Below, piece after piece: positions 1 through 64,000 of a stretch of 64,000 nucleotides of DNA. Source of the stretch: Verrucomicrobiota bacterium. GTDB taxonomy: Bacteria; Verrucomicrobiota; Verrucomicrobiia; Chthoniobacterales; UBA10450. A program made the translations under genes and the position numbers. The stretch's first letter is position 1. Every line of letters begins with the position of its first letter. The notes under the pieces are model-generated. The model was not told where the DNA came from. It worked only from the letters and a program-made list of their open reading frames with translations, and made no database searches. The stretch spans positions 1-64,000 of the forward strand of contig QHNH01000018.1 in NCBI GenBank assembly GCA_003218375.1, in the 5' to 3' direction.

Positions 1-2
1 GC

Positions 3-314
3 ACGCTCGCCCGGCAATTTGCTTTGCGCACACACAACGGACCGATGATGGAAGATCTCGGCTTGATGGAGGCGCGCGACGGGAATTTCGGGCCGGCGAC
101 GAGTTATTTCCAACAAGCGCGCGCTGTCTACACGAAACGGGACGACATCCTGCGGGTGATCCTGCACGAGGCCGACGCCTTGGGCAAACAGGGCAAAGCA
201 AAACGCGGTCTCGAGCTGATTCGAAGCGTCCTGCGAATTTCCGCCGATGCTCCCGCGGCGGCGCTTTTGAAGAAGCTCGAGAGCGAACTGCGCGCGATGG
301 CGAACCACAGGTAG
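3..314 (+). CDS. TPR-like protein, C-terminal end (5' truncated by window)
   Basis: The frame is open from the first bases of the window to a TAG stop, so this is the C-terminal end of a longer gene; the first possible internal start, TTG at 24, is unlikely to be the true start. The visible residues form helix pairs typical of tetratricopeptide repeats (EARDGNFGPATSYFQQA followed by a second helical pair ending in LLKKLES). TPRs are protein-protein interaction scaffolds, and the partner cannot be told from here. The stop codon lies in a small hairpin shared with the end of the convergent lpxA gene. No enzymatic motif is visible. The TPR call is moderate and the specific function unknown. Confidence 0.6.
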   Translation, partial: TLARQFALRTHNGPMMEDLGLMEARDGNFGPATSYFQQARAVYTKRDDILRVILHEADALGKQGKAKRGLELIRSVLRISADAPAAALLKKLESELRAMANHR

Positions 315-336
315 GGACGCGCGTGATGCCCTACCT
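309..336. terminator. Hairpin between convergent genes
   Basis: AGGTAGGG and CCCTACCT form a perfect 8-bp stem around a 12-nt loop. The hairpin covers the stop codon of the TPR gene and touches the end of lpxA, so it could serve as a bidirectional terminator. It has no U-tract. The GTAGGGACGC start matches the palindrome family seen again at 44718-44810, so it may instead be a REP-type repeat. Confidence 0.45.
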
Positions 337-1114
337 AACGAATGATGCCGCGCTCGCTTTTCTCGATGAACTCGATGATCTGGTTGATCTCGGCGGTCGC
401 GGGTAGCTCGCCCCGGATCGCGGCCACGGCCTGGCCCGTGTTGTATTTCGAGCGGTAAATCAGGCGGAACGCTTCTTTGATCCACTTCACGCTTTCCGGC
501 GGAAATCCGCTCCGCTCGAGGCCGACGAGATTGATGCCGCGCACCTTTGCCGGATTGCCGTCCGCGATCATGAACGGCGGAATGTCCTGCACGATTTTTG
601 AGCAACCGCCCGTGATCGCATAACGGCCGATCCGGCAGAATTGATGGACCGCGGTCAGCCCTCCCATGATCGCGTGATCGTCGATTTTAACATGGCCGGC
701 GAGCGTTCCGTTGTTCGAAAAAACCACGGCGTCGCCGACGCTGCAATCGTGGCCGATATGGCTGTAGGCGAGAAAATTTCCGCCGCTGCCGATGCGAGTT
801 TTGCCCGCACTCGTCGTGCTGCGATTGACAGTGACGAATTCGCGAAAGCAATTGTCGTCGCCGATCTCGAGATAAGTCGGTTCGTCCGCGTATTTCAGAT
901 CCTGCGTTTGCTGGCCGATCGAGCAGTAGGCGAAAAATTTATTCCGCGCGCCGGCTGTCGTCGGCCCGCAAATAGTGACGTGATGTTGGAGCCAGCAATC
1001 CGGCCCGAGCACGACGCCCGCCTGCACGATGCAATACGGGCCGATGATTGTCCCGGCGCCGATTTCCGCCTGCGCATCGATGATCGCGGTCGGGTGGATC
1101 TGCGCGTCGCTCAT
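335..1114 (-). CDS. lpxA: Acyl-[ACP]-UDP-N-acetylglucosamine O-acyltransferase
   Basis: This is the first enzyme of lipid A synthesis, transferring a 3-hydroxyacyl chain from ACP to the 3-OH of UDP-GlcNAc in the cytoplasm. The 259-aa product starts MSDAQIHPTAIID and is a left-handed beta-helix of hexapeptide repeats (IHPTAIID, IGAGTIIGPYCIV, IGHDCSVGD) with an LpxA-type C-terminal helical part. The catalytic-site pattern is visible as YSHIGHDC (His in the GHD context) and GGLTAVHQF. The ATG at 1114 is chosen over an upstream in-frame ATG at 1180 because homology begins there and because it overlaps the stop of lpxC-fabZ by four bases (ATGA), implying translational coupling. The length is normal for the family (about 260 aa). 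Confidence 0.95.
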   Translation of the reverse strand: MSDAQIHPTAIIDAQAEIGAGTIIGPYCIVQAGVVLGPDCWLQHHVTICGPTTAGARNKFFAYCSIGQQTQDLKYADEPTYLEIGDDNCFREFVTVNRSTTSAGKTRIGSGGNFLAYSHIGHDCSVGDAVVFSNNGTLAGHVKIDDHAIMGGLTAVHQFCRIGRYAITGGCSKIVQDIPPFMIADGNPAKVRGINLVGLERSGFPPESVKWIKEAFRLIYRSKYNTGQAVAAIRGELPATAEINQIIEFIEKSERGIIR

Positions 1115-2362
1115 TGGTCCATGAGCCTCAACATCAACTCGCATTCCGAGACGACGGAATCGTTCACGGCGCAATGGCACTTCAATCGCGCCAGTTGTTT
1201 TCCGCGCGTCTTCGTCAGCTCGGCGGAAATGACGAGCGTGTCTCCGGGGTAAACAGGTTTCCGGAATTTGACTTCGTCCGCGCTGACGAAATAACCGAGC
1301 CGTCCGCTGCCGCTCTTGGTCAGTTTCAACATCAGAATGCTCGCGACCTGCGCCATCGCCTCGATTTGCAACACGCCCGGCATGACTGGATGACCCGGGA
1401 AATGGCCGGCGAAAAACGGTTCGTTAATCGAGACCGATTTCACACCGATGCATTTCGTTTCGCCTTCGAAGCGAAGAATGCGGTCGACCATCAAGAACGG
1501 ATAACGATGCGGCAAAAACGCCATGACCCCGTTGATGTCGAGGCTGCCTTCGCCCGCCGGGAAAGCTTGCGGTTGGAGGACCGGCGCGGCGCGCGCAAAT
1601 TCCCGCGCGAGCGCGCGGACCAGCTCGGCGTTCGCGCCATGGCCTGGTTTTACCGCGACGACGTGGCCGCGGATGCGCGGTCCAAAAAGCGCGAGGTCGC
1701 CGATGATATCGATGATTTTGTGCCGGACGAACTCGTCGGGGAAGCGCAACGGTTCCTTGCTCAGGACCGCTTCGCCGCGCACGACGATCGCGTTCTCGAG
1801 GCTGCCACCTTTGATGAGATTTTTTTCCATGAGTGCCTGGACGTCCTCGTAGAAAACAAAGGTGCGGGCCGGCGCGATCTCGCGTTCGTAAATGGCGGGC
1901 GTGATTTCCGTGGAAAGAAATTGCGTGAACTGCCCGCCGGGCCCGACCTGCGTGCAGGAGATTCGGAATTTTGGATCGGGCAAAATGACGAGGAGCGAGC
2001 CGGTCTTCGATTCGACATGAATCGGCTCGCGCACCTCAAAGAATCGGCGCGGCATCTCTTGCTCGGCGATGCCGGCCTTCTTGATCAACTCGACGTAAGG
2101 GCGCGCGCTCCCGTCGCCGATGGGCGGTTCGTTGGCGTCCATCTCCACGATCGCATTATCGACGCCCATCGCAGAAAGCGACGAGAGCACGTGCTCTACG
2201 GTGTGAACGCGGACCGATCCTTCGCCAATGGTGGTGGCGCGTTCGACCGTCTTCAGGTTTTCGATGCTCGCATAATTTCAGCGTCACCTTCTCCCCGGTA
2301 TGGAGCGACGTCCCGCTGACGGTCGCGCTGCGGGCGAGAGTTTGCTGGAGCTCGGAAGACAT
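1111..2362 (-). CDS. lpxC-fabZ: LpxC-FabZ fusion (UDP-3-O-acyl-GlcNAc deacetylase / 3-hydroxyacyl-ACP dehydratase), frameshifted
   Basis: The N-terminal half is LpxC, the committed zinc deacetylase of lipid A synthesis; the C-terminal half is FabZ, which dehydrates 3-hydroxyacyl-ACP. LpxC begins at ATG 2362 (MSSELQQTLARSATVSGTSL, then HTGEKVTLK) but its frame is lost near 2275. The other frame resumes with NYASIENLKTVERATTIGEG, then VRVHTVEH, where the last His is the first zinc ligand. HKIIDIIGD supplies the second zinc His and the Asp. Compared with E. coli LpxC, about 20 residues between VTLKL and ENLKTVE are missing, so the lesion is an out-of-frame deletion of roughly 65 nt. FabZ is intact: LPHRYPFLMVD, GHFPGHPVMPGV and the catalytic Glu in IEAMAQ. 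Read from an internal ATG, the downstream frame runs from 2190 to 1111. Because the pathway is normally essential, an assembly error is as likely as a true lesion. Confidence 0.85.
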
Positions 2363-2414
2363 CAGGCGATTAACTAAACAAAGATTACGCGCGGTGACCA
2401 GTGCGCACTCGCAA

Positions 2415-2465
2415 CGGAGGGATATGCTTCCGCATGTCCGGGACATGCCGAAGCGCGTCCCTCCG
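2415..2465. repeat. REP-like palindrome (GGAGGGA...TCCCTCC family)
   Basis: Arms CGGAGGGATATGCTTCCGCA and TGCCGAAGCGCGTCCCTCCG face each other around GTCCGGGACA, giving a long imperfect stem. The same family is seen at 56011-56094, in the spacer after another gene. It lies between lpxC (start 2362) and the GTG start at 2570, in a 207-bp spacer with no other gene. Confidence 0.7.
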
Positions 2466-2569
2466 CACGATTATCCGCGCATGAAAGTAACAGGGCCGTT
2501 ACTTTTCCGCTCTCGCCATTGCTCTTTCGTTTTCGAACCCTTAAAACTATCCAGAGGAAGCTTGAAATT

Positions 2570-5050
2570 GTGAAGCTGCAAAGTCAATTCGGCGTGGGGC
2601 TGTTGATCATCCTGGTTCTTTTCTTTTCATACGCGCGCGGCGCTACAGTTACCGTTCACGTCGGTCCGCAGGGCGCGATGTCGTTTTCCCCTGATCCGGT
2701 CTCGATTCAAGTCGGTGACACCGTGCAATGGATTTGGGATTCGTCGAACCATAGCGTCACATCGGGCACGCCGTTTCAGCCGACGAGCGATTTCAACTCC
2801 GGCATTCGCAATCCTCCCTCCACCTTTTCGCGTACCTTCGGAAGCGCCGGGAGCTTTCCGTATTACTGCACGGTCCATGGCAGTTCGATGACGAGCTCGG
2901 TGGAAGTGGCGCCCGCAGCAACGCCCACACCGACGCCAACACCCACCCCGACTCCTTCGCCGACGCCGATCCTGCCGCGCATTGGCAAGGGGCCAGTGCG
3001 GATTGAACTCCAAACGATCGCGACCGGCATTACAGCGCCGATCGATTTTCTTTCGGCCAACGACGGAACTTCGCGGCTCTTTATTGTCGGCCAAACCGGG
3101 AAGATCCTCATCCTTAACGGGACCACAGTTTCCGGCACTCCTTTCCTCGATGTGTCCACCCGACTGGTTTCGCTCAGTCCGAATTATGATGAACGCGGTT
3201 TGCTTAGTCTCGCGTTTCACCCCGGCTTCGCGGACCCGGCCAGCCCCGGTTATCGCAAGCTTTATACTTACACAAGTGAACCGGTCTCCGGCACGGCGGA
3301 TTTCACCGTGCCCGTCCCAATCGGGTTTACGTTCAATCATCAGAGCGTGCTGACGGAATGGCAGGTGTCCGCGACTAACGCTGACGTGGTCGATCCCAGC
3401 ACGAGGCGTGAGATCATGCGAATCGATGAGCCGCAATCGAATCACAACGGCTGCAAACTCGCCTTTCGGGCGAGCGATCATTATCTCTACATCTCGTTAG
3501 GCGACGGCGGTGCGGCTAATGACACCGGCGCCGGCCACAACCCCACGACCGGAAACGGCCAGGACCTCACCACGGTGCTCGGCAAGCTGCTGCGGATCGA
3601 TCCGCTCGATCCCGCGCTTACTTCTTCCAGCGGCGATCCGGTCAGCGCCAACGGCAAATACCGTGTTCCGAGTTCCAATCCTTTCGTCGCTACGACTCAG
3701 CCGCCTAATCGGGTCGCGGAAATTTACGCGCTCGGTTTGCGGAATCCGTTTCGTTACAGCTTCGATGCGCCCACGGACACGCTCGTACTGGGCGACGTCG
3801 GGCAGGATCATGTCGAAGAAATCGATCTCGTCCAGGCGGCGAAGAACTACGGCTGGAACCGCAAGGAAGGAACCTTTCTCTTCAATTCGACAAACGGAAA
3901 CGTTTCGTTCGATTCATCGCCGGACCCGGCCCTCACCAATCCCCTCGCGCAATACAGCCACGATGACGGCATCGCTGTGCTCGGTGGTTTTGTTTACCGC
4001 GGCAGTGCTGTCCTGGCGCTGCCGGGAAAATACATCTTTGGCGATCTTGCGGCGCCGGGCTCTGTCTCCGGCCGGCTTTTCTATCTCGATGACCTGAACT
4101 CCGCGGTGATTCGGGAATTCCGGATCGGCAACGTCGAGCGGCCGCTGGGATTGTTGCTGAAAGGTTTCGGACAGGACGCGAACGGCGAACTTTACGTGCT
4201 CGCTGATACGAATATCGGCCCGACGGGAACGACCGGCCGGGTTTTAAAAATTGTTCCCGCTCCTGCTTCGCCGGCGCTCGTGAATCTGGCCACTCGGATG
4301 CGGGTGCAGACCGGCGACAATGTTTTGATCGGCGGTTTCATTCTTACCGGCAGCGCGCCGAAAAAAGTGATCCTGCGCGGGATCGGCCCTTCGCTCACGG
4401 TCAATGGTCAGCCGCTTCCGGGCCGGTTGACCGATCCCACGCTCACCTTGTTCGACAGCGCGGGCCCGTTGGACACGAACGACGATTGGATGAATAGCCC
4501 GCAGAAACAGCAGATCATCGACAGCACTATCCCGCCGACCGATCCGAAAGAATCCGCCATTGTGGCCACCCTTCAGCCCGGGAATTACACCGCGATCATG
4601 AGCGGGGTTGGCGGTGCCACCGGGATCGGAGTGGTGGAGCTTTACGATCTTGATCAACCTGCGCCGGCAAACCCGGCCAATATCGCCACGCGCGGTTTTG
4701 TCGAGGCTGGCGACAATGTGATGATTGGCGGGTTCATTGTCGGTGGCTCACAGAACCGAACGGTGTTGATGCGGGCGATCGGGCCGTCCTTAACGGCGGT
4801 GGGAGTGGCAAATGCCTTGCAGGATCCGATCCTGGAACTCCACAATTCCTCCGGCACCACCCTTGCGATGAACGATAATTGGAAATCCGATCAGCAAACT
4901 CAGATCGCCGCGACCGGCATCGCGCCCAGCGATGATCGCGAGTCGGCGATTCTTTCCGCGCCGCTAGCGCCTGGCAACTACACCGCGATCGTCCGCGGCA
5001 GCGGCACTGCGACCGGCGTGGCCCTGGTGGAAATCTACCAGTTGCAGTAA
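2570..5050 (+). CDS. Exported cupredoxin / PQQ-type glucose-sorbosone dehydrogenase fusion with tandem C-terminal modules
   Basis: This 826-aa exported protein is read from GTG at 2570, which sits 9 nt after a good ribosome-binding site (AGAGGAAG, 2553-2560) and opens a hydrophobic signal peptide; an in-frame TTG at 2519 lacks a site. Residues ~23-115 are a cupredoxin with type 1 copper ligands visible as NHSV and YYCTVHGSSM (His, Cys, His, Met). A Thr-Pro linker (~117-137) follows. Residues ~143-565 are a beta-propeller of the glucose/sorbosone dehydrogenase family (RIELQTIATGI, RGLLSLAFHP, SNHNGCKLAF, YALGLRNPFRYSF, GDVGQDHVEEID), expected to oxidise sugars with PQQ in the periplasm or outside the cell. 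Residues ~571-826 are two copies of a ~125-aa module (TGDNVLIGGFI, RGIGPSLT, LVEIYQLQ at the terminus) also found at the ends of the proteins at 31248 and 38707. Copper-to-PQQ electron transfer is inference. Confidence 0.85.
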   Translation: MKLQSQFGVGLLIILVLFFSYARGATVTVHVGPQGAMSFSPDPVSIQVGDTVQWIWDSSNHSVTSGTPFQPTSDFNSGIRNPPSTFSRTFGSAGSFPYYCTVHGSSMTSSVEVAPAATPTPTPTPTPTPSPTPILPRIGKGPVRIELQTIATGITAPIDFLSANDGTSRLFIVGQTGKILILNGTTVSGTPFLDVSTRLVSLSPNYDERGLLSLAFHPGFADPASPGYRKLYTYTSEPVSGTADFTVPVPIGFTFNHQSVLTEWQVSATNADVVDPSTRREIMRIDEPQSNHNGCKLAFRASDHYLYISLGDGGAANDTGAGHNPTTGNGQDLTTVLGKLLRIDPLDPALTSSSGDPVSANGKYRVPSSNPFVATTQPPNRVAEIYALGLRNPFRYSFDAPTDTLVLGDVGQDHVEEIDLVQAAKNYGWNRKEGTFLFNSTNGNVSFDSSPDPALTNPLAQYSHDDGIAVLGGFVYRGSAVLALPGKYIFGDLAAPGSVSGRLFYLDDLNSAVIREFRIGNVERPLGLLLKGFGQDANGELYVLADTNIGPTGTTGRVLKIVPAPASPALVNLATRMRVQTGDNVLIGGFILTGSAPKKVILRGIGPSLTVNGQPLPGRLTDPTLTLFDSAGPLDTNDDWMNSPQKQQIIDSTIPPTDPKESAIVATLQPGNYTAIMSGVGGATGIGVVELYDLDQPAPANPANIATRGFVEAGDNVMIGGFIVGGSQNRTVLMRAIGPSLTAVGVANALQDPILELHNSSGTTLAMNDNWKSDQQTQIAATGIAPSDDRESAILSAPLAPGNYTAIVRGSGTATGVALVEIYQLQ

Positions 5051-5061
5051 TGCATTTTCCT

Positions 5062-5133
5062 GGAGACGGCCCGCCCTCAGGCCGTTGAAAGCGTCCGACG
5101 ATGCGTTAAACGGCCTGAGGGCAGGCCGTCTCC
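5062..5133. repeat. Inverted pair of REP palindromes (family A, RAYT-type)
   Basis: The left arm (5062-5086) and the right arm (5109-5133) are inverted copies of one 25-nt unit, matching at 24 of 25 positions. Its core is GGCCTGAGGGCAGGCC. The same unit flanks the RAYT gene at 49201-49226 and 49820-49845. The right arm encodes the last residues and stop codon of the minus-strand exonuclease gene. Confidence 0.8.
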
Positions 5134-5684
5134 AAATCCAAATGCGCCCAATCGATCTCGACGCGCTGTTTGCGCGCGAAACGATCGTGAAAAAATAGCT
5201 CCTTGTGCCGGCAACCGTGTTCGTGCACAAGCCGCGTCACTTTCACGTCGAAGCAGCAATATTCTGCGATCTCGAGAATGCGGCCTTCGCGCCACCAGCG
5301 GATCGCGTCCAGGCCCACGGCCGTTTTTTGAATCCCGAGCGTGGCGTGCGCGATCGTGTCCAGGCCCAGCCGGTGCCCGAGCCGCCGCTCCATGTCGGCC
5401 ATCAGATCGGCAGTCGGAAGTTCCGCTACGAGATCGAGGATCGTGTAGCCCATCAGCACCTGGTAATCGAAATTCAGGATGTTGAATCCCACCACGAGAT
5501 CGGCGTGGCGCAGTCGCTCGACCAGCCGGTTGACCTGCGTTTCACCGAACACTTCGTAGCGGCCTGTCGCCGTGCTGAAAATAACGCCCACGGACATTCG
5601 CATGTCTCCTTTGCGCGCCCAGCCGCCCGCGTCGTTCGCCGTGCGTTGCGTTTCGAGGTCGAAGTAAACAATGTCGCGCGGCAT
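5106..5684 (-). CDS. Predicted 3'-5' exonuclease of RNase H-like (DEDD) fold
   Basis: A 192-aa protein with the acidic pattern of DEDD nucleases: YFDLETQ near the N-terminus (first Asp/Glu pair), GFNILNFDYQVL in the middle and YCCFDVKVTRLV near the C-terminus. This layout fits the YprB/RNase_H_2 or PolB-exonuclease type of single-strand exonuclease found alone or beside helicases. It would act on nucleic acid in the cytoplasm; substrate unknown. The last eight residues (ETACPQAV) and the stop are encoded by a REP palindrome, so the native C-terminus has probably been replaced by repeat sequence. It follows the exported protein gene at 5711 by 26 nt on the same strand. Confidence 0.7.
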   Translation of the reverse strand: MPRDIVYFDLETQRTANDAGGWARKGDMRMSVGVIFSTATGRYEVFGETQVNRLVERLRHADLVVGFNILNFDYQVLMGYTILDLVAELPTADLMADMERRLGHRLGLDTIAHATLGIQKTAVGLDAIRWWREGRILEIAEYCCFDVKVTRLVHEHGCRHKELFFHDRFARKQRVEIDWAHLDLETACPQAV

Positions 5685-5710
5685 CGTCGAATCTCAGCCA
5701 AGGAGCCGCG

Positions 5711-6946
5711 TCATTTCAATTCAAAACCGCCGCAATCGAAACTCATCATCTGATCGATCCCGGTGACGCGGAACTGTTCGACGACCGCGCCGTCGTCCTG
5801 AAAAACATCGAGCGCGTTCGTGTCGTGAAGCCAAAGCAAAGCGCGACGCAACTCCTGGGTTTCGCTGATCGTGCAGAGCGGCAAGCCATCGGCCGATTTG
5901 AGGAAACTGCCGTCCGCGTCGTAGCCCACCGATATCTCGACTGTCACGCGATCATCATTCAACAACGGGTTGGCCTGCAGTTTGATCTTCACCTTGTCCG
6001 GCGTCGTTCCCTGGGAGGCCGGCGCGACTTTGCCATCCACGACCGAAAACTCCGGGTGCACCACGATCGATTTTTCGAAATCGACCTTCCATTCCGAGAC
6101 GGCCTTTTCGCTCCCTTCGGTTTTCGTGGCCGCCAGGCTGAGGCCGCGGACCCGCTGCCGGGCGCTGTCCTCTTCAAGGAGGTAAATCCTGTCTTCCGCC
6201 AAGGAAGCGGCGATCGCTTTCGGTTGCGGTTCGTTAGGCGAAACCGGAAGCCGGCGCAGGAAGTCGCCCTTCGCAGAGAACTGCTTCACCTCGATCGTGC
6301 TTCCGCCTTTCTCCGTCCGATCGATCACCCAGCGGCTGTTCTCCCGTCCAGGGATCGTGGCGATCGGATCGATGTCGCTCGCGGAGGCTGCGGGCGGAGC
6401 TGGCGTCTTGGCGTCCGCGTCGGTGTCTTTCAACTGCACGGTCTTGTTCGCTACGTCATAAAGGACATGACCCGCGGCGGGCGGCACCAAGTCGACCGCG
6501 AGCAACAGTTTTTCATCGTGCATGGCCAGGGACCGAATCCGGGAAAAGCGCGGAGCCTCCGCCGAGCTGATCCAATCGTTAAAGAAAAATCCGATGCCCT
6601 CGATCTTGAGCTCGCCGACGACAAAACCGTGCGCGCTGTATTTGCCCGGCGGCACGTTGTCGCCGGCGTCGTCTTTGCCGTCCCAGGTCGTCGAGAGCGC
6701 GTCGCTGCCGATCGTGAACTCGTTGATGTCCGCTTCGCGAAAAAGAACGCGCACCAGTTTTCCCTTCGCGTCGTAGATGCCGAGACTGATCGTTCCATCG
6801 AGTGGAGGCGGGACGAAGCTGACCCGGATATTTCGCGCCGGAGGGCTCGGTGATGGCGACGGAGATTCTTGCGCTGCGAGCTGGCCGATCACGAGCAGGG
6901 CGCAAAAAACCAGCCCAATTCTTTTCGTCAGGAGGAGATCAAACAT
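5711..6946 (-). CDS. Exported protein with FlgD-like Ig domain, function unknown
   Basis: The start is ATG 6946 (MFDLLLTKRIGLVFCALLVI), which opens a signal peptide and overlaps the stop of the branching enzyme gene by 8 nt; the in-frame ATG at 7039 would put 31 unrelated residues before it. After a Ser-Pro stretch comes an Ig-like fold resembling the FlgD C-terminal domain (IYDAKGKLVRVLF, TTWDGKDDAGDNVPPGKYS). The remaining ~280 residues look like beta-strand-rich propeller or solenoid material without a motif I recognise. The protein is 411 aa and probably periplasmic or surface-located. Overlap with the GH57 gene suggests co-expression, but a role in glycan metabolism is only a guess. Confidence 0.65.
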   Translation of the reverse strand: MFDLLLTKRIGLVFCALLVIGQLAAQESPSPSPSPPARNIRVSFVPPPLDGTISLGIYDAKGKLVRVLFREADINEFTIGSDALSTTWDGKDDAGDNVPPGKYSAHGFVVGELKIEGIGFFFNDWISSAEAPRFSRIRSLAMHDEKLLLAVDLVPPAAGHVLYDVANKTVQLKDTDADAKTPAPPAASASDIDPIATIPGRENSRWVIDRTEKGGSTIEVKQFSAKGDFLRRLPVSPNEPQPKAIAASLAEDRIYLLEEDSARQRVRGLSLAATKTEGSEKAVSEWKVDFEKSIVVHPEFSVVDGKVAPASQGTTPDKVKIKLQANPLLNDDRVTVEISVGYDADGSFLKSADGLPLCTISETQELRRALLWLHDTNALDVFQDDGAVVEQFRVTGIDQMMSFDCGGFELK

Positions 6947-8549
6947 AGCAACGCCAATCGATGTCCGGGAAAATGTTGTCGCGCCATTCGCAGTTGGCCA
7001 GAAAAGCTTCGTCCACCTGCCCAGCCACAAATTGATCATACAGCCGGTTGAACCGCAGCAAATGATCGGTGACTCGTTTTGTCGCGTAATGTTTCGCAGT
7101 CCCGGTCTTGATCAGAAACGCCCAGTCGCTCGACTGGGCCAGGAGTAGCTCGCGCGCCACTTGTTTGAGGACGCGATCCGTCAACGCGTTGTCGCCAGGC
7201 GCGTGCGCGCGCGCCAGAGTAGTCATTCGCTCCGCCGCCGCATAGAGATGCGGATAGATCCAGGAATTGGTCTTATCGAGCCAGACGCTGAGATGCCCAT
7301 TCTCGCCCCAACTAGAGGCGGCCGGTGCCACGGTCTGCTGCGTCGGGTGCGCCGTCAGAAAATCTGTCGGGCTCGCGAGCTGAAAATCCTCATGGCCGTA
7401 CTCGGTCCTGCTGGTGAGCCGCAGGTTCTGCTGCCCGTGGGCCGCCTTGCGAATGAAGGCCTCTAGAAATTGCGGGCCTTCGAACCACCAGTGGCCAAAT
7501 AACTCCGCATCGAAAGGCGCTGCCACGATCGGATCGAAATCGAGCGCGCGCAGTTCGTTGAGCTGCTGGCGCCGCACTTCCAGGAAATGCGAAGCGTGCG
7601 CCTCCGCGACCTGCGCCGCGGCGGCTGGATCGTAAAGGTCCTTCTCGCCATCGCGGTCGGTGATCCGGTGATATTTGATGCCGGTAAATTTCCGCAGGCC
7701 GTCGTCCTCTCCGGGCCAGAGGTATTCTGTCGGCAGCTCGAAGCCGATGTCGCGATAAAATTCGCGGTAGGCCGGATCGCCCGGATAACCCTCCGCGGCG
7801 CTCCAAACCTGTCGGCTCGAATCGCGATCGCGCGCAAACGCCGCCGGCCCGGCCAGAGTGTAGCAGGGCGCATAAATCGCGCGGCGCGGCCGCGGCTGCC
7901 CAAACATTAACCCATGGGCATCGATGACGAACCAGCGCAGGTTCGCTTCCCGCATCACGTTTTCGAGTCCGGGATGATAAGCGCATTCCGGCAACCAGAA
8001 CCCGGCCGGATCGGCCTGGAACGTGGTGCGGTACGAATCGCAGCCCACGAGAACCTGCGCGCGCACCGCTTCCGGTGATTGCTGGAGCAAAGGGAGCAAT
8101 CCGTGGGTCGCGGCGGACGCCATGATTTCGAGACAGCCATCGTCGCGGAGCCGGCGAACGACTCCGAGCAAATCGCCGTTCCATTGAAAAAAACGGTCCC
8201 GGCTTTCCAGAAAATGGCGGTGATAAAATTCCGCGAGCCCGCGCAGCTTTTCGTGGTTGCGGTTCCGGACGGTTTCGCGTTCGGCCAGCGCAATCGATCG
8301 ATCCAGATAGTGCACGTAACGCTCCAGCAGCAGCTGGTCCTGCAACATCGCGCAGAGCGTCGGCGTGACCGTCATGGTCAGCTTGAACGGGACTTCGTCG
8401 CGCATCAGCCGCTCCATCATCCCGAGAAGCGGGAGGTAGCTTTCGGTTATCGCCTCAAAGAACCAGTCTTCCTCGAGAAATTCGTCATGTTCCGGATGCC
8501 GGACAAACGGCAGGTGCGCGTGAAGAATGAGCGCGAGGTAACCGACCAT
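6939..8549 (-). CDS. 1,4-alpha-glucan branching enzyme, GH57 family
   Basis: This makes alpha-1,6 branches in glycogen-type glucans by cutting and transferring alpha-1,4 chains in the cytoplasm. The 536-aa size and motif order fit GH57 branching enzymes: HAHLPFVRHPE at the N-terminus (region 1), WLPECAY (nucleophile Glu), PFDAELFGHWWFEGP (acid/base Asp) and SSWGENGHLSVWL. The C-terminal helical DUF1957-type region follows (RELLLAQSSDWAFLI). A phosphorylase, ADP-glucose synthase or GH13 enzyme is not nearby. The translation start at ATG 8549 gives MVGYLALILHAHLPF, normal for the family. Confidence 0.93.
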   Translation of the reverse strand: MVGYLALILHAHLPFVRHPEHDEFLEEDWFFEAITESYLPLLGMMERLMRDEVPFKLTMTVTPTLCAMLQDQLLLERYVHYLDRSIALAERETVRNRNHEKLRGLAEFYHRHFLESRDRFFQWNGDLLGVVRRLRDDGCLEIMASAATHGLLPLLQQSPEAVRAQVLVGCDSYRTTFQADPAGFWLPECAYHPGLENVMREANLRWFVIDAHGLMFGQPRPRRAIYAPCYTLAGPAAFARDRDSSRQVWSAAEGYPGDPAYREFYRDIGFELPTEYLWPGEDDGLRKFTGIKYHRITDRDGEKDLYDPAAAAQVAEAHASHFLEVRRQQLNELRALDFDPIVAAPFDAELFGHWWFEGPQFLEAFIRKAAHGQQNLRLTSRTEYGHEDFQLASPTDFLTAHPTQQTVAPAASSWGENGHLSVWLDKTNSWIYPHLYAAAERMTTLARAHAPGDNALTDRVLKQVARELLLAQSSDWAFLIKTGTAKHYATKRVTDHLLRFNRLYDQFVAGQVDEAFLANCEWRDNIFPDIDWRCYV

Positions 8550-8550
8550 G

Positions 8551-8619
8551 AGGTTTCAGGTTTCAGGCAGCAGGTTTCAGTTTTCCTGAACTCTGAAACC
8601 TGAACCCTCAAACCTGCAT
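8551..8619. repeat. Intergenic repeat with inverted AGGTTTCAG units
   Basis: Two adjacent copies of GGTTTCAG are followed by AGGTTTCAG and then by inverted copies (CTGAAACCTGAACC and AAACCTGCAT). The unit fills the gap between the GH57 start and the aminotransferase stop. It is palindromic enough to fold. Nothing else is seen in the gap. Confidence 0.6.
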
Positions 8620-8622
8620 GAA

Positions 8623-9786
8623 TTACAGCGTGCGGCAAAAATCCTGGAACCGATCCAGGCCTTTTTTGATCACGTCGATGCTGGTGGCGTAGCTGAGACG
8701 GACGGTGCGATCATCTCCAAACGCCGCGCCCGGCACGACCGCGACGTTCGCCTTGCTCAGCAAACGGTCGGCGAAATTCTGTGAGCTGAGCCCGAGCTGG
8801 CTGATGTTCACGAGGATGTAAAACGCGCCCTGCGGTTTCACGGCGGTGATGTTCGGGATCTTGGTGATCCGGTCAAACATGTAGTCGCGCCGCATACTGA
8901 ATTCGTCCCGCATGTCGGCCAGCGTCTGCTGATCGCCTTTGAGCGCCGCGACCGCTCCTTTTTGCGCGAACGAGCACGGATTGGAAGTGCTGTGGCTCTG
9001 GATGTTGTCGACCGCTTTCGCGACGGCTTCCGGCGCGGCCATATAACCAAGGCGCCAGCCCGTCATCGCGTAGGCTTTGCTGAACCCGTTGACCGTGATG
9101 GTGAGACCGTAGGCTTCCGGCGAAAGCGACGCGATGCTGACGTGCTTCGTGTCGTCGTAAACAAGCTTCTCGTAAATCTCGTCGGAGAGAATGTAGATGT
9201 CTTCTTCGGCGGCGACTTCGACGATGCCTTCCAGTTCTTCGCGCGTGTAAACCGAACCGGTGGGATTGCCGGGGCTGTTGAGGATCACCATCTTCGTCCG
9301 CGGCGTCATCGCGTTTTCAAAATCGCTCGCGCGCATTTTCCAGCCGTTGCGCTCGGTCGTCTGGACGATGACCGGCTCGGCGCCGGCCAGCCGCACCATG
9401 TCGGGATAACTCACCCAGTAGGGCGAAGGGATCAGGACTTCATCGCCCGGCTGGCAGGTCGCGAGAATCGCGTTGTAACAGGAATGCTTCGCGCCGCTGC
9501 TCACCACGATCTGGCTCGGCCGGTAGCTGATCTGGTTGTCGGCCTCCAGCTTTTCCGCGATCGCCTGGCGTAATTCCGGCAGACCCGCGCTCGGCGTGTA
9601 TTTCGTGAAACCCGCTTCCAGCGCCGCGATGCAAGCCGCCTTGATATGCTCCGGCGTGTCGAAGTCCGGCTCGCCCGCTCCGAAGCCGCAGACATCGATG
9701 CCTTCGGCCTTCATCGCCTTCGCCTTGCTATCGATGGAAAGGGTGAGGGAGGGAGATAATTGGGCGGCGCGCGCTGAGATGTCCAT
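8623..9786 (-). CDS. Class I pyridoxal-phosphate aminotransferase (aspartate aminotransferase type)
   Basis: A 387-aa class I/II aminotransferase. The PLP lysine is in NGFSKAYAMTGWRLGY, the cofactor-binding and substrate residues appear in GAGEPDFDTPEH, NSPGNPTGSVY and SDEIYEKLVYD, and the C-terminal Arg is in VRLSYA. The subgroup Ib signature (SKAYAMTGWRLGY) fits aspartate or aromatic amino acid transamination to 2-oxoglutarate. ATG 9786 (MDISARAAQLSPSLT) is preferred over the in-frame TTG at 9816. Single gene; the neighbouring NDK gene ends 45 nt upstream on the same strand. Confidence 0.9.
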   Translation of the reverse strand: MDISARAAQLSPSLTLSIDSKAKAMKAEGIDVCGFGAGEPDFDTPEHIKAACIAALEAGFTKYTPSAGLPELRQAIAEKLEADNQISYRPSQIVVSSGAKHSCYNAILATCQPGDEVLIPSPYWVSYPDMVRLAGAEPVIVQTTERNGWKMRASDFENAMTPRTKMVILNSPGNPTGSVYTREELEGIVEVAAEEDIYILSDEIYEKLVYDDTKHVSIASLSPEAYGLTITVNGFSKAYAMTGWRLGYMAAPEAVAKAVDNIQSHSTSNPCSFAQKGAVAALKGDQQTLADMRDEFSMRRDYMFDRITKIPNITAVKPQGAFYILVNISQLGLSSQNFADRLLSKANVAVVPGAAFGDDRTVRLSYATSIDVIKKGLDRFQDFCRTL

Positions 9787-9831
9787 GGCTGTCGTGGTCG
9801 GGTTGAGGGTGTTCAAAATTGGGAGCGCAAG

Positions 9832-10908
9832 CTATGGGCGCGCGTAGAAACTTTCAATCAAAGGTTTGAAGTTATTCTCGTCCACCTGCACGATCGCCAT
9901 CTCGCGTTTCGCGTTCTCGGCGGAATCGGAGGCGTGAGCGGCGTTGATCATGATCGACTGGCCGAATTCTTTTCGGATCGACCCCGGCGGCGCCTTGGCC
10001 GGATCGGTCGGGCCGAGGACCTCGCGAATCTTTCGCACGGCGTCGTCGCCCTGGTAGACAATCGCGATGCATTTTTCGGAACCAGGGGCGTTGCGCTGGT
10101 CGCCGTTCACCGCGCTCGGCCGGCCGCCGGCCATGAACTCGACGATGTCTTCCCAGGCGTTACGTCCTTTTTGCGCGCCGAGTTTGTCTTCGAGCACCGG
10201 CAACACCGGGCCGTAAAATTCTTCCGCCTGCGCCACGCTCATCCGGTGCACTTTGAAACCGATGATGAAAAGGCCGGTGCGAGAAAACACTTCGATCACA
10301 CCGCCCGGCCGCTGATTCGGGAACTTGAAATTATCCGGCTTGATGAGGACGAGCGACTTTTCCACCTTCGCCTCCTTCGGAAACTCGATGACGTGATCCA
10401 GGATTCCGCCGTCGCTGTCGGAGAATTCGACCCAGAGCTTCAGGTCGCGCTCGACTGCTTTCGGGTCGAAGGCCGCCAGCGCCGCCGGCTCGAAATAGAT
10501 CACCTTGCCGGAATCGTCCGTGATGTAATCGCCAAACGTGTCGCGGATCGTTTCACCGCTGGTCCGCTCGTGGACGATGTGTCCGATAGTGCGATGGATT
10601 TTCTCGATGGCATCTTCTCCGCGCAGAACCAGGAACAACACCCGCGCCTTTTGCCCGTTCACCTTGCCGGTGAAATTCTTGAGGACGTAATCGCGAATCA
10701 GCTCCTGCGTCGCGCGGTGCCGCGGCTCGGTTTCCGTTACGATCGTCTCCGCGTAACGCTTCGTCAGTTCGGCGCTCGGCGCGAACATTCGCGAAGTCAC
10801 GAGATCGAGCCCGGTGCGGGAAATGAGCCGGGCGATGATGCCGCCCGTGCGTGATTTGCGCATCGAGTACGGCGTGACAATGACGTAGGAAAGCTCTTCG
10901 TTCGGCAT
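9832..10908 (-). CDS. ndk: Tandem-domain nucleoside diphosphate kinase
   Basis: NDK transfers the gamma phosphate between nucleoside triphosphates and diphosphates through a phosphohistidine. The 358-aa protein has two NDK folds, against about 140-150 aa for a normal NDK. The C-terminal copy keeps the signature (LVLIKPDNF, PGSIRKEFG, INAAHASDS), where the His is the phosphorylated residue. The N-terminal copy (YVIVTPYSMRKSRTGGII, SGETIRDTFGDYI) lacks an equivalent His and is probably structural or regulatory. ATG 10908 (MPNEELSYVIVTPYS) is chosen; the frame extends upstream to 11151 but those residues overlap prmA and look unrelated. Confidence 0.88.
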   Translation of the reverse strand: MPNEELSYVIVTPYSMRKSRTGGIIARLISRTGLDLVTSRMFAPSAELTKRYAETIVTETEPRHRATQELIRDYVLKNFTGKVNGQKARVLFLVLRGEDAIEKIHRTIGHIVHERTSGETIRDTFGDYITDDSGKVIYFEPAALAAFDPKAVERDLKLWVEFSDSDGGILDHVIEFPKEAKVEKSLVLIKPDNFKFPNQRPGGVIEVFSRTGLFIIGFKVHRMSVAQAEEFYGPVLPVLEDKLGAQKGRNAWEDIVEFMAGGRPSAVNGDQRNAPGSEKCIAIVYQGDDAVRKIREVLGPTDPAKAPPGSIRKEFGQSIMINAAHASDSAENAKREMAIVQVDENNFKPLIESFYARP

Positions 10909-11006
10909 GCGGGTTCCCCAGCGCGGCTTCGAAAGATCAACCGCGTGGATGCAGAAAATCGAGACCGCGAACGGGTCGGAGAAAGTGCTTTGGGCGCTGC
11001 CCGGCG

Positions 11007-11840
11007 TCAACTGTTTTTCCCGGCGCGAGTGGCAAGCAAGGCGATCCATTTTCCCCGCCGTCTGGTCTCGTCCGCCACCAACCCACTTCGTTGCAAGGCC
11101 GTGACGATGGCTGACTTCTGCGAACGCAAGACCCCGGAGAAAATCAGACAACCGTCATCTGCCAGGCGCCGCGTCCAGGCCGGCAAGGCCGCGATCAGAA
11201 TTTCGCTGTAGAGATTCGCGGTAATGATGTCGAACTTGCCCGGGAGCTTCTCCGTCAGAACATCGCCGGTCCGAAACTCGATGTTACGGATGCGGTTCGC
11301 GCGCGCATTCCGGGCCGCGATCGTGCAGGCGAGGGGATCGTTGTCGATGGCGATGACTCGATTCGCGCCGAGGCAGCTCGCCGCCATGGCCAGGATGCCG
11401 CTGCCAGTTCCGGCGTCGAGCATCGACCAGCCCTCGTCCCTTTTGCGCGTGATCTGTTCCAGAAATCGCAAACACATCGCGGTGGTGGCGTGCTCGCCCG
11501 TTCCGAAAGCGGCTTCGGCTGGAATGACAATTGTTCGCGCTGCCTTCGCTGTCGGGACTCGCGTCTGGCTAACGATCAGCCGCGAGCCGATCCGCAACGG
11601 ATTCGTTCGCGATCGCTTTGCGAGTTGTTGCAGCCAGTCTGCGCGCAATTTTTCGATCGTGCCGCCAAACTCGCGCCGAAGCTGGAGCGCTTCCTTCCGA
11701 ATTCCGCAGGAAATTTCGAGCAGCGTCCGCGCTTTTCCCGGTTGCTCGATGATCGCAAGCGCACTGCCGAATCGGCGCAGCAAATCGTCGTCATGCTGTC
11801 GCAGCCAATCGGCGGTCGCGCGTTTTCGCCAGATATACAT
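11007..11840 (-). CDS. prmA: PrmA-like ribosomal protein L11 methyltransferase
   Basis: A 277-aa SAM-dependent methyltransferase. The PrmA hallmark AAFGTGEHATTAMCL is followed by the SAM-binding loop MLDAGTGSGILAMAAS, the acidic residue ending the second strand (AIDNDPLA), and ITANLYSEIL where PrmA has an N-I-L motif that closes the active site. It probably trimethylates ribosomal protein L11. The N-terminal substrate-recognition domain (residues ~1-110) is weakly conserved, so another protein substrate is possible. It is divergent from the carboxylesterase at 11885, and the 44-bp spacer must hold both start regions. Confidence 0.85.
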   Translation of the reverse strand: MYIWRKRATADWLRQHDDDLLRRFGSALAIIEQPGKARTLLEISCGIRKEALQLRREFGGTIEKLRADWLQQLAKRSRTNPLRIGSRLIVSQTRVPTAKAARTIVIPAEAAFGTGEHATTAMCLRFLEQITRKRDEGWSMLDAGTGSGILAMAASCLGANRVIAIDNDPLACTIAARNARANRIRNIEFRTGDVLTEKLPGKFDIITANLYSEILIAALPAWTRRLADDGCLIFSGVLRSQKSAIVTALQRSGLVADETRRRGKWIALLATRAGKNS

Positions 11841-11884
11841 CGGGTTAATTCTTGATAGGCTCCCTGGTTTGCCGCACCGGCAAT

Positions 11885-12505
11885 ATGGATTTCATACATC
11901 ACTTCATTCCTGCGCACGAGACGCCGCCCCGGCGCGTTCTCTTGCTCCTCCACGGAACCGGCGGAAACGAGAACGACATGATCCCGCTCGGCCGCGATCT
12001 CGATCCCGCGGCGGCCCTGCTCAGTCTCCGCGGAAACGTTTTGGAAAACGGCATGCCGCGCTTCTTTCGACGCCTGGCTGAAGGTGTCTTCGACGAGGAA
12101 GATGTGGTTCGCCGCGCTCATGAACTGGCCGATTTCATTCCGGCCGCGGCCGCGAAGTATGAATTCGATCCGGCAATCCTGAGCGCGGTTGGTTATTCCA
12201 ACGGCGCGAACATTTCCGCCGCCGTTCTTCTTTTGTATCCCGGCGCGATCAAGTCAGCGATCCTCTTGCGGGCGATGGTGCCGCTTACGCCCGCGACGTT
12301 GCCTGACCTCGCGGGCATCCGCGTCCTGATTTGCTCTGGAACGCGCGATCCGATTATTCCCGTCGAAAACGCCGAACGTCTGACCGCGATGCTGCGTGAG
12401 AGCGGCGCCGACGTGACGCTGCGATTCGAGGAGGCCGGGCACCAGCTCGTCTTCGACGAAATCGCGGCGGCAAAAAATTGGCTGCGCGAATCGTCGCGCG
12501 AATGA
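11885..12505 (+). CDS. Phospholipase/carboxylesterase-family alpha/beta hydrolase
   Basis: A 206-aa alpha/beta hydrolase of the carboxylesterase/lysophospholipase (DLH-like) type. The oxyanion region is LLLLHGTGGNEND, the nucleophile elbow GYSNGAN (Ser), the acid is in SGTRDPIIP (Asp) and the base is in AGHQLVFDE (His). It is cytoplasmic, with no signal peptide. ATG 11885 (MDFIHHFIPAH) is preferred to the in-frame TTG at 11852. Some relatives act on hydroquinones or organophosphate esters, so the true substrate is open. Confidence 0.85.
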   Translation: MDFIHHFIPAHETPPRRVLLLLHGTGGNENDMIPLGRDLDPAAALLSLRGNVLENGMPRFFRRLAEGVFDEEDVVRRAHELADFIPAAAAKYEFDPAILSAVGYSNGANISAAVLLLYPGAIKSAILLRAMVPLTPATLPDLAGIRVLICSGTRDPIIPVENAERLTAMLRESGADVTLRFEEAGHQLVFDEIAAAKNWLRESSRE

Positions 12506-12528
12506 ATCCGGTATAGGATGATCGCGCC

Positions 12529-13545
12529 ATGCTGATCGTAATGAAATCGGGCGCCGCCGAGGAGGAGATCGCGGCCGTCGTCAAAGTGATCGAACAACTC
12601 GGGTATCGTTCCCACGTTATGCCGGGCGCGACCCGCACCGCGATTGGCATTACGGGCAACCCGGGCGCGGTCGATCCGGCGCGGTTCGAGAACATGGCCG
12701 GCGTGGCGGAAGCGATCCGGGTCAGCAAGCCGTATAAGTTGATCACCCTCGATCTCCGTCCGGACAAGACGGTGGTGCGGGTGGGGGACGCGACGATTGG
12801 CGGCGACGAGCTGGCGGTGATCGCCGGGCCATGCGCGATCGAGAATCGGGCCCAGGCTTTTACCGTTGCGGAAACCGTTCATCGGAGCGGCGCACGATTT
12901 TTCCGCGGCGGCGCTTTCAAGCCGCGCAGCTCGCCCTACGAATTTCCCGGGCTCGGCGAGGAAGGGCTCAAGATCATGGCCGAAGTGCGGGAGCAATTCG
13001 GATTGAAGATCGTGACGGAGGCGCTCGACGTCGCGGGGGTCGAGTTGGTTGAGCAATATGGCGACATCATCCAGATCGGAGCGCGCAATATGCAGAACTT
13101 TTCGCTGCTGCGACGGGCGGGGCGCTCGAAGCTGCCGGTGCTTTTGAAACGCGGCATGGCCGCGACGCTCGATGAATGGCTCCTGGCGGCGGAATACGTC
13201 ATGTCGGAAGGCAATTACCAGGTGATCTTATGCGAGCGCGGGGTGAGGACGTTCGCACTCCACACGCGCAACACCCTGGACCTGGCGGCGGTGCCGGCGG
13301 TCCGGCGCATCTCGCACTTACCCGTGGTGATCGACGCGTCGCACGCCGCGGGGAAGAATTACATGGTGGCGCCGCTGGCCCGGGCCGGTGTGGCTGCGGG
13401 CGCCGACGGTGTGCTCGTGGAGGTGCACAACGATCCGAAGGTCGCACTCTGCGATGCCGCCCAGGCGCTCACGCTCGGGGAATACGAGGAAATGCTGAGT
13501 CAGTTGCGAGCGATACGAGAAGTGGTTGCGCCCGCTGCTGGGTAG
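12529..13545 (+). CDS. aroF: 3-Deoxy-7-phosphoheptulonate (DAHP) synthase, class I beta type
   Basis: First step of the shikimate pathway, condensing phosphoenolpyruvate and erythrose 4-phosphate. The 338-aa protein has an N-terminal ferredoxin/ACT-like regulatory domain ([14 protein letters not shown] to about residue 70) followed by the TIM barrel. Catalytic motifs are visible as [45 protein letters not shown] and [12 protein letters not shown]. This is the short AroF/Thermotoga-type architecture, usually feedback-controlled through the N-terminal domain. It starts 23 nt after the carboxylesterase stop and runs head-on into trpG (6-nt gap), so three genes of aromatic amino acid synthesis are grouped here. 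Confidence 0.95.
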
Positions 13546-13551
13546 CGACCG

Positions 13552-14121
13552 CTATCCAGACAAGAAATTCCGCAGCAGCGCCATTCCATCATTCGTCAGG
13601 ACCGATTCGGGGTGGAACTGGACGCCGTGAATTGGGAATTCGCGGTGTTGCAATCCCATGACTTCGCCTTCGGCAGTTTCGGCCGTGATCTTGAGGCACG
13701 ATGGCAAAGTTTCGCGCCGGACGATAAGGGAATGGTAACGCGTCGCCTCGAGTGGATTGGGAAGATCGGAGAAAACGCCGGTGTTGTGGTGCCTGACCGG
13801 CGAAGTTTTTCCATGCATCAAGCGCTGCGCCGGGACGATTTCGCCGCCGAAAACCGCGCCGATGCATTGATGGCCGAGGCAGACGCCGAGGATCGGCATC
13901 TTCGAGCCGAGCTGGCGAACGACTTCGTTGCTGATCCCGGCGTCCTCCGGCCGGCCCGGGCCCGGCGAGATGCAGATTCTTTCCGGACCCAGCGCCTCGA
14001 TTTCGGGGATGGTGATCTCGTCGTTGCGTTTCACCACGACATCGCAATCCAAGACTCCGAAATACTGGACGAGGTTGTAGGTAAACGAGTCGTAGTTATC
14101 GATGATCAGGATCTTATTCAT
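13552..14121 (-). CDS. trpG: Anthranilate synthase component II (glutamine amidotransferase)
   Basis: A 189-aa class I glutamine amidotransferase that supplies ammonia to TrpE. The catalytic Cys is in [10 protein letters not shown], and the His-Glu pair in [30 protein letters not shown] is the standard N-terminus. Its start overlaps the trpE stop by 8 nt, so the pair is translationally linked. It could also serve para-aminobenzoate synthesis (PabA), as the two families are not separable by sequence alone. Confidence 0.93.
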
Positions 14122-15610
14122 CGCTCGCCCGGCTGATCGCTTCGACCATGGCGGTCGCTTTGTTCACCGTCTCCTGATATTCGCTCGCCGGGTCGGAATC
14201 AGCGACAATCCCGGCGCCGGCTTGCAGGTAAGCGCGTCCCTCTTTGAGGACGATGGATCGCAGCGCGATGCAGCAGTCGAGCGCGCCATCGAAGCCGAAA
14301 TAGCCGACCGCGCCGGCGTAGCATCCGCGTTTTTTTGTTTCGAGCTGATTGATGATTTGCATCGCGCGAATTTTCGGCGCGCCCGACACTGTTCCCGCGG
14401 GGAAGGTGGCGCGCATGACGTCATACGCGCTCTTGTCTTTCCGCAAACGCGCCACCACATGCGAGCCGATATGCATTACGTGGCTGTAACGCTCGATCAC
14501 CATTTGCTCGGTCACGCGCACACTTCCGATTTCAGCCACCCGGCCGAGATCGTTACGCGCCAGGTCGATCAACATCACGTGTTCGGCGCGCTCCTTCGGG
14601 TCGGCCAGCAACTCCGCGGCGTTCCGGGCGTCTTCCTCCGCGGTTTTTCCACGACGCCGCGTGCCGGCGATCGGACGGACCTCGGCGACATCATCGGTGA
14701 CGCGGACGTGCAACTCCGGTGAGCTGCCGACAAGCGAGAACGCGTTGCCAAACCGCAGACAAAACATATAGGGCGACGGGTTCACCAGCCGGAGGCAGCG
14801 ATAAAGTTTCAGCGGATCGCCGGTGAAATCGGTTTCGAAACGCTGCGACAACACGATCTGAAAAGCGTCGCCGGCCCGGATGTGTTCCTTCGCTTTGAGG
14901 ACCGCGGTCTCGAAACTGGCCTGAGTGATGTTGCTGCGCACCGGCGGGCGCAAAACCGGTTTCTGGGCATCGATGAGCGGCAGCCGCGACGGGCTGGCCA
15001 ACTTTGCGAGCGCCTCCTGAATTCTTCGTTCGGCTGCGGCATGCGCAGCTGCCGCGTTCTCGTGATCGTCGAGGAAAACGTTCGCGACGACTTTTACGCG
15101 CCGGTAACGGTGGTCGAAAACGACCAGCAACCCCATGATCATGAAAACCATTTCGGGAAGCTTCAGATCGTCTTCCGGCGGGGGCGGGACCGATTTCTCG
15201 AAACAGCGGGCGACATCGTAGCCGAGAAAACCCACGGCGCCGCCCGCGAAGCGCGGCAGGTCTGGCTCGGCCACGAAACGGAACCGCGCCATGATTCGTT
15301 CCAAGGCTGCGAGCGGATCAGCGCTCTCTGCGATTTTCTCGGTTTTCCCGTTTCCCTCCGTGCTGACCGCGCCGTCCTCACTGCGGATCGTCAAACGCGG
15401 GCTGAAGCCGAGAAACGAATAGCGGCCGGATTGCTCCGTCTGCTCGGCCGATTCAAACAGGAAGGAATAACCGGCATCACCCAGTTTCTGAAAAGCCGAG
15501 GCCGGCGTTTCGCCATCGGCCACGAAATCGACGAAAACGGGAACAACGTTGCCCTGCCTTGCGAGTTCAGAGAAACGTTCGCGAGATGGGGCAACGGTGA
15601 GATCGGACAT
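14114..15610 (-). CDS. trpE: Anthranilate synthase component I
   Basis: Converts chorismate to anthranilate using ammonia from TrpG. The 498-aa length is normal. The chorismate-binding domain shows [39 protein letters not shown] and [11 protein letters not shown]. The N-terminal part carries the tryptophan feedback pocket region ([18 protein letters not shown], near the usual LLES motif). The tRNA-Gly lies 32 bp upstream on the same strand, with no obvious leader peptide or attenuator between them. Confidence 0.95.
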
Positions 15611-15627
15611 CGGCTTCGCTTACCCTT

Positions 15628-15642
15628 CTCCGCGCAGCGGAG
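15628..15642 (-). terminator. Hairpin directly after the tRNA-Gly gene
   Basis: CTCCGC and GCGGAG form a perfect 6-bp stem with a 3-nt loop immediately 3' of the tRNA. There is no U-tract, so it may act in 3' processing or be a fragment of a dispersed palindrome instead of a true terminator. Confidence 0.35.
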
Positions 15643-15714
<72 letters not shown>

Positions 15715-15849
15715 ATTTCGCGCGGGAAGGAATAATGTCTGGCATGAAGAGAGACGCAAGGTTTTTGTCTGGGGAGCGAGAGGCTCCGGCCGAGAATTTT
15801 CTTGAATCCAAAACCGGCCCCGGGCGCATCTCACTCCCAAAGGACACCT

Positions 15850-16518
15850 ATGAAAACAACGATCTTAACCTGCCTCTGCTCGATCGCGCTCGTTTTGACT
15901 GCCTTCGGCCAATCCCCAACGCCCGCCCCTTCGCCCTCTGCGTCCGGGACCGCCGTAGCCTCGGCCAGCGCCGGGGCGAGCATCTCACCCGCGATCAGCG
16001 CCACGCCCGACGACGAGGATTCCATCGAGAAAAGCGTGAAGCGGAAAACATCCCATAAGTTCAGTATCACCAGCCCCTCCGGGATCACGGTGACACGACG
16101 TCATCACGACAACGACGATTTCGACGTTCCGGATGGCGCGTGGATGGCAGTTCCGATTATTGCGGTCATTTTCTCAACTCTCTTCGGCGCCCCGGTACTC
16201 GTGGTCGCGGCGATCATGTTCTTCAGTTACCTGAAAAGCCGGTCGCTGCACCGGACCGTGCGGGAAATGGTGGAAAAAGGCCAACCGGTGCCGCCCGCGC
16301 TTTTCGCGCCCCCGCCAGCGATCCGCGCCCGCTCCGATATGCGCCGTGGCGTTGTCCTGTTGATGGTTGGCTTCGGGCTGATGATCTTCTTCGGGGCGGT
16401 GAACGACTGGGAAGGCGGCGCTTGGGCGTTGGGCATTATCCCGTTCCTGATCGGCGTGGGATACCTACTGGTTTGGAAATTCGAAGGGCCTAAAGACAAA
16501 GCTCCGCCGTTGCCCTAA
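15850..16518 (+). CDS. Exported/membrane protein with DUF6249-like domain
   Basis: A 222-aa protein with a signal peptide (MKTTILTCLCSIALVLTAF), an Ala/Ser/Pro-rich region (~22-60), a short charged part rich in His and Asp (RRHHDNDDFD), then a hydrophobic helix (~100-125) and two more near the C-terminus (VVLLMVGFGLMIFF; ALGIIPFLIGVGYLLV). The TM-linker-TM layout resembles the DUF6249 family, of unknown function. ATG 15850 is chosen because it opens the signal peptide. It is first in a tight three-gene unit with the sigma factor (9-nt gap), so it may be a sensor or target of that regulon. Confidence 0.65.
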   Translation: MKTTILTCLCSIALVLTAFGQSPTPAPSPSASGTAVASASAGASISPAISATPDDEDSIEKSVKRKTSHKFSITSPSGITVTRRHHDNDDFDVPDGAWMAVPIIAVIFSTLFGAPVLVVAAIMFFSYLKSRSLHRTVREMVEKGQPVPPALFAPPPAIRARSDMRRGVVLLMVGFGLMIFFGAVNDWEGGAWALGIIPFLIGVGYLLVWKFEGPKDKAPPLP

Positions 16519-16527
16519 GATCGGCGG

Positions 16528-17064
16528 GTGCCGCTCTCCGATGCAGATCTCGTTGCCCGCGTTCTTGTCGATGACGACCACCACGCCTTTGCGGAGCTGG
16601 TTCGGAATCACCAATCGAGTGTGCGAGGTCTGCTCCGCCAGCTGGTCCGCACCGATGTTACGCTCGCGGACGATCTCGCCCAGGAAACGTTTTTGCGGGC
16701 TTACAAAAACCTCCGCAGCTTCCGCGGCGAAGCGCGTTTTTCGACCTGGCTTTATCGGATCGCCTACAATTGTTTCCGGGAAGAAGCGCGGAAAAGAAAG
16801 GAACTGGTTGGCATCGATGAAGCTCGATTGGAAGCGGAACACGATCCGCAAACCGTCGATCCCGCTCTCCGCCATGATCTCTCTCGCGCTCTCCAATTGC
16901 TTCCCGTCCATGAGCGAAGTGCCATTGTGCTCTGTTGCCAGAACGGGCTCTCGCACGATGAAGCCTCGCGGGTTCTCGAGATTCCGCTCGGCACCGTGAA
17001 AACAAATGTGTTGAGAGGCCGCGAAAAATTGAAGAGAATGTTGGCGGGCTGGGGTTCTAATTAA
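16528..17064 (+). CDS. ECF-type RNA polymerase sigma factor (RpoE-like)
   Basis: A 178-aa extracytoplasmic-function sigma factor. Region 2 is seen as DLAQETFLRAYKNLRSFRG and FSTWLYRIAYNCFREEARK, and region 4 as LPVHERSAIVLCCQNGLSHD with the helix-turn-helix EASRVLEIPLGTVKTNVLRG. The start is GTG 16528. It sits 9 nt after the DUF6249-like gene and 1 nt before the small membrane protein at 17066, which is placed where an anti-sigma factor usually is. The regulon and stimulus cannot be read from the sequence. Confidence 0.93.
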   Translation: MPLSDADLVARVLVDDDHHAFAELVRNHQSSVRGLLRQLVRTDVTLADDLAQETFLRAYKNLRSFRGEARFSTWLYRIAYNCFREEARKRKELVGIDEARLEAEHDPQTVDPALRHDLSRALQLLPVHERSAIVLCCQNGLSHDEASRVLEIPLGTVKTNVLRGREKLKRMLAGWGSN

Positions 17065-17065
17065 G

Positions 17066-17404
17066 ATGGAAGAAAAGCTACAGGAAGATTCGCTGGATGC
17101 GCGGCTGCGCGAGGAAGCGCCCTACATCGACGATGCCGGCTTTACTTCGCGGGTCGTACAAAAACTGCCGGCGCGCCACGTGCGGCGGTCCTATCGCGCC
17201 TTCATCCTGATCGGGATCACGCTGGTGGCCTGCCTTGCAGCTTTCCGTCTTTCCGGCGGAACCAGCTTCTTCGTCGAAGGGGTCACCTACGTGACGATGA
17301 TGCCGGCAATGGTGATGTGGGTTTGCGTGGGAGCGGCGGCCGTCCTGCTCATGGCCGGCAGCCTCGCCGCGGCCTACTCGCGCGCTCGCGGACGTTCAAG
17401 GTAG
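17066..17404 (+). CDS. Small two-TM protein, possible anti-sigma factor
   Basis: A 112-aa protein with a charged cytoplasmic N-terminus (~1-45, including DDAGFTSRVVQKLP) and two hydrophobic helices (AFILIGITLVACLAAF; MVMWVCVGAAAVLLMAG). The N-terminal FTSRVVxxLP pattern is common in short proteins encoded after ECF sigma genes. No zinc-binding HxxxCxxC motif is present, so it is not a ZAS-type anti-sigma factor. Position and topology make a membrane-bound sigma regulator plausible. Its last 9 nt overlap the end of the convergent ribF. Confidence 0.6.
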   Translation: MEEKLQEDSLDARLREEAPYIDDAGFTSRVVQKLPARHVRRSYRAFILIGITLVACLAAFRLSGGTSFFVEGVTYVTMMPAMVMWVCVGAAAVLLMAGSLAAAYSRARGRSR

Positions 17405-18331
17405 AATCGAAAACGATTCGCGCGCCTGCTGCACGTCTTTGGCGATCTGCCCCCGGAGTGCTTCGACATTGGCGAATTTTTGCTCGGGCCTGAGGTAGCG
17501 GAGAAACCGCACTTCCATTTCTTCGCCGTAAATTTCCCGGTCCAGATCGAACAGGTGCAGTTCCAGCAACCGCTCGGATTTTCCGGCGGACACGGTGGGC
17601 CGGAATCCGAGATTGGCGACGCCGCGATAAAGCGCCCCACCCAGACGCGCCTCCGCGACATAGACTCCATTCGGAGGAAACTGCTCGCTGTGCGCGCTCA
17701 CGTTCGCAGTCGGAAAACCGAGCTGCCGGCCGAGCTGTTCGCCGCGAACGACCGTGCCGAGGATCGTGTACTCGCGGCCGAGCATCTGGGTCGCCTTCAC
17801 GAGATTACCCTCTTCGATCGCTTTCCGGATCGCGGTGCTGCTAACCACTTCACCATTCACCTTCACGGCCTCAACGCCGATGACGTTGAACTCGTGGATG
17901 CGGCCCAGCTCTTTCAGCAACGCCAGGTTGCCCGCGCGCCCTTTGCCGAACGACCATTCGTGCCCGACACAGATTTCTCGAAGCGGTTTCGAGTTCTCAA
18001 CCAGCTGGCGAACGAAATCTTTCGGGCTGGTCGCGGCAAAAGCGCGATCGAAATGGAGGACGAGAAGATGGCCGACCCCGAGATCGCGGATGAGCGCGAT
18101 CTTGTGCTGCGTCGCCGTCAACAAATGCGGCGCATGACTCGGCCGCAAAACTTTTACCGGATGCGGATCGAAGGTGACGACGACGGCGGTGCCGCCGACT
18201 TCGCTGGCGTGCCTTGCCGAAGTGGAAATCACGGCCTGATGCCCGAGATGAACTCCATCGAAGACACCGATCGCCAGGAAAAGCGGCCCGCGAAGTTCGG
18301 ACAGCTCGGGGATCGATCGCAGGATGCGCAT
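17396..18331 (-). CDS. ribF: Bifunctional riboflavin kinase / FAD synthetase
   Basis: Makes FMN from riboflavin and then FAD. The N-terminal nucleotidyltransferase domain shows AIGVFDGVHLGHQAV and, later, VSSTAIRKAIEEGN. The C-terminal kinase domain shows GRQLGFPTANV and GVYVAEA. The 311-aa length is typical. It is the last gene of the nusA-infB-rbfA-nrnA-truB-ribF run, 14 nt after truB. A riboswitch is not expected at an internal operon position and none is seen. Confidence 0.95.
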   Translation of the reverse strand: MRILRSIPELSELRGPLFLAIGVFDGVHLGHQAVISTSARHASEVGGTAVVVTFDPHPVKVLRPSHAPHLLTATQHKIALIRDLGVGHLLVLHFDRAFAATSPKDFVRQLVENSKPLREICVGHEWSFGKGRAGNLALLKELGRIHEFNVIGVEAVKVNGEVVSSTAIRKAIEEGNLVKATQMLGREYTILGTVVRGEQLGRQLGFPTANVSAHSEQFPPNGVYVAEARLGGALYRGVANLGFRPTVSAGKSERLLELHLFDLDREIYGEEMEVRFLRYLRPEQKFANVEALRGQIAKDVQQARESFSILP

Positions 18332-18345
18332 CGCAGCGGCTCTCG

Positions 18346-19068
18346 TTAGGCGCCGCGCATGCGCGATACTTCCGGCAAAGTCAGGATCCGCGAGAGAATG
18401 TCCACCGGGTCTGCCTGCTGCAATTCCTCCACGGTGATCGCGCCCTCGACATTGAAGCGCCCCGATTTCACTCGCCGCAAGTCTTTAAGATGCGCGCCGC
18501 AGCCGAGCGCTTGGCCGATGTCATGGGCATAGGTGCGAACGTAAAAGCCTTTGCTGCAAACCACGCTGAAATCGATTTCGGGCGAAGCGATTCGATCGAT
18601 CGAGTAACGGTAAACGTGGACGAGTCGCGGCTCGCGCTCGACGGTTTTCCCCTGCCGCGCGAGTTTGTAAAGCGGCACGCCGCCCTGCTTGATCGCTGAA
18701 ACCATCGGCGGCATCTGGTAGAAATCGCCGGCGTATTTTTCAAACGCCGCTCGCACCGTCGCCTCATCCAACGGTGGGACCGGACGCTCCTGCACCACCT
18801 TTCCCGCGCGATCCTGGGTGTCGGTCTCCACGCCGAGAATCATCGTGCCCGAGTATTCCTTGTCCTCGCTCATCAAGAGGTCCTGGATTTTTGTCCCGCG
18901 CCCGAGCGTCAGTAAGAGCAAACCGGTCGCAATCGGGTCGAGCGTTCCGCAATGGCCCACCTTTTTCATCTGTAAACGCCGCCGCACAATCGCCACGACA
19001 TCGTGCGAAGTCATCCCCGCCGCCTTGTCGACGAGAAGCACGCCGTCAGGAGTTGCAGTCAACGACAT
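18346..19068 (-). CDS. truB: tRNA pseudouridine(55) synthase
   Basis: Converts U55 in the T-loop of tRNAs to pseudouridine. Motifs are DKAAGMTSHDVV, KVGHCGTLDPIATGLLLL (catalytic Asp in GTLDP), the YSGTMILGVETDTQD block and YVRTYAHDIGQ. The 240-aa length is at the short end, without a clear C-terminal PUA domain. Its start overlaps the end of nrnA by 23 nt. Confidence 0.95.
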   Translation of the reverse strand: MSLTATPDGVLLVDKAAGMTSHDVVAIVRRRLQMKKVGHCGTLDPIATGLLLLTLGRGTKIQDLLMSEDKEYSGTMILGVETDTQDRAGKVVQERPVPPLDEATVRAAFEKYAGDFYQMPPMVSAIKQGGVPLYKLARQGKTVEREPRLVHVYRYSIDRIASPEIDFSVVCSKGFYVRTYAHDIGQALGCGAHLKDLRRVKSGRFNVEGAITVEELQQADPVDILSRILTLPEVSRMRGA

Positions 19069-20026
19069 TGCAAATCTCCTTCAGAACTTTCTCTTCCACT
19101 TCTGCCAGTGTGCCGCGCACACGTGCGCCCGCCGCCAGCTTGTGCCCGCCGCCGCCGAACTTCTGGCAAATCGCGCAAACATCGGCCGCGTCCGATTTCG
19201 AGCGCATGCTGACGCGCACTTTCCCATCGACCAATTCCTCGAAGAAGACCGCGACGACAACGCCCTGAATCGCGCGCAGATGGTCGATCAGCCCCTCGTT
19301 GTCCTCCGGTTTCGCGTGCAATTCCGCCGCGGTTTTTAAACTGAGACTGAAGCTGGCAACTTTCCCATGACCGTTGAAGCGCATCGTTCCGAGAAGTTCG
19401 CGGAGCAACTCCGCCCGCCGGCGCGGGTAGCTTTCATAGAGCAGTTGGCTCACGCGTCCGATGTTCACTCCGCAGCGCAAAAGTTCCGCGCCGATCTCAA
19501 AGGTGCGCGCAGTGGTGTTCGGATATTGAAACGATCCGGTATCGGTCGAGATCGCAACGAAGAGGTTTTCTGCGATGGACGCGTCAATCGGGAGTCCCTG
19601 GCTGGTGATCAGTTCGAAAAGAATCTGGCCCGTAGCCGGCGCCGTCGGGTCGATGTAAACCAGGTCGCCGTAACCCGGATTGCTGGGGTGATGGTCGATA
19701 TTGATCCAGATTTTCGCGCTACGCACCAGCTCCGTCGCGGTGCCGAGACGATTCTGGGTTGCCGTATCGAGCGCGATGGCGACGTCGAAATCCTGTGGTT
19801 CGCCGAGCGGGGTCCGGAGAAATTCGCCACCGGGCAGGAAGCTGTATTTTTCGAGGAGACCGTCTTCGTTTCGGACCACGACTTTTTTTCCAAGCTTGGA
19901 AAGGGAAAGGCCAAGACCGAGCTGGCTGCCGAGCGCGTCACCATCCGGCCGGACATGACTGAGGACGGCGAAGCTTTCCTTCGAGCGAAGAACCGCGCCG
20001 ATCTCCTCGAAGCTCGACTGCGTCAT
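19046..20026 (-). CDS. nrnA: DHH/DHHA1 phosphoesterase (NrnA-like oligoribonuclease / pAp phosphatase)
   Basis: A 326-aa DHH-family phosphoesterase. The metal-binding motifs are HVRPDGDALGSQLGL (motif I), AIALDTATQNRL (motif II), INIDHHPSNPGYGDL (DHH motif III) and ISTDTGSFQYPNT (motif IV). The C-terminal DHHA1 domain ends with FGGGGHKLAAGARV. Relatives degrade short RNAs and dephosphorylate 3'-phosphoadenosine 5'-phosphate. ATGA overlap with rbfA upstream and a 23-nt overlap with truB downstream mark tight operon coupling. Confidence 0.92.
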   Translation of the reverse strand: MTQSSFEEIGAVLRSKESFAVLSHVRPDGDALGSQLGLGLSLSKLGKKVVVRNEDGLLEKYSFLPGGEFLRTPLGEPQDFDVAIALDTATQNRLGTATELVRSAKIWINIDHHPSNPGYGDLVYIDPTAPATGQILFELITSQGLPIDASIAENLFVAISTDTGSFQYPNTTARTFEIGAELLRCGVNIGRVSQLLYESYPRRRAELLRELLGTMRFNGHGKVASFSLSLKTAAELHAKPEDNEGLIDHLRAIQGVVVAVFFEELVDGKVRVSMRSKSDAADVCAICQKFGGGGHKLAAGARVRGTLAEVEEKVLKEICNVVDCNS

Positions 20027-20367
20027 TGCTCTTTCGGCGCTTCGATTTGTTGAAGGATTTCAAAAACGCGCGCGCCCCGCTCGATAGAATCGTCGAGATG
20101 AAAGACGAGCTGCGGCGTGTATTTCAACGTCACCGCTTTTGCGAGCGCACTCTGGAGAATGACGCGATGTTCTTCCAGCTTGGCCATCGCGGCCTCCTGG
20201 TTCTCTTTGCCGAAGATGCTGACGTAGGCGTGCGCGTGTTTGAGGTCCGGCGTGACGTCGACCTGGTTCAGCGTGACCAGCGCGCCGTCAAAACTGATCT
20301 CGCGCGTGATGATGCTGCTCAGCTCGCGCTTCAGGAGTTCGTTCACGCGGAGTAATCGATGTTTCAT
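20023..20367 (-). CDS. rbfA: Ribosome-binding factor A
   Basis: A 114-aa KH-like protein that binds the 30S subunit and helps mature the 5' end of 16S rRNA. Recognisable segments are the N-terminal RVNELLKRELSSIITREI, then VTLNQVDVTPDLKHAHAYVS and the C-terminal PQLVFHLDDSIERGARVFEI. Length and position between infB and nrnA are typical. Confidence 0.94.
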   Translation of the reverse strand: MKHRLLRVNELLKRELSSIITREISFDGALVTLNQVDVTPDLKHAHAYVSIFGKENQEAAMAKLEEHRVILQSALAKAVTLKYTPQLVFHLDDSIERGARVFEILQQIEAPKEQ

Positions 20368-20377
20368 GGAAGAATGG

Positions 20378-20430
20378 TTGAAGCGTTAAAGAGTTGAAGC
20401 GTTAAAGCGGTGCGTCCGCTTCAACGCTTC
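20378..20430. repeat. Short tandem/inverted repeat between infB and rbfA
   Basis: TTGAAGCGTTAAAG occurs twice in tandem and is followed by the inverted form CGCTTCAACGCTT, so the RNA of the infB-rbfA spacer can fold. It fills most of the 69-bp gap. Role unknown. Confidence 0.55.
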
Positions 20431-20436
20431 ATCGCC

Positions 20437-22737
20437 TCACAGTTTCTGCGCGACGGCCTCGAGCAGGTAGCACTCGATGATGTCGCCCACCTGGTATTCG
20501 CTGAAATCCCCCAGCTTGATGCCGCATTCGAGACCCACCCGGACCTCTTTCACGTCGTCCTGGAAACGGCGCAGCGTGGATAATCCCCCGTCGTAAACCG
20601 GCTGGCGTTTGCGCAGCACCCGGGCGCGCGCGGTGCGAGCGATCCGCCCGTCCGTGACGAGGCAGCCGGCCACGATACCCTTGCTCAGTTTGAAAATCTG
20701 CTTCACCTCGGCGTGGCCGATCACCGTTTCGCGATGTTCCGGGTCGAGCAACCCCGCCATCGCTTCCTTAATCTGGTCGATCAACTCGTAAATAATGCTG
20801 TAAAGCTTGACCTGAACTGCTTCCCGCTTGGCCGCATTCACGGCCATGCTTTCGACCTTGATGTTGAACCCGATCACGACTGCATTCGATGCACTCGCGA
20901 GCAGGATGTCCGATTCCGAGATTGGTCCGACACCGGCGTGGATAATTTCGAGATCGATTTTTTTGCTCTCGATCTGGCTCAACGCGCCGGTCAGCGCTTC
21001 GAGCGATCCTTGCGCGTCGCATTTCAAAACGATGCGCAGATGCTTCTTGCCGTCCGCCGCCTCGAGCAGGCTTTCCAGCGTGGCCCGTTGCGGCGCGGCT
21101 AACTTGTCCACGCGCCGCCCGAGGAGCCGCTCTTCGCTCAACGTTTTCGCGGAGCGCTCCGATTCCATCACGAGAAACTCATCGCCAGCCTGTGGGAGTC
21201 CGCTGAAGCCCAGCACTTTCACCGGCGTGGATGGTCCCGCTTCCTTGATCGGCTTGCCGTGATCGTCGATGAGCGATTTCACCTTGCCGGCGTAATCGCC
21301 GCAGATGAATGGATCGCCGATCTTGAGCGTGCCCATTTGCACGATGACTGTCGCTGTCGGGCCGCGGCCGGCCTCGACCTGCGCTTCGATGACAGTTCCG
21401 CGCGGCGTCGCGGTCGGTGATGCTTTTAGTTCCGAGACCTCGGCGAGCGCCGCCATATTCTCGAGTAGCTCGTCGATGCCGATTCCTTTCGTGGCGGAGA
21501 CCGGCACGACGATCGTATCGCCACCCCAATCTTCCGGACTGAGTTCGCGTTCCTGCAATTGTTTCTTCACGCGATCGATGTTCGCTCCGGGCAAATCGAT
21601 CTTGTTGATCGCGACCATGATCTTCACGTGGGGTGCGGCTTTGGCGTGGCTGATCGCTTCGAGCGTCTGCGGCATCAGGCCGTCGTCTGCTGCCACGACG
21701 AGGACGACAATGTCCGTTACGTGCGCCCCCCGGGCCCGCATCGCCGTAAACGCGGCATGGCCGGGCGTGTCGAGGAAGGTGATGCGCGAACCTTTGTAAT
21801 CCACGGTGTAGGCGCCGATGTGCTGCGTAATTCCGCCGGCTTCGCCCGCGGCGACGCGCGTCTTGCGGATCGCGTCCATCAACGAGGTCTTTCCGTGGTC
21901 CACGTGGCCCATGAACGTAATGATCGGGCCGCGGACCTTGAGCTCTTCTTTTTTCTCGATGACCGGCGGCGGCGGCGCGACCACGACCTGCTCAACTTTG
22001 TGGACGCCGCCCCCTTTTTCGCGGCGCTCCATCTCGAAGACGAAGCCGTGCTTCTGGCAAATTTTTGTCGCTATATCCGGCTCGACCGTTTGGGTCGGGC
22101 CGCTCGCAAAAATGTTGAAGTCGGTCATCAACTCTTTGATGAGCTGATACGGTTTCAAACCAAGTTGGGTGGCCAATTCCTTGACGATGATCGGCGGCTT
22201 GATGTGAATGATCTTTTGTGGCTCGACCTCTGGCTCCGTGGGTGGCGCGGCGACAGTGGGCTCGGCGGCAGCGACCGGGGCCTCCGCTTGAGGCGGAGGA
22301 GGAGGCGCGGCAACCGATCCAGGAGCGGCTGCGGGTGTCGCGCGAATGCGCGAAATCGGTGGCAGGAACGATCGTTTTGGGGTGCCATCTCCCTCCGCGC
22401 GTTTGGGCCGCGGTTTCTTTTCGTCGATCAACGACACCGTTTCCATGGCCGGCTTTGGCGGCTTGACGGTTTCGGCAGGCTTGGGCGTCTCAGCCGGCTT
22501 CGACGGCGCCTCGACCCGCGACTTCAACGTAACGGCGGCATGTGATTTCCGCGCCGCTTCCGTGTGCGACTTCGGCTTGGTGGGCGCGTGCGCCGCAGTG
22601 CTCTTTGTTTTTGCGGGCGCTTCTGCCTTGGCGCTTTTGGTCTCTTTGCGTTTCGACTCAGCCGCGGCGGCCTTGACCGGTTTGCGAGCGGTCGCGGTCT
22701 TGCGCGCTGCGGTCTTGGTCGTCGTTTTCGTTGGCAT
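20437..22737 (-). CDS. infB: Translation initiation factor IF-2
   Basis: GTPase that brings initiator tRNA to the 30S subunit. The 766-aa protein has a Lys/Ala/Pro-rich N-terminal part (~1-170) with no clear fold, an IF2_N domain (~180-235, [20 protein letters not shown]), then the G domain with [14 protein letters not shown] (G1), [10 protein letters not shown] (G2), [10 protein letters not shown] (G3) and NKIDLPG (G4). Domains II-IV follow, ending at [14 protein letters not shown]. The first ~120 residues are very Lys/Ala-rich, as in other high-G+C bacteria. Second in the operon. Confidence 0.97.
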
Positions 22738-22777
22738 AAAAATTACTCATGGCCGGCTGGTTAGGCGCGGAACCATG

Positions 22778-24031
22778 TTACTGCGCGGCCGGCGTCTCCT
22801 GATGAACGGCCTCATGAATCTCACGCGCCTTCGCCTCATCCACGGAAAGAATTTCAACCAGGTCCTCGACCGCGGCGTCGCGCAAGCCTTCTAAATTCGT
22901 AAAACCGGATTTAACGAGCGACAGCGCCTGCTCCTGCGTAATCGGCAGTCCGGCTGCGAGCGTCTGGGCCGCCTGCGCGACTTTTTGCTCAACCTGATGC
23001 GTTGCCGTCGTGTCGCGATCGATGTTGATTTCCCAACCGGTCAACCGTGAGGTGAGCCGCGCGTTCTGTCCTTTTTTCCCGATGGCGAGCGAAAGCTGAT
23101 CTTCATCGACAGAAATCTGGACGCTCTTCTTCTCGGGATCGAAGACGAGGTTCTTCACCTTCGCCGGCTTGAGCGCTTCGAGGACAAATTCCTTCGGGTC
23201 GGAGCTCCAGCGAATGATATCGACCTTCTCGTTGTTCAATTCGCGGACGATGTTCTTCACCCGCGAACCGCGCATGCCGACGCATGCGCCGACCGGGTCG
23301 ACCTTTTCGTTCGCGCTCGTCACCGCGATCTTCGTGCGGTAACCGGCTTCGCGCGCGATCCCGCGAATCTCCACCGTGCCGTCGTTGATCTCGCTCACTT
23401 CCAGCTCGAACAAACGCCGAACGAAATTCGGGTGGCTGCGCGACACGATAATTTCCGGGCCGCGAATCCCGTTCTCGACCGCCACGACGTAAGCGCGCAA
23501 GCGGTCGCCGACGTTGTAATCTTCCACGACGACGCGTTCGCGCTGCGGCATGATCGCTTCGAACTTGCCCAGGTCGAGAATCACATCGGAGCGATCGAAC
23601 CGCCGCACCGTCCCGCTGACGATCTCGCCGGCGCGGTCCTTGAATTCCTCGTAAATCATTTCCTTCTCGACCTGGCGGATGCGCTGCATCATCGCCTGCT
23701 TCGCGGTCTGGGCCGCGATGCGCCCGAAGTTTTTCGGCGTCACTTCGATTTCCACTTCACCGCCGACCGCGGCGTTCGGATCGATCCGGCGCGCCTTGGT
23801 CACGGAGATCTCGTCCGCCGGATTCGTGACCTCGTCGACGACGAGTAATTTGGCCAGCGCCCTGATCTCGCCGGTCTTTGGATTGATATCGATGCGCAGC
23901 TCGCGCGAGGCGCTGACGCTTTTCTTCGAGGCGGAAAGGAGCGCGTTGGAGACCGCTTCGAGCAGGATCTCGCGTTTGATCCCGCGCTCGCGCTCCAGAT
24001 AATCCAGCATGGCAATAAACTCGGCGTTCAT
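22778..24031 (-). CDS. nusA: Transcription termination/antitermination factor NusA
   Basis: Binds RNA polymerase and modulates pausing, termination and antitermination. The 417-aa protein begins MNAEFIAMLDYLERERGIKR (ATG 24031; the frame runs on to 24079 without homology). Order: N-terminal polymerase-binding domain, S1 domain (~130-200, GEIVSGTVRRFDRSDVILD), KH1 and KH2 (~210-345, PVGACVGMRGSRVKNIV; LAIGKKGQNARLTSRLTGW), and a short C-terminal helix-hairpin-helix unit (QEQALSLVKSGFTNLEGL). First gene of the operon; the usual upstream rimP is absent. Confidence 0.96.
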   Translation of the reverse strand: MNAEFIAMLDYLERERGIKREILLEAVSNALLSASKKSVSASRELRIDINPKTGEIRALAKLLVVDEVTNPADEISVTKARRIDPNAAVGGEVEIEVTPKNFGRIAAQTAKQAMMQRIRQVEKEMIYEEFKDRAGEIVSGTVRRFDRSDVILDLGKFEAIMPQRERVVVEDYNVGDRLRAYVVAVENGIRGPEIIVSRSHPNFVRRLFELEVSEINDGTVEIRGIAREAGYRTKIAVTSANEKVDPVGACVGMRGSRVKNIVRELNNEKVDIIRWSSDPKEFVLEALKPAKVKNLVFDPEKKSVQISVDEDQLSLAIGKKGQNARLTSRLTGWEINIDRDTTATHQVEQKVAQAAQTLAAGLPITQEQALSLVKSGFTNLEGLRDAAVEDLVEILSVDEAKAREIHEAVHQETPAAQ

Positions 24032-24058
24032 AAAAACACGCAGCCCGCAGACTAAAAA

Positions 24059-24081
24059 GAGTGGGACACCAGCTCCCACTC
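24059..24081. repeat. Hairpin in the nusA leader
   Basis: GAGTGGGA and TCCCACTC form a perfect 8-bp stem with a 7-nt loop 28 bp upstream of the nusA start. It may be a small dispersed palindrome or an mRNA leader structure; NusA autoregulation through a leader hairpin is possible but unproven. Confidence 0.4.
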
Positions 24082-24104
24082 CGTTCAGCGCGGACTAGGC
24101 GCTC

Positions 24105-24134
24105 AACTTAATTTTAGGGGGGTGTTTCGTCAAG
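24105..24134 (-). promoter_or_regulatory. Candidate sigma-70-type promoter of the nusA operon
   Basis: On the minus strand TTGACG (24134-24129) is followed after 18 nt by TAAGTT (24110-24105). The -35 matches consensus at five of six positions; the -10 is weak. It is correctly placed for nusA and in the only spacer of the operon wide enough to hold a promoter. Confidence 0.3.
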
Positions 24135-24184
24135 GGTTGAATCCAGGGTCGAGGAGCTTGCCCGCGGTCGCGGAGCGAAGCAGG

Positions 24185-25615
24185 ATGCACGTGATGTCAC
24201 GCCCGGCCTCGCTCCTTCTCATTATCCTTTGCTGGGCCGCGATTTATCTGCCTGGTCTCGGTTCTCTCGAGATCAAAGGCGAAGAAGGCCGCCGGATTCT
24301 TCCGGCAGTCACCATGCTCGACACTGGCAACTACCTCGTCCCGCAAGTCGGAAGCGAGCCGTATTACCGCAAGCCGCCGCTCGTGAACTGGCTGGTCGCG
24401 GCGTCCTTCAAGATCACTGGAGTGCGCAACGAATGGACCGCGCGCCTGCCTTCCGCGCTCTGCGTCCTCGCCGTGGCGCTCGCTTTTATCACGATCGCGC
24501 GGCAGTCCCTCGGCCCAAACGGATCGCTCATCGCCGCGCTGATCTGGCTGGCTAATTTCGGAACGATCGAGAAAGGCCGGCTGATTGAGATCGAAGCGCT
24601 CTACGTTTCACTCTTTGGGCTGGCTCTTATTTTCTGGCTGAGCTGGTGGCAACAGCGGCGATCGAGCTGGCTTGCCTGGACCGTGCCCTGGATTTTTCTT
24701 GGGCTTGGGCTTCTCGCAAAGGGCCCACTGCATCTGCTTTTTTTCTACGCCGTAGTCGCGGCGGTGCTCTATCGCGAGGGCGAATTGCGGAAGCTGCTCA
24801 GCATCCCTCACTTCACCGGTGTTCTAATAATGACTGGCATCTTCGCGGCCTGGGCGATTCCTTACTGGCTGGCCATGCGGGACGCGGACGTGGCCCAAAA
24901 TTGGTCGGCGCAACTGACCGGCCGCCTGACCGCCGATGATTTCAAACTCCGGAGCTGGCTGCTCAACGTCCCGCGCGGTCTCGCCTATTTCCTGCCCTGG
25001 ACCTTGTTGCTGCCGTTGGTGGCGAAAACGAAATGGACGTCGAATTCCGAGCGCGACCTCGCCCATGCCCTTGGCTGGGGAGCGGCTTTGCCGTTTCTGC
25101 TCGTGAATTTGCTGCCCGGAGCATTGCCACGCTATTCGATGCCCGCGTTGGTGCCGGCCTGCTGGCTGATGGCGACGACGTTGGCGGCGGAGAACGTGGG
25201 ATGGCGCGGCAAAATTCTTGAGCCAAAGACGCGTTTGCGCTGGGTGCTTTCGACCGCGATCGCGGCGAGCATTCTATTGTGCCTATATGCCGTCGCCCTC
25301 GTGCCCGCCCTGCAACGGCGGTCGAAAGTGAAACCGATCGCAGCCCAGATCGATCGGCGCGTCCCCGAGTCCGAGCGGCTCTATGCCCTCGACCCGGATT
25401 ACCAGCCGTTCCTTTTTTATGTGAGATCACGTCTCGTCTACGTGAACCGGCTCGAGGACGTGCCGGCCAGCGCGCGCTATTTGCTCGTCCAGCCCGACCG
25501 CGAACGTGAAGTCATGGAAAGCCAGCACTGGTCGCCTTTGCGCGCCCAGCCAATCGAGCGCCTCACCGATTATCGAAAGCGCACGATCATCCTGGCGAGA
25601 GTGGGAGACGAATGA
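24185..25615 (+). CDS. ArnT-like GT-C glycosyltransferase (membrane)
   Basis: A 476-aa integral membrane protein with about 11-12 helices and the N-terminal loop pattern of the ArnT/PMT_2 family: GLGSLEIKGEEGRRIL followed by YYRKPPLVNWLV. Such enzymes transfer a sugar from a polyprenyl-phosphate donor to lipid A, a glycan or a protein on the outer face of the inner membrane. In this family an acidic residue in that loop is catalytic (here the Glu-Glu). Start: ATG 24185, with ATG 24194 also possible; the in-frame ATG at 24122 would add a hydrophilic run before the first helix. It is divergent from nusA. Lipid A modification would fit lpxA/lpxC but no arn genes are nearby. Confidence 0.8.
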   Translation: MHVMSRPASLLLIILCWAAIYLPGLGSLEIKGEEGRRILPAVTMLDTGNYLVPQVGSEPYYRKPPLVNWLVAASFKITGVRNEWTARLPSALCVLAVALAFITIARQSLGPNGSLIAALIWLANFGTIEKGRLIEIEALYVSLFGLALIFWLSWWQQRRSSWLAWTVPWIFLGLGLLAKGPLHLLFFYAVVAAVLYREGELRKLLSIPHFTGVLIMTGIFAAWAIPYWLAMRDADVAQNWSAQLTGRLTADDFKLRSWLLNVPRGLAYFLPWTLLLPLVAKTKWTSNSERDLAHALGWGAALPFLLVNLLPGALPRYSMPALVPACWLMATTLAAENVGWRGKILEPKTRLRWVLSTAIAASILLCLYAVALVPALQRRSKVKPIAAQIDRRVPESERLYALDPDYQPFLFYVRSRLVYVNRLEDVPASARYLLVQPDREREVMESQHWSPLRAQPIERLTDYRKRTIILARVGDE

Positions 25616-25635
25616 TTGGAGCCGTCTCCACTCGT

Positions 25636-25674
25636 TTGACAAGCTCGCAAATTCGGATTCGTTAGCACGCTAAC
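25636..25674 (+). promoter_or_regulatory. Promoter with MarR-type palindromic operator
   Basis: TTGACA (25636-25641) is a perfect -35. A -10-like TCGTTA lies 17 nt later and overlaps a perfect inverted repeat, GTTAGC-AC-GCTAAC (25661-25674). The marR start is 14 nt further on. A repressor bound there would block the promoter, the usual autoregulation of MarR-controlled efflux operons. MarR binding itself is inference. Confidence 0.6.
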
Positions 25675-25687
25675 CAATTTCCCGGAG

Positions 25688-26176
25688 ATGCCTCCACCAA
25701 ACATCAACGAGCTCGGCCTTGTCCTCTTCGGCACCGCCCGAGCCTGGCGCACGAAGCTCGACCAGCGCCTCCGTCCGCTCGGCTTGAGCCAGGGAAAGTG
25801 GCGAACGCTCATGCATCTTTCCCAGGGCGGAAACAAGCTCACCCAAAAGGAAATCGCGGAGCGGATGGGCATCGAGGGCCCTACGCTCGCCGGCTTGCTT
25901 GATCGCCTCCAGGATGATGGCTGGATCGAGCGCCGCGGTTCGGCGGCGGATCGCCGTTGTAAGATCGTTCATCTCCAGCGCCGCTCCAAAGCCGTGCTTG
26001 ATAAGATTTTCAATACCGCCCACGACTTGCGCGCTGAACTAATCGAGCATATTCCGCAACGTGACCTCGAGACCTGCATCACGGTGCTCTCGAAGATCAA
26101 GAAAAAAGCCGAGCGCCCCGCGAACGGCGCGCGCAATGGTCACTCGAATCTGACAAAGGGGAACAGCTTATCATGA
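25688..26176 (+). CDS. MarR-family transcriptional regulator
   Basis: A 162-aa winged-helix regulator. The DNA-binding helix-turn-helix is in LTQKEIAERMGIEGPTLAG and the wing in WIERRGSAADRRCKI, with a dimerisation helix before and after. MarR proteins repress operons and are released by small ligands. The gene begins the marR-MFP-RND operon and overlaps the next gene by four bases (ATGA), so it probably represses this efflux system via the palindrome at 25661-25674. The Arg-rich wing is typical of the family. Confidence 0.92.
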   Translation: MPPPNINELGLVLFGTARAWRTKLDQRLRPLGLSQGKWRTLMHLSQGGNKLTQKEIAERMGIEGPTLAGLLDRLQDDGWIERRGSAADRRCKIVHLQRRSKAVLDKIFNTAHDLRAELIEHIPQRDLETCITVLSKIKKKAERPANGARNGHSNLTKGNSLS

Positions 26177-27351
26177 CGACGATGGCCAAAGCTAATCTCA
26201 TCACCCGCGAGGCCGTCGGGAAACTCGAGCATCGCTTCGGACGCAAACGTCTTTATTGGGGCGGCGGCCTTATTGCCCTGGTGGCATTGCTGCTGACCCT
26301 GCGCACTATCGCCAACCGGCCGAAGCAAAGCGCGCCGCCGGGACCGAAGCCGGTGACCACGGCGAAGGTGATCACCCAGGACGTGCCGTTATATCTCGAC
26401 GAAATCGGGTCCACTGCCGCCTACGAAATCGTGCAGGTGCAGGCGCAGGTGAGTGGCCAAATCATTGCCCGCGAATTCAAGGACGGCGCCGAGGTGAAGA
26501 AGGGCGATCTGCTTTTCCGGATCGATCCCAAGCCCTATGAAGCAGCCTTGGCCAGCGCCCAGGCAGATCTGGCCTTGAATCAGGCGACCCTGAAACGTCA
26601 GAGCGAGCTGCGCGCGAAGAACGTCACCGCCAGCCAGGAATTTGACACGGCGCAGGCCAACGCCCGGAGATCAGAGGCCGCGGTCGCGGCCGCGCAGGTG
26701 AACCTGGACCGTTGCTACATCAAATCGCCGATCGATGGCCGGGCCGGTTTGCGCAACGTCGACATCGGCAACGTAGTCGGTCCGGGCGGGACCACGCCGC
26801 TGCTCACGATCATGGGAATGGATCCGATCTACACCGACTTCACGGTGGCGGAGCCCGACCTTCCACTCGTTAGGCGTTACCTGAACAACCCAAACCTGAA
26901 GGTCATGACCGACGCCCAGGATGACAACGTTGAGCCGCGCGCCGGCACTCTCTATTTCATCGATAACGCCGTCCAACCCGGCGCGGGCACCGTCAAGCTC
27001 CGCGGAGTGACGCCGAACCCCGACCGCGCGCTCTGGCCGGCGCAATTCGTGAAGGTGCGCTTGATCCTGGACGTGTTGAAGAATGCGAAGCTCGTTCCCG
27101 GCAGCGCCGTCCAGATCGGGCAGAACGGTCCTTACGTTTTCATCGTCAAACCGGATTCGACCCTTGAGCTGCGGCAGGTAAAACCTGGGCAATCGCAGGG
27201 CGATCTTACCGTCATCACCGATGGCGTGCAGCCCGGTGAAATGGTTGTCACCTCCGGTCAGCTCCAATTGTCGCCTGGGATGAAGGTGAATCCGAGAGCA
27301 GCCGGTGCGAACGGCGGCGAGAAACCGGCGCAGGCCAACACGATTCGTTAG
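26173..27351 (+). CDS. RND efflux periplasmic adaptor (membrane fusion protein)
   Basis: A 392-aa periplasmic adaptor that joins an RND pump to an outer-membrane channel. One N-terminal membrane anchor (LYWGGGLIALVALLLTL) is followed by the lipoyl domain (VQVQAQVSGQIIAREFKDGA), an alpha-helical hairpin (~105-165, LASAQADLALNQATLKRQ), the beta-barrel domain and a C-terminal proximal domain (GDLTVITDGVQPGEMVV). It closely resembles MdtA/AcrA. The start overlaps marR by ATGA; ATG 26182 is an alternative. No tolC-type gene is in the window, so the outer channel must come from elsewhere. Confidence 0.93.
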   Translation: MTTMAKANLITREAVGKLEHRFGRKRLYWGGGLIALVALLLTLRTIANRPKQSAPPGPKPVTTAKVITQDVPLYLDEIGSTAAYEIVQVQAQVSGQIIAREFKDGAEVKKGDLLFRIDPKPYEAALASAQADLALNQATLKRQSELRAKNVTASQEFDTAQANARRSEAAVAAAQVNLDRCYIKSPIDGRAGLRNVDIGNVVGPGGTTPLLTIMGMDPIYTDFTVAEPDLPLVRRYLNNPNLKVMTDAQDDNVEPRAGTLYFIDNAVQPGAGTVKLRGVTPNPDRALWPAQFVKVRLILDVLKNAKLVPGSAVQIGQNGPYVFIVKPDSTLELRQVKPGQSQGDLTVITDGVQPGEMVVTSGQLQLSPGMKVNPRAAGANGGEKPAQANTIR

Positions 27352-27357
27352 GCCACG

Positions 27358-30300
27358 ATGAGAGACCACGATCGCGACAACGGAGACGACGCTTCGGAAA
27401 GCGCGACCCCGGGCGAACCGCATCGGCGCCGCGACGGCGTTCCCGGCGAAAAAACCCCCGGCGGCAAACTCGTCCAGTTTTCCTCCGGGCTCTCGAAGCC
27501 GTTCATCGAACGGCCGGTAATGACGATGCTGTTGACGGCGTCGCTCATCGTCTTCGGCATTCTCACCTTCAAACAGTTGGCCGTGAACGATCTTCCGGCC
27601 GTCGATTATCCAGTCATTTCGGTCAGCGCGAATTATCCGGGCGCCAACCCGGAAACGATGGCGAACACCATCGCGACGCCGCTCGAAAAGCAATTCACCC
27701 AGATTCCGGGACTGACGCTCACTACCAGTTCCAGCACGCAGGGTTCGACCAACATCACGCTCCAGTTCGATCTCGACAAAAGCATCATCGACGCGTCCAC
27801 CGACGTGCAGGCCGCGATCCAGCGCGCGAGCGGCCAATTGCCTAACGACCTGCCGCAACCGCCGCAGTTCCAGAAGAGCAATCCCAACGACCAGCCCGTG
27901 ATGTATATCGCCCTGACGAGCGATACGCTGAGTGACGGCGAACTCTACAAATACGCCACTTCGCAGGTCCAGCAGCGCGTGAACATCCTCCCGGGCGTGT
28001 CGCAGGTCCAGATCTTCGGCGTCAAAAGCGCGATCCGAATCAAGGTCGATCCTTCGGCGCTCGCCTCGCGCAACATAACTCTGGACGAACTCTCCGCCGC
28101 CATCCGAGCCAGCACCTCCTATTCGGGTGCCGGACAGTTCGATGGCAGAAATACTTCACTTGTTTTGCGCCCGAACGGACAGGTTGCCGACGCCGAAGGG
28201 TACAAGAACCTCATCGTCGGCCGGGGCAAAGATGGCGCGCCGGTTTACGTGCGCGATGTCGCCAACGTGATCGACAGCGTGCAGGACGAACGCCTCTCCC
28301 GTCATTTCTACGCGCGCGGATTCAATCCGCCGGCCTCCGTTGTCGTGCTCGCGGTTTCGCGTCAGGCGGGTGCGAACGCCGTGCAGGTCGCGCAATCGAT
28401 CAACGATCTCATCCCGCAGATGCGCCTCGAGTTACCCGGCTCGATCAATCTCATCCCGACCTTCGATCGCTCGCTCAGCATCGTCCATTCGGTTTCCGAT
28501 GTGCAGGTCACTCTCTTCATCGCGTTCGTGCTGGTCGTGCTCGTCATCTTTGTCTTTCTCGGACGCGCGCGGGATACGCTCATTCCCGTAGTTGCCCTGC
28601 CGTTGTCGATCCTCCTGACGTTTCTCGTCATGTGGGCGCTCAACTATTCTATCAACAACCTCACCCTCATGGCGCTCACCCTTGCGATCGGGTTCCTGGT
28701 TGATGACGCGATCGTCTTTCTCGAAAACGTCGTTCGGCGCGCCGAGCACGGCGAGTCGATCTATAAGGCAACCCTGAACAGCGCCGGCGAAATTTCGTTC
28801 ACGATCCTGTCGATGACCTTGTCGCTGGCGGCGGTGTTCATTCCGCTCGCCTTCATGCCGGGATTGCTCGGCCGCATCTTTCGTGAGTTCGCCATCACGA
28901 TCATCGTCGCGATTTTTGCCTCGGGCCTGATTTCGCTCACGCTCACGCCGCTCATGTGCGCGCGAATGTTGCGCGAGCATCAGCCAGGACATCGGCGCAC
29001 TTGGATGGAGCGATTCACTAACAGCTTTTTCCAGCCGGTCCTGCGGTTCTATAGCCGCTCGCTCGATTGGTTTCTCGATCATGGCTGGCTTGCGCTGCCC
29101 ATCCTGGTCGCCTGCGGGGTCGGAGTTTGGTTCTTCTTTTCCTCGTTGCCCTTCACACTTCTGCCCACGGGTGACAGCGGCGTGATTCGCGGGGCCTTGC
29201 TCATGCAGGAAGGGGCATCGCCTCAACAACAACGCCAGATGCAGGACAAGCTCGATCCCATTCTCCAGGCGAACCCGGCGGTGGATAAGTATTTCACCGT
29301 CGCCGGCAGCGGACGCGCCGGTTCTTCCGGCATTTTCACTGTCCTCTTTTTGAAGGACGCAAAGCAACGCCATCAGATCGATGACGTCGCCCTCGAGCTG
29401 CGCAAATCGTTTAGCGACCTCCCGGGAATTTTTCCCACTCTTAATTCGCAGCCCGTTCTCCAAATCAATATCGGCGCCACCGGCAGCCAGTTTGGCCGTT
29501 ACAGTTACTCGATCAGCGGCATCAACCCGGACGAAGTTTATGCCGCGGCCGATGCGCTCGGCGACAAACTCAAGAACTACGACGGTTTCGTCGCGCCGCC
29601 CCGTTCCAATTTGTTTCGGAACCAGCCGAATCTCGACATCGACATCGATCGCGAGCGGGCCAGCACCTACGGCGTCTCGATCACGAAACTCCAGGGCCTG
29701 TTGCGCGCGGCCTATTCCCAAAACTACGTCTACCTGATCAAGCAGCCCGACGACCAATACCAGGTCATCCTGGAAGTCGAGGACGCCGACCGCGCCCACC
29801 CCGAAGATCTGCGTCAGCTTTATGTGCGTCCCGAGGGCAAAGACACGCTCATCCCCGTCCGCACGTTAACGAAGTCTGTCACCAGGCTGGGCCTGCAGGC
29901 AGTCAATCACCTGAATCAGTTTACCTGCGTCACCTTCGGTTTCGACACGAAGCCGGGCGTGGCCCTGGGCGACGTGACCAACTTCATCGAGAAGACGGCT
30001 GCCCAGGTTTTGCCACCCACCGTCAAAGGCGAAATGCAAGGTGAAGGTCTGGTCTTGCAACAGCTTTTCCAGGCGCTTCCGTTCCTCATTCTCGCGGCCA
30101 TCTTTGTCATGTATGTGATCCTGGGAATCCTCTACGAGAGCTATGTGCATCCCATCACTGTGCTCTCGACCTTGTTTCCCGCCGTCGTCGGCGGGTTACT
30201 GACTCTCTGGCTCTTTAACTCGACCCTTTCGCTTTACTCCGTCATCGGCTTGTTCCTTCTCATGGGCATCGTGAAGAAGAACGGCATCATGATTGTGGAC

Positions 30301-30666
30301 TTTGCCTTGCATAGGATTGACGAAGGCTACGACCTGCGCACCGCCATTCACGAAGCCAGTATCGAACGTTTCCGGCCCATCATCATGACAACCCTGGCCG
30401 CGTTGATGGGCGCTGTGCCGCTCGCCTTGGGTTACGGCGCCGATGGTTCATCACGCCGGCCCCTTGGCCTTGTCATCGTAGGCGGCCTGATCGTTTCCCA
30501 GCTCATCACCCTCTACATCACTCCGGTCATTTATCTGGCGTTGGAATGGGTCCAGGAAAACATCTTCGATCGCGTCCCCTTCCTTCGTAGCGGCCACATG
30601 CACCACGAATCCGATGCAGAAAAGCACGCGCCCGGGAAAGCACCCGCTCCCGCCGGAGCCGCGTGA
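27358..30666 (+). CDS. RND multidrug efflux permease (HAE1/AcrB-MdtB type)
   Basis: A 1,102-aa inner-membrane proton antiporter that exports hydrophobic compounds with the adaptor and an outer-membrane channel. The fold is the standard twelve helices with two large periplasmic loops. The proton-relay residues are visible: Asp-Asp in AIGFLVDDAIVF (TM4) and Lys in MGIVKKNGIMIVDF (TM10). The first ~45 residues before FIERPVMTMLLTAS are charged and longer than in AcrB. It starts 6 nt after the adaptor stop. Whether it is closer to the MdtB or AcrB subfamily needs an alignment. Confidence 0.95.
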   Translation: MRDHDRDNGDDASESATPGEPHRRRDGVPGEKTPGGKLVQFSSGLSKPFIERPVMTMLLTASLIVFGILTFKQLAVNDLPAVDYPVISVSANYPGANPETMANTIATPLEKQFTQIPGLTLTTSSSTQGSTNITLQFDLDKSIIDASTDVQAAIQRASGQLPNDLPQPPQFQKSNPNDQPVMYIALTSDTLSDGELYKYATSQVQQRVNILPGVSQVQIFGVKSAIRIKVDPSALASRNITLDELSAAIRASTSYSGAGQFDGRNTSLVLRPNGQVADAEGYKNLIVGRGKDGAPVYVRDVANVIDSVQDERLSRHFYARGFNPPASVVVLAVSRQAGANAVQVAQSINDLIPQMRLELPGSINLIPTFDRSLSIVHSVSDVQVTLFIAFVLVVLVIFVFLGRARDTLIPVVALPLSILLTFLVMWALNYSINNLTLMALTLAIGFLVDDAIVFLENVVRRAEHGESIYKATLNSAGEISFTILSMTLSLAAVFIPLAFMPGLLGRIFREFAITIIVAIFASGLISLTLTPLMCARMLREHQPGHRRTWMERFTNSFFQPVLRFYSRSLDWFLDHGWLALPILVACGVGVWFFFSSLPFTLLPTGDSGVIRGALLMQEGASPQQQRQMQDKLDPILQANPAVDKYFTVAGSGRAGSSGIFTVLFLKDAKQRHQIDDVALELRKSFSDLPGIFPTLNSQPVLQINIGATGSQFGRYSYSISGINPDEVYAAADALGDKLKNYDGFVAPPRSNLFRNQPNLDIDIDRERASTYGVSITKLQGLLRAAYSQNYVYLIKQPDDQYQVILEVEDADRAHPEDLRQLYVRPEGKDTLIPVRTLTKSVTRLGLQAVNHLNQFTCVTFGFDTKPGVALGDVTNFIEKTAAQVLPPTVKGEMQGEGLVLQQLFQALPFLILAAIFVMYVILGILYESYVHPITVLSTLFPAVVGGLLTLWLFNSTLSLYSVIGLFLLMGIVKKNGIMIVDFALHRIDEGYDLRTAIHEASIERFRPIIMTTLAALMGAVPLALGYGADGSSRRPLGLVIVGGLIVSQLITLYITPVIYLALEWVQENIFDRVPFLRSGHMHHESDAEKHAPGKAPAPAGAA

Positions 30667-30678
30667 GTTCCTATTCGT

Positions 30679-31164
30679 CTAATGCACTTTCGACACTCGA
30701 ATAGCGCCGCCGCCGGCGATATACATGCGGTAGCCGAAGCCGGCTTTGATGATGATGACGGGCGGTGAATCGATTTTCGGAAAGTACGCACTGTCGTATT
30801 GCGATTGGGCCCAGCGCTGCCCGTTCTCGAGGGTAAAGACCGTGCGGCCGGTGTAACCCGTGAACGGTCCTACGATCCGGCTCTGGATCACTTCCGGTTC
30901 CGAAACCTTCTTTTCCTTGATCGCTTTGTCGACCGCCGTCGTCGCCACCTTCTCGTTGCTGACGGCGACGTAGTTCTTAATGAACTCATCGAGCTTGGCG
31001 CGTTCCGCCGGATCGAGCTTCGATAATCCGGCCGCTTCGTATTGTTCCGGCGTCATCGCTTTCTGGACGCCGGGAAACGCCGGCGTCTCCGGCTCGGCGG
31101 CGGGCAGGGACACAAGCGAGACGACAAGAACACAAACGACGAGGTAGATGTTTTTCATAGACAT
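30679..31164 (-). CDS. Exported protein of unknown function
   Basis: A 161-aa protein with a signal peptide (MSMKNIYLVVCVLVVSLVSL; ATG 31164, or 31158 two residues later). The mature part has a helical stretch (DPAERAKLDEFIKNYVA) and a short SH3-like C-terminal region (GYTGRTVFTLENGQRWAQ ... GYRMYIAGGGAIRV). The C-terminal pattern GRTVFTLENGQRW is seen in several small exported proteins of unknown function in Gram-negative bacteria. Convergent with the RND gene (12-nt gap). Nothing points to a link with efflux. Confidence 0.6.
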   Translation of the reverse strand: MSMKNIYLVVCVLVVSLVSLPAAEPETPAFPGVQKAMTPEQYEAAGLSKLDPAERAKLDEFIKNYVAVSNEKVATTAVDKAIKEKKVSEPEVIQSRIVGPFTGYTGRTVFTLENGQRWAQSQYDSAYFPKIDSPPVIIIKAGFGYRMYIAGGGAIRVSKVH

Positions 31165-31214
31165 GAGCGTTCTACTCGACCTATTCCGCAGACCAATGTC
31201 AAAGCCAAACCGAC

Positions 31215-31245
31215 TGTAGCCACGGCCCACAGGGCCGCGGCTACA
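31215..31245. terminator. Strong hairpin upstream of small exported protein, after the giant gene
   Basis: TGTAGCCACGGCCC and GGGCCGCGGCTACA form a 14-bp stem with one mismatch around ACA. It directly follows (minus strand) the stop of the 2,427-aa protein gene and probably ends its transcript; it could also be a dispersed palindrome. Confidence 0.5.
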
Positions 31246-31247
31246 AC

Positions 31248-34200
31248 TTATTTGAGGTTATAGATCTCCACCAGCCCGATGCCGACGCCGCCATTCTTCC
31301 CGGCGAGGATCGCGGTGAATTGTCCGGGCGGCAACGAGGTGAAGATGCCGGATTCCTTCGAGTTCTGGAGCGCCAGGCCATTCGCCGTCAAAAGCGCGGC
31401 GGACACCGGATCGTCCGTCCAGTTATCGTTCGCGACCAGCGTCGTGCCGTTGGCATTGTGCAACTCCAGTGTCGGATCGGCCAGGACGTTGTTCAATCCA
31501 AACTGGCTGAGAGACGGTCCGATGCCGCGCAAGGCCACTCGGGTATTGTTCTGGCTTCCGCCCAGGATAAAGCCGCCAATCATCACGTTGTTGCCGGTCT
31601 GGACAAAGCCACGGGTGCTGATTTGGGCGAGCTGCGAATCGGAACCCTGGTTGTTATCATACACTTCGACGAGGCCGACTCCGGTGGTGTTGTTCTTACC
31701 GGTGAGGATGGCGGTGTAAGCCGCTGGTGAGAGCGTGGCGAGAATGACCGATTCGCGGTCGTCGCTCGGCTGGAAGGGTCCGCCCTCGATCAGGCTGCGC
31801 TGAGTGTCCTTCCAGTTGTCGTTCATTGTGATCAGGGAACCATTGGGACCGTGCAATTCCACCACCGGGTCTAGGAGTAACCCAGTAAGACCAAAGGCAG
31901 CCAGCGACGGGCCAATTCCGCGAAGCACGACTGCCTTATTGCTGTTTCCGGTAATAATGAACCCGGCGATCATGGCGTTGTCGCCGGTGTCAACCCGGAG
32001 ACGCGTCGAGATGTTGAGGGCCCGAGCTGGCGTCGCGGTGGGCGTAGCTGTCGGGGTGGCAGTCGCGGTCGCGGTAGGTGTGGCCGTGGCGGTGGCAGTA
32101 GGAGTAGCGGTCGCAGTGGCTGTAGGTGTGGCTGTGGCCGTCGCAGTTGGGGTAGCCGTAGCCGTCGCAGTCGCCGTGGGAGTGGGGCTAGGTGTCGGGG
32201 TCGGAGTTACATCATCGTTAAGGATCGTGCCTGTGCCGTCCGCATCCGAGATTGTTGCATTCAGGGCATTGCTCAGATGGACCGTGAATGTCTCGTCCGG
32301 CTCTACCGTTGTATCGCCATTCACCAGGACGGTGAACTGCTTGGTCGTATCGGCGGCTTGGAAGATAAGGCTGGCAGACGAGATGGCCGTGAAATCCGAA
32401 GGCGCCGTCGCGGTTCCATTGACCGTGCTGTAATTGAGGCTGGCGCTAAGTTCCGTCGCGCCCGTCTTCGTTACGGTGAAGACATAAGCTGTCGTGCCGC
32501 TGTTACCCTCATTATGGCTCACGTCGTCGACCGAGAAGCTCGGCGGCGAATCGTTATCGACAATAGTTAGCACGGCGGCGTGGGGATTAACCGCCTGGTC
32601 TGGCGCCGCGGCGATCGTGTCCGGCGAATTAATCTGGGTGGCGCTCAAGGTGAGGTTCACGGTTTCGTTGGCCTCGTAGATATTATCGTTGTTGATCGTA
32701 ACGTTCACCGTCTTAGTCCCGGTCTCACCTTCGATGTAGGTGATCGGGAGGTTTGTGACAGCCGTGTAATCGCCGGGCGCGGTGGCCGTGCCGTTACTGG
32801 TCGAGAAGTTCGCGGTCACCGAGCCGTTGCTGCCGCCGACGCGGCTCACGGTGATCGCGGCGGTCCCTCCCGCTTCGCCGATGGTGTAGGTGGCAGAGGT
32901 AAACTGAATATCTCCCGCCCCGGCCGATCCATCCGTAACCGCGAAGCAGGCAGAAAATTCCGAGGTATCGAAGAACGCGCCCGTGCTGGTGGCGGCGGCC
33001 GTAATGACTTTGCCAGCGGTCATGCCCGCGGCATGGGTCGCATCGGGATGGAACGTAAACAACACATTGCCGTTGGTGTCGGTTGCGCTGGTCGTAAGCG
33101 AGCCCAGGTAAGTCTGGCCTTCCCCATTGCCGGAGGCATCGCATGACGCACTGGCGTAAAAGTCGATGTCGAAGGCCTCGCCCGCGATCGAGTTCAGAGT
33201 GCCGGTAACTGTTTTGGTGCTTCCCGTTACCAGGGCGGAAGTAATAACCGGGAAGTTTTGTAATCCATTCGGCCCGCTATCGGGATCTTTGTTGTCATTA
33301 GGAGTGACTCCGTCCGGACCGAGATCGATCCCGAGGTGCGAAGAGGTGGTGCCGTTCGAGAAGATGGAGTTCCCGCGGATGGCATTTGATACGCCGGCTG
33401 TGGTTGTCAGCTGCACACCATCACCGCCATTGAAGGCGATCACGTTCCGGTCCGCGCTCTGGGTGCCACCTATCGTATTGAAGACCGAACCGCTTCCAGT
33501 GAAGCTGATACCATTCCCGGTATTGCCCATGGCGCTGGTTCCATTGGCCGCGGTGCCTATGAAGTTCCCGAGCACGAGGTCGCTATTGCTGTTCGAGAAC
33601 GCGAGGCCGTCGCCCTCATTGCCCGAAATCAGGTTTACGTCCGCCGGGGTCGAACCGCCGATCGTTCCGCTGAAGCCGGAATAGGCGACGCCATGTCCTG
33701 TGTTCCCCAGGTCACGCGTGCCACTTACGTCTGTGCCAATGAAATTGCCGGTGATGGTGGCATTGCCGCCGGAGACGCTAAGGCCATGGCTGGTAAAGCG
33801 GTTGACGACCAGGCCCTTCACATTCGATGTCGCTGCGTTAATAGTGAGTCCAGTCGAGCTGGCGCCGGCGCTCGCCCCATCGACCTCAATCTTGAGCACC
33901 GCATTGTCCATCGCAGCGACCGTGTTGGCCGTTGCTCCGGTCTGCGAATAGCCGTCGATGGTGACGGTCTGAGTAATAGCAGGCAACGCGGAGGTCGGCA
34001 GGATCGACCACCAACTGTGCGGGAAATCCGGGTCGATATCGGGGATAGCCGCGTCACTTGAAGCCGTCGTGGCCGTAACGTTGGCGAGTGTTACCTGTCC
34101 CGCGACATGGTCGTCCGCGTAGTAGAAGTGGCGCGGATCGTTGGCCGGAATCCCGAACGTAATCGAGACCGCGCCGCTGCTGGCATTGGCACTGTTAATG

Positions 34201-37200
34201 GCGTTGCGCAGGCTGCAGTGCGCCACCGTGCAGAACCCCGTGGGATCCGTATCATCCGTAGTGTTGATCGGGACCAATGGCGGCGGCGCGTCGTCATTCT
34301 GGATCGTGCCGCGGCCCTCACCGTCCAGGATAGTGGCATTGGTCTCCCCGGACAGCTCCACAAAGAAGGTCTCGTTAGGTTCGACCACCGTCTCGCCGCA
34401 CACCGCGACCGTGATGGTTTGGGAGGTAGAACCAGCGCCAGTCGCCGGGAAGGTCAGGATACCGCCGCTTTGCGACACATAGTCGACGCCAGGCCCGCAT
34501 GAGGCGCCGCCCGTGGCCGGATTCGTCGTCCCATCCGCGGTCGCGAAATTTACCGTCACTGGAACTTCGGTGCTGCCGCTCTTCGTTACCGTGAAGACAA
34601 AATTGGTGGTACCGGTATTGCCTTCAAAGGCGATTCGATCGCCGATACTCAAAGTGGGCGCCGGGTCATCATTTGTAATCGTCCCGGTCGCTGCTCCCGG
34701 AGTGCCGGCGCTGTAGCCGCTCCCTGAGCCGACGGTCAGGATCACGGTCTCATCCAACTCATAAACATTGTCAGCGGTCGGGTCGACCGTAACCGTCGCT
34801 GTGTTAATGCCGTCAGCGAAAGTTACAGTCCCACTCGAGGAGCTGAACGAATCGGCTCCGGTAACCGTATAGTCGTTATTGTAGGTGGCCGTGCCCCCAA
34901 CGGAGAACGCAGTCGTTAGCGGCCCGCTAAGCACCGGATTACGCGTAAAAGTATAAACCAGGTTCGCGGTGCCGTCCTCGGCGACAGACGTGGGCGAGAC
35001 TGTCACGGTCACGCTCGTGTCGTCGTTCAAGATCGTGCCGGTCGCCGCGCTTGGCGTTCCAACATTGTATCCCGTCCCGGATGTTACGGTCAGGGTAACA
35101 GTCTCATCCGGTTCCGCCACATTATCCGCGGTCGGATCAACCGTAATCGTTGCCGTCGTCTGACCATCCGGGATCGTTATCGTGCCGCTGGTAGGAGTGA
35201 AGGAGGCCGCACCAGTCTGCGTATAATCGCTTCCAAAGGTGGCGGTGCCGCTAACGGAGAAATTAACCGTAAGGTCGCCGCTGGTCTGCGGATTCCTGGT
35301 AAAGGTGTAGGTGAGATTCTGCGCGCCGTCTTCCGGAACCGAGCTCGGCGATGAAACAGCCACGCTCACATCCGTGTCGTCGTTCACGATAGTGCCCAGG
35401 CCGCTGCTGTCGCCGATGGTCGCGCCGCTCGCGCCGCTCAGATCGACGGTAAACGTTTCATCGGGCTCAATAACGGTGTCGCCGTTAACGAAGACCGTGA
35501 TTTGCATGGTCGTGTCAGCTGGCCCGAAGTTCAGCGTCCCATTGGTCGCCTGATAATCGTTATCGGCGGTGGTCGCCGTTCCATCGTTCGTCTGGAAATT
35601 CACTGATGACGGCAGTTCGGTCGCGCCCGTCTTTGTCACGGTGAAGGTGAACGAAGTTGTTCCCGCGTTGCCTTCTGCTTTCGTCACGTCGTCAATAGTA
35701 AGGACCGGTGCGTCGTCGTCGTTCGTGATCGTGCCCGTGCCGTCCGCATCGCTAATGGTCGCACCCGCGGAGGCGTTACTCAGATGAACGGTAAAGGTCT
35801 CGTCCGGCTCGTTCACGGTGTCGCCATTGACTAGGACAGTAACCGGCTTGGAGGTTTCGCCTGGCGCGAAGGTTAATTGTGTCGTCGAGATCGCGGTGTA
35901 ATCCGAAGGCTCGGTGGCAGAACCGTCCGCAGTCGCGTAATCGACCGTGATGGTCTGCGACGACGGATTTGAAAGGCTAACCGTAAAGTCGTAACTGGTG
36001 GTGCCGCTATTCCCTTCGGCATGCGCGACATCGTCGATGGATATGGTCGGAACGGGATCGTCGTCGGTTATGGTAACCGTAGCGCTGTCGGGTGTTCCAA
36101 TCGTCGTCCCAGTCGAAGGCGCACTTAACGTTACGGTAAAGTCCTCGCTCGCTTCGTAGGTGGAATCGTCCGTGATCGGCACGAGGATGTCCTGGCTGAC
36201 GACTCCGGGGGCAAATGTCAGCGTGCCTGACGTAGTCGTATAATCCGAGCCCGCGTTCGCACTCCCATTCGCGGTTGCATATTGGACCGTGGAAGTCCCG
36301 GACAAGTCGCCGGTTCGCGTCACGGTTAACGTCGCGTTTCCATCTCCTTCGCTAACGGTATAAGTTCCCGAGCTAAATTGGACCACCGGCGGCGGCTTGC
36401 ACTTGCCGAAGCTCCCCGCATCGTAGATCGCCTGAATCTCACCAAGCGAGAGAACTCGGCTAAACAGTTCTACTTCGTCAATCAGGCCGGAAAAATACGC
36501 GCCCGCGAAGCTGCCGACTCGGCCAATTGCAGCGGGAACACTGCTGTTTCGTGGCGTTCCGCCCGAGTCATTGCCTCCTATAGGTATGGCAGTGTCGTTA
36601 ATCCCGTTGATGTAAAACTTTATCTTTTCGCCCGCGCCCGCGCTCCCATCGTAGGTCACGCCGACATGTGACCAGACGCCGGCAGGAACAACCGCATCAA
36701 GTGTGCGATATACCGTCGCGTTTCCGATACTGTCTTCTACCCTGAGGAAAAGGAACCCATCGCCAATGGCGAGGTAATAGCTGAACAAGGCATTGTCCGT
36801 CTTCGAGATGATAGTATGGCTATTCGGATCACTTGTCACCGTCGTCGGATCGACCCAGGCATCGATGGTGAAGGTGGCGGGCAGATCGACGTCGCCAACG
36901 TCAACATAGTCGTCTACTCCGTCGAGACTGAAGGCCTGAGAGACTTCTCCGGTTCCGAAGGTCGCGCCGTTCATCAGCGTCCCGTTGTGATTTCCCTGAA
37001 GATCACTGGCGTTTGCGTCGCCCGGCCACCAGGCCAACATGTTCAAAGGAGGCGTCGCGCATGAGCGGCACTTCCCCGCGGTGCCGGCGTTGTAGATCGC
37101 CAGAACTTGTGCATCGGTGAGGGCGTGATCGAAGACTTCTACTTCATCGATCAGACCATTAAATGGATACTGGACAGGAGAAACGTTTCTAACTCCAATT

Positions 37201-38531
37201 GTGATCGGCTGTCCTGTCGCAGATGGTGTCGTGCCAAATACCTGTGAGTTGTTCGGGACGCCGTTGATATAAAGCTTCAGTGTTGTGCCATCGTAGGTCC
37301 CGGTAATGTGGGTCCAAGCGTTCAGAGGAATAGGATCCGTCGAGTCAACGGATTGGTGGCCAACAGTCGGCGCGTCGAAATTAATTTCGGCACGATTAGT
37401 ATCCGTCAAAGCCAGATCGTAGTTGGCGAGGGTGGCCTGAGCTCCTTTGTTCAGGATCCATTGAGCTGGCGCGACGGCGGTTGGATAGACCCATGCATCC
37501 ACCGTGAAGACGGTAAGATCGAGAGATGTATCTGGTTGCACTAAGACATAATTCGCCGGGTCGCCATTGAAGCTAAAGGCAGTGCCTACTTCTCCCCCGC
37601 CGTAAGCAGCCGTGCCTTGCCAAGAGCCATCATGGTGGCCCTGGATATCAGCGGCCGTGTTATCGGCCGGCCACCAGCTCACCATGCCGCCGGGCGGTGC
37701 GCTGCACACCTGACTAACGGCAAAGGCCAGGCCGCGGTTACGAGCCGCGATCATGCCACTAACCGGCAACTGATCGGCCATGGCGCCGACGAAGGTCCTG
37801 GTGCCCGTAGCAATGTCCACCGTATAAAGATCCGAATTATAATCCGACCCGAACAAGTTTCCGGTACCTGGCGAGTAGCCCATCGCGAAGCACTCAGGAA
37901 CGGAAGCCGAATTGATCGGCGTCACGGTTTGAGTATCGACGTTAATACTCTCGAAGACAGCGGGGGAAGCACCGGGAGTGCCACCGGCCGAATGGTAGAG
38001 AAGTCCGTTAGGGTGAAAGACTATCGTTTCGCCACCATCCCCATTTACCAAAGCAAAGAGGAGGGTCTCCTCGGCCGTGGTCGTATTAATCGTAAAAAGG
38101 CTCTTTGGATTGGTTCCTAGCGTGCCGCTCGCCGCATAGAGTGTCCCGCTCGCGCGGAAAGCCAAAGAAGCGATTTGCTCGGTGAACGCCCCAATATCCG
38201 TGCATACGCCGGTAGTCGGATTTATCGTTACGAGGCGGCGCGGTCCGTTCGGATCTTGGGTTTGAAGGACCGCGAACAAAACGCCGTCACTGGGCCGCGC
38301 CACAAGGGATTGAACCCTGCCCACCGTGTATCCTGCGAGCGTTACCTGCACCAGATTCGACAGATTGCCGGTGGCAGGATCGATCTGATAAATTAGGTTA
38401 TTCTCTGGAATACCTGTTCCGTTGGAGATGCCATACAGCATTTCCGCCGCCGGAAGGGTCGCCGACGAAAAGATCGTCACGCCGGCAATTAAGAAACCGA
38501 TTACCGCGCGCTTCAGGCTCGAGGGACTCAT
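31248..38531 (-). CDS. Giant surface protein: LamG, Calx-beta, beta-helix and tandem C-terminal modules
   Basis: A 2,427-aa exported protein. The start is ATG 38531 (MSPSSLKRAVIGFLIAGVTI), which opens a signal peptide; the frame extends to 38564 without one. Order, by approximate residue: a beta-propeller-like region (~30-280), two concanavalin/LamG domains (~285-485, ~490-712; NGLIDEVEVFDHAL in the first), six Calx-beta repeats (~715-1415, each ending in TNDD or TDDD), a right-handed beta-helix of the CSLRNAI type (~1417-1865), two more Calx-beta repeats (~1870-2108), a Thr-Ala-Pro linker (~2109-2167) and two ~125-aa C-terminal modules ending VEIYNLK. Calx-beta domains bind calcium, so adhesion or surface structure is likely. 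A paralogue with one Calx-beta domain and the same modules is next door at 38707. Confidence 0.85.
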   Translation of the reverse strand: MSPSSLKRAVIGFLIAGVTIFSSATLPAAEMLYGISNGTGIPENNLIYQIDPATGNLSNLVQVTLAGYTVGRVQSLVARPSDGVLFAVLQTQDPNGPRRLVTINPTTGVCTDIGAFTEQIASLAFRASGTLYAASGTLGTNPKSLFTINTTTAEETLLFALVNGDGGETIVFHPNGLLYHSAGGTPGASPAVFESINVDTQTVTPINSASVPECFAMGYSPGTGNLFGSDYNSDLYTVDIATGTRTFVGAMADQLPVSGMIAARNRGLAFAVSQVCSAPPGGMVSWWPADNTAADIQGHHDGSWQGTAAYGGGEVGTAFSFNGDPANYVLVQPDTSLDLTVFTVDAWVYPTAVAPAQWILNKGAQATLANYDLALTDTNRAEINFDAPTVGHQSVDSTDPIPLNAWTHITGTYDGTTLKLYINGVPNNSQVFGTTPSATGQPITIGVRNVSPVQYPFNGLIDEVEVFDHALTDAQVLAIYNAGTAGKCRSCATPPLNMLAWWPGDANASDLQGNHNGTLMNGATFGTGEVSQAFSLDGVDDYVDVGDVDLPATFTIDAWVDPTTVTSDPNSHTIISKTDNALFSYYLAIGDGFLFLRVEDSIGNATVYRTLDAVVPAGVWSHVGVTYDGSAGAGEKIKFYINGINDTAIPIGGNDSGGTPRNSSVPAAIGRVGSFAGAYFSGLIDEVELFSRVLSLGEIQAIYDAGSFGKCKPPPVVQFSSGTYTVSEGDGNATLTVTRTGDLSGTSTVQYATANGSANAGSDYTTTSGTLTFAPGVVSQDILVPITDDSTYEASEDFTVTLSAPSTGTTIGTPDSATVTITDDDPVPTISIDDVAHAEGNSGTTSYDFTVSLSNPSSQTITVDYATADGSATEPSDYTAISTTQLTFAPGETSKPVTVLVNGDTVNEPDETFTVHLSNASAGATISDADGTGTITNDDDAPVLTIDDVTKAEGNAGTTSFTFTVTKTGATELPSSVNFQTNDGTATTADNDYQATNGTLNFGPADTTMQITVFVNGDTVIEPDETFTVDLSGASGATIGDSSGLGTIVNDDTDVSVAVSSPSSVPEDGAQNLTYTFTRNPQTSGDLTVNFSVSGTATFGSDYTQTGAASFTPTSGTITIPDGQTTATITVDPTADNVAEPDETVTLTVTSGTGYNVGTPSAATGTILNDDTSVTVTVSPTSVAEDGTANLVYTFTRNPVLSGPLTTAFSVGGTATYNNDYTVTGADSFSSSSGTVTFADGINTATVTVDPTADNVYELDETVILTVGSGSGYSAGTPGAATGTITNDDPAPTLSIGDRIAFEGNTGTTNFVFTVTKSGSTEVPVTVNFATADGTTNPATGGASCGPGVDYVSQSGGILTFPATGAGSTSQTITVAVCGETVVEPNETFFVELSGETNATILDGEGRGTIQNDDAPPPLVPINTTDDTDPTGFCTVAHCSLRNAINSANASSGAVSITFGIPANDPRHFYYADDHVAGQVTLANVTATTASSDAAIPDIDPDFPHSWWSILPTSALPAITQTVTIDGYSQTGATANTVAAMDNAVLKIEVDGASAGASSTGLTINAATSNVKGLVVNRFTSHGLSVSGGNATITGNFIGTDVSGTRDLGNTGHGVAYSGFSGTIGGSTPADVNLISGNEGDGLAFSNSNSDLVLGNFIGTAANGTSAMGNTGNGISFTGSGSVFNTIGGTQSADRNVIAFNGGDGVQLTTTAGVSNAIRGNSIFSNGTTSSHLGIDLGPDGVTPNDNKDPDSGPNGLQNFPVITSALVTGSTKTVTGTLNSIAGEAFDIDFYASASCDASGNGEGQTYLGSLTTSATDTNGNVLFTFHPDATHAAGMTAGKVITAAATSTGAFFDTSEFSACFAVTDGSAGAGDIQFTSATYTIGEAGGTAAITVSRVGGSNGSVTANFSTSNGTATAPGDYTAVTNLPITYIEGETGTKTVNVTINNDNIYEANETVNLTLSATQINSPDTIAAAPDQAVNPHAAVLTIVDNDSPPSFSVDDVSHNEGNSGTTAYVFTVTKTGATELSASLNYSTVNGTATAPSDFTAISSASLIFQAADTTKQFTVLVNGDTTVEPDETFTVHLSNALNATISDADGTGTILNDDVTPTPTPSPTPTATATATATPTATATATPTATATATPTATATATPTATATATPTATPTATPARALNISTRLRVDTGDNAMIAGFIITGNSNKAVVLRGIGPSLAAFGLTGLLLDPVVELHGPNGSLITMNDNWKDTQRSLIEGGPFQPSDDRESVILATLSPAAYTAILTGKNNTTGVGLVEVYDNNQGSDSQLAQISTRGFVQTGNNVMIGGFILGGSQNNTRVALRGIGPSLSQFGLNNVLADPTLELHNANGTTLVANDNWTDDPVSAALLTANGLALQNSKESGIFTSLPPGQFTAILAGKNGGVGIGLVEIYNLK
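32030..32205. repeat. Low-complexity tandem repeat encoding a (Thr-Ala)n-Pro linker
   Basis: Short units such as GGTGTGGCCGTGGC and GTCGCAGTTGG repeat through this stretch inside the giant gene and encode a TATATATPT-type linker between the last Calx-beta domain and the C-terminal modules. Slippage here would change linker length in frame or cause frameshifts. Confidence 0.8.
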
Positions 38532-38706
38532 AGTCTTCAGGCGATTGCGCTCCGCGACCTCCAACGGAGGTTCAGGCCGCTGCGGGGCGGAAAATGCGTT
38601 GATGTCGAATGACGTAATCGTCGCCGCTTTTACTCAAAGCGCGGGAACCGCGTCAAGATTTATCGCGCTACGTTACCAAATTACGGTGGCCGCAAAGGGG
38701 TTGCGT

Positions 38707-39936
38707 TTATTTTAGATTGTAAACTTCGATCAGTCCGATACCGGTCCCGCCGTTTTTGCCGGTCAGGATCGCGGTGAATTGTCCCGGTGGCAACAGAACG
38801 AAGAGACCGGATTCCTTCGCGTTCGGCAACGCGAGTCCATGCGCCGAAAGCTGACCAGCCGATGTCGAATCACTTTGCCAATCGTCGTTGGAAGCGAGGA
38901 TGCTGCCATTGGAAGTGTGCAATTCGAGAACTGGATCCGGCAGACAGTTAGTCAGGCCGGAATTAGTCAGCGACGGCCCGAGGCCGCGGAGCGCCACCTG
39001 AACCGTCGCGGGCTCGTGGCCCAGGGTGAATCCGCCAATCATCACGTTGTTCCCGCTGCCCACGTCGCCGCGAGTGCTGATATTGGCCAGCTCCGAATCG
39101 GTTGTCGGATTGTAATCGTAAACTTCGACAAGACCTATGCCCGTGGTCTGGCCTTTTCCAGTCACACTCGCGGTGTATGCGCCCGGCGAAAGCGGCAGGA
39201 TCATCGCGGCTTCCCGATCGTCCTTCGGTTGGTAGATGCTGCCTTCAATGTAGAAACGTTGGGAGGGACTGTCTTTCCAGTCATCGCTCTGCATGATCAA
39301 CGTCCCGTCCGCTCCGCGCAGTTGCAGGACAGGATCGAGCAGGACTTGGGCGGACGGTATTCCCGCTTGTGCGAGTGACGGGCCCAGGGCCCGCACCACC
39401 ACCGCCTTGGAGTTGTTTCCGGTAATGATGAAACCGGCGATCAACGCGCGGTCGCCGGTCTGGACTTTAGCACGCGTGGAAATATTCAGCGCGCGTGCCG
39501 GCGGCTCCGGGCCTTGCGGATCGTCGTCGATGATAGTGACAGTCGCCGTGTCCGGCATCCCGACGGTGGCATTCGAAACCACTGTGAAGAAAACCTGGAA
39601 GGTCTCATCCGGCTCGCGATAGCCGTCATTCTTCAGAGCGATTTGAATACTCTTCCTGGTTTCCCCCGGTTGGAACGTCACGCTCGCGGTGAGATCGTCG
39701 CCGGTGAAAGTGTAATCGGACGGAGCCGTCGCCGTCCCGTCGCGCGTCTTGTAGTATGCGGTCACGGGCATGTTGGTGGCGCCCATCTTGGTAATGGTCA
39801 GATTCGCCACACCGGCGCCTTCGACCGCACTGTAATTTGCCGAGCTGAATTGTACCGTCGGCGATGAGCTCTGTGCTTCGATCCAGGCACGGATGGCCAA
39901 GAAGAAAACAAGAACGCCTAACAAGCGCTTCTTCAT
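38707..39936 (-). CDS. Exported Calx-beta protein with the same tandem C-terminal modules
   Basis: A 409-aa protein: signal peptide (MKKRLLGVLVFFLAIRAWIE), one Calx-beta domain (~25-140, VEGAGVANLTITKMG to TVTIIDDD), a short Pro linker, then two copies of the ~125-aa module (~150-409) that also ends the giant protein and the 2570-5050 protein (TGDRALIAGFIITGNNSKA; NNVMIGGFTLG; GIGLIEVYNLK at the terminus). It looks like a short form of the giant protein and is separated from it by 175 bp. Surface location is inferred; function unknown. Confidence 0.8.
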   Translation of the reverse strand: MKKRLLGVLVFFLAIRAWIEAQSSSPTVQFSSANYSAVEGAGVANLTITKMGATNMPVTAYYKTRDGTATAPSDYTFTGDDLTASVTFQPGETRKSIQIALKNDGYREPDETFQVFFTVVSNATVGMPDTATVTIIDDDPQGPEPPARALNISTRAKVQTGDRALIAGFIITGNNSKAVVVRALGPSLAQAGIPSAQVLLDPVLQLRGADGTLIMQSDDWKDSPSQRFYIEGSIYQPKDDREAAMILPLSPGAYTASVTGKGQTTGIGLVEVYDYNPTTDSELANISTRGDVGSGNNVMIGGFTLGHEPATVQVALRGLGPSLTNSGLTNCLPDPVLELHTSNGSILASNDDWQSDSTSAGQLSAHGLALPNAKESGLFVLLPPGQFTAILTGKNGGTGIGLIEVYNLK

Positions 39937-40032
39937 TGGGTGGACCGGGTCCGGGTTGCGCGGATGTACGGTACCTAGCGCGCCCGAAGGTTGATGTCGA
40001 GCCTAATCCCTCAATGCGGGGAGCGTCGCCTC

Positions 40033-42027
40033 TTAGGCCGCTGCTTCTTCGGTCTTCAACGCGTTGCCCAACGCTTCTTCGATCACCCGGAAGAATTCCG
40101 CGATGTCGATAGGCTTCGTCAAATAGGCGCGCGCGCCTGCGGAAAGGAGTCGTTTGATCTGGGGCGAGGTCGCATCGGCGCTGATGATGACGACCGGAAT
40201 TTCTCGCGTGAGCTGGTCCGCTTTCAATTGCGCCAGGACCTGCCAGCCCGGCATGTCGGGCAAATGGAGGTCGAGCAGAATCAGATCCGGCGCATGCTGC
40301 CGTGCTAGTTCCAGACCGACGCGGCCTTGCATGGCCGTCATTAACTCGAGCGCGGGACGTTCCGCGAGCATTTGATCGACGAGGGTCACGTTCGAGAAAT
40401 TGTCTTCTATATAGAGAATGCGGCGGGATTCTTCGGCGAGCTGCGCTGCGGAAGCGGATTCGCTGCGTGAATCTGCCAGAGTTTGGAGCGGAGATTTCGA
40501 TTGCGGAAGATCCAGCCAAAAAGTGCTTCCGTTTCCCAGCGTGCTATTGACGCCGATCGATCCATTCATCGCCTGGACGAGACGCTGGCAGAGGGCGAGG
40601 CCGAGTCCCGTTCCTTCCACCGCCGATTGTTCCGCGCCGAGGCGATCGAAGGGCGTAAAGAGGCGCGCCAATTTCTCCACGGGAATTCCGGCGCCAGTAT
40701 CGCGCACGGAAATTCGAGTCACGTCCTCGCCCGAATGGGCAAACGAAACCGTCACGCTGCCTTTGACCGCAGTGTATTTGACTGCGTTAGAAAGCAGATT
40801 CAGCAACACCTGTTTCAGCCGCTGGCGATCCGCCAGAACATAAGTGGTGGTATCGAGGGAACAACTGGCCGCGAGCGCGATAGTGCGTTCGGCGGCAAGC
40901 GGGCGCATGAGATCGAGCGCTTCGCCGATTGCTTCCTCGAGGCAGACGGGTTCGACCGAGAGCTGCAAAGTTCCCGCCTCGATCCGGCTGATGTCGAGCA
41001 CTTCGTTGATCAGATTCAAGAGATGGCGGCCGGCGCTCAGGATATAGCGAATGCGTGGCCGCTGCGTTTCCGTCGGCGACTGGCGATCGAGTAACTGGCC
41101 GAAACCGAGAATGGAATTTAGCGGGGTCCGCAATTCGTGGCTCATCCGCGAGAGAAAATCGCTCTTGGCGTGGTTCGCCCGGTCGGCTTCTTCCTTCGCT
41201 TCGCGCAAAGCTTTCTCGATTCGCGCCCGATCGGTGACATCGTGCGCCACGCAAAACATGATCCGATCTTTGGCAGACCAGGTAGCCGACCAGAGGACAT
41301 CGACCAGCGTCCCATCCTTGCGGACGTAACGATTGACGAAGTCAGTGACTTTGCCGCTGGCCAGGAGGCCTTTGGCAGCGGCTTCGGTTTTCGGCCGATC
41401 TTCCTCGAAAACAAGGTCAACATAAGGGCGGCCCACTAGCTCGTCGGCTTTGTAACCCCAGAGTTCCTCGCACGCGGCGTTTATGCTTAGGAAGCAGCCG
41501 TGCTCGTCAATCGTGCAGATGACGTCCTGCGAATTGTCCATGATAAGCTGGTTCGCATCGAGGGCCGCTTGCAGCTCGCGCCGGCTTTCTTCGAGCGCGG
41601 CCTCGCTGGCTTTGCGCTCGGAAATGTCTTCTACCATCAAGAGAAAATGTTGCGGCTCGCCCTGCTCGTCCCGGATGATGCTCGCGGTGCGGCTCACCCA
41701 AAGGATTGCCCCGTTCTTGTGGATGTAACGCTTGTCGCCGGTGGAGCGCGCCGTTCCGTGCAAGAGGCTCTGGGCCAATTGCCGGCCGGTCTCGATGTCA
41801 TCGGCGAAAGTGATGTCCTCGGCGGTGCGCTGGCGGAGTTCTTCGTTGGAGTAACCCACCATCCTGCAGAACGAGGCGTTGACGCGCAGAAAGCGTTCGT
41901 CCAGGGCGAGGAGGGCCATGCCGATCGGCGCGCCCTCAAAGAGTTCGCGAAAAATCGCGTCGTCCGGCGCCAGCTCTACTGGATCGCTAAGGTTGGGTAG
42001 TGCGGTCGCGGGCGGAGATTGGTTCAT
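40033..42027 (-). CDS. Hybrid sensor histidine kinase (PAS-PAS-HisKA-HATPase-REC)
   Basis: A 664-aa cytoplasmic sensor without membrane segments. Two PAS domains (~25-140, FRELFEGAPIGMALLA; ~160-265, IMDNSQDVICTIDEHG) come first. The dimerisation/phosphoacceptor domain has SDFLSRMSHELRTPLN (His near residue 296), and the ATPase part has NLLSNAVKYT, RDTGAGIP and GTGLGLALCQ. A receiver domain (~545-660, ILYIEDNFSNV, LILLDLHLPDMPGW, TKPIDIAEF) ends the protein, so phosphate can move His to Asp internally and must leave through an external phosphotransfer protein. No response regulator is adjacent. The ligand of the PAS domains is unknown. Confidence 0.93.
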   Translation of the reverse strand: MNQSPPATALPNLSDPVELAPDDAIFRELFEGAPIGMALLALDERFLRVNASFCRMVGYSNEELRQRTAEDITFADDIETGRQLAQSLLHGTARSTGDKRYIHKNGAILWVSRTASIIRDEQGEPQHFLLMVEDISERKASEAALEESRRELQAALDANQLIMDNSQDVICTIDEHGCFLSINAACEELWGYKADELVGRPYVDLVFEEDRPKTEAAAKGLLASGKVTDFVNRYVRKDGTLVDVLWSATWSAKDRIMFCVAHDVTDRARIEKALREAKEEADRANHAKSDFLSRMSHELRTPLNSILGFGQLLDRQSPTETQRPRIRYILSAGRHLLNLINEVLDISRIEAGTLQLSVEPVCLEEAIGEALDLMRPLAAERTIALAASCSLDTTTYVLADRQRLKQVLLNLLSNAVKYTAVKGSVTVSFAHSGEDVTRISVRDTGAGIPVEKLARLFTPFDRLGAEQSAVEGTGLGLALCQRLVQAMNGSIGVNSTLGNGSTFWLDLPQSKSPLQTLADSRSESASAAQLAEESRRILYIEDNFSNVTLVDQMLAERPALELMTAMQGRVGLELARQHAPDLILLDLHLPDMPGWQVLAQLKADQLTREIPVVIISADATSPQIKRLLSAGARAYLTKPIDIAEFFRVIEEALGNALKTEEAAA

Positions 42028-42473
42028 GCAGAGCGGAGCAGGGAAGTTTTGCCATGTGTGGATGGTTCAACGTGTTTCTCCGCATCTTGCTTAGCAGGCT
42101 CCGTTCCAGCCGCGAGGCCTGCGTCGCCTGTCCGCATTCGCGCGTTGTCCGCCAGCGCCAAAGGCGCGCTCTCATCCCAGCCTGGGGCAGCGCCCCAGGA
42201 TTTCCGTCGGATGGATGAATAAGCGCTGAAAACGCGTTTCAACGCCCGAACCACGTGGCATCCTTGCATCATCTCGCCCTGAATCGCGCTTTCAGCGCTG
42301 GTCGTTTGGCGTTGCACAGGGACCTGGGGCGTTGCCCCAGGGCTACCGATGATTGCCGCGCCTGTGGCGCTAAGCACGCTGTTCCGCCTCTTGCGCTCGC
42401 TCTCAGTGTTGCTTTAATGGACTCTTCGCTTCAAGGCCCCGAAGCGTTTCACCAAATCATCTGTTTCATACTT
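42028..42473. other. Intergenic region of 446 bp without a convincing gene
   Basis: The divergent spacer between the histidine kinase and the peptidase holds only the palindromic element at 42181-42341 and a GCGCCAAAGGCGC palindrome just before it. Frames crossing it are Arg/Ala-rich and show no motif, so I see no gene here. The promoters of both neighbours should lie in it but I cannot point to them. Confidence 0.7.
42181..42341. repeat. Composite palindrome (REP family C pair)
   Basis: Two hairpins of form CCTGGGGC-NNN-GCCCCAGG (42181-42199 and 42323-42341) enclose an inner inverted pair, AGCGCTGAAAACGCG (42222-42236) and CGCGCTTTCAGCGCT (42285-42299). The whole 161-bp block is therefore a large imperfect palindrome, the layout of paired REP units. 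No other copy was found in this window. Confidence 0.6.
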
Positions 42474-44714
42474 ATGCATCATCGCCATCCATCGTCCGCA
42501 TCGGGGTTCTTTCGAACCGCCACCGTCACTTGCGTCATCACGCTTCTGCTCGGCGTTGCGCTCATAACGCCTTGTCGCGCCGCCCAGCCCTCGCCATCGT
42601 CATCCCCAAATCCGACGAAAAAACCAGCCGACGTGACCGCCAACCCGCTTCTGACCGAGAGCACGCTTCCTTACAAGCTGCCACCGTTCGACAAGATCAA
42701 GGACGAGCATTTCAAGCCGGCCTTGGAGCAGGGGATCGTCGCGGAAGAAAAAGAGGCCGACGCGATCGCGAAGAAGACCGAGAAGCCGACCTTCGAGAAC
42801 ACCGTCGTCGCCCTGGAGAAATCCGGGCTGTTGCTCGGCCGCGCCCGCCGGGTTTTTTCAAACTTCGGCGCGTGCAACACGAACCCGGCCATCCAGGCGC
42901 TCGAGAAAGAAATGGCGCCGAAGTTTTCCGCGCACAACGACGCGATCCATCTCAATGGCGCGCTCTTCGCCCGGATCGAAGCGCTCTATGACGCACGCGC
43001 GTCGAGCAATCTCGACCCGGAATCGAAGTGGCTCCTCGAGCGTTACTACAAGGATTTTGTCCGGGCCGGCGCGAAACTCTCGGAGCCTGACAAGACGAAG
43101 CTGAAAGCGATCAACGCCGAGCTTGCAAAGCTGCAAACCGATTTCGAGCAGAATGTCCTGAAGGAAAAGAACGCGTCGTCGATCGTAGTCGAAAAACGCG
43201 AGGACCTCGCCGGATTGTCCGATAACGAAATCGCTGCGGCAGCCAAGGCCGCGAAGGACGATGGCAAAGAAGGCAAGTTCGTCATCCGATTACTAAACAC
43301 CACGGGGCAGCCATCGCTCACCTCGCTCCAGGATCGGGCGCTCCGCGAAAAGATCACGCAGGTTTCGCTGGCGCGGAATAGCCACGGCGGCGAATTCGAC
43401 AACAAGGAAGTAGTCAGCCGCACGGCGAAATTGCGCGCGGAACGGGCGACGCTGCTCGGCTACGCGAACCACGCGGCTTACCAGCTCGAAGATCAAACGG
43501 CGAAAGATGTGCCGACGGTGAACAAGCTTCTGGCGGATCTCGCGCCAGCCGCGGTGGCGAACGCGCGCAAGGAAGGCGCCGACATGCAGCAGATCATCAA
43601 TCAGGAGAATGGCGGCTTCGAGCTGGCGGCCTGCGATTGGGATTTCTATTCCGAGAAGGTGCGCAAGGCGCGGTATGCCTTCGACGAATCGCAGCTCAAG
43701 CCGTACTACGAGTTGAACCATGTCCTGACCGATGGCGTCTTCTTCGCGGCGACGAAACTCTACGGCATCACTTTCAAGGAACGGAAGGATCTGCCGGTCT
43801 ATTTGCCCGAAGTCAGGATCTGGGAAGTCACCGACAAAGACGGCAAACCGCTCGCGCTTTTTATCGGCGACTATTATGCGCGTCCGTCGAAACACGGCGG
43901 CGCCTGGATGAATCAATACGTCGGGCAGAGCGGACTGCTGGGAACCAAGCCCGTGGTCGCGAATCATCTCAATATTCCCAAGCCGCCCGCGGGCGAGCCG
44001 ACGCTGTTGACCTTCGACGAAGTGCGGACCGCGTTTCACGAATTCGGGCACGCACTCCACGGAATGTTTTCAAACGTGAAATATCCGCGTTTCAGCGGCA
44101 CGAGTGTGCCGCGGGATTTCGTGGAGTATCCGTCGCAGGTGAACGAGATGTGGGCGACCTGGCCGGAAATCCTGAAGAACTACGCCAAGCACTATAAGAC
44201 CGGCGCACCGATGCCGCAGGAGTTGCTCGATAAGGTGCTGGCCGCGGAACAATTCAACCAGGGCTTCAAAACGACGGAATACCTCGCGGCTTCATTGCTC
44301 GACCAGGCCTGGCATCAACTGGCACCGGACCAGGTTCCGACAGACACGCTCGCGTTCGAAACTGACGCGCTGAAGAAGGCGGGCATGGATTATCCGCCGG
44401 TCCCGCCGCGTTATCGTTCGACTTACTTCTCGCACGCTTTCGCGGGCGGCTATTCCGCGGGCTACTACTCCTATCTTTGGAGTGAAGTGCTCGACGCCGA
44501 CAGCGTGGAATGGATGAAGCAGCACGGCGGCTTGAAGCGCGAGAACGGCGATCACTTCCGTGAAACGCTTCTTTCCCGTGGCGGCAGCGACGACGCGATG
44601 AAGTTATTTAAGAACTTCACCGGCGGCGATCCCGATGTCACCCCGCTGCTGAAGCGCCGCGGCCTGACGAAGACCGCGCCTGCCGAAGCGCCGGCGCCTC
44701 CGCCGCAGAAATAA
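42474..44714 (+). CDS. M3-family zinc metallopeptidase (oligopeptidase A / Dcp-like), exported
   Basis: A 746-aa thimet-type oligopeptidase. The zinc motif HEFGH is in RTAFHEFGHALHGMFSNV, and the third ligand Glu is expected in VEYPSQVNEMW, 25-30 residues later, as in the family. ATG 42474 (MHHRHPSSASGFFRT) opens a signal peptide (TCVITLLLGVALITPC, then a Ser/Pro stretch), so the enzyme is probably periplasmic and cuts short peptides. In-frame starts at 42417 and 42255 are possible but less convincing; none has a clear ribosome-binding site. The C-terminal end is Ala/Pro-rich. Confidence 0.9.
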   Translation: MHHRHPSSASGFFRTATVTCVITLLLGVALITPCRAAQPSPSSSPNPTKKPADVTANPLLTESTLPYKLPPFDKIKDEHFKPALEQGIVAEEKEADAIAKKTEKPTFENTVVALEKSGLLLGRARRVFSNFGACNTNPAIQALEKEMAPKFSAHNDAIHLNGALFARIEALYDARASSNLDPESKWLLERYYKDFVRAGAKLSEPDKTKLKAINAELAKLQTDFEQNVLKEKNASSIVVEKREDLAGLSDNEIAAAAKAAKDDGKEGKFVIRLLNTTGQPSLTSLQDRALREKITQVSLARNSHGGEFDNKEVVSRTAKLRAERATLLGYANHAAYQLEDQTAKDVPTVNKLLADLAPAAVANARKEGADMQQIINQENGGFELAACDWDFYSEKVRKARYAFDESQLKPYYELNHVLTDGVFFAATKLYGITFKERKDLPVYLPEVRIWEVTDKDGKPLALFIGDYYARPSKHGGAWMNQYVGQSGLLGTKPVVANHLNIPKPPAGEPTLLTFDEVRTAFHEFGHALHGMFSNVKYPRFSGTSVPRDFVEYPSQVNEMWATWPEILKNYAKHYKTGAPMPQELLDKVLAAEQFNQGFKTTEYLAASLLDQAWHQLAPDQVPTDTLAFETDALKKAGMDYPPVPPRYRSTYFSHAFAGGYSAGYYSYLWSEVLDADSVEWMKQHGGLKRENGDHFRETLLSRGGSDDAMKLFKNFTGGDPDVTPLLKRRGLTKTAPAEAPAPPPQK

Positions 44715-44717
44715 GAC

Positions 44718-44810
44718 AGGTAGGGACGCTTTTCCGAAGCGTCCGACTATCTTTAATTTTCGCGCTGATCCAGGAGAAGTCGGACGCTTCGGAAAAGCGT
44801 CCCTACCTGG
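44718..44810. repeat. Perfect 31-bp inverted repeat (REP pair)
   Basis: The arms at 44718-44748 and 44780-44810 are exact inverted copies over 31 bp with a 31-nt centre. Each arm also folds on itself (GGACGCTT with AAGCGTCC). The right arm carries the stop codon of the Coq4-motif gene. The GTAGGGACGC start matches the hairpin at 309-336. Confidence 0.8.
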
Positions 44811-45402
44811 GGATCAGGAGCGTCAGTCCCTTAAGGAAAACGATCAGTCCGAAAATGAGCCACGCCGCGTGATAGCTGACCGCGATGAAACACCACCAGG
44901 CGAACGCGATCTTGTCACGCGGGCTGACCTCAGGATCGGCGCGGTCGATTCGTAGTCGGCCGCGCAGCCAACCTACCGTCTTGGTCCTGAGTTCCGTTTC
45001 GGGAAATCCTTCGCGGTAAAGATTGGCGGCGCGCCGGCCGCGCACGAAAGCGTGATAAAGGCGTCGGGGAAAGAGCGCCATTCCCACGGCGAATGCGCCG
45101 AGGTTTAACAGCCATGCCCAGGGATGGGGCCCGCAACCGCTGGCTATTTCCCAGCCGGCGATCTCCACTTCACCGGGCCAATCCGTTTTGTATTCCAGCG
45201 CGAGATGGTGGAGGTCGTGAAGTTTCGCCGACTTAACGCGACTGGCGGTGTTTGGGAAATAAACCGGGAACGGCTTCATTTCGATCCGCACCCAGCGCGC
45301 GCTGTAACCGCCATCAGATCCTAATCCGGAGCGCGCGAAGAAAAGCGCGCGCGCTTCCTCCAGCGTCATCGTGTCTGGATAGCTCTTTGCGTCCGCGAAC
45401 AT
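44803..45402 (-). CDS. Membrane protein with a Coq4-type zinc motif
   Basis: A 199-aa protein. The stretch KLHDLHHLALEYKTDWPGEV contains HDxxH followed by 11 residues and Glu, the HDxxH-(x11)-E signature of Coq4 proteins, which act in ubiquinone biosynthesis and bind zinc. Two hydrophobic segments (WAWLLNLGAFAVGMALF; FAWWCFIAVSYHAAWLIFGLIVFL) suggest membrane attachment. Length is similar to Coq4. No other ubiquinone gene is nearby. It is the last gene of the 49080-44803 operon (5-nt gap to the esterase) and its C-terminus (IPR and stop) lies in a palindromic repeat. Assignment to the Coq4 family is based on the motif alone. Confidence 0.5.
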   Translation of the reverse strand: MFADAKSYPDTMTLEEARALFFARSGLGSDGGYSARWVRIEMKPFPVYFPNTASRVKSAKLHDLHHLALEYKTDWPGEVEIAGWEIASGCGPHPWAWLLNLGAFAVGMALFPRRLYHAFVRGRRAANLYREGFPETELRTKTVGWLRGRLRIDRADPEVSPRDKIAFAWWCFIAVSYHAAWLIFGLIVFLKGLTLLIPR

Positions 45403-45407
45403 CGCAG

Positions 45408-46304
45408 TCAGTGTCGAGTGATGAACTGAGCCATCGTAGCCACCGATTCCATGGCTTCAGGAACAAACGGCGCGCCGAATTGCCAGCCGTGCGGCACGTC
45501 CTTCACGATCCGTAGCTCACTCGAAATGCCGGCGGCTAGCGCTTTCCGATGAACCTGGCGCGCATCATCGAGGAGAACTTCTGTTTCGCCCACCTCTATA
45601 TATAAAGGCGGCAGCCCGGCGAAATTCCCAAACAGCGGCGAGGCGAGCGGTGTCTCCGGCGATTGCGATCCAAGATACGCGCTCGCATAGGCGCCGATGT
45701 CTTTGCCATAGAACATCGCGTCGCGTTCCGAATTAGCGATAATGGATTCGCCGCTGCCGGTCATGTCGGTCCACGGCGAGAGACACGCAATGCAGCTCGG
45801 TAACTTTTCGCCCGCGTCGCGCAACGCCATGACCAGCGCGAGCGCGAGGCCGCCTCCAGCAGAATCGCCCGCGACGGAGAGGAACCGCGGATCGATGCCC
45901 GTGGAAACGAGCCAGCGATAACCGGTCACAGCATCATCCACCGCTGCTGGAAAACGATGTTCGGGCGCCAGTCGATAATCGAGTACGAACACCTGCCTTT
46001 TCAGCCGCCGCGCCAGCGGCACTGTGATCGGCCGGTTCGTTTTCGCCGAGCCTGAAATGTAACCGCCTCCATGCAGATAATAGACGACGAAATTTTTCTC
46101 GGCCGCGCCGGGAGGAATAATCCACTCACCTTTTACCGGCCCCGTTACTGGTTCGATCTTCACGCCGCGTGAATGCAGCTTCACGAGCCAGGCCGGAGGC
46201 GCGAATACCCGGCGCGTGAAATCCACCAGGGCGCGCTCGCCCTTTGGCTTTTTCTTCGTGCGCACCCGGACCCACCAACAGCCGAGCCGGCTCTGGAAAC
46301 TCAT
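45408..46304 (-). CDS. Alpha/beta hydrolase, hormone-sensitive lipase family
   Basis: A 298-aa esterase/lipase. HSL-type motifs: YYLHGGGYISGS (oxyanion HGGG), GDSAGGGLALALV (nucleophile Ser), EVLLDDARQVHRKA (Asp) and VPHGWQFG (His). No signal peptide. It acts on short-chain esters in related enzymes; the natural substrate is not evident. Spaced 5-6 nt from its neighbours in the operon. Confidence 0.88.
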   Translation of the reverse strand: MSFQSRLGCWWVRVRTKKKPKGERALVDFTRRVFAPPAWLVKLHSRGVKIEPVTGPVKGEWIIPPGAAEKNFVVYYLHGGGYISGSAKTNRPITVPLARRLKRQVFVLDYRLAPEHRFPAAVDDAVTGYRWLVSTGIDPRFLSVAGDSAGGGLALALVMALRDAGEKLPSCIACLSPWTDMTGSGESIIANSERDAMFYGKDIGAYASAYLGSQSPETPLASPLFGNFAGLPPLYIEVGETEVLLDDARQVHRKALAAGISSELRIVKDVPHGWQFGAPFVPEAMESVATMAQFITRH

Positions 46305-46310
46305 ACCCGT

Positions 46311-47705
46311 TCAGGCCGGACTAGCCGAACCGGTTATGGGAGCGATGCTATCATCCGCGGGAAAAACAAGCTTCCTCCTAAACTCGCGCCGAAGCAGAAG
46401 CAGGTTCACACCAGCCTGTAACAGGACCGACGCGACGGAGAGATACCAAACCTGTTTGATGTGAAAGTCCGGCAGCCGCGATAGGATCACGGCCGGCAAG
46501 GCAAAGAGAAAGAGACGAGTCGCGGAGCTGATCAACGGCGGCCAGGTATTGCCGATTCCCTGGAACACGCTCGATGATGTAAACACGATTCCCATCGCTA
46601 TGAAGTTCAGGGAAATGATCTGCAGATACTCGCTGCCAAAAACGATGACGCTGGGATCGTTGGAAAATCCGCGAATGAATATTCCGGCCGCGAGCTGAGA
46701 TAGGATCGTAAGCAGAACCATGAGGCCACAGGTGATTCCCAGCGCGGAATAGAACGACTGGCGGACACGGTCGGCGCGTCTTCCGCCGAAGTTCTGCCCG
46801 ACGATGGGAGCGACCGCGAAAGCTACGGCGATCACCGGGAGAAACATCGCTTGCATGATACGCGCGCCGACCCCGAAGCCGGCCTGCGCCGCTGCGCCGA
46901 AACCACGAATGATGGCATAAACAACGACGATATAGACAGCCATCATCGCGAATTCCGCGCCAGCCGGAATGCCGATGCACAACATCGACCACCAAATCTT
47001 GAGTCGTGGTTGCCAGAGGGAAGGGCGGAACCGCAGATAGCGGTAACTTCGCTCGAAATAAATCACGGTCAGGATGTTTGCGACCAGGATCGAAAGGAAT
47101 GTCGCCAGGGCCGCGCCGGCCACGCCCAGCTTCGGGAACGGTCCTACGCCAAAGATCAACACCGGCGCCAGGACCATGTTCAAAATCACACTTAGCACTT
47201 GCAACCCGACCGCGGGTTTTATGATCCCCGTGGCTCTCAGTGCCGAACCCAGAGCTACCAGTGGAAACTGAAGCATCAACGAAGGGATGAACCAGAGAAG
47301 ATAGCTTACTGCGAGGTTGGCCGTGAGGGCGTCGGCGCTGAGAGACTGGCTGTACTGGGTCCGAAACGGAAAGGAACAAACACCGAAGATCACGGCGACG
47401 AACAGGGAAAGGATAACCGATTGATTGAAGGCCAGCTCGGCGCCGTTTTGGTCTTTTCTGCCGGCCGCATGCGAGATCACTGTGGTAGTTCCAACGCCCA
47501 GCATTTGGGTGAGAGCTACCACGAACATCAATAAGTTACCGGATAACCCTACGGCAGCGATCGCTTCTTTTCCCAGCCGTCCCACCCAGTAAAGGTCCGC
47601 GAGAAGGTACAAGGTCTGGACGACCATGCTCACCGCCATGAACGACGCCATGTGCAACAGGTGCCTGGTCACCGATCCCTGGGTCATGTCTTTCATGCCG
47701 CTCAT
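46311..47705 (-). CDS. MATE-family efflux transporter
   Basis: A 464-aa inner-membrane protein with twelve predicted helices in two homologous halves. Typical features are the N-terminal HLLHMASFMAVSMVV and YWVGRLGKEAIAAVGLS with a long TM1-TM2, and GVGTTTVISHAAGRKDQNGA. MATE proteins export cationic drugs or metabolites using Na+ or H+ gradients. Substrate unknown. It lies in the operon between the small membrane protein and the esterase. Confidence 0.9.
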   Translation of the reverse strand: MSGMKDMTQGSVTRHLLHMASFMAVSMVVQTLYLLADLYWVGRLGKEAIAAVGLSGNLLMFVVALTQMLGVGTTTVISHAAGRKDQNGAELAFNQSVILSLFVAVIFGVCSFPFRTQYSQSLSADALTANLAVSYLLWFIPSLMLQFPLVALGSALRATGIIKPAVGLQVLSVILNMVLAPVLIFGVGPFPKLGVAGAALATFLSILVANILTVIYFERSYRYLRFRPSLWQPRLKIWWSMLCIGIPAGAEFAMMAVYIVVVYAIIRGFGAAAQAGFGVGARIMQAMFLPVIAVAFAVAPIVGQNFGGRRADRVRQSFYSALGITCGLMVLLTILSQLAAGIFIRGFSNDPSVIVFGSEYLQIISLNFIAMGIVFTSSSVFQGIGNTWPPLISSATRLFLFALPAVILSRLPDFHIKQVWYLSVASVLLQAGVNLLLLRREFRRKLVFPADDSIAPITGSASPA

Positions 47706-47722
47706 AACCTGAAGAAGGCGGG

Positions 47723-48109
47723 CTAGAACTTTCGGGACTTGGTCAGAGTCGCGCCCAGGATGAAGAAACCGGCGGCGAGCGGAATGCAGGCGGCGATCCG
47801 AAGAAAATCAGGGCCGCGCGCCAGCATCCAATCCCTCATCAATTGCGCCCGCTCCGGGCTCATCAGCGCCGTCGCCACCCCGGCGGCAAAGATGAGGACG
47901 CCGATTACGCGGACGGTCTTTGGGGTTCGAGTGGCGTTAGCGGCGACGAGGAGGAACGCGCCGAGAAGCATTCGCGCGATGGCGACGACGTAAATGCCCG
48001 TGGACGTGAAAGAGTATTTGGCGATGTCCATTACTCCTTCCGGCCAGAGAACTCCGGTAAGTCCAAATAAAATCATCAGGACCGAGATGACTAACGCGAT
48101 AATTTTCAT
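47723..48109 (-). CDS. Small membrane protein, four predicted helices
   Basis: A 128-aa hydrophobic protein (MKIIALVISVLMILFGLTGV; AIARMLLGAFLLVAA; VIGVLIFAAGVATAL; FLRIAACIPLAAGFFILG). No enzymatic motif is seen. Its start overlaps the end of the dehydratase gene by four bases. Function unknown; possibly a transport accessory. Confidence 0.65.
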   Translation of the reverse strand: MKIIALVISVLMILFGLTGVLWPEGVMDIAKYSFTSTGIYVVAIARMLLGAFLLVAANATRTPKTVRVIGVLIFAAGVATALMSPERAQLMRDWMLARGPDFLRIAACIPLAAGFFILGATLTKSRKF

Positions 48110-49080
48110 GTGATTGATCCTATCAGTTCGCAGAACTTCTGTAGATCGATATTACCACCGGACACAATCGCCACGATCGGGCCGTTGCCGGCTTTGCCCG
48201 TCAACGCCGCCGCCAGCGGCAACGCGCCCGCGCCTTCGGCGATAACCCGCGCTTTCTCGGCCATCATCCGCATGGCGGCCTTCGTTTGCTCCAGGGTCAC
48301 GACAATAAAACCATCGGCTAACGGCTGCATCCTTTTCCACATTCGCGGAAACATGCTCTGGCCGCCGGCGCCATCGACAAAAGACGCCTGCCAGTTCTTA
48401 AAGACCTGCGGCGAACCTTTCGCGAAGGTGAGCGCCGCGGGCGCCGCGGTCTCCGGTTCCGCGCCCCAAACTTTGATATCGGGCTTCAGCGCTTTGATTG
48501 CGCTTCCTACTCCAGTGATCAGGCCGCCGCCGCCGATGGCCGCAATCACCGCGGCCGTCTCCGGTTCGTCCTCGAGAATCTCGAGACCCATGGTGGCGTG
48601 GCCCGCGATGAAGTTGTCGTCGTCAAACGGATGAACAAAAGTTCCTTCCGCTCCGGGATACGCGCGTTCTTCCAGCGTCTGCCACGCGACTTCGTAGGGA
48701 ACCAGAATCAGCTTCGCGCCGAGCGCGCGCATCCGCTCGATCTTCGAGGCCGGAGCGGTTTCGATGGCGACGACGGTGCTTGGAACTCCAGCGCGCCGCG
48801 CAGCATAGGCGACTCCCTGACCGGCGTTGCCCGCGCTGATCGTCCAGACGCCGCGTTTGCGTTCGGATTCGGAAAGCATGGCCACCGCGTTCGCGGCGCC
48901 GCGGAGCTTATAAGCATTGATCGGTTGCAGGTTCTCCAGCTTGAGCCGGATATCCGGAAATCCGGGACCGAGTTCGAGCCGCAGGAGGGGAGTACGAACG
49001 ATCGTGCCGGCGATTCGTTTGCGGGCTTCGCGAATTTCGGAAAGCTCAATCGGCCGAACAGCGTCAAGCGTGGCAGGCAT
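48106..49080 (-). CDS. Threonine/serine dehydratase-like PLP enzyme (fold type II)
   Basis: A 324-aa pyridoxal-phosphate enzyme. The Schiff-base Lys lies in PINAYKLRGAANA (the family usually has SFKxRGA), the substrate loop in TISAGNAGQGVAYAA and the phosphate-binding glycine loop in AIGGGGLITGVG. It probably deaminates threonine or serine to a 2-oxo acid, or belongs to the related serine/threonine racemase group; the catabolic class is suggested because no ACT domain follows. It leads the five-gene operon and overlaps the next gene by 4 nt. Confidence 0.85.
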   Translation of the reverse strand: MPATLDAVRPIELSEIREARKRIAGTIVRTPLLRLELGPGFPDIRLKLENLQPINAYKLRGAANAVAMLSESERKRGVWTISAGNAGQGVAYAARRAGVPSTVVAIETAPASKIERMRALGAKLILVPYEVAWQTLEERAYPGAEGTFVHPFDDDNFIAGHATMGLEILEDEPETAAVIAAIGGGGLITGVGSAIKALKPDIKVWGAEPETAAPAALTFAKGSPQVFKNWQASFVDGAGGQSMFPRMWKRMQPLADGFIVVTLEQTKAAMRMMAEKARVIAEGAGALPLAAALTGKAGNGPIVAIVSGGNIDLQKFCELIGSIT

Positions 49081-49150
49081 CTCCCGAGCTTACGCCCGAG
49101 CGGCCTTCGGCTTCAAGGAGCGGCGATCTGAAATCGCCATTTTTTGATCT

Positions 49151-49236
49151 GGAGCCGGCACGCCCTCGTGCCGGAGAGGAAGACGTGGCTTCGCCTTCCC
49201 TCAACGGCCTGAGGGCAGGCCGTCTCCAATTCGCAG
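49151..49236. repeat. Left composite REP repeat of the RAYT element
   Basis: An 86-bp unit with two hairpins: CCGGCACGCCCTCGTGCCGG (49155-49174) and CGGCCTGAGGGCAGGCCG (49205-49222). It is repeated in direct orientation on the other side of the RAYT gene (49767-49854). It starts 71 bp before the dehydratase start on the minus strand, so it could affect that promoter. Confidence 0.85.
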
Positions 49237-49263
49237 CCTCGCATTCCTTGCTTCAATTCTCGG

Positions 49264-49743
49264 GTGGCTCATTATTGTCGGGTGGCCCCCCGCCGGCATC
49301 TTGCTCACGTTCCGTCATACGTCGATAACCCGATCGTGTTTTTCACGGCGTGTACGTATCGAAGAAAAGCGATCCTGGACGATGCTCAATGTCACGAAAT
49401 TCTCAGATCGATTTGGACTGAATCAGTTAGGGAGCGCTGGTGGGTCGGTCATTACATCCTCATGCCCGATCACGTTCATTTTTTCGCGCGACCAGAAATC
49501 GACGGTCGGCCGCTGGCTAAATGGGTCCAACTGTGGAAGGGCGTGAGTTCCAGAAGAATTGCGAAAGCTTTGAACATCCCGCCTCCAATTTGGCAGGCTG
49601 ATTATTTCGACCGTTATCTGCGCTCGACGGAGAGCTACTCACAAAAATGGGATTATGTAGAGCAGAATCCGGTGCGCGCCGGTTTGGTGGCGCATTTTGA
49701 AGATTGGCCTTATCGCGGAATTATTCACGATCTAATGCTGTGA
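49264..49743 (+). CDS. REP-associated tyrosine transposase (RAYT, Y1_Tnp/TnpA-REP)
   Basis: A 159-aa single-strand transposase-like protein of the IS200/IS605-type HUH superfamily. The metal-binding HUH is in HYILMPDHVHFFARPE, and the C-terminal block YVEQNPVRAGLV is the classic RAYT signature holding the active Tyr. VFFTACTYRR at the N-terminus also fits. RAYTs bind and cut REP hairpins and are thought to spread them; this one is enclosed by two direct copies of a composite REP (49151-49236 and 49767-49854). The start is GTG 49264. The frame is complete, so the gene may still be active. Confidence 0.95.
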   Translation: MAHYCRVAPRRHLAHVPSYVDNPIVFFTACTYRRKAILDDAQCHEILRSIWTESVRERWWVGHYILMPDHVHFFARPEIDGRPLAKWVQLWKGVSSRRIAKALNIPPPIWQADYFDRYLRSTESYSQKWDYVEQNPVRAGLVAHFEDWPYRGIIHDLML

Positions 49744-49766
49744 AATGCGGCCTACCTGCTGCATTT

Positions 49767-49854
49767 GGAGCCGGCAGAGTCTTCGTGCCGGAGGCGAAAG
49801 ATGTAGCGACTCTTTTCCTCAACGGCCTGAGATCAGGCCGTCTCCAATTCGCAG
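49767..49854. repeat. Right composite REP repeat of the RAYT element
   Basis: An 88-bp direct copy of the unit at 49151-49236, with hairpins CCGGCAGAGTCTTCGTGCCG (49771-49790) and CGGCCTGAGATCAGGCCG (49823-49840). It shares the end ATTCGCAG with the left copy. It supplies the last codons and stop (GLISGR) of the ornithine-cyclodeaminase-family gene. Confidence 0.85.
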
Positions 49855-50730
49855 CGCCGCGTCGTAGACCAGCTTCGCTGCCGCCACGTCCTCGACTGCC
49901 ATCCCGAGCGACTTGAAGATAGTCGTCGCGCCTGGTTCGACGCGCTTCGATCCATTAAGAATTTCGCCCAACTCAGCGAAAGGCATAGCCCCGGAAAGAA
50001 TCACGTCGCCCGATTCATTGCGCGCGCCTTCGTAGGAATCGACGATCACGACATTCCGCATCGCGGCATCGTCCAACTCGCGCCAGTCAGGACGCGATGC
50101 GCCGACGGCGTTTACGTGCGCGCCAGGCTTGAGCCACTCGCCTTTCAGAACCGGTTCGCGCGCGCTCGTGGCCGTCACAATAATATCCGCATCGCGCACC
50201 GCCGCCTCCAACTCCATGGCTTTGATGCCGTGTTGCGCTGCAAAACGGTCTGCTTTCTCAGGATGATGATTCCAAACCCGGATCTCTTCGAAACGGCGGA
50301 CATGCGGGAGCACTTCGAAATGGGCCGCGGCCTGCACCCCGGCGCCGAGCAGCGTCAGCACTTTCGCGTCGCGGCCGGCGAGCGCGTCCGTCGCCACCGC
50401 GGAAACGGCGGCGGTCCGCATTTCGGTAATGTAACGCCCATCCATGAGCGCCAGTGGTTCGCCGGTCTTCGGATCGAACAGCGCGATGACCGCCATGTGC
50501 GTCGGCAATTCGGTACCGGCGTTGCTCGGATAGAAGGTCACCATCTTTATCCCCATCGAATCGCCCGACGCCGGCATGACGCCGAAGAAGCCGCCGTGCT
50601 GCGCGAGGACTCCACGCAGCGGCTGTTTCCATTTTCCCGCCGAGAACTCCGCCAGCACCCGGCGCATCGCCTCAATAAGATCGTCAATCCGAAGCAGCCG
50701 CCGAACTTTCTCTTCCTCGAAGTATTGCAC
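49819..50730 (-). CDS. Ornithine cyclodeaminase / mu-crystallin-family NAD(P)-dependent enzyme
   Basis: A 303-aa protein of the family that includes ornithine cyclodeaminase, alanine dehydrogenase and mu-crystallin. The N-terminal substrate part contains GIKMVTFYPSN (Lys of the active site), and the Rossmann fold runs through LTLLGAGVQAAAHFEVL. NAVGASRPDWRELDD supplies the family-typical Asp region. The reaction (deaminating cyclisation or keto-acid reduction) cannot be fixed. Its C-terminus (GLISGR) is encoded by the right REP repeat, so the original end was probably lost to insertion of the RAYT element. Confidence 0.85.
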   Translation of the reverse strand: MQYFEEEKVRRLLRIDDLIEAMRRVLAEFSAGKWKQPLRGVLAQHGGFFGVMPASGDSMGIKMVTFYPSNAGTELPTHMAVIALFDPKTGEPLALMDGRYITEMRTAAVSAVATDALAGRDAKVLTLLGAGVQAAAHFEVLPHVRRFEEIRVWNHHPEKADRFAAQHGIKAMELEAAVRDADIIVTATSAREPVLKGEWLKPGAHVNAVGASRPDWRELDDAAMRNVVIVDSYEGARNESGDVILSGAMPFAELGEILNGSKRVEPGATTIFKSLGMAVEDVAAAKLVYDAALRIGDGLISGR

Positions 50731-50743
50731 GGCTCAAGCCGTA

Positions 50744-50880
50744 AAGCTCCAAGCACCAACATCCAAGCTCCAAAGAAGCTCCAAGCGTCAAACTTCAAAT
50801 TCCAGCAGCCGCGAGATTTGGTGTTTGGAGCTTGGTGTTTGGAATTTCTCTGGAGCTTGGAGCTTGAGATCTGGAGCTTC
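50744..50880. repeat. Imperfect inverted repeat built from GCTCCAAG units
   Basis: The left side has GCTCCAAG-type units (AAGCTCC AAGCACC, CCAAGCTCC, AAGCTCCAAG) and the right side their complements (TTGGAGCTTGG, GGAGCTTGGAGCTTGAG, CTGGAGCTTC). It fills the 160-bp gap between the cyclodeaminase and the rhodanese. No gene is seen in it. Confidence 0.65.
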
Positions 50881-50890
50881 TGGCCCGCCC

Positions 50891-51409
50891 CTAGTTGCTT
50901 TGCAACGATCCCTCGAAAGTAAGGCCCGACTTCTTCACATCGATCAACGGGCCCAACTCGTAGACATTCGTGTAACCGTAGCTGTAGAGCGTGTTGAACG
51001 TGTAAAGATTCAGCGACGCGGTTATCGCCTTCGCCGGCAAGGCCGTCGGCTCGTTGACGAAGTTATTGTTGCAGTAGATCAGGATCCGGGTGGACTTATC
51101 GGGAAACACCTTCGCTAATTCTTCGGCGGTCACGTCCGGCAGCGACAAGTGCTTCGCGCCTTTGATGTGAAACATCGCGAACTTCGAGTCGCTCCGCGCA
51201 TCGAACACGATCGTGCCTGGTTCCTTCGCCATCCGAATAAACTCTGCTTCGCTCACGCGATGTTTGTCGCGCAGCTTGCCGACCGTTTCCGCGTTTTGAA
51301 GGAACCCCGGATAGTCGATCATCCTGTTGGGGATGACGGCTTCCTCGGCCCTCGGCGAAACCGAACCAGCCAGCAGGAGAACAACCGCAAGGGCGACCAT
51401 GGTCTTCAT
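50891..51409 (-). CDS. Exported rhodanese-domain protein
   Basis: A 172-aa protein: signal peptide (MKTMVALAVVLLLAGSVSP, ATG 51409; the frame goes on to 51559 without a signal) followed by a rhodanese fold (~50-170). The catalytic Cys is in ILIYCNNNF, and VFDARSDSKFAMFHIKGAKH is the CH2A-like entry. Rhodaneses transfer sulfur or act as persulfide carriers; a periplasmic role is inferred from the signal. It is 82 nt from the next gene on the same strand. Confidence 0.82.
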   Translation of the reverse strand: MKTMVALAVVLLLAGSVSPRAEEAVIPNRMIDYPGFLQNAETVGKLRDKHRVSEAEFIRMAKEPGTIVFDARSDSKFAMFHIKGAKHLSLPDVTAEELAKVFPDKSTRILIYCNNNFVNEPTALPAKAITASLNLYTFNTLYSYGYTNVYELGPLIDVKKSGLTFEGSLQSN

Positions 51410-51492
51410 TTGGTAAGTGAGACCACGAGACGTGGTGCGCCGTTCACGAGAAGGTTTTTCTCGTGTCGCTCGGAAGGTTTCGGCGGCGTCCG

Positions 51493-51738
51493 TCAGGCAG
51501 CTCGCGCGGTCAGTTCGCCCGCCAGCTTGCGCATCATTTCCATCCCCGCCGGGCTGCAATAGTCGGTCGCCTTATCCGGAGGAAATTCGTCGCGGACCGA
51601 GATGCATCGCTGCCGGATCTTTTCCAGTTCCGGGTCATCGATTCGGATCGAGGTGAACCCATCCCAATCCCACTGCTTGCCCGTGCCGTTGACGAAACCC
51701 TCGATAGTGTTCGCGACTTCTTCGCGTGTCCTTTTCAT
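51493..51738 (-). CDS. Conserved-looking small protein, function unknown
   Basis: An 81-aa hydrophilic protein (MKRTREEVANTIEGFVNGT; GKQWDWDGFTSIRIDDPELE; CISVRDEFPPDKATDYC). The WDWDGF and ELEKIRQRC segments look like a real fold, and the codon pattern resembles the neighbours, but I do not recognise the family. No signal peptide. It follows the GNAT on the same strand after a 160-bp spacer holding a heptamer repeat. Confidence 0.55.
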   Translation of the reverse strand: MKRTREEVANTIEGFVNGTGKQWDWDGFTSIRIDDPELEKIRQRCISVRDEFPPDKATDYCSPAGMEMMRKLAGELTARAA

Positions 51739-51787
51739 AGGTCGAGGAAAACTATCGCGCGGTCAGGCTTCGGGCAAGGCGAAAGAC

Positions 51788-51835
<48 letters not shown>

Positions 51836-51898
51836 ACAGAAACTCCCTCTCCCTGAGGGAGCGGGCTTGGGTGAGGGTCACCAGAGTTTGTGTCGCTT

Positions 51899-52354
51899 TT
51901 AGGTGGATTGAGAATCCAAGCGCTTCCGATAGGTATGCTGCGTTTTGAGGCGGACGTATCCCACCTTTTCGTAAAAGGGATGCGATTCCGTCCGAACGAC
52001 GTTGCTGCGAACGGAGACTTGATCGAGCCCGCGCCCCCGCGCCCATTGCTCAAGCGCCTCGACAAGACGTCGTCCCACGCCGCTTGTCCGTTCGCCTTCG
52101 GCCACAACCAGTCCGCAAATCTCTCCGATGCGACCGGCGACGAGGAATTCGTGCTCCACGCCGTGAATCCAACCAACGATTTTTCCGCTTATCTCCGCAA
52201 CGAAAACGACATGCTCTTCGCGTCCGCCGAATCGTTCGAGGCGGCGTTGCATGGTTTCGTGATCGACTGGGTAGCCAAGAATGCCGCTGAGTTCGGCCAC
52301 ATCGGCTGCATCTGTGGATCTGGCTCTGCGAACAATGAAATCATTCGTCGCCAT
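51899..52354 (-). CDS. GNAT-family N-acetyltransferase
   Basis: A 151-aa acetyl-CoA-dependent acetyltransferase. The acetyl-CoA loop is seen as LVVAEGERTSGVGRRLVEAL (Q/RxxGxG/A pattern) and the C-terminal motif B as HPFYEKVGYVRLKTQH. The N-terminal IVRRARSTDAADVAEL is typical. The substrate (amino group of an antibiotic, peptide or small metabolite) is unknown. It is divergent from hflK. Confidence 0.88.
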   Translation of the reverse strand: MATNDFIVRRARSTDAADVAELSGILGYPVDHETMQRRLERFGGREEHVVFVAEISGKIVGWIHGVEHEFLVAGRIGEICGLVVAEGERTSGVGRRLVEALEQWARGRGLDQVSVRSNVVRTESHPFYEKVGYVRLKTQHTYRKRLDSQST

Positions 52355-52444
52355 ATGCTCATGTTTAACTCAAATAACCCGGCAGGAGCAACTTTGAGCT
52401 TCGTCCCTGTTCGTTTTTGCTCTAGCTTGCGTCCGCTTTGCCAA

Positions 52445-53425
52445 ATGAATAACCAGCCGCCCGCGGTCATTAGCCTTAATCTGCCGAAGCCACCGCTGCG
52501 ATTAATCGGCGCGGCAGCGTTGGCGATCGTCGCCCTGATTCTCGTCTGGACTTCCTTTTACACTGTGCCGGCGGAGTCCGAAGCGGTCGTGCTGCGTTTC
52601 GGGAAATTCCTCAAGATCGCCGAGCCCGGGCTCCAATTTAAGATCCCGCTCGGGATCGACGAATTCACCCTGGTGCAAACGCGCCGGCAGTTAAAGCTCG
52701 AGTTCGGATTCTACACCTACGGCTACACCAATCCGGACCAGGCGGGCCAGCAACAGGTCGAAGAAAAATCGATGGTCACCGGCGACCTGAACGCGGCCCT
52801 CGTGGAATGGGTCGTCCAATATCGGATCTCCGATCCAAAAGAATATCTCTTCGATGTCCGCAATCCCGGCCAGACTTTGCGCGATTTGTCCGAGGCTGCC
52901 ATGCGGGAAGTCATCGGCGACCGCACCGTGGATGAAGTGATCACCATCGGCCGGCAGGACATCGAGATTTCCGCGCTGGCGCGGATGCAGGACCTTGCGA
53001 CGCGTTACAAGCTCGGCGTGCGCGTGGACCAGGTGCAGTTGAAGAACGTGAATCCGCCGCGGGAAGTGCAGGCTTCTTTCAACGAAGTGAACAAGGCGCA
53101 GCAGGACCGCGAAAACGCGATCAACATCGCCAACGGCGACTACAACGAAGCGGTCCCACGCGCGCGCGGCCAGGCCGACCAGACAATCCGCGGCGCGGAA
53201 GGGTATCGCTTCAAGCGCGTGAACGAAGCGGAAGGCGACATCGCTTCGTTCAACGCCATGCTCGGGCAGTACATCAAAGCGCCCGAGATCACCCGCACCC
53301 GGCTTTACCTCGAGACCATGCAGGACGTTCTGCCCGCGATGGGTCCCAAGATCATCATCGACGATTCGATGAAGCAGCTCCTGCCGATCTTGCCCCTCTC
53401 ACTTAAACCGGAGGCGAAACAATGA
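52445..53425 (+). CDS. hflK: HflK, stomatin-like regulator of FtsH
   Basis: A 326-aa membrane-anchored prohibitin-like protein. One helix (LIGAAALAIVALILVWTSF) is followed by the SPFH domain (VPAESEAVVLRFGKFLKIAEPGL, then IPLGIDEF) and a helical coil (~230-310, DRENAINIANGDYNEA). HflK with HflC forms a cage around FtsH and restrains its proteolysis of membrane proteins. ATG 52445 is chosen; the open frame goes on upstream to 51890 but that part overlaps the GNAT gene in antisense. Confidence 0.92.
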   Translation: MNNQPPAVISLNLPKPPLRLIGAAALAIVALILVWTSFYTVPAESEAVVLRFGKFLKIAEPGLQFKIPLGIDEFTLVQTRRQLKLEFGFYTYGYTNPDQAGQQQVEEKSMVTGDLNAALVEWVVQYRISDPKEYLFDVRNPGQTLRDLSEAAMREVIGDRTVDEVITIGRQDIEISALARMQDLATRYKLGVRVDQVQLKNVNPPREVQASFNEVNKAQQDRENAINIANGDYNEAVPRARGQADQTIRGAEGYRFKRVNEAEGDIASFNAMLGQYIKAPEITRTRLYLETMQDVLPAMGPKIIIDDSMKQLLPILPLSLKPEAKQ

Positions 53426-54429
53426 CCAGGCGCGGTTGTCTTTGGGGCCTCGCGATTTTCGGCATCCTGGTTTTGTTCCGGGCCTTGCTCGGCTGCTTCT
53501 ACACCGTGCATCAGACGCAGCAGGTCATCATCACGCAATTTGGCAAACCAGTGGGTGAACCGACTACCGAACCGGGCCTGCATCTCAAGCTGCCTTTTAT
53601 TCAAGAGGTGAACCGGATCGATAAACGTTTCCTGGAATGGGACGGCTTGCCGGTCGCGATCCCGACCCGGGACAAGACCTACATTCACGTCGATACCTAT
53701 GCGCGGTGGCGCATCGACGATCCGAAGACTTACTTCGTCCGCTTGCATGATGAGCGCAGCGCCCAGTCCCGTCTCGAGGACATTCTCGGCAGCGAGACCC
53801 GCAACTCGATCGCCAAGCACGACCTCATTGAGATCGTCCGCACGGACAAGGACCGCAAGCCAATGCACGATGAAAGCCTCAAGACCGGGCCAGTGGGATT
53901 GGGCACGATCGGTGTCCTGCCGCCGATTACTTTTGGAAGGTCGAAGGTCGAGGAGGAAATCAAGAAAGCGGCCGCGGTGAAGCTGGCGGAGTTCGGCGTC
54001 GAGTTACTCGACCTTCGGTTGCGCCGGGTGAACTATAACCCAGACGTCCTGGACCGGATTTATCAGCGCATGATCAGCGAGCGCCGCCAGATCGCGCAGC
54101 GTTTCCGTTCCGAAGGTGAAGGCGAAGCCGCGCGGATCGCGGGCCAGAAGGAGCGAGACCTCAACGAAATTCAGTCGACTGCCTATCGCAAAGTGCAGGA
54201 GATCCGTGGCGAGGCCGACGCCAAAGCCACCGAGATTTATGCGCGCGCCTACACCCAGAACCCGCAGGCCGCGGAGTTCTATGGCTTTTTGAAAAGCATG
54301 GAGACCTATCGAAGGGTGCTGACGAAAGAATCGACGCTCGTCTTGTCTACCGACAGCGACTTGTTCAATCTCCTGAAACGCGCGGGGGCCAGGCCGACGA
54401 CGGTCCCGCCATTAGCGCCCGCGCGATAG
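53422..54429 (+). CDS. hflC: HflC, partner of HflK
   Basis: A 335-aa SPFH-domain protein with an N-terminal anchor (CLWGLAIFGILVLFRALLGC) and a periplasmic domain (TVHQTQQVIITQFGKPVGEP, PGLHLKLPFIQEVNRIDKRF). The long helical region (AQRFRSEGEGEAARIAGQK) matches HflC. It overlaps hflK by ATGA, so the two are made in similar amounts, as needed for the HflKC hetero-oligomer. FtsH itself is not in the window. Confidence 0.92.
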   Translation: MTRRGCLWGLAIFGILVLFRALLGCFYTVHQTQQVIITQFGKPVGEPTTEPGLHLKLPFIQEVNRIDKRFLEWDGLPVAIPTRDKTYIHVDTYARWRIDDPKTYFVRLHDERSAQSRLEDILGSETRNSIAKHDLIEIVRTDKDRKPMHDESLKTGPVGLGTIGVLPPITFGRSKVEEEIKKAAAVKLAEFGVELLDLRLRRVNYNPDVLDRIYQRMISERRQIAQRFRSEGEGEAARIAGQKERDLNEIQSTAYRKVQEIRGEADAKATEIYARAYTQNPQAAEFYGFLKSMETYRRVLTKESTLVLSTDSDLFNLLKRAGARPTTVPPLAPAR

Positions 54430-54441
54430 GCAACTATCCTT

Positions 54442-54948
54442 CTACTTCTTCTTTGGCTTCGGCCCTGGCGCCGGCGCCTTCTGGTTCGCTAATCCCAGAA
54501 AGCGCATTCTGAGAGAGCGCGAGTAGATGAAGTTACTTGCGCCCAGGCTGTCGTCCTGAGCGATGGCCAGGGCATGTTCGCCTTTCGGCAATTGATAGAT
54601 GAGGACATGCACCACCACCGAGGGAGGCAGGCGGCTCGCCGTAACGTCCGTGTAAAGCTGCATCCCGTTTGCTATTTGCACCGCCGCCTTGTCATAAACG
54701 CCTCCGCCTTCGGAGTGAATGACTCGGGCCCCGGCTACCTTCGAATCGATGATCTGGCCGCGGAGCTGGAGCCAGGCTTTGACAGGCTCATTCGTCAGCT
54801 TGTGATATGCATCGGCGGGCAGATAAACGCGCAATCCGGCGGCAGAAAAGCCGGGAAGGTCAAGCATAGTGCGTGCATCGACTCGCGCCGCCGCGAGAAA
54901 GAAGCCGGATGCTGCGAGTAAGATCAAGAGACGTGAGAGTGCTTTCAT
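54442..54948 (-). CDS. Exported protein of unknown function
   Basis: A 168-aa protein with a signal peptide (MKALSRLLILLAASGFFLAA), a beta-rich middle (LQLRGQIIDSKVAGARVI; VVVHVLIYQLPKGEHALAIA) and a Pro/Lys-rich end. No motif I know. Its stop is 12 nt from the hflC stop on the other strand. Confidence 0.55.
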   Translation of the reverse strand: MKALSRLLILLAASGFFLAAARVDARTMLDLPGFSAAGLRVYLPADAYHKLTNEPVKAWLQLRGQIIDSKVAGARVIHSEGGGVYDKAAVQIANGMQLYTDVTASRLPPSVVVHVLIYQLPKGEHALAIAQDDSLGASNFIYSRSLRMRFLGLANQKAPAPGPKPKKK

Positions 54949-55117
54949 AAGCTGCGGTGTTGTGGGGAAGTGGTCGGGCTATTTCCTATTCGAAAATGAG
55001 CGCCGCGACGGTCGCACCCCGGACGCTCTTTCGACTTGAGTGGTCTACAGCTGCTACTTGACGGTGGGCGGCCCACCTGACAAGATCGTACCTCTCCGCT
55101 GTCTCCAATTTCTGCCG

Positions 55118-56002
55118 ATGAACGAGCCGCCTAATCCGCCCGAAGCGAACCAGCCGCCGTCCGATTCCACCCCGCCGCCACCGCCACCTCCGCCATTCAC
55201 GCCGCCTCCGGTTGCAACTCCACCGCCTCCGGTTGCTGCGCCACTACCGCCGGGCGTGCCCGCGAAAAAAAGCGCGATGCCCTGGGTCCTGGGCGGATGC
55301 GGATGCCTCACCTTGATCGCCCTTATCGCCGGCTTCCTTGTCTTCATGGCTTACCGGGCGAAGCAGAAGGTCACAGAGTTCAAGAACGATTTTAGATCGA
55401 CATTGAAATCACTCGACTCGACAAGCCAGGCGTTCATCAATCCAAGGTCCGTAAACCAGGACGATGGATGGCGGGTCTACGTGAACGAGAAAGACAGTCT
55501 GCCGCGCCCTCTCCAGGAGAAATTCATCGCCTTCCGGTTCATGTATCCGAAGACCTTCAAGGTCCAACCGCAATCGGACGTTAACTTCGTGAAGGTCGAA
55601 AAATACGCCGGCGCCGGCGAAGACAACACCGCCGAGAACTTCGCCGTCGGCTCCGCCTGGTTCGACCCACCGACTCTGCAGAACACGGCCTTGTATGACA
55701 AGCTGCTGGATACGCTCGGTAAACAGATTGGCCGGACTTTCCACAACTACACCGAGCTAAAGCGCACGGACGTGACGGTGGATGGAGTAACCAGCCGCGC
55801 CGTGCTCTTCCAGGCGGATTTTAATGATGCCGCCAAGACCATGATCTATGGGAAGACCATCGTGGTTCATCCGCCCGGCAAAAAGAACGGCGTCGCCATT
55901 CTCATCCTCGGCACCTCCCTTAGCCGGGAGATCAAGAGCGCCGAGGATCTGGGCGTGAAAGGCGACACCGCGGAAATCTTCCACTCCTTCAGCTTTTTGT
56001 AA
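55118..56002 (+). CDS. Proline-rich single-pass membrane protein
   Basis: A 294-aa protein: an N-terminal Pro-rich part (~1-50), one helix (WVLGGCGCLTLIALIAGFLV) and an extracytoplasmic C-terminal domain (~80-294, FRFMYPKTFKVQPQSDVNF; NFAVGSAWFDPPTLQN). The Pro-rich N-terminus would then be cytoplasmic. The C-terminal domain looks like a PsbP/DUF1795-type fold at a guess. ATG 55118 (MNEPPNPPEANQPP) is chosen, not 55040. It stands alone between the exported-protein gene and a palindrome. Confidence 0.6.
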   Translation: MNEPPNPPEANQPPSDSTPPPPPPPPFTPPPVATPPPPVAAPLPPGVPAKKSAMPWVLGGCGCLTLIALIAGFLVFMAYRAKQKVTEFKNDFRSTLKSLDSTSQAFINPRSVNQDDGWRVYVNEKDSLPRPLQEKFIAFRFMYPKTFKVQPQSDVNFVKVEKYAGAGEDNTAENFAVGSAWFDPPTLQNTALYDKLLDTLGKQIGRTFHNYTELKRTDVTVDGVTSRAVLFQADFNDAAKTMIYGKTIVVHPPGKKNGVAILILGTSLSREIKSAEDLGVKGDTAEIFHSFSFL

Positions 56003-56010
56003 TCTCTCTC

Positions 56011-56094
56011 GGAGGGACGTGCTTCCGCACGCCCCAAACTTTATTGCCGCGCCGCTGAGAATAGAAAGTCGGACGTGCAGAAGCACGTCCCTCC
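56011..56094. repeat. REP-like inverted pair (GGAGGGACGTGC family)
   Basis: GGAGGGACGTGCTTCCGCAC (from 56011) and GTGCAGAAGCACGTCCCTCC (to 56094) are inverted copies around a 42-nt centre, each arm also self-complementary. The same family is at 2415-2465. It separates the convergent genes at 56002 and 56105 and can act as a terminator for both. Confidence 0.75.
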
Positions 56095-56104
56095 GGGAGG
56101 CCGC

Positions 56105-56395
56105 TTACAATCCGAAATAAAACACCGGAGCTACCGCGGCCAGGCCTGCAATCGCTTGCAACGCCAGGACCAGCAAAGCCGACTTCGGCGCTCGCGGCAG
56201 CCACCGGATCGCGAAGAAGGCGATGATCGGCAATTGCCCCGCCATCAGGATCTGCCAGAGATGAGCCGCGGTTCCTTCATCGGCCTCGCGCGCCACGCCG
56301 AACCTCACGATATGAATGAGGACCGTAGCGAGAGCCGCCACCGACATCGCCACCGGGATCCATGCGGTCGGCCGCCTTATGGTTGTGACATTCAT
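56105..56395 (-). CDS. Small membrane protein, three helices
   Basis: A 96-aa hydrophobic protein starting at ATG 56395 (MNVTTIRRPTAWIPVAMSVA), with helices at IPVAMSVAALATVLIHIV, LMAGQLPIIAFFAIRW and ALLVLALQAIAGLAAV. The open frame goes on to 56731 but the extra part is Arg/Gly-rich with no membrane character and overlaps the next gene. Function unknown. It is the third of three same-strand genes with 10-20 nt gaps. Confidence 0.6.
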   Translation of the reverse strand: MNVTTIRRPTAWIPVAMSVAALATVLIHIVRFGVAREADEGTAAHLWQILMAGQLPIIAFFAIRWLPRAPKSALLVLALQAIAGLAAVAPVFYFGL

Positions 56396-56415
56396 TCGAT
56401 CCCTTCGCTCCGATC

Positions 56416-56817
56416 TTACAGCTTCTGTTTTCTCTTCGCAATCCAAGCCCCAAGCCCGACAGCAACCGCACTTACCACCCACGACGCCGGCGGGACCGCC
56501 ACGTAAACGAAAGCCGGATGCGCCGTGCGGTGTGCGATCGCGTCGTCTGCGTAAATCAAAATCGAACCGAGGCTGACGAACAGCGTCACCAGGTAGAGCG
56601 CCGTCTGTGTGCCAGGCGCCCAGCGTTTCGCAACCGCATGACTTATCCCAAGAAGCACGAACGGCGACAGCACCCAGATGACAAACAGCACGATGATAGC
56701 CAGCGGAGGATGTCGCGCCGCATGAATCCATAACCCGATCGAGCCAACTGCTCCTATCACGAGCGCAATCAGTGCGGTCAAACGCAAGCCCGCTGACGCT
56801 CCCGTTTCATCCTTCAT
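56416..56817 (-). CDS. Membrane protein, four helices
   Basis: A 133-aa hydrophobic protein with helices near LTALIALVIGAVGSIGLW, LAIIVLFVIWVLSPFVLLGI, TALYLVTLFVSLGSILIY and WVVSAVAVGLGAWI. No known motif. It follows the VOC gene by 10 nt. Function unknown. Confidence 0.62.
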   Translation of the reverse strand: MKDETGASAGLRLTALIALVIGAVGSIGLWIHAARHPPLAIIVLFVIWVLSPFVLLGISHAVAKRWAPGTQTALYLVTLFVSLGSILIYADDAIAHRTAHPAFVYVAVPPASWVVSAVAVGLGAWIAKRKQKL

Positions 56818-56827
56818 CCCTCATCCT

Positions 56828-57199
56828 TCAACCTTGCGCTGGTTGCTGATAAAGCCCGATGACATTCCCGCCCGGATCGCGGAACCGCGCCGTGATTTGC
56901 GGTGCATCCGCGCCGACTGGCTGCACCAGCTCGCCGCCGTGACCTATGACGCTTTCAATTGCCGCGGCCACGTCGTCCACCATGATGTAGATCAGTAACC
57001 CCGGTATCGCAGATGGCGTCCGGTTTATAACCCAGGTGCCGCTCACCTGACCCACGCCATCGTCAAAGGCGATGGCGCCATCACCGCGCTTCCTGATCTG
57101 CCAGCCGAAAACCTTCTCGTAGAATTCAGCCGACCGCTGGACATCGCTCGCCGGCATTTCGATGTAGCAGATTTTTCCGTTCCCCAATGTCGGAGTCAT
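56828..57199 (-). CDS. VOC-superfamily (glyoxalase/bleomycin-resistance-like) protein
   Basis: A 123-aa vicinal-oxygen-chelate domain: ICYIEMPASDVQRSAEFYEK and VFGWQIRKR in the first half, and ARFRDPGGNVIGLYQQ as the second metal-ligand region. VOC proteins act on small electrophiles or bind metal-chelated ligands; this short single-domain type is often a dimer of unknown substrate. First gene of a three-gene run. Confidence 0.85.
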   Translation of the reverse strand: MTPTLGNGKICYIEMPASDVQRSAEFYEKVFGWQIRKRGDGAIAFDDGVGQVSGTWVINRTPSAIPGLLIYIMVDDVAAAIESVIGHGGELVQPVGADAPQITARFRDPGGNVIGLYQQPAQG

Positions 57200-57219
57200 T
57201 TCTTCATCTTAGTTGTAGG

Positions 57220-57238
57220 GCAACCGCGCCGGTTGCCA
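57220..57238. repeat. Small palindrome in the spacer upstream of the VOC gene
   Basis: GGCAACCG and CGGTTGCC form a perfect 8-bp stem with a 3-nt loop (CGC), 20 bp from the VOC start. It may be a terminator for the 57276-57896 gene (no U-tract) or a dispersed palindrome. Confidence 0.45.
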
Positions 57239-57275
57239 ATTCCAAACTGGCGCCCCGGCAAATGTGGCAGCGACC

Positions 57276-57896
57276 TCAGCGCCGCGGCTGGGAGGGCGGC
57301 AATGGCGGCGGCTTTTTTTTGCGGTGCGCCAGGAACAGCACGATCGCTGTTGCAATGATCGCCGGGGCGGACAGAACGGCGATGATCAGCAGCATCACGA
57401 GCAGATCAGGAGCTCCGAGATTGAAATGGAATGCCAGCAGCGTCCCCAGGACGCCCATGATCAAGCCGAAGATGGCGCGACCCATTCCGTGCTTGGGGTG
57501 AGGGGAAGATTTGCTTCTGCGAATATCCCACAGCGCAATGATCGAGACGATCAGGGCGATCGGCGCCGGCAGCACGATCAGCGAGAACAATCCCAGGTAC
57601 CCGGCCGCGATCGCCCAGCCCGATCGGCCCACCGGAAGAAGCAAGCGCATCGCGGCATCATCGCCGAGAGGCTGCGCTTGAGGCGTGGGCGCGAGCGCTG
57701 GAGGCGGAGAGGGAGGGGGAATAGGCGGCGGGAGCGATAGGTCAGGATAAAGATCGCGCAACGGCTTCCAATCGGCCATCCCGTCGCGCCACCCAAGATC
57801 GTCCGCGGAATATTTGTGATCGCGCAGGTCCGCCAGGACCTCGCTGTCATCGAAAGGACCGAGTCGTTGGTGATCTTTCCGGATGTAAGTAGCCAT
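57276..57896 (-). CDS. GYF_2/DUF4190 membrane protein
   Basis: A 206-aa protein. Residues ~1-55 form a GYF-type domain (YIRKDHQRLGPFDDSEVLAD; WRDGMADWKPLRDLY), a Pro-rich linker follows (~58-80), then four hydrophobic helices, the last two around LLVMLLIIAVLSAPAIIATA, and a Lys/Pro-rich end. This layout resembles small regulatory membrane proteins of unknown role; GYF domains bind Pro-rich peptides. It starts 8 nt after the preceding same-strand gene. Confidence 0.75.
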   Translation of the reverse strand: MATYIRKDHQRLGPFDDSEVLADLRDHKYSADDLGWRDGMADWKPLRDLYPDLSLPPPIPPPSPPPALAPTPQAQPLGDDAAMRLLLPVGRSGWAIAAGYLGLFSLIVLPAPIALIVSIIALWDIRRSKSSPHPKHGMGRAIFGLIMGVLGTLLAFHFNLGAPDLLVMLLIIAVLSAPAIIATAIVLFLAHRKKKPPPLPPSQPRR

Positions 57897-57904
57897 TAGG
57901 TCCT

Positions 57905-58426
57905 TTACTGCGCCCTCATGCCGCCCTTCAACCTGGTAACGGCGCCCGTTGTATCGAGATACGACCGCACCGATTGCACCAGGACATCGAGCGGCTGAGC
58001 ATCTCCTTGCCGGCGAAAAATCTTAACCGTGACGCGATAGTCCCGGCCGATCCTGAGGCCCTTCACTGGGCCGTGCGTGAGCGAACATTGCGCCTTCGGC
58101 TCCGAGATTATTGCCTCTTCCGTGAATGGTTTCTTTGAGTCTCGTGCATTCTCGAAAAACGCCTGCATGAAATACGGGGTTGCAAGATTCGGTGATATCT
58201 CGATTTCGACACGGTACGCTTCCTGAGATCGGGATACGAGAAAGCCCGCATCGATTATCTTCATGAACTTGGAGGATTTGGGACGCGGTTCCATAATGTT
58301 GTGGCCTTGCTTCCAAACGCCGGACACCAAAGACGGCGTCTCTCCGTTCGCGTTCGCAGCGACGAAAGCGAAGAACAGGATGGTAATGAGTCGCGCGGTG
58401 CAGCTCGTGAAGATCACCGTCGACAA
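57905..58426 (-). CDS. Exported protein of unknown function
   Basis: A 173-aa protein with a signal peptide (LITILFFAFVAANANG), a beta-rich middle (YRVEIEISPNLATPYFMQ) and a late segment GRDYRVTVKIFRRQGDAQPL. No motif is recognised. It is outside the cassette array, as no core site is found between it and 58583. The next gene follows after 8 nt. Confidence 0.5.
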   Translation of the reverse strand: MSTVIFTSCTARLITILFFAFVAANANGETPSLVSGVWKQGHNIMEPRPKSSKFMKIIDAGFLVSRSQEAYRVEIEISPNLATPYFMQAFFENARDSKKPFTEEAIISEPKAQCSLTHGPVKGLRIGRDYRVTVKIFRRQGDAQPLDVLVQSVRSYLDTTGAVTRLKGGMRAQ

Positions 58427-58582
58427 GATCAGCTACCGTTAACCCTGGCGCAAATCAACCGCACCGCTTGGTTCGGCCCCAAGAACCCATCTGCGAAGTT
58501 CCTATTGGGAAGCGAGCGACATGGGTGGACCCGTGAGGGTGAGTCTTCTGGGAACAAGGCGAATCAAGCCACGCACGATTAC

Positions 58583-58645
58583 TTATAACCAATAACAATT
58601 AACTCGCGCATACGCGCGCCCGTTCGCTCCATCGCTTGGTTAGGC
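58583..58645 (-). repeat. attC-like site D
   Basis: On the minus strand GCCTAAC (58645-58639, RYYYAAC core) follows the stop of the 58650 ORF, and GTTATAA (58589-58583) stands where GTTRRRY is expected. The stem start GCCTAACCAA pairs with TTGGTTATAA, and GCGCG pairs with CGCGC near the tip. The arm GCGATGGAGCGAACGGGC also occurs in the complete attC at 60700-60822. The 63-bp length is normal for attC, but the second core is degenerate. Confidence 0.55.
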
Positions 58646-58649
58646 CTCA

Positions 58650-59120
58650 TTAGGGCGAGTCACGGATGATTTGGCGGAGCTGGGTGATGGGCATCTCTCC
58701 CATCCATCGCAGGCGGTCGCCACTGAAGGCGACGGAGTAACAGTGCTCCGCTGGCGACCCGACGAAGAACAAAATCTGTCCGTCTCCGTAATCGGTATTT
58801 TCTCGGATTTCTGTATTTCCGTGACGAAACTCGTCGCCAACACGGTAGTAAAAGGCTGTGTTCGGAGCCTGCTTTAGGATTTCGGCAATGACGCACCGTA
58901 AAGTCGAACCCGACTTTTCGTATCGGGCCAGAGCAATCACGCTAGCGGCGCGGATTTTCTTTTCTGGCGGTCCGTCAAGGCGGGCACACGGATTCGACCA
59001 CGAGCAAAATTGGACGGCCACCGTAAAGACGCCGATTGCAATGATGCCACTGAGAAGCCACACCGCTGCGGTGAGGCGGCTGACCTTCCGGTGGGTGCGA
59101 TCAATGGGCTGAGCGGTCAC
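58650..59120 (-). CDS. Cassette ORF: single-helix exported protein
   Basis: A 156-aa protein starting at GTG 59120 with a hydrophobic helix (LTAAVWLLSGIIAIGVFTV) and an extracytoplasmic domain (TLRCVIAEILKQAPNTAFYY; ILFFVGSPAEHCYSVAF). A GTTAGGC core lies 17 nt before the start and a GCCTAAC core follows the stop by 4 nt, exactly the boundaries of an integron cassette. No family is recognised, as usual for cassette genes. Confidence 0.6.
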   Translation of the reverse strand: MTAQPIDRTHRKVSRLTAAVWLLSGIIAIGVFTVAVQFCSWSNPCARLDGPPEKKIRAASVIALARYEKSGSTLRCVIAEILKQAPNTAFYYRVGDEFRHGNTEIRENTDYGDGQILFFVGSPAEHCYSVAFSGDRLRWMGEMPITQLRQIIRDSP

Positions 59121-59136
59121 GTGCGGGATGGCAAAG

Positions 59137-59205
59137 GCCTAACGAGCCGGAGCTGAGCCACCGCTGGCGGGAGCGAGCTTTCGCAACTGCGAGAACTGTT
59201 TCATA
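59137..59205 (-). repeat. attC-like site C
   Basis: On the minus strand this site ends with GTTAGGC (59143-59137) just upstream of the 59120 ORF. The stem is partly visible: GAAAGCTCGCTCCCGCC pairs imperfectly with CACCGCTGGCGGGAGC-type sequence. The distal RYYYAAC is not clear (nearest ATGAAAC), so the outer limit is approximate. Confidence 0.4.
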
Positions 59206-59369
59206 AAATTAAACGTTGACAACACAGCGGCCATTGGCCCGGGGCGACATTTGCTCGCGTTGCTTCCCACTTCTCAACGTACACCCACGTGCCGGAGACG
59301 TTCGTGTCGGCACTAATATCGCAGACTGACCGTAGGACATGCGGGTTTGCGAGCCGGGGAAGTAGGCCT

Positions 59370-59531
59370 TTACTCCGCTTCCGGCTCTGGTTCTGCGGCC
59401 TGAGCGGTCGGGCTTGGCGTGCTCGCCGCTCGCTTGACGAGCCGTTCAAAGCTCTTTGCGGTCCCTTTGCCTTTGCTGGCATCGAGCGCCAGTCGCTCAA
59501 GCGTTTCTTCGCGTGTTTCAGTTTTCTTCAT
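59370..59531 (-). CDS. Small ORF (53 aa) coupled to the 59528 gene
   Basis: An ATG at 59531 overlaps the TGA of the upstream gene by four bases (ATGA), and 53 codons run to TAA. The product is hydrophilic: MKKTETREETLERLALDASK, then GKGTAKSFERLVKRAAS, then a Pro/Ala/Glu-rich end. Charge periodicity in the first 20 residues suggests a helix. The overlap argues for real translation. It could be a small partner, antitoxin-like or regulatory protein of the upstream membrane protein, but no family is recognised. Confidence 0.5.
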   Translation of the reverse strand: MKKTETREETLERLALDASKGKGTAKSFERLVKRAASTPSPTAQAAEPEPEAE

Positions 59532-60166
59532 GGAGCAAGCTCGCTAGGGAACTTCCAAGCTGGATATTTAAAGATTGGAGAACCTACAGGCGGAAAGGTC
59601 ATTCGCATAGTGTTGAGTACAAAATCCCCCTTTACGATTATGTGTGCGGAGTCGGCCCATACCATCTGGAACACTGGCGCTCCGTTCTCATCCACGATTT
59701 CTAGCGCAGAATCGTTAGAGTTCATATCCCATCCGTGCGGCTTACCCTGCAGTTCGTTGTGGCGAAGCTTGATCGGGTGCTCACCTGGTAAAAGAGCGGC
59801 ATTAAAATCCGCAAAAAATTCGCCGTTTTCTACATATAGCGTGATAGGAGCCTTGTCGCCCATCACTATCGGCTCCCATCGCGCGCCCGCCTTTAACTCA
59901 CTGGCGAGCTTGTGCGCGATAATGCCGCTACCAAGCGTAAACCGATATTCATCTACGCGTTCATTAAAACGCGGAAAGCGACGCTTGGTTACATCCCTTT
60001 GCCATTCCCTATCCTGTAACCAACAAGCACCCGCCAGTCCGATAAAACAAAACGCGGCAAGACCTGTCCAAATAGAAAGACTCCTATGACCAAGTGTGCC
60101 AACTATCGCAGATATCAAGCTGAAGACCGCGAACAGGGCTCCAGAAACGTAGAGGGCCGTATCCAT
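59528..60166 (-). CDS. Cassette ORF: two-helix membrane-anchored protein
   Basis: A 212-aa protein from ATG 60166 (MDTALYVSGALFAVFSLISA; an in-frame GTG at 60280 would add 38 basic residues). Two helices lie at ~5-30 and ~31-50, followed by a soluble domain (~55-212) rich in beta-strands (ITLYVENGEFFADFNAALLP; SALEIVDENGAPVFQMVW). A GCCTAAC core lies upstream at 60323 and the array continues downstream. Function unknown. It is coupled to the 53-aa ORF. Confidence 0.58.
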   Translation of the reverse strand: MDTALYVSGALFAVFSLISAIVGTLGHRSLSIWTGLAAFCFIGLAGACWLQDREWQRDVTKRRFPRFNERVDEYRFTLGSGIIAHKLASELKAGARWEPIVMGDKAPITLYVENGEFFADFNAALLPGEHPIKLRHNELQGKPHGWDMNSNDSALEIVDENGAPVFQMVWADSAHIIVKGDFVLNTMRMTFPPVGSPIFKYPAWKFPSELAP

Positions 60167-60184
60167 GCGAGTTCTACTTATTCG

Positions 60185-60283
60185 ATGAACGCGCGAGAAC
60201 TCTGGACGGGGCCGATCGTTTTCTTCATGATTGGGGTTGCCGTTGGGTTTTTTGCGTTTGCGCTGCTTTCGACGTTTCACTGA
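60185..60283 (+). CDS. Possible 32-aa single-helix membrane peptide
   Basis: A short plus-strand frame (MNARELWTGPIVFFMIGVAV, then GFFAFALLSTFH and TGA) encodes one clean membrane helix. It lies divergently from the 60166 gene and is followed on the same strand by the GTTAGGC at 60317. The composition looks like a real membrane peptide, but there is no clear ribosome-binding site and the length is short. Treat as speculative. Confidence 0.25.
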   Translation: MNARELWTGPIVFFMIGVAVGFFAFALLSTFH

Positions 60284-60323
60284 CCATCAAGTATATTATT
60301 ACCGCTGCATCGTTTGGTTAGGC
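60284..60323 (-). repeat. attC-like site B (partial)
   Basis: GCCTAAC (60323-60317, minus strand) follows the last sense codons of the 60318 ORF, and its stop TAA lies inside this core, a common cassette feature. The arm GCCTAACCAAACGATGCAGC matches the arm of sites A and D. The distal core is not clear, so the limit is approximate. Confidence 0.45.
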
Positions 60324-60698
60324 GTTGCGGTCGGTTTCACGTGTGACTTTGCGCGTAGACAGATCGAGCACGAAACACTCTCCGCGCTCGTTGTTGATCA
60401 CAAGAACGTTGCCGCGGCGCTTCAGCGACGTGATGAATACATCCTGCACGTCTTGCTCTGACGTACGGTCCTAACGGATAGCATAAATGCGCTGACGCCA
60501 AAGCTCTCGGTTGGAGGCCGCATCCGTGGCGATGACGATGCCAATCGGCCAACCCGGTGCTGAGAAAGTGACGCCTGCGACTGTCACTGGCTCCACGAAC
60601 TTCGGAGGCGACCGCTTCGCGCTGACCGGAGCAGCGATGCCGACGAGAAGCGAGCATATCGCTGTCGCGACAAACGTTGGTTTACGAAAAGCGAGCAT
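60318..60698 (-). pseudogene. Cassette ORF interrupted by an in-frame amber codon
   Basis: The frame starts at ATG 60698, 1 nt after a GTTAGGT core (60706-60700), and encodes a signal peptide (MLAFRKPTFVATAICSLLVG) and a short exported protein. A TAG at 60473-60471 interrupts it after ...RQRIYAIR. The same frame then continues with well-formed protein, DRTSEQDVQDVFITSLKRRG and NVLVINNERGECFVLDLSTR, to TAA at 60320-60318, which lies inside the GCCTAAC core. Without the amber codon the protein would be 126 aa. Either a nonsense mutation, a sequencing error or read-through; the intact coding character after the TAG suggests a recent event. Confidence 0.6.
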
Positions 60699-60699
60699 C

Positions 60700-60822
60700 A
60701 CCTAACGAGAATAAGATGAGCGACGGGCACCGAGGGCGCGCGTCGCTTGCAGAGGAAGGGTGAAAGCGAGAGCAAGGGTGGACCCGCGGCGGGTGCCCGT
60801 TCGCTCCATCGCATGGTTAGAT
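60700..60822 (-). repeat. attC-like site A (complete)
   Basis: On the minus strand the site begins ATCTAAC (60822-60816, fits RYYYAAC) and ends GTTAGGT (60706-60700, fits GTTRRRY), 123 bp in all. Inside, GGAGCGAACGGGCACC pairs with GGTGCCCGTCGCTC with one unpaired base, as expected for the extrahelical base of a folded attC bottom strand. The central part holds a further imperfect stem rich in CGCGC. This is the best attC candidate in the window. Confidence 0.72.
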
Positions 60823-60851
60823 GGTTGGTGTGGCATGTGGGAGAACTATGA

Positions 60852-61082
60852 TTAGGGTAACTCTTCGATAACGATGGCACCACGGCTCTCTTCTTGCCTC
60901 AGCGCGCAGAGAATCTCGTCCGTCTTTGCTGGCTTCTGGCTCACGATCTCAAAATTACCGCCTGGCAACTCTCGAAACCTCGCAGGGCAGCACTCGATCA
61001 ACTCCGCGAGGAAATTCGTGCGATACACCGGCGGGAGGTGCACCGCGAAACGAACAAGAAATCGGCCGGTCGAGCTCACCAT
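60852..61082 (-). CDS. Cassette ORF: small protein of unknown function
   Basis: A 76-aa protein whose ATG (61082) is formed inside a GTTAGAT core (GTTAG-ATG), the closest possible placement to a cassette boundary. The sequence (MVSSTGRFLVRFAVHLPPVY; FLAELIECCPARFRELPG; GNFEIVSQKPAKTDEILCAL) looks like a compact alpha/beta protein without signal peptide. The stop at 60852 is followed by the ATCTAAC core of site A after 29 nt. Function unknown. Confidence 0.6.
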   Translation of the reverse strand: MVSSTGRFLVRFAVHLPPVYRTNFLAELIECCPARFRELPGGNFEIVSQKPAKTDEILCALRQEESRGAIVIEELP

Positions 61083-61112
61083 CTAACTACAATTAGACGA
61101 AACAAAGTTTCG
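61081..61112. repeat. Core site and short hairpin at the start of the array
   Basis: ATCTAAC (61081-61087 on the plus strand, GTTAGAT on the minus) marks the upstream limit of the last recognisable cassette. It is followed by the palindrome CGAAAC-AAA-GTTTCG (61098-61112). A full attC or attI is not evident, and no integrase follows at higher coordinates. Confidence 0.35.
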
Positions 61113-61236
61113 CCTATTTCGGGGGTGCACGAGAGAAAGCTCTGGAGAAAAGGGAAACATGCTTGTCGATTTTATTCGCTGGCCCCTTCGATCGCAAGCC
61201 GAAAGCGTTCCGGTGCATCGACGTCGTGAGGATATC

Positions 61237-61347
61237 TGACCTCCAGCCTACGCCAAGGCTACGGCTTGGCAGGCCGACCTCTGACCTCACTTCGCGGCTC
61301 GGGAAAAGCCGCCGCTACACCTGACCTCTGCGGGTGATGACACCCGC
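61237..61347. repeat. Three-hairpin cluster spaced by CTGACCTC octamers
   Basis: CTGACCTC occurs at 61237, 61281 and 61321, each followed by a hairpin: GCCTACGCCAAG with CTTGGCAGGC (61246-61274), GCGGCT with AGCCGC (61295-61312) and GCGGGTG-ATGA-CACCCGC (61330-61347). The last lies 8 bp beyond the stop of the 835-aa protein gene and may end its transcript. The inverted octamer GAGGTCAG occurs upstream of that gene at 63929. The 270-bp spacer holds no gene. Confidence 0.6.
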
Positions 61348-61355
61348 CACTACAT

Positions 61356-63863
61356 CTACGGCACCGCGCCGTTCGCCGAAGCGCTCGGCCCGCGTTTCCA
61401 TCCACTTCTCGACACGGAAGCGAGCGCGATCAGGTAACAGGCGGCGGCGATCACGAGGACGGCTTTGAAGCCGAAGGCCATTCCGAGGATCAGGGCGCCG
61501 ACGGTCCCGATAACGGTGAAGAATCCGTTTACGCCCCACGCCCATGGAACGAGTGAGGGCACTTCTTCGCCAATGATCCTTAAGCCGCTCGGGAAAGGCA
61601 TCCCCAGCAAAATGCCGAGCGGCGCGAGGATGAGGACGGAAACAACCACCCGGGCCAGGAGCGACCAGCCGAGCGCGACATTAAAAATATAAGGTGTCAG
61701 GAACGCGGTTACGATCAAGGTGAGCAGGATCAACGGAACAATAACGCGCAGACTTTTCCGGGCAGAGGCGCCGAACCTATCCGAAAGCGCGGCGCCGATC
61801 CCGGTAAAGATGAGCAGGGCAGCGAGGACAACAGCGAAAGTATAAACAGGTTGACCCAGGAAAAGGGTGAAGCGCTGGAGAAGGGCGATCTCGATCATGA
61901 TGAACCCAAGGCCGAGGCCGGCAAAGTAGACGAGGAAACTTCCGCGATGCGGGACGCTCAAGCCTTGGCGCGAGAATTTTGCCAGCGGCAGAAGAATCAG
62001 AACGGCCGCGATGACGACGGATTGCGCGAGGAGGACCAGAAGCGTCACTTCGGCGACGGGGCGATCTTCGAGCGCCAGCCGCGCCCCGCGGTTTTGGGTA
62101 AAGATGTCCTGGAACGTTTTCCGGTTGATTCTGGACCAGCGGGTGTGCTGGTTAAAAAACGGGCGGTCGTCGGTGGCCGGCTCGATCTGCGCGGGCTCCG
62201 CGGCGTAAACGGCTCGCAGGTTTGGCGCAGTGAGGAGGCGATAGTAGATCGAGTCGGACGGCGACTCGTTAGGTAGGTAGCGAACTTCGGTGGTCCCGTC
62301 ATCGGCGCTCGCTGGCGGTTGGCCGATGCGGAGGATCCGGGTGATCACGTCGACCTCCTGGGCGGTGAACGGCGATTTCTTCATCAGAAATCCAGCGGAA
62401 AACGAAAGCCGGTTCGCCCCGCCCAGTTGTTGTTGTCCGGTGGGAGGAGAATTGCGGTAGGCGAAGAAGTGCGCCGGGAGATCGGTCACCCCGCGCGCGG
62501 TCAGAGCTTCGCGGCCGGTGGAGAAGAGGCGGCTGATCTGTGCTTCCGGCCGAGTGAAATAAAGAACGCCATCCGGTTTGAGGTGGTCCAGGTAATCTTC
62601 GAAGGCTTCCCGGGTTAGCACGTAATTCTCGGCCAGACTCAGCGCGCCCGAAGCGATCGCCGCGTTGCTGATCGTGTGCACGGAAATGATGGCGTCGTAT
62701 TGTTCCTTCGACCGGCGGACGAAGCTGCGGCCTTCTTCGGTCACGACCTGAACTTCGGGTTGCTGATACAGGTCGCCCCAGTAATCGCGCATCCGGGTGG
62801 TGATGACGTCGTTGATGATGGGGTTGATCTCGACGGCGATGATCTTGTCCGCGCCGTAATGGAGAGCATCGAGCACCTGGCTGCCTCCGCCACTGCCGAT
62901 GATCAACACCGCCGGTCGCGTCTTGCCGACGTAAGCAATGTTGGAAGAAAAATCATGACGCCCTTCCAGTTGCCTCAGCACTTCCCGGACGTTCGGACGC
63001 AAATCCATCATTCCGGTCGCGGCTGTCCCGGCGTCGAAGAGAAAGCGTCGTCCGCCACGCCCGGTCTTATCCGCCGGCAGCGCCTTGGATTCGTAGACGT
63101 CGATCTTTGAGAAGGTGTTCCAGGCGGTATAGATCGGCGGCGACGGCGGAATCCGTTTGTTCTGGGTGATGGAAATCGGCAGCAGACGACCGGCGAAGAA
63201 AGCGAGCGCGAAAAATCCTGCGGCCAGGGTAACGGAAAGGCCCGCGATTGTTCTCGCCGAACGAAAACCAAATATCGCCGCGGCCAGCAATCCGAGCGCC
63301 GCCGCGAAAACCGCCGAGCCGGACCCACCGAATGCCGGCATGATAAGCGCCAGGGCTGCGCAGCCGATTCCCGCGCCGACCAGGTCGAACGCATAGAGAC
63401 GATTCACGCGTTGTCCGCCGCGCGTGAACAAGAGCGCGAGCGCGAGTCCCGAACAGAAGAAGGGTAGCGAAATGACGACGTAATAGAGCGGCATGAAAGC
63501 GAGCTGCCGCTTATCGGAAAACAGGCTGAAGGGATCGAACGGGATCCGTTGCATCAGCCAGAAACAAATTACCGTCAGGACGCCGAAGAGCAGAGCGAGC
63601 ATTGCGAGCGCGCGATCGAGAGAGACTTCTTCGCGGAGGCGTCGCCACAACGCCAGCACTACGCCTGAGGTTCCGAAGCCCAGCAGCGCCGTTGAGATAA
63701 CAAGGAACCCGAAGTGATACCAGAGCGCGACGGAAAGCACCCGGGTAAGGCTCAGCTCGAGTAAAAGCGTCGCCAGCGATAGAAGAAAAATCCCGAGATA
63801 ATGATGCCCGCCGATCCGTTCCGCCGGAGTTTGTCCTTCCAACTCGCTTGCGCTCGTTTTCAT
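61356..63863 (-). CDS. Membrane-embedded spermidine-synthase-like protein (multi-TM plus SAM-type Rossmann domain)
   Basis: An 835-aa fusion. The N-terminal ~220 residues hold about six to seven helices (YLGIFLLSLATLLLELSLTR; LYYVVISLPFFCSGLALALL). The middle (~250-480) is a spermidine-synthase-like Rossmann domain with VLIIGSGGGSQVLDALHYGA, IIAVEINPIINDV, YDAIISVHTISNAAIASGAL and LKPDGVLYFTRPEA. The C-terminal ~230 residues add further helices (LLVLLAQSVVIAAVLILLPL; WGVNGFFTVIGTVGALILGM). The catalytic pattern of true aminopropyltransferases (GGGDG ... D in the acid loop) is altered (GSGGGS), so a polyamine product is uncertain. The start is ATG 63863. Confidence 0.85.
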   Translation of the reverse strand: MKTSASELEGQTPAERIGGHHYLGIFLLSLATLLLELSLTRVLSVALWYHFGFLVISTALLGFGTSGVVLALWRRLREEVSLDRALAMLALLFGVLTVICFWLMQRIPFDPFSLFSDKRQLAFMPLYYVVISLPFFCSGLALALLFTRGGQRVNRLYAFDLVGAGIGCAALALIMPAFGGSGSAVFAAALGLLAAAIFGFRSARTIAGLSVTLAAGFFALAFFAGRLLPISITQNKRIPPSPPIYTAWNTFSKIDVYESKALPADKTGRGGRRFLFDAGTAATGMMDLRPNVREVLRQLEGRHDFSSNIAYVGKTRPAVLIIGSGGGSQVLDALHYGADKIIAVEINPIINDVITTRMRDYWGDLYQQPEVQVVTEEGRSFVRRSKEQYDAIISVHTISNAAIASGALSLAENYVLTREAFEDYLDHLKPDGVLYFTRPEAQISRLFSTGREALTARGVTDLPAHFFAYRNSPPTGQQQLGGANRLSFSAGFLMKKSPFTAQEVDVITRILRIGQPPASADDGTTEVRYLPNESPSDSIYYRLLTAPNLRAVYAAEPAQIEPATDDRPFFNQHTRWSRINRKTFQDIFTQNRGARLALEDRPVAEVTLLVLLAQSVVIAAVLILLPLAKFSRQGLSVPHRGSFLVYFAGLGLGFIMIEIALLQRFTLFLGQPVYTFAVVLAALLIFTGIGAALSDRFGASARKSLRVIVPLILLTLIVTAFLTPYIFNVALGWSLLARVVVSVLILAPLGILLGMPFPSGLRIIGEEVPSLVPWAWGVNGFFTVIGTVGALILGMAFGFKAVLVIAAACYLIALASVSRSGWKRGPSASANGAVP

Positions 63864-64000
63864 GGCCGATGTGCGCCGAATAGAAGATCAGGCAGCGCCG
63901 GAGCGAGCGAGCAGAAAATCAGAGATTAGAGGTCAGCCCTTGGAGGGACAACCGCTGTGTCGCCCCGGAATTTCGCATTGTGTTGCTGCCGCGCTGCGAA

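What the first reader, a model, noticed from the sequence alone, without database searches (positions are those of the whole stretch)
58583..61112. Array of integron-like gene cassettes without an integrase (candidate CALIN)
Four minus-strand coding units are bounded by RYYYAAC and GTTRRRY cores in the exact order of cassettes: GTTAGAT-ORF-ATCTAAC (61082), GTTAGGT-ORF-GCCTAAC (60698), the coupled pair 60166/59531, and GTTAGGC-ORF-GCCTAAC (59120). One start codon lies inside its core (GTTAGATG) and one stop inside its core (GCCTAAC). Arms with CGTTCGCTCCATCGC and GGTTAG are shared by sites A and D, and a shorter form by site B. No tyrosine-recombinase gene is seen to 64000. Clusters of attC sites lacking an integrase are known from IntegronFinder surveys; in this lineage it would be of interest. 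The coding units are unrelated to each other and to known families.
Basis: partly seen in the sequence, partly recalled or inferred. Interest (0 to 1): 0.8.

Follow-up and report, generated by a model that had tools for sequence, protein, structure and literature searches.

The report
Broken integron with attC-invading transposon remnant
The window holds the remains of a gene-collecting system (an integron) in a soil Verrucomicrobia relative: its integrase was cut down to a stub and one recombination site was split by a jumping gene whose relatives repeatedly land at that same spot, which suggests a previously unreported way for such sites to be attacked.

Summary
The array is real, but it is one intact attC plus three half-sites, not four intact cassettes. 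An attC covariance model built only from other sites in this genome hits 60700-60822(-) at 121 bits (E 4e-32). The genome carries about 38 such sites on 12 contigs.

It is a decayed integron rather than an array that never had an integrase. Its head is an attI followed by a leader and about 15 codons of intI (61081-61204). Two other heads in the genome keep 48 and about 19 codons. Congeners have intact IntI.

It is the passenger region of a 995-bp, transposase-less IS1595-type transposon (59309-60303) sitting in the L'' box of an attC.

Autonomous relatives in four other genomes and elsewhere in this one sit at the same attC position with perfect 8-bp target duplications: 5 of 17 TSD-bounded elements, against roughly 0.1-0.3% of the genome being attC. 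Their transposases fall in one supported group.

attC-targeting was known for IS1111 elements and group IIC introns. I found no report of it for IS1595.

The CALIN itself is a new member of a known kind. The IS1595-attC association is the new variant.

The parts
61125..61204 (+). leader and 5' stub of intI (ATG 61159; about 15 codons, frameshifted; similarity ends at AAGCCGAAA)
   Evidence: aligns with the leader and first codons of the intact intI of G023; leader+stub alone z 5.6, 0 of 500 shuffles; with attI z 14.6
61081..61124 (-). attI; core GTTAGAT at 61087-61081
   Evidence: 95% over 41 bp to C19, 82% over 65 bp to C2 of the same genome, 72% over 79 bp to the attI next to intI of G023
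60852..61082 (-). cassette 1 ORF, 76 aa, no known family
60700..60822 (-). intact attC (R'' ATCTAAC, R' GTTAGGT)
   Evidence: R1 121 bits, E 3.8e-32, site left out of training; folds z -3.95 on the minus strand, -2.91 on the plus strand
60471..60701 (-). cassette 2 ORF, 76 aa
60304..60323 (-). 5' half of a second attC: R'' GCCTAAC plus L'' GATGCAGC, ending exactly at a transposon end
59309..60303 (.). IS1595-type element without transposase (995 bp), both terminal inverted repeats present
   Evidence: GGTAATAATATACTTGA at 60303 and GGCACTAATATC at 59309; homology with the C21 element at both ends
60185..60283 (+). passenger gene: 32-aa membrane protein MNARELWTGPIVFFMIGVAVGFFAFALLSTFH
   Evidence: conserved in the C21 transposon (L170)
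59528..60166 (-). passenger gene: 212-aa protein with N-terminal membrane segments
   Evidence: 46% identity over the first 65 aa to C21 57359-57553, inside an IS1595 transposon
59370..59531 (-). passenger gene: 53 aa, overlaps the previous gene
   Evidence: nucleotide homology to the C21 element over window 59308-59533
59137..59175 (-). 3' half of another attC (L', R' GTTAGGC)
   Evidence: R1 16.6 bits, E 0.02; similar to the attC at C21:59613
58650..59120 (-). cassette ORF, 156 aa
   Evidence: 61% identical relative over 107 aa in G164, not next to an attC there
58577..58645 (-). 5' half of an attC, cut off after AATCGTG
   Evidence: R1 18.4 bits; 84% over 74 bp with the complete attC at C21:59613

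Best explanation
The locus is a residual integron. An attI and the start of intI head a minus-strand cassette array, and a deletion took the rest of intI. Shown: one intact attC, an attI with intI stub, and three half attC sites. Also shown: one attC is interrupted in its L'' box by an IS1595-type element that has lost its transposase gene, and autonomous relatives of this element sit at the same attC position, with 8-bp target duplications, in several species. Inferred: the transposase recognises attC (R'' plus L'', or the folded site) and so splits and inactivates cassette ends; deletion next to the element then removed the other half of this attC and part of the next cassette. The remaining intact attC could still be used if a related IntI were supplied in trans.
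For: attC: (double-sided pair changes in 5 of 22 pairs). IntI: none intact here, a 48-codon stub beside three attC sites on C32 and about 19 codons on C21; over-cutoff IntI in four congeners. attI and stub in the window. Element: PF12762; NF033547. Targeting: the TIR pattern and the transposase search were made without reference to attC; 5 of 17 elements with an 8-bp TSD lie in an attC, with insertion 20 nt after the start of R'' (21 in one with a spacer longer by 1 nt). The window and G002:C13 show the same offset at one end, and G168:C196 probably does too (by reading). P is about 1e-9 or lower from attC's share of the genome; the five attC cases lie together in one supported group of nine transposases.
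Against: The window element lacks a matching TSD at its left end and has no transposase, so its insertion rests on one junction plus homology. Three of the nine elements in the attC group sit elsewhere (GCTGCAGC, GCTCAACC, GAATTTAG). Joined flanks give a complete attC in G005 and G003, but R' is poor in C21 and G006 and the 3' half is not evident in G019. Part of the preference may be for the 8-mer itself. Everything is from assemblies; nothing was tested in a cell.
Confidence: 0.85

Rival explanations
1. The array arose by IntI-made insertion of cassettes at a non-attI (attG) site, with an integrase elsewhere.
For: attC clusters are scattered over 12 contigs, and off-target insertion is a proposed origin of CALINs (PMC8618304).
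Against: The head of this array is homologous to attI with leader and intI start. No empty site could be compared: the right-hand flanking gene is absent from the seven congeners held.
Confidence: 0.08
2. The IS1595 elements choose an 8-bp sequence (GATSSAGC-like) or a palindrome, and attC is hit only because its L'' box contains it.
For: G007:C23 sits in GCTGCAGC outside attC; elements outside the attC group often sit in hairpins.
Against: About 1100 such octamers are expected per genome and attC holds at most about 4% of them, yet 5 of 5 GATSSAGC-type insertions with TSD are in attC (P about 1e-7). G002:C13 and G168:C196 have other L'' sequences at the same distance from R''.
Confidence: 0.2
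3. The whole pattern is chance core motifs.
For: 7-bp cores are common in any genome, and three of the four sites score weakly.
Against: E 3.8e-32 for one site with a model that did not include it; some 38 sites in the genome; 0 for the reversed-pattern control.
Confidence: 0.01

Closest known systems
CALIN / degenerate chromosomal integron
   Same: attC-bearing cassettes without a working integrase; loss of intI is one of the proposed origins (PMC8618304)
   Different: only one intact attC here, and the attI with an intI stub is still visible
IS1111-attC group (ISKpn4, ISPst6; Tetu and Holmes 2008, Post and Hall 2008, cited in PMC11187229)
   Same: an insertion sequence that goes to attC sites of gene cassettes
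   Different: IS110-type DEDD transposase guided by a seekRNA, inserting at one end of attC; here a DDE transposase of family IS1595, 8-bp duplications, position in the L'' box, passenger genes
group IIC-attC introns
   Same: mobile element specific for attC
   Different: retroelement; no transposase, inverted repeats or target duplication
IS1595 family (ISXo2-like) transposons with passenger genes
   Same: PF12762 and NF033547 transposase, terminal inverted repeats, 8-bp duplication, passenger genes
   Different: a group with preference for attC is not among what I could find; in Shewanella, IS1595 elements were reported in cassette arrays but no IS was found interrupting attC (PMC9229058)

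Membership tests
attC site (60700-60822) | R'' RYYYAAC and R' GTTRRRY enclosing an imperfect inverted repeat with L boxes and unpaired bases | tested here: met
CALIN (IntegronFinder) | two or more attC sites close together | tested here: inconclusive
   one strong hit, two half-sites with E 0.006 and 0.02; IntegronFinder itself not run
CALIN (IntegronFinder) | no intI nearby | tested here: met
   no intact IntI in the window or the genome; a stub of about 15 codons remains
complete integron | intact intI next to attI | tested here: not met
IS1595 family (C21 and relatives) | DDE transposase of the family, inverted repeats, 8-bp target duplication | tested here: met
IS1595 family (window element) | transposase gene | tested here: not met
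   lost; 20 nt lie between the small membrane gene and the right end of the element
IS1595 family (window element) | 8-bp duplication at both ends | tested here: not met
   GATGCAGC at the right junction only; left flank TTCGTGTC
IS1111-attC group | IS110/IS1111 DEDD transposase | tested here: not met
   the transposase is PF12762
attC-targeting element | recurrent insertion at one position of attC | tested here: met
   biochemical specificity not testable with these tools

The most novel reading that the evidence does not exclude
A group of IS1595-family transposons in Chthoniobacterales has evolved to recognise integron attC sites (R'' plus L'' context) and inserts into the L'' box with 8-bp duplication, so it acts as a specific parasite of cassette arrays, a third independent kind of attC-targeting element after IS1111-attC and group IIC introns. 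The window shows a transposase-less copy.
Probability: 0.7. Interest if true: 0.65.

Novelty: new variant of a known kind. Interest (0 to 1): 0.55.

Why it matters
Cassette arrays without integrase are common and their fate is poorly understood. Here the steps can be read in one genus: integrons with intact IntI, heads with cut-down intI, and attC sites split by a transposon that appears to look for them. A DDE transposase with a preference for attC would give a testable case of target choice by a folded or repeated DNA site without a guide RNA.

Tried and rejected
Rfam for attC: nothing informative. Reading the 60166/59531 pair as a cassette: rejected after the inverted repeats and the C21 relative were found. 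attG origin: set aside after the attI and intI stub were found; an empty-site comparison was not possible because the right-hand flanking gene is missing in the congeners and the left-hand one is not conserved. Cassette ORFs in 83 family genomes: one relative of the 156-aa ORF, without attC. IntI remnants by protein in the window: none above noise; the stub shows only at DNA level. Passenger proteins: no family except a sub-threshold DUF4145 match. My first transposase identities used the wrong reading frame and were replaced.

Full report
What was claimed. Four minus-strand cassettes at 58583-61112, bounded by attC cores, with no integrase.

The attC sites. Fifteen complete sites from other contigs were aligned and made into a covariance model without the window site. 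On the wider alignment, 5 of 22 pairs show changes on both sides that keep the pair, chiefly in the inner stem. The model finds 60700-60822(-) at 121 bits and only weak hits for the other three places. Genome-wide it finds 38 sites with E below 1e-4 on 12 contigs. The same family is present in all seven congeners and all other members of the family sampled, and is rare outside it. The exact 5' signature occurs in public genomes mostly from Spartobacteria/Chthoniobacterales and other Verrucomicrobia MAGs, with some from Acidobacteria, Bryobacterales and one Nitrospirota. Contig lengths identify G002, G005 and G007 with three of these MAGs (palsa_1395, palsa_1414, palsa_1379), so the window lies in that genus.

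The integrase. The genome has no IntI over the family cut-off. XerC/D-like proteins are on C3 and C40. On C32 a 48-codon IntI stub, 73-78% identical to a congener's IntI, lies beside three attC sites and ends next to rlmN (named by eye). On C21 a 172-bp piece with attI and the first 19 or so codons is 95% identical to C32. Four congeners have intact or nearly intact IntI. At the head of the window array, 61081-61124 is homologous to attI sites (C19 95% over 41 bp, C2 82% over 65 bp, G023 72% over 79 bp with intI directly behind it). The similarity runs on through the leader and start codon to AAGCCGAAA, about 15 codons into intI. So the array most likely lost its integrase by deletion.

The 'coupled pair'. 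The half attC at 60323-60304 stops at GGTAATAATATACTTGA. The same end lies in C21, where a 2001-bp transposon with an IS1595-family transposase is inserted in an attC with the duplication GATCCAGC on both sides. The window element shares both ends, the 32-aa membrane gene, the 212-aa gene and the 53-aa gene, but the transposase gene is missing and the left flank shows no duplication. The simplest course is insertion, loss of the transposase gene, and a deletion that took the far half of this attC and part of the next cassette. This order is inferred.

Is attC a preferred target? The end sequence was searched in 83 genomes of the family (25 matches, 2 in the control), and so was the transposase. 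Seventeen elements have both ends and an 8-bp duplication. Five lie in the L'' box of an attC: G000:C21, G006:C8, G005:C24, G003:C10 (left) and G019:C9. The insertion is 20 nt after the start of R'', or 21 where the spacer is one longer. Joined flanks give complete attC sites in G005 and G003. The window and G002:C13 share the offset with one end known. G168:C196 has ACTTAACCGAGCGGTGCATC at one end, also 20 nt, which I count as probable. Two more (G007:C20, G003:C10 right) sit 17 nt after an R''-like CATCTAAC in a different conserved sequence. The chance of five or more by attC's share of the genome is about 1e-9 to 1e-11 (computed for 18 elements); allowing for the octamer it is about 1e-7. 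The five transposases lie in one group of nine with 99/99 support. Three other members of that group are not in attC, so the preference is strong, not absolute. Outside the group several elements sit in hairpins, for example G165 and G008:C339 (my reading).

Comparison with the literature. Loss of intI and off-target insertion are both proposed origins of CALINs (PMC8618304). attC-targeting is known for IS1111 elements and group IIC introns (PMC11187229, PMC9229058). A search for IS1595 with attC gave nine papers; the two I looked into describe no IS1595 insertion into attC, and the Shewanella survey found no IS interrupting an attC. Subscription papers, including the founding IS1595 family paper, were not available.

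Limits. No cell-based test. MAG assemblies. Small numbers. IntegronFinder itself was not run.

Noticed in passing
G000:C2:47852-47916, C19:198206-198246, C23:2804-2842 (L166, L168, L176): attI-like sites head or lie within several other arrays of the genome, so it holds many cut-down integron heads.
   Followed up: partly
window 61194-61204; L219 (G168:C196); L166 (C2): Three intI stubs lose similarity at nearly the same place (AAGCCGAAA, codon 15 or so), although the loci are in two genera; unexplained.
   Followed up: no
L182/L144 (G005:C24): intI and the cassettes lie on the same strand, with an attI-like site at the 3' end of intI: an inverted-type integron.
   Followed up: no
L052, L182, L214, L217: The sequence YCTAACCCCTRTGTAGGGAGTCAA follows cassette ORFs in several genomes and is itself hit twice by IS1595 elements; possibly another end-of-array site.
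   Followed up: no
L227, L228, L231 (G165, G171, G008): IS1595 relatives outside the attC group sit in the loops or centres of hairpins.
   Followed up: no
L018 (G000:C25:242609-242673): A 65-bp attC with a minimal loop, the shortest of the sites used to train the model.
   Followed up: no
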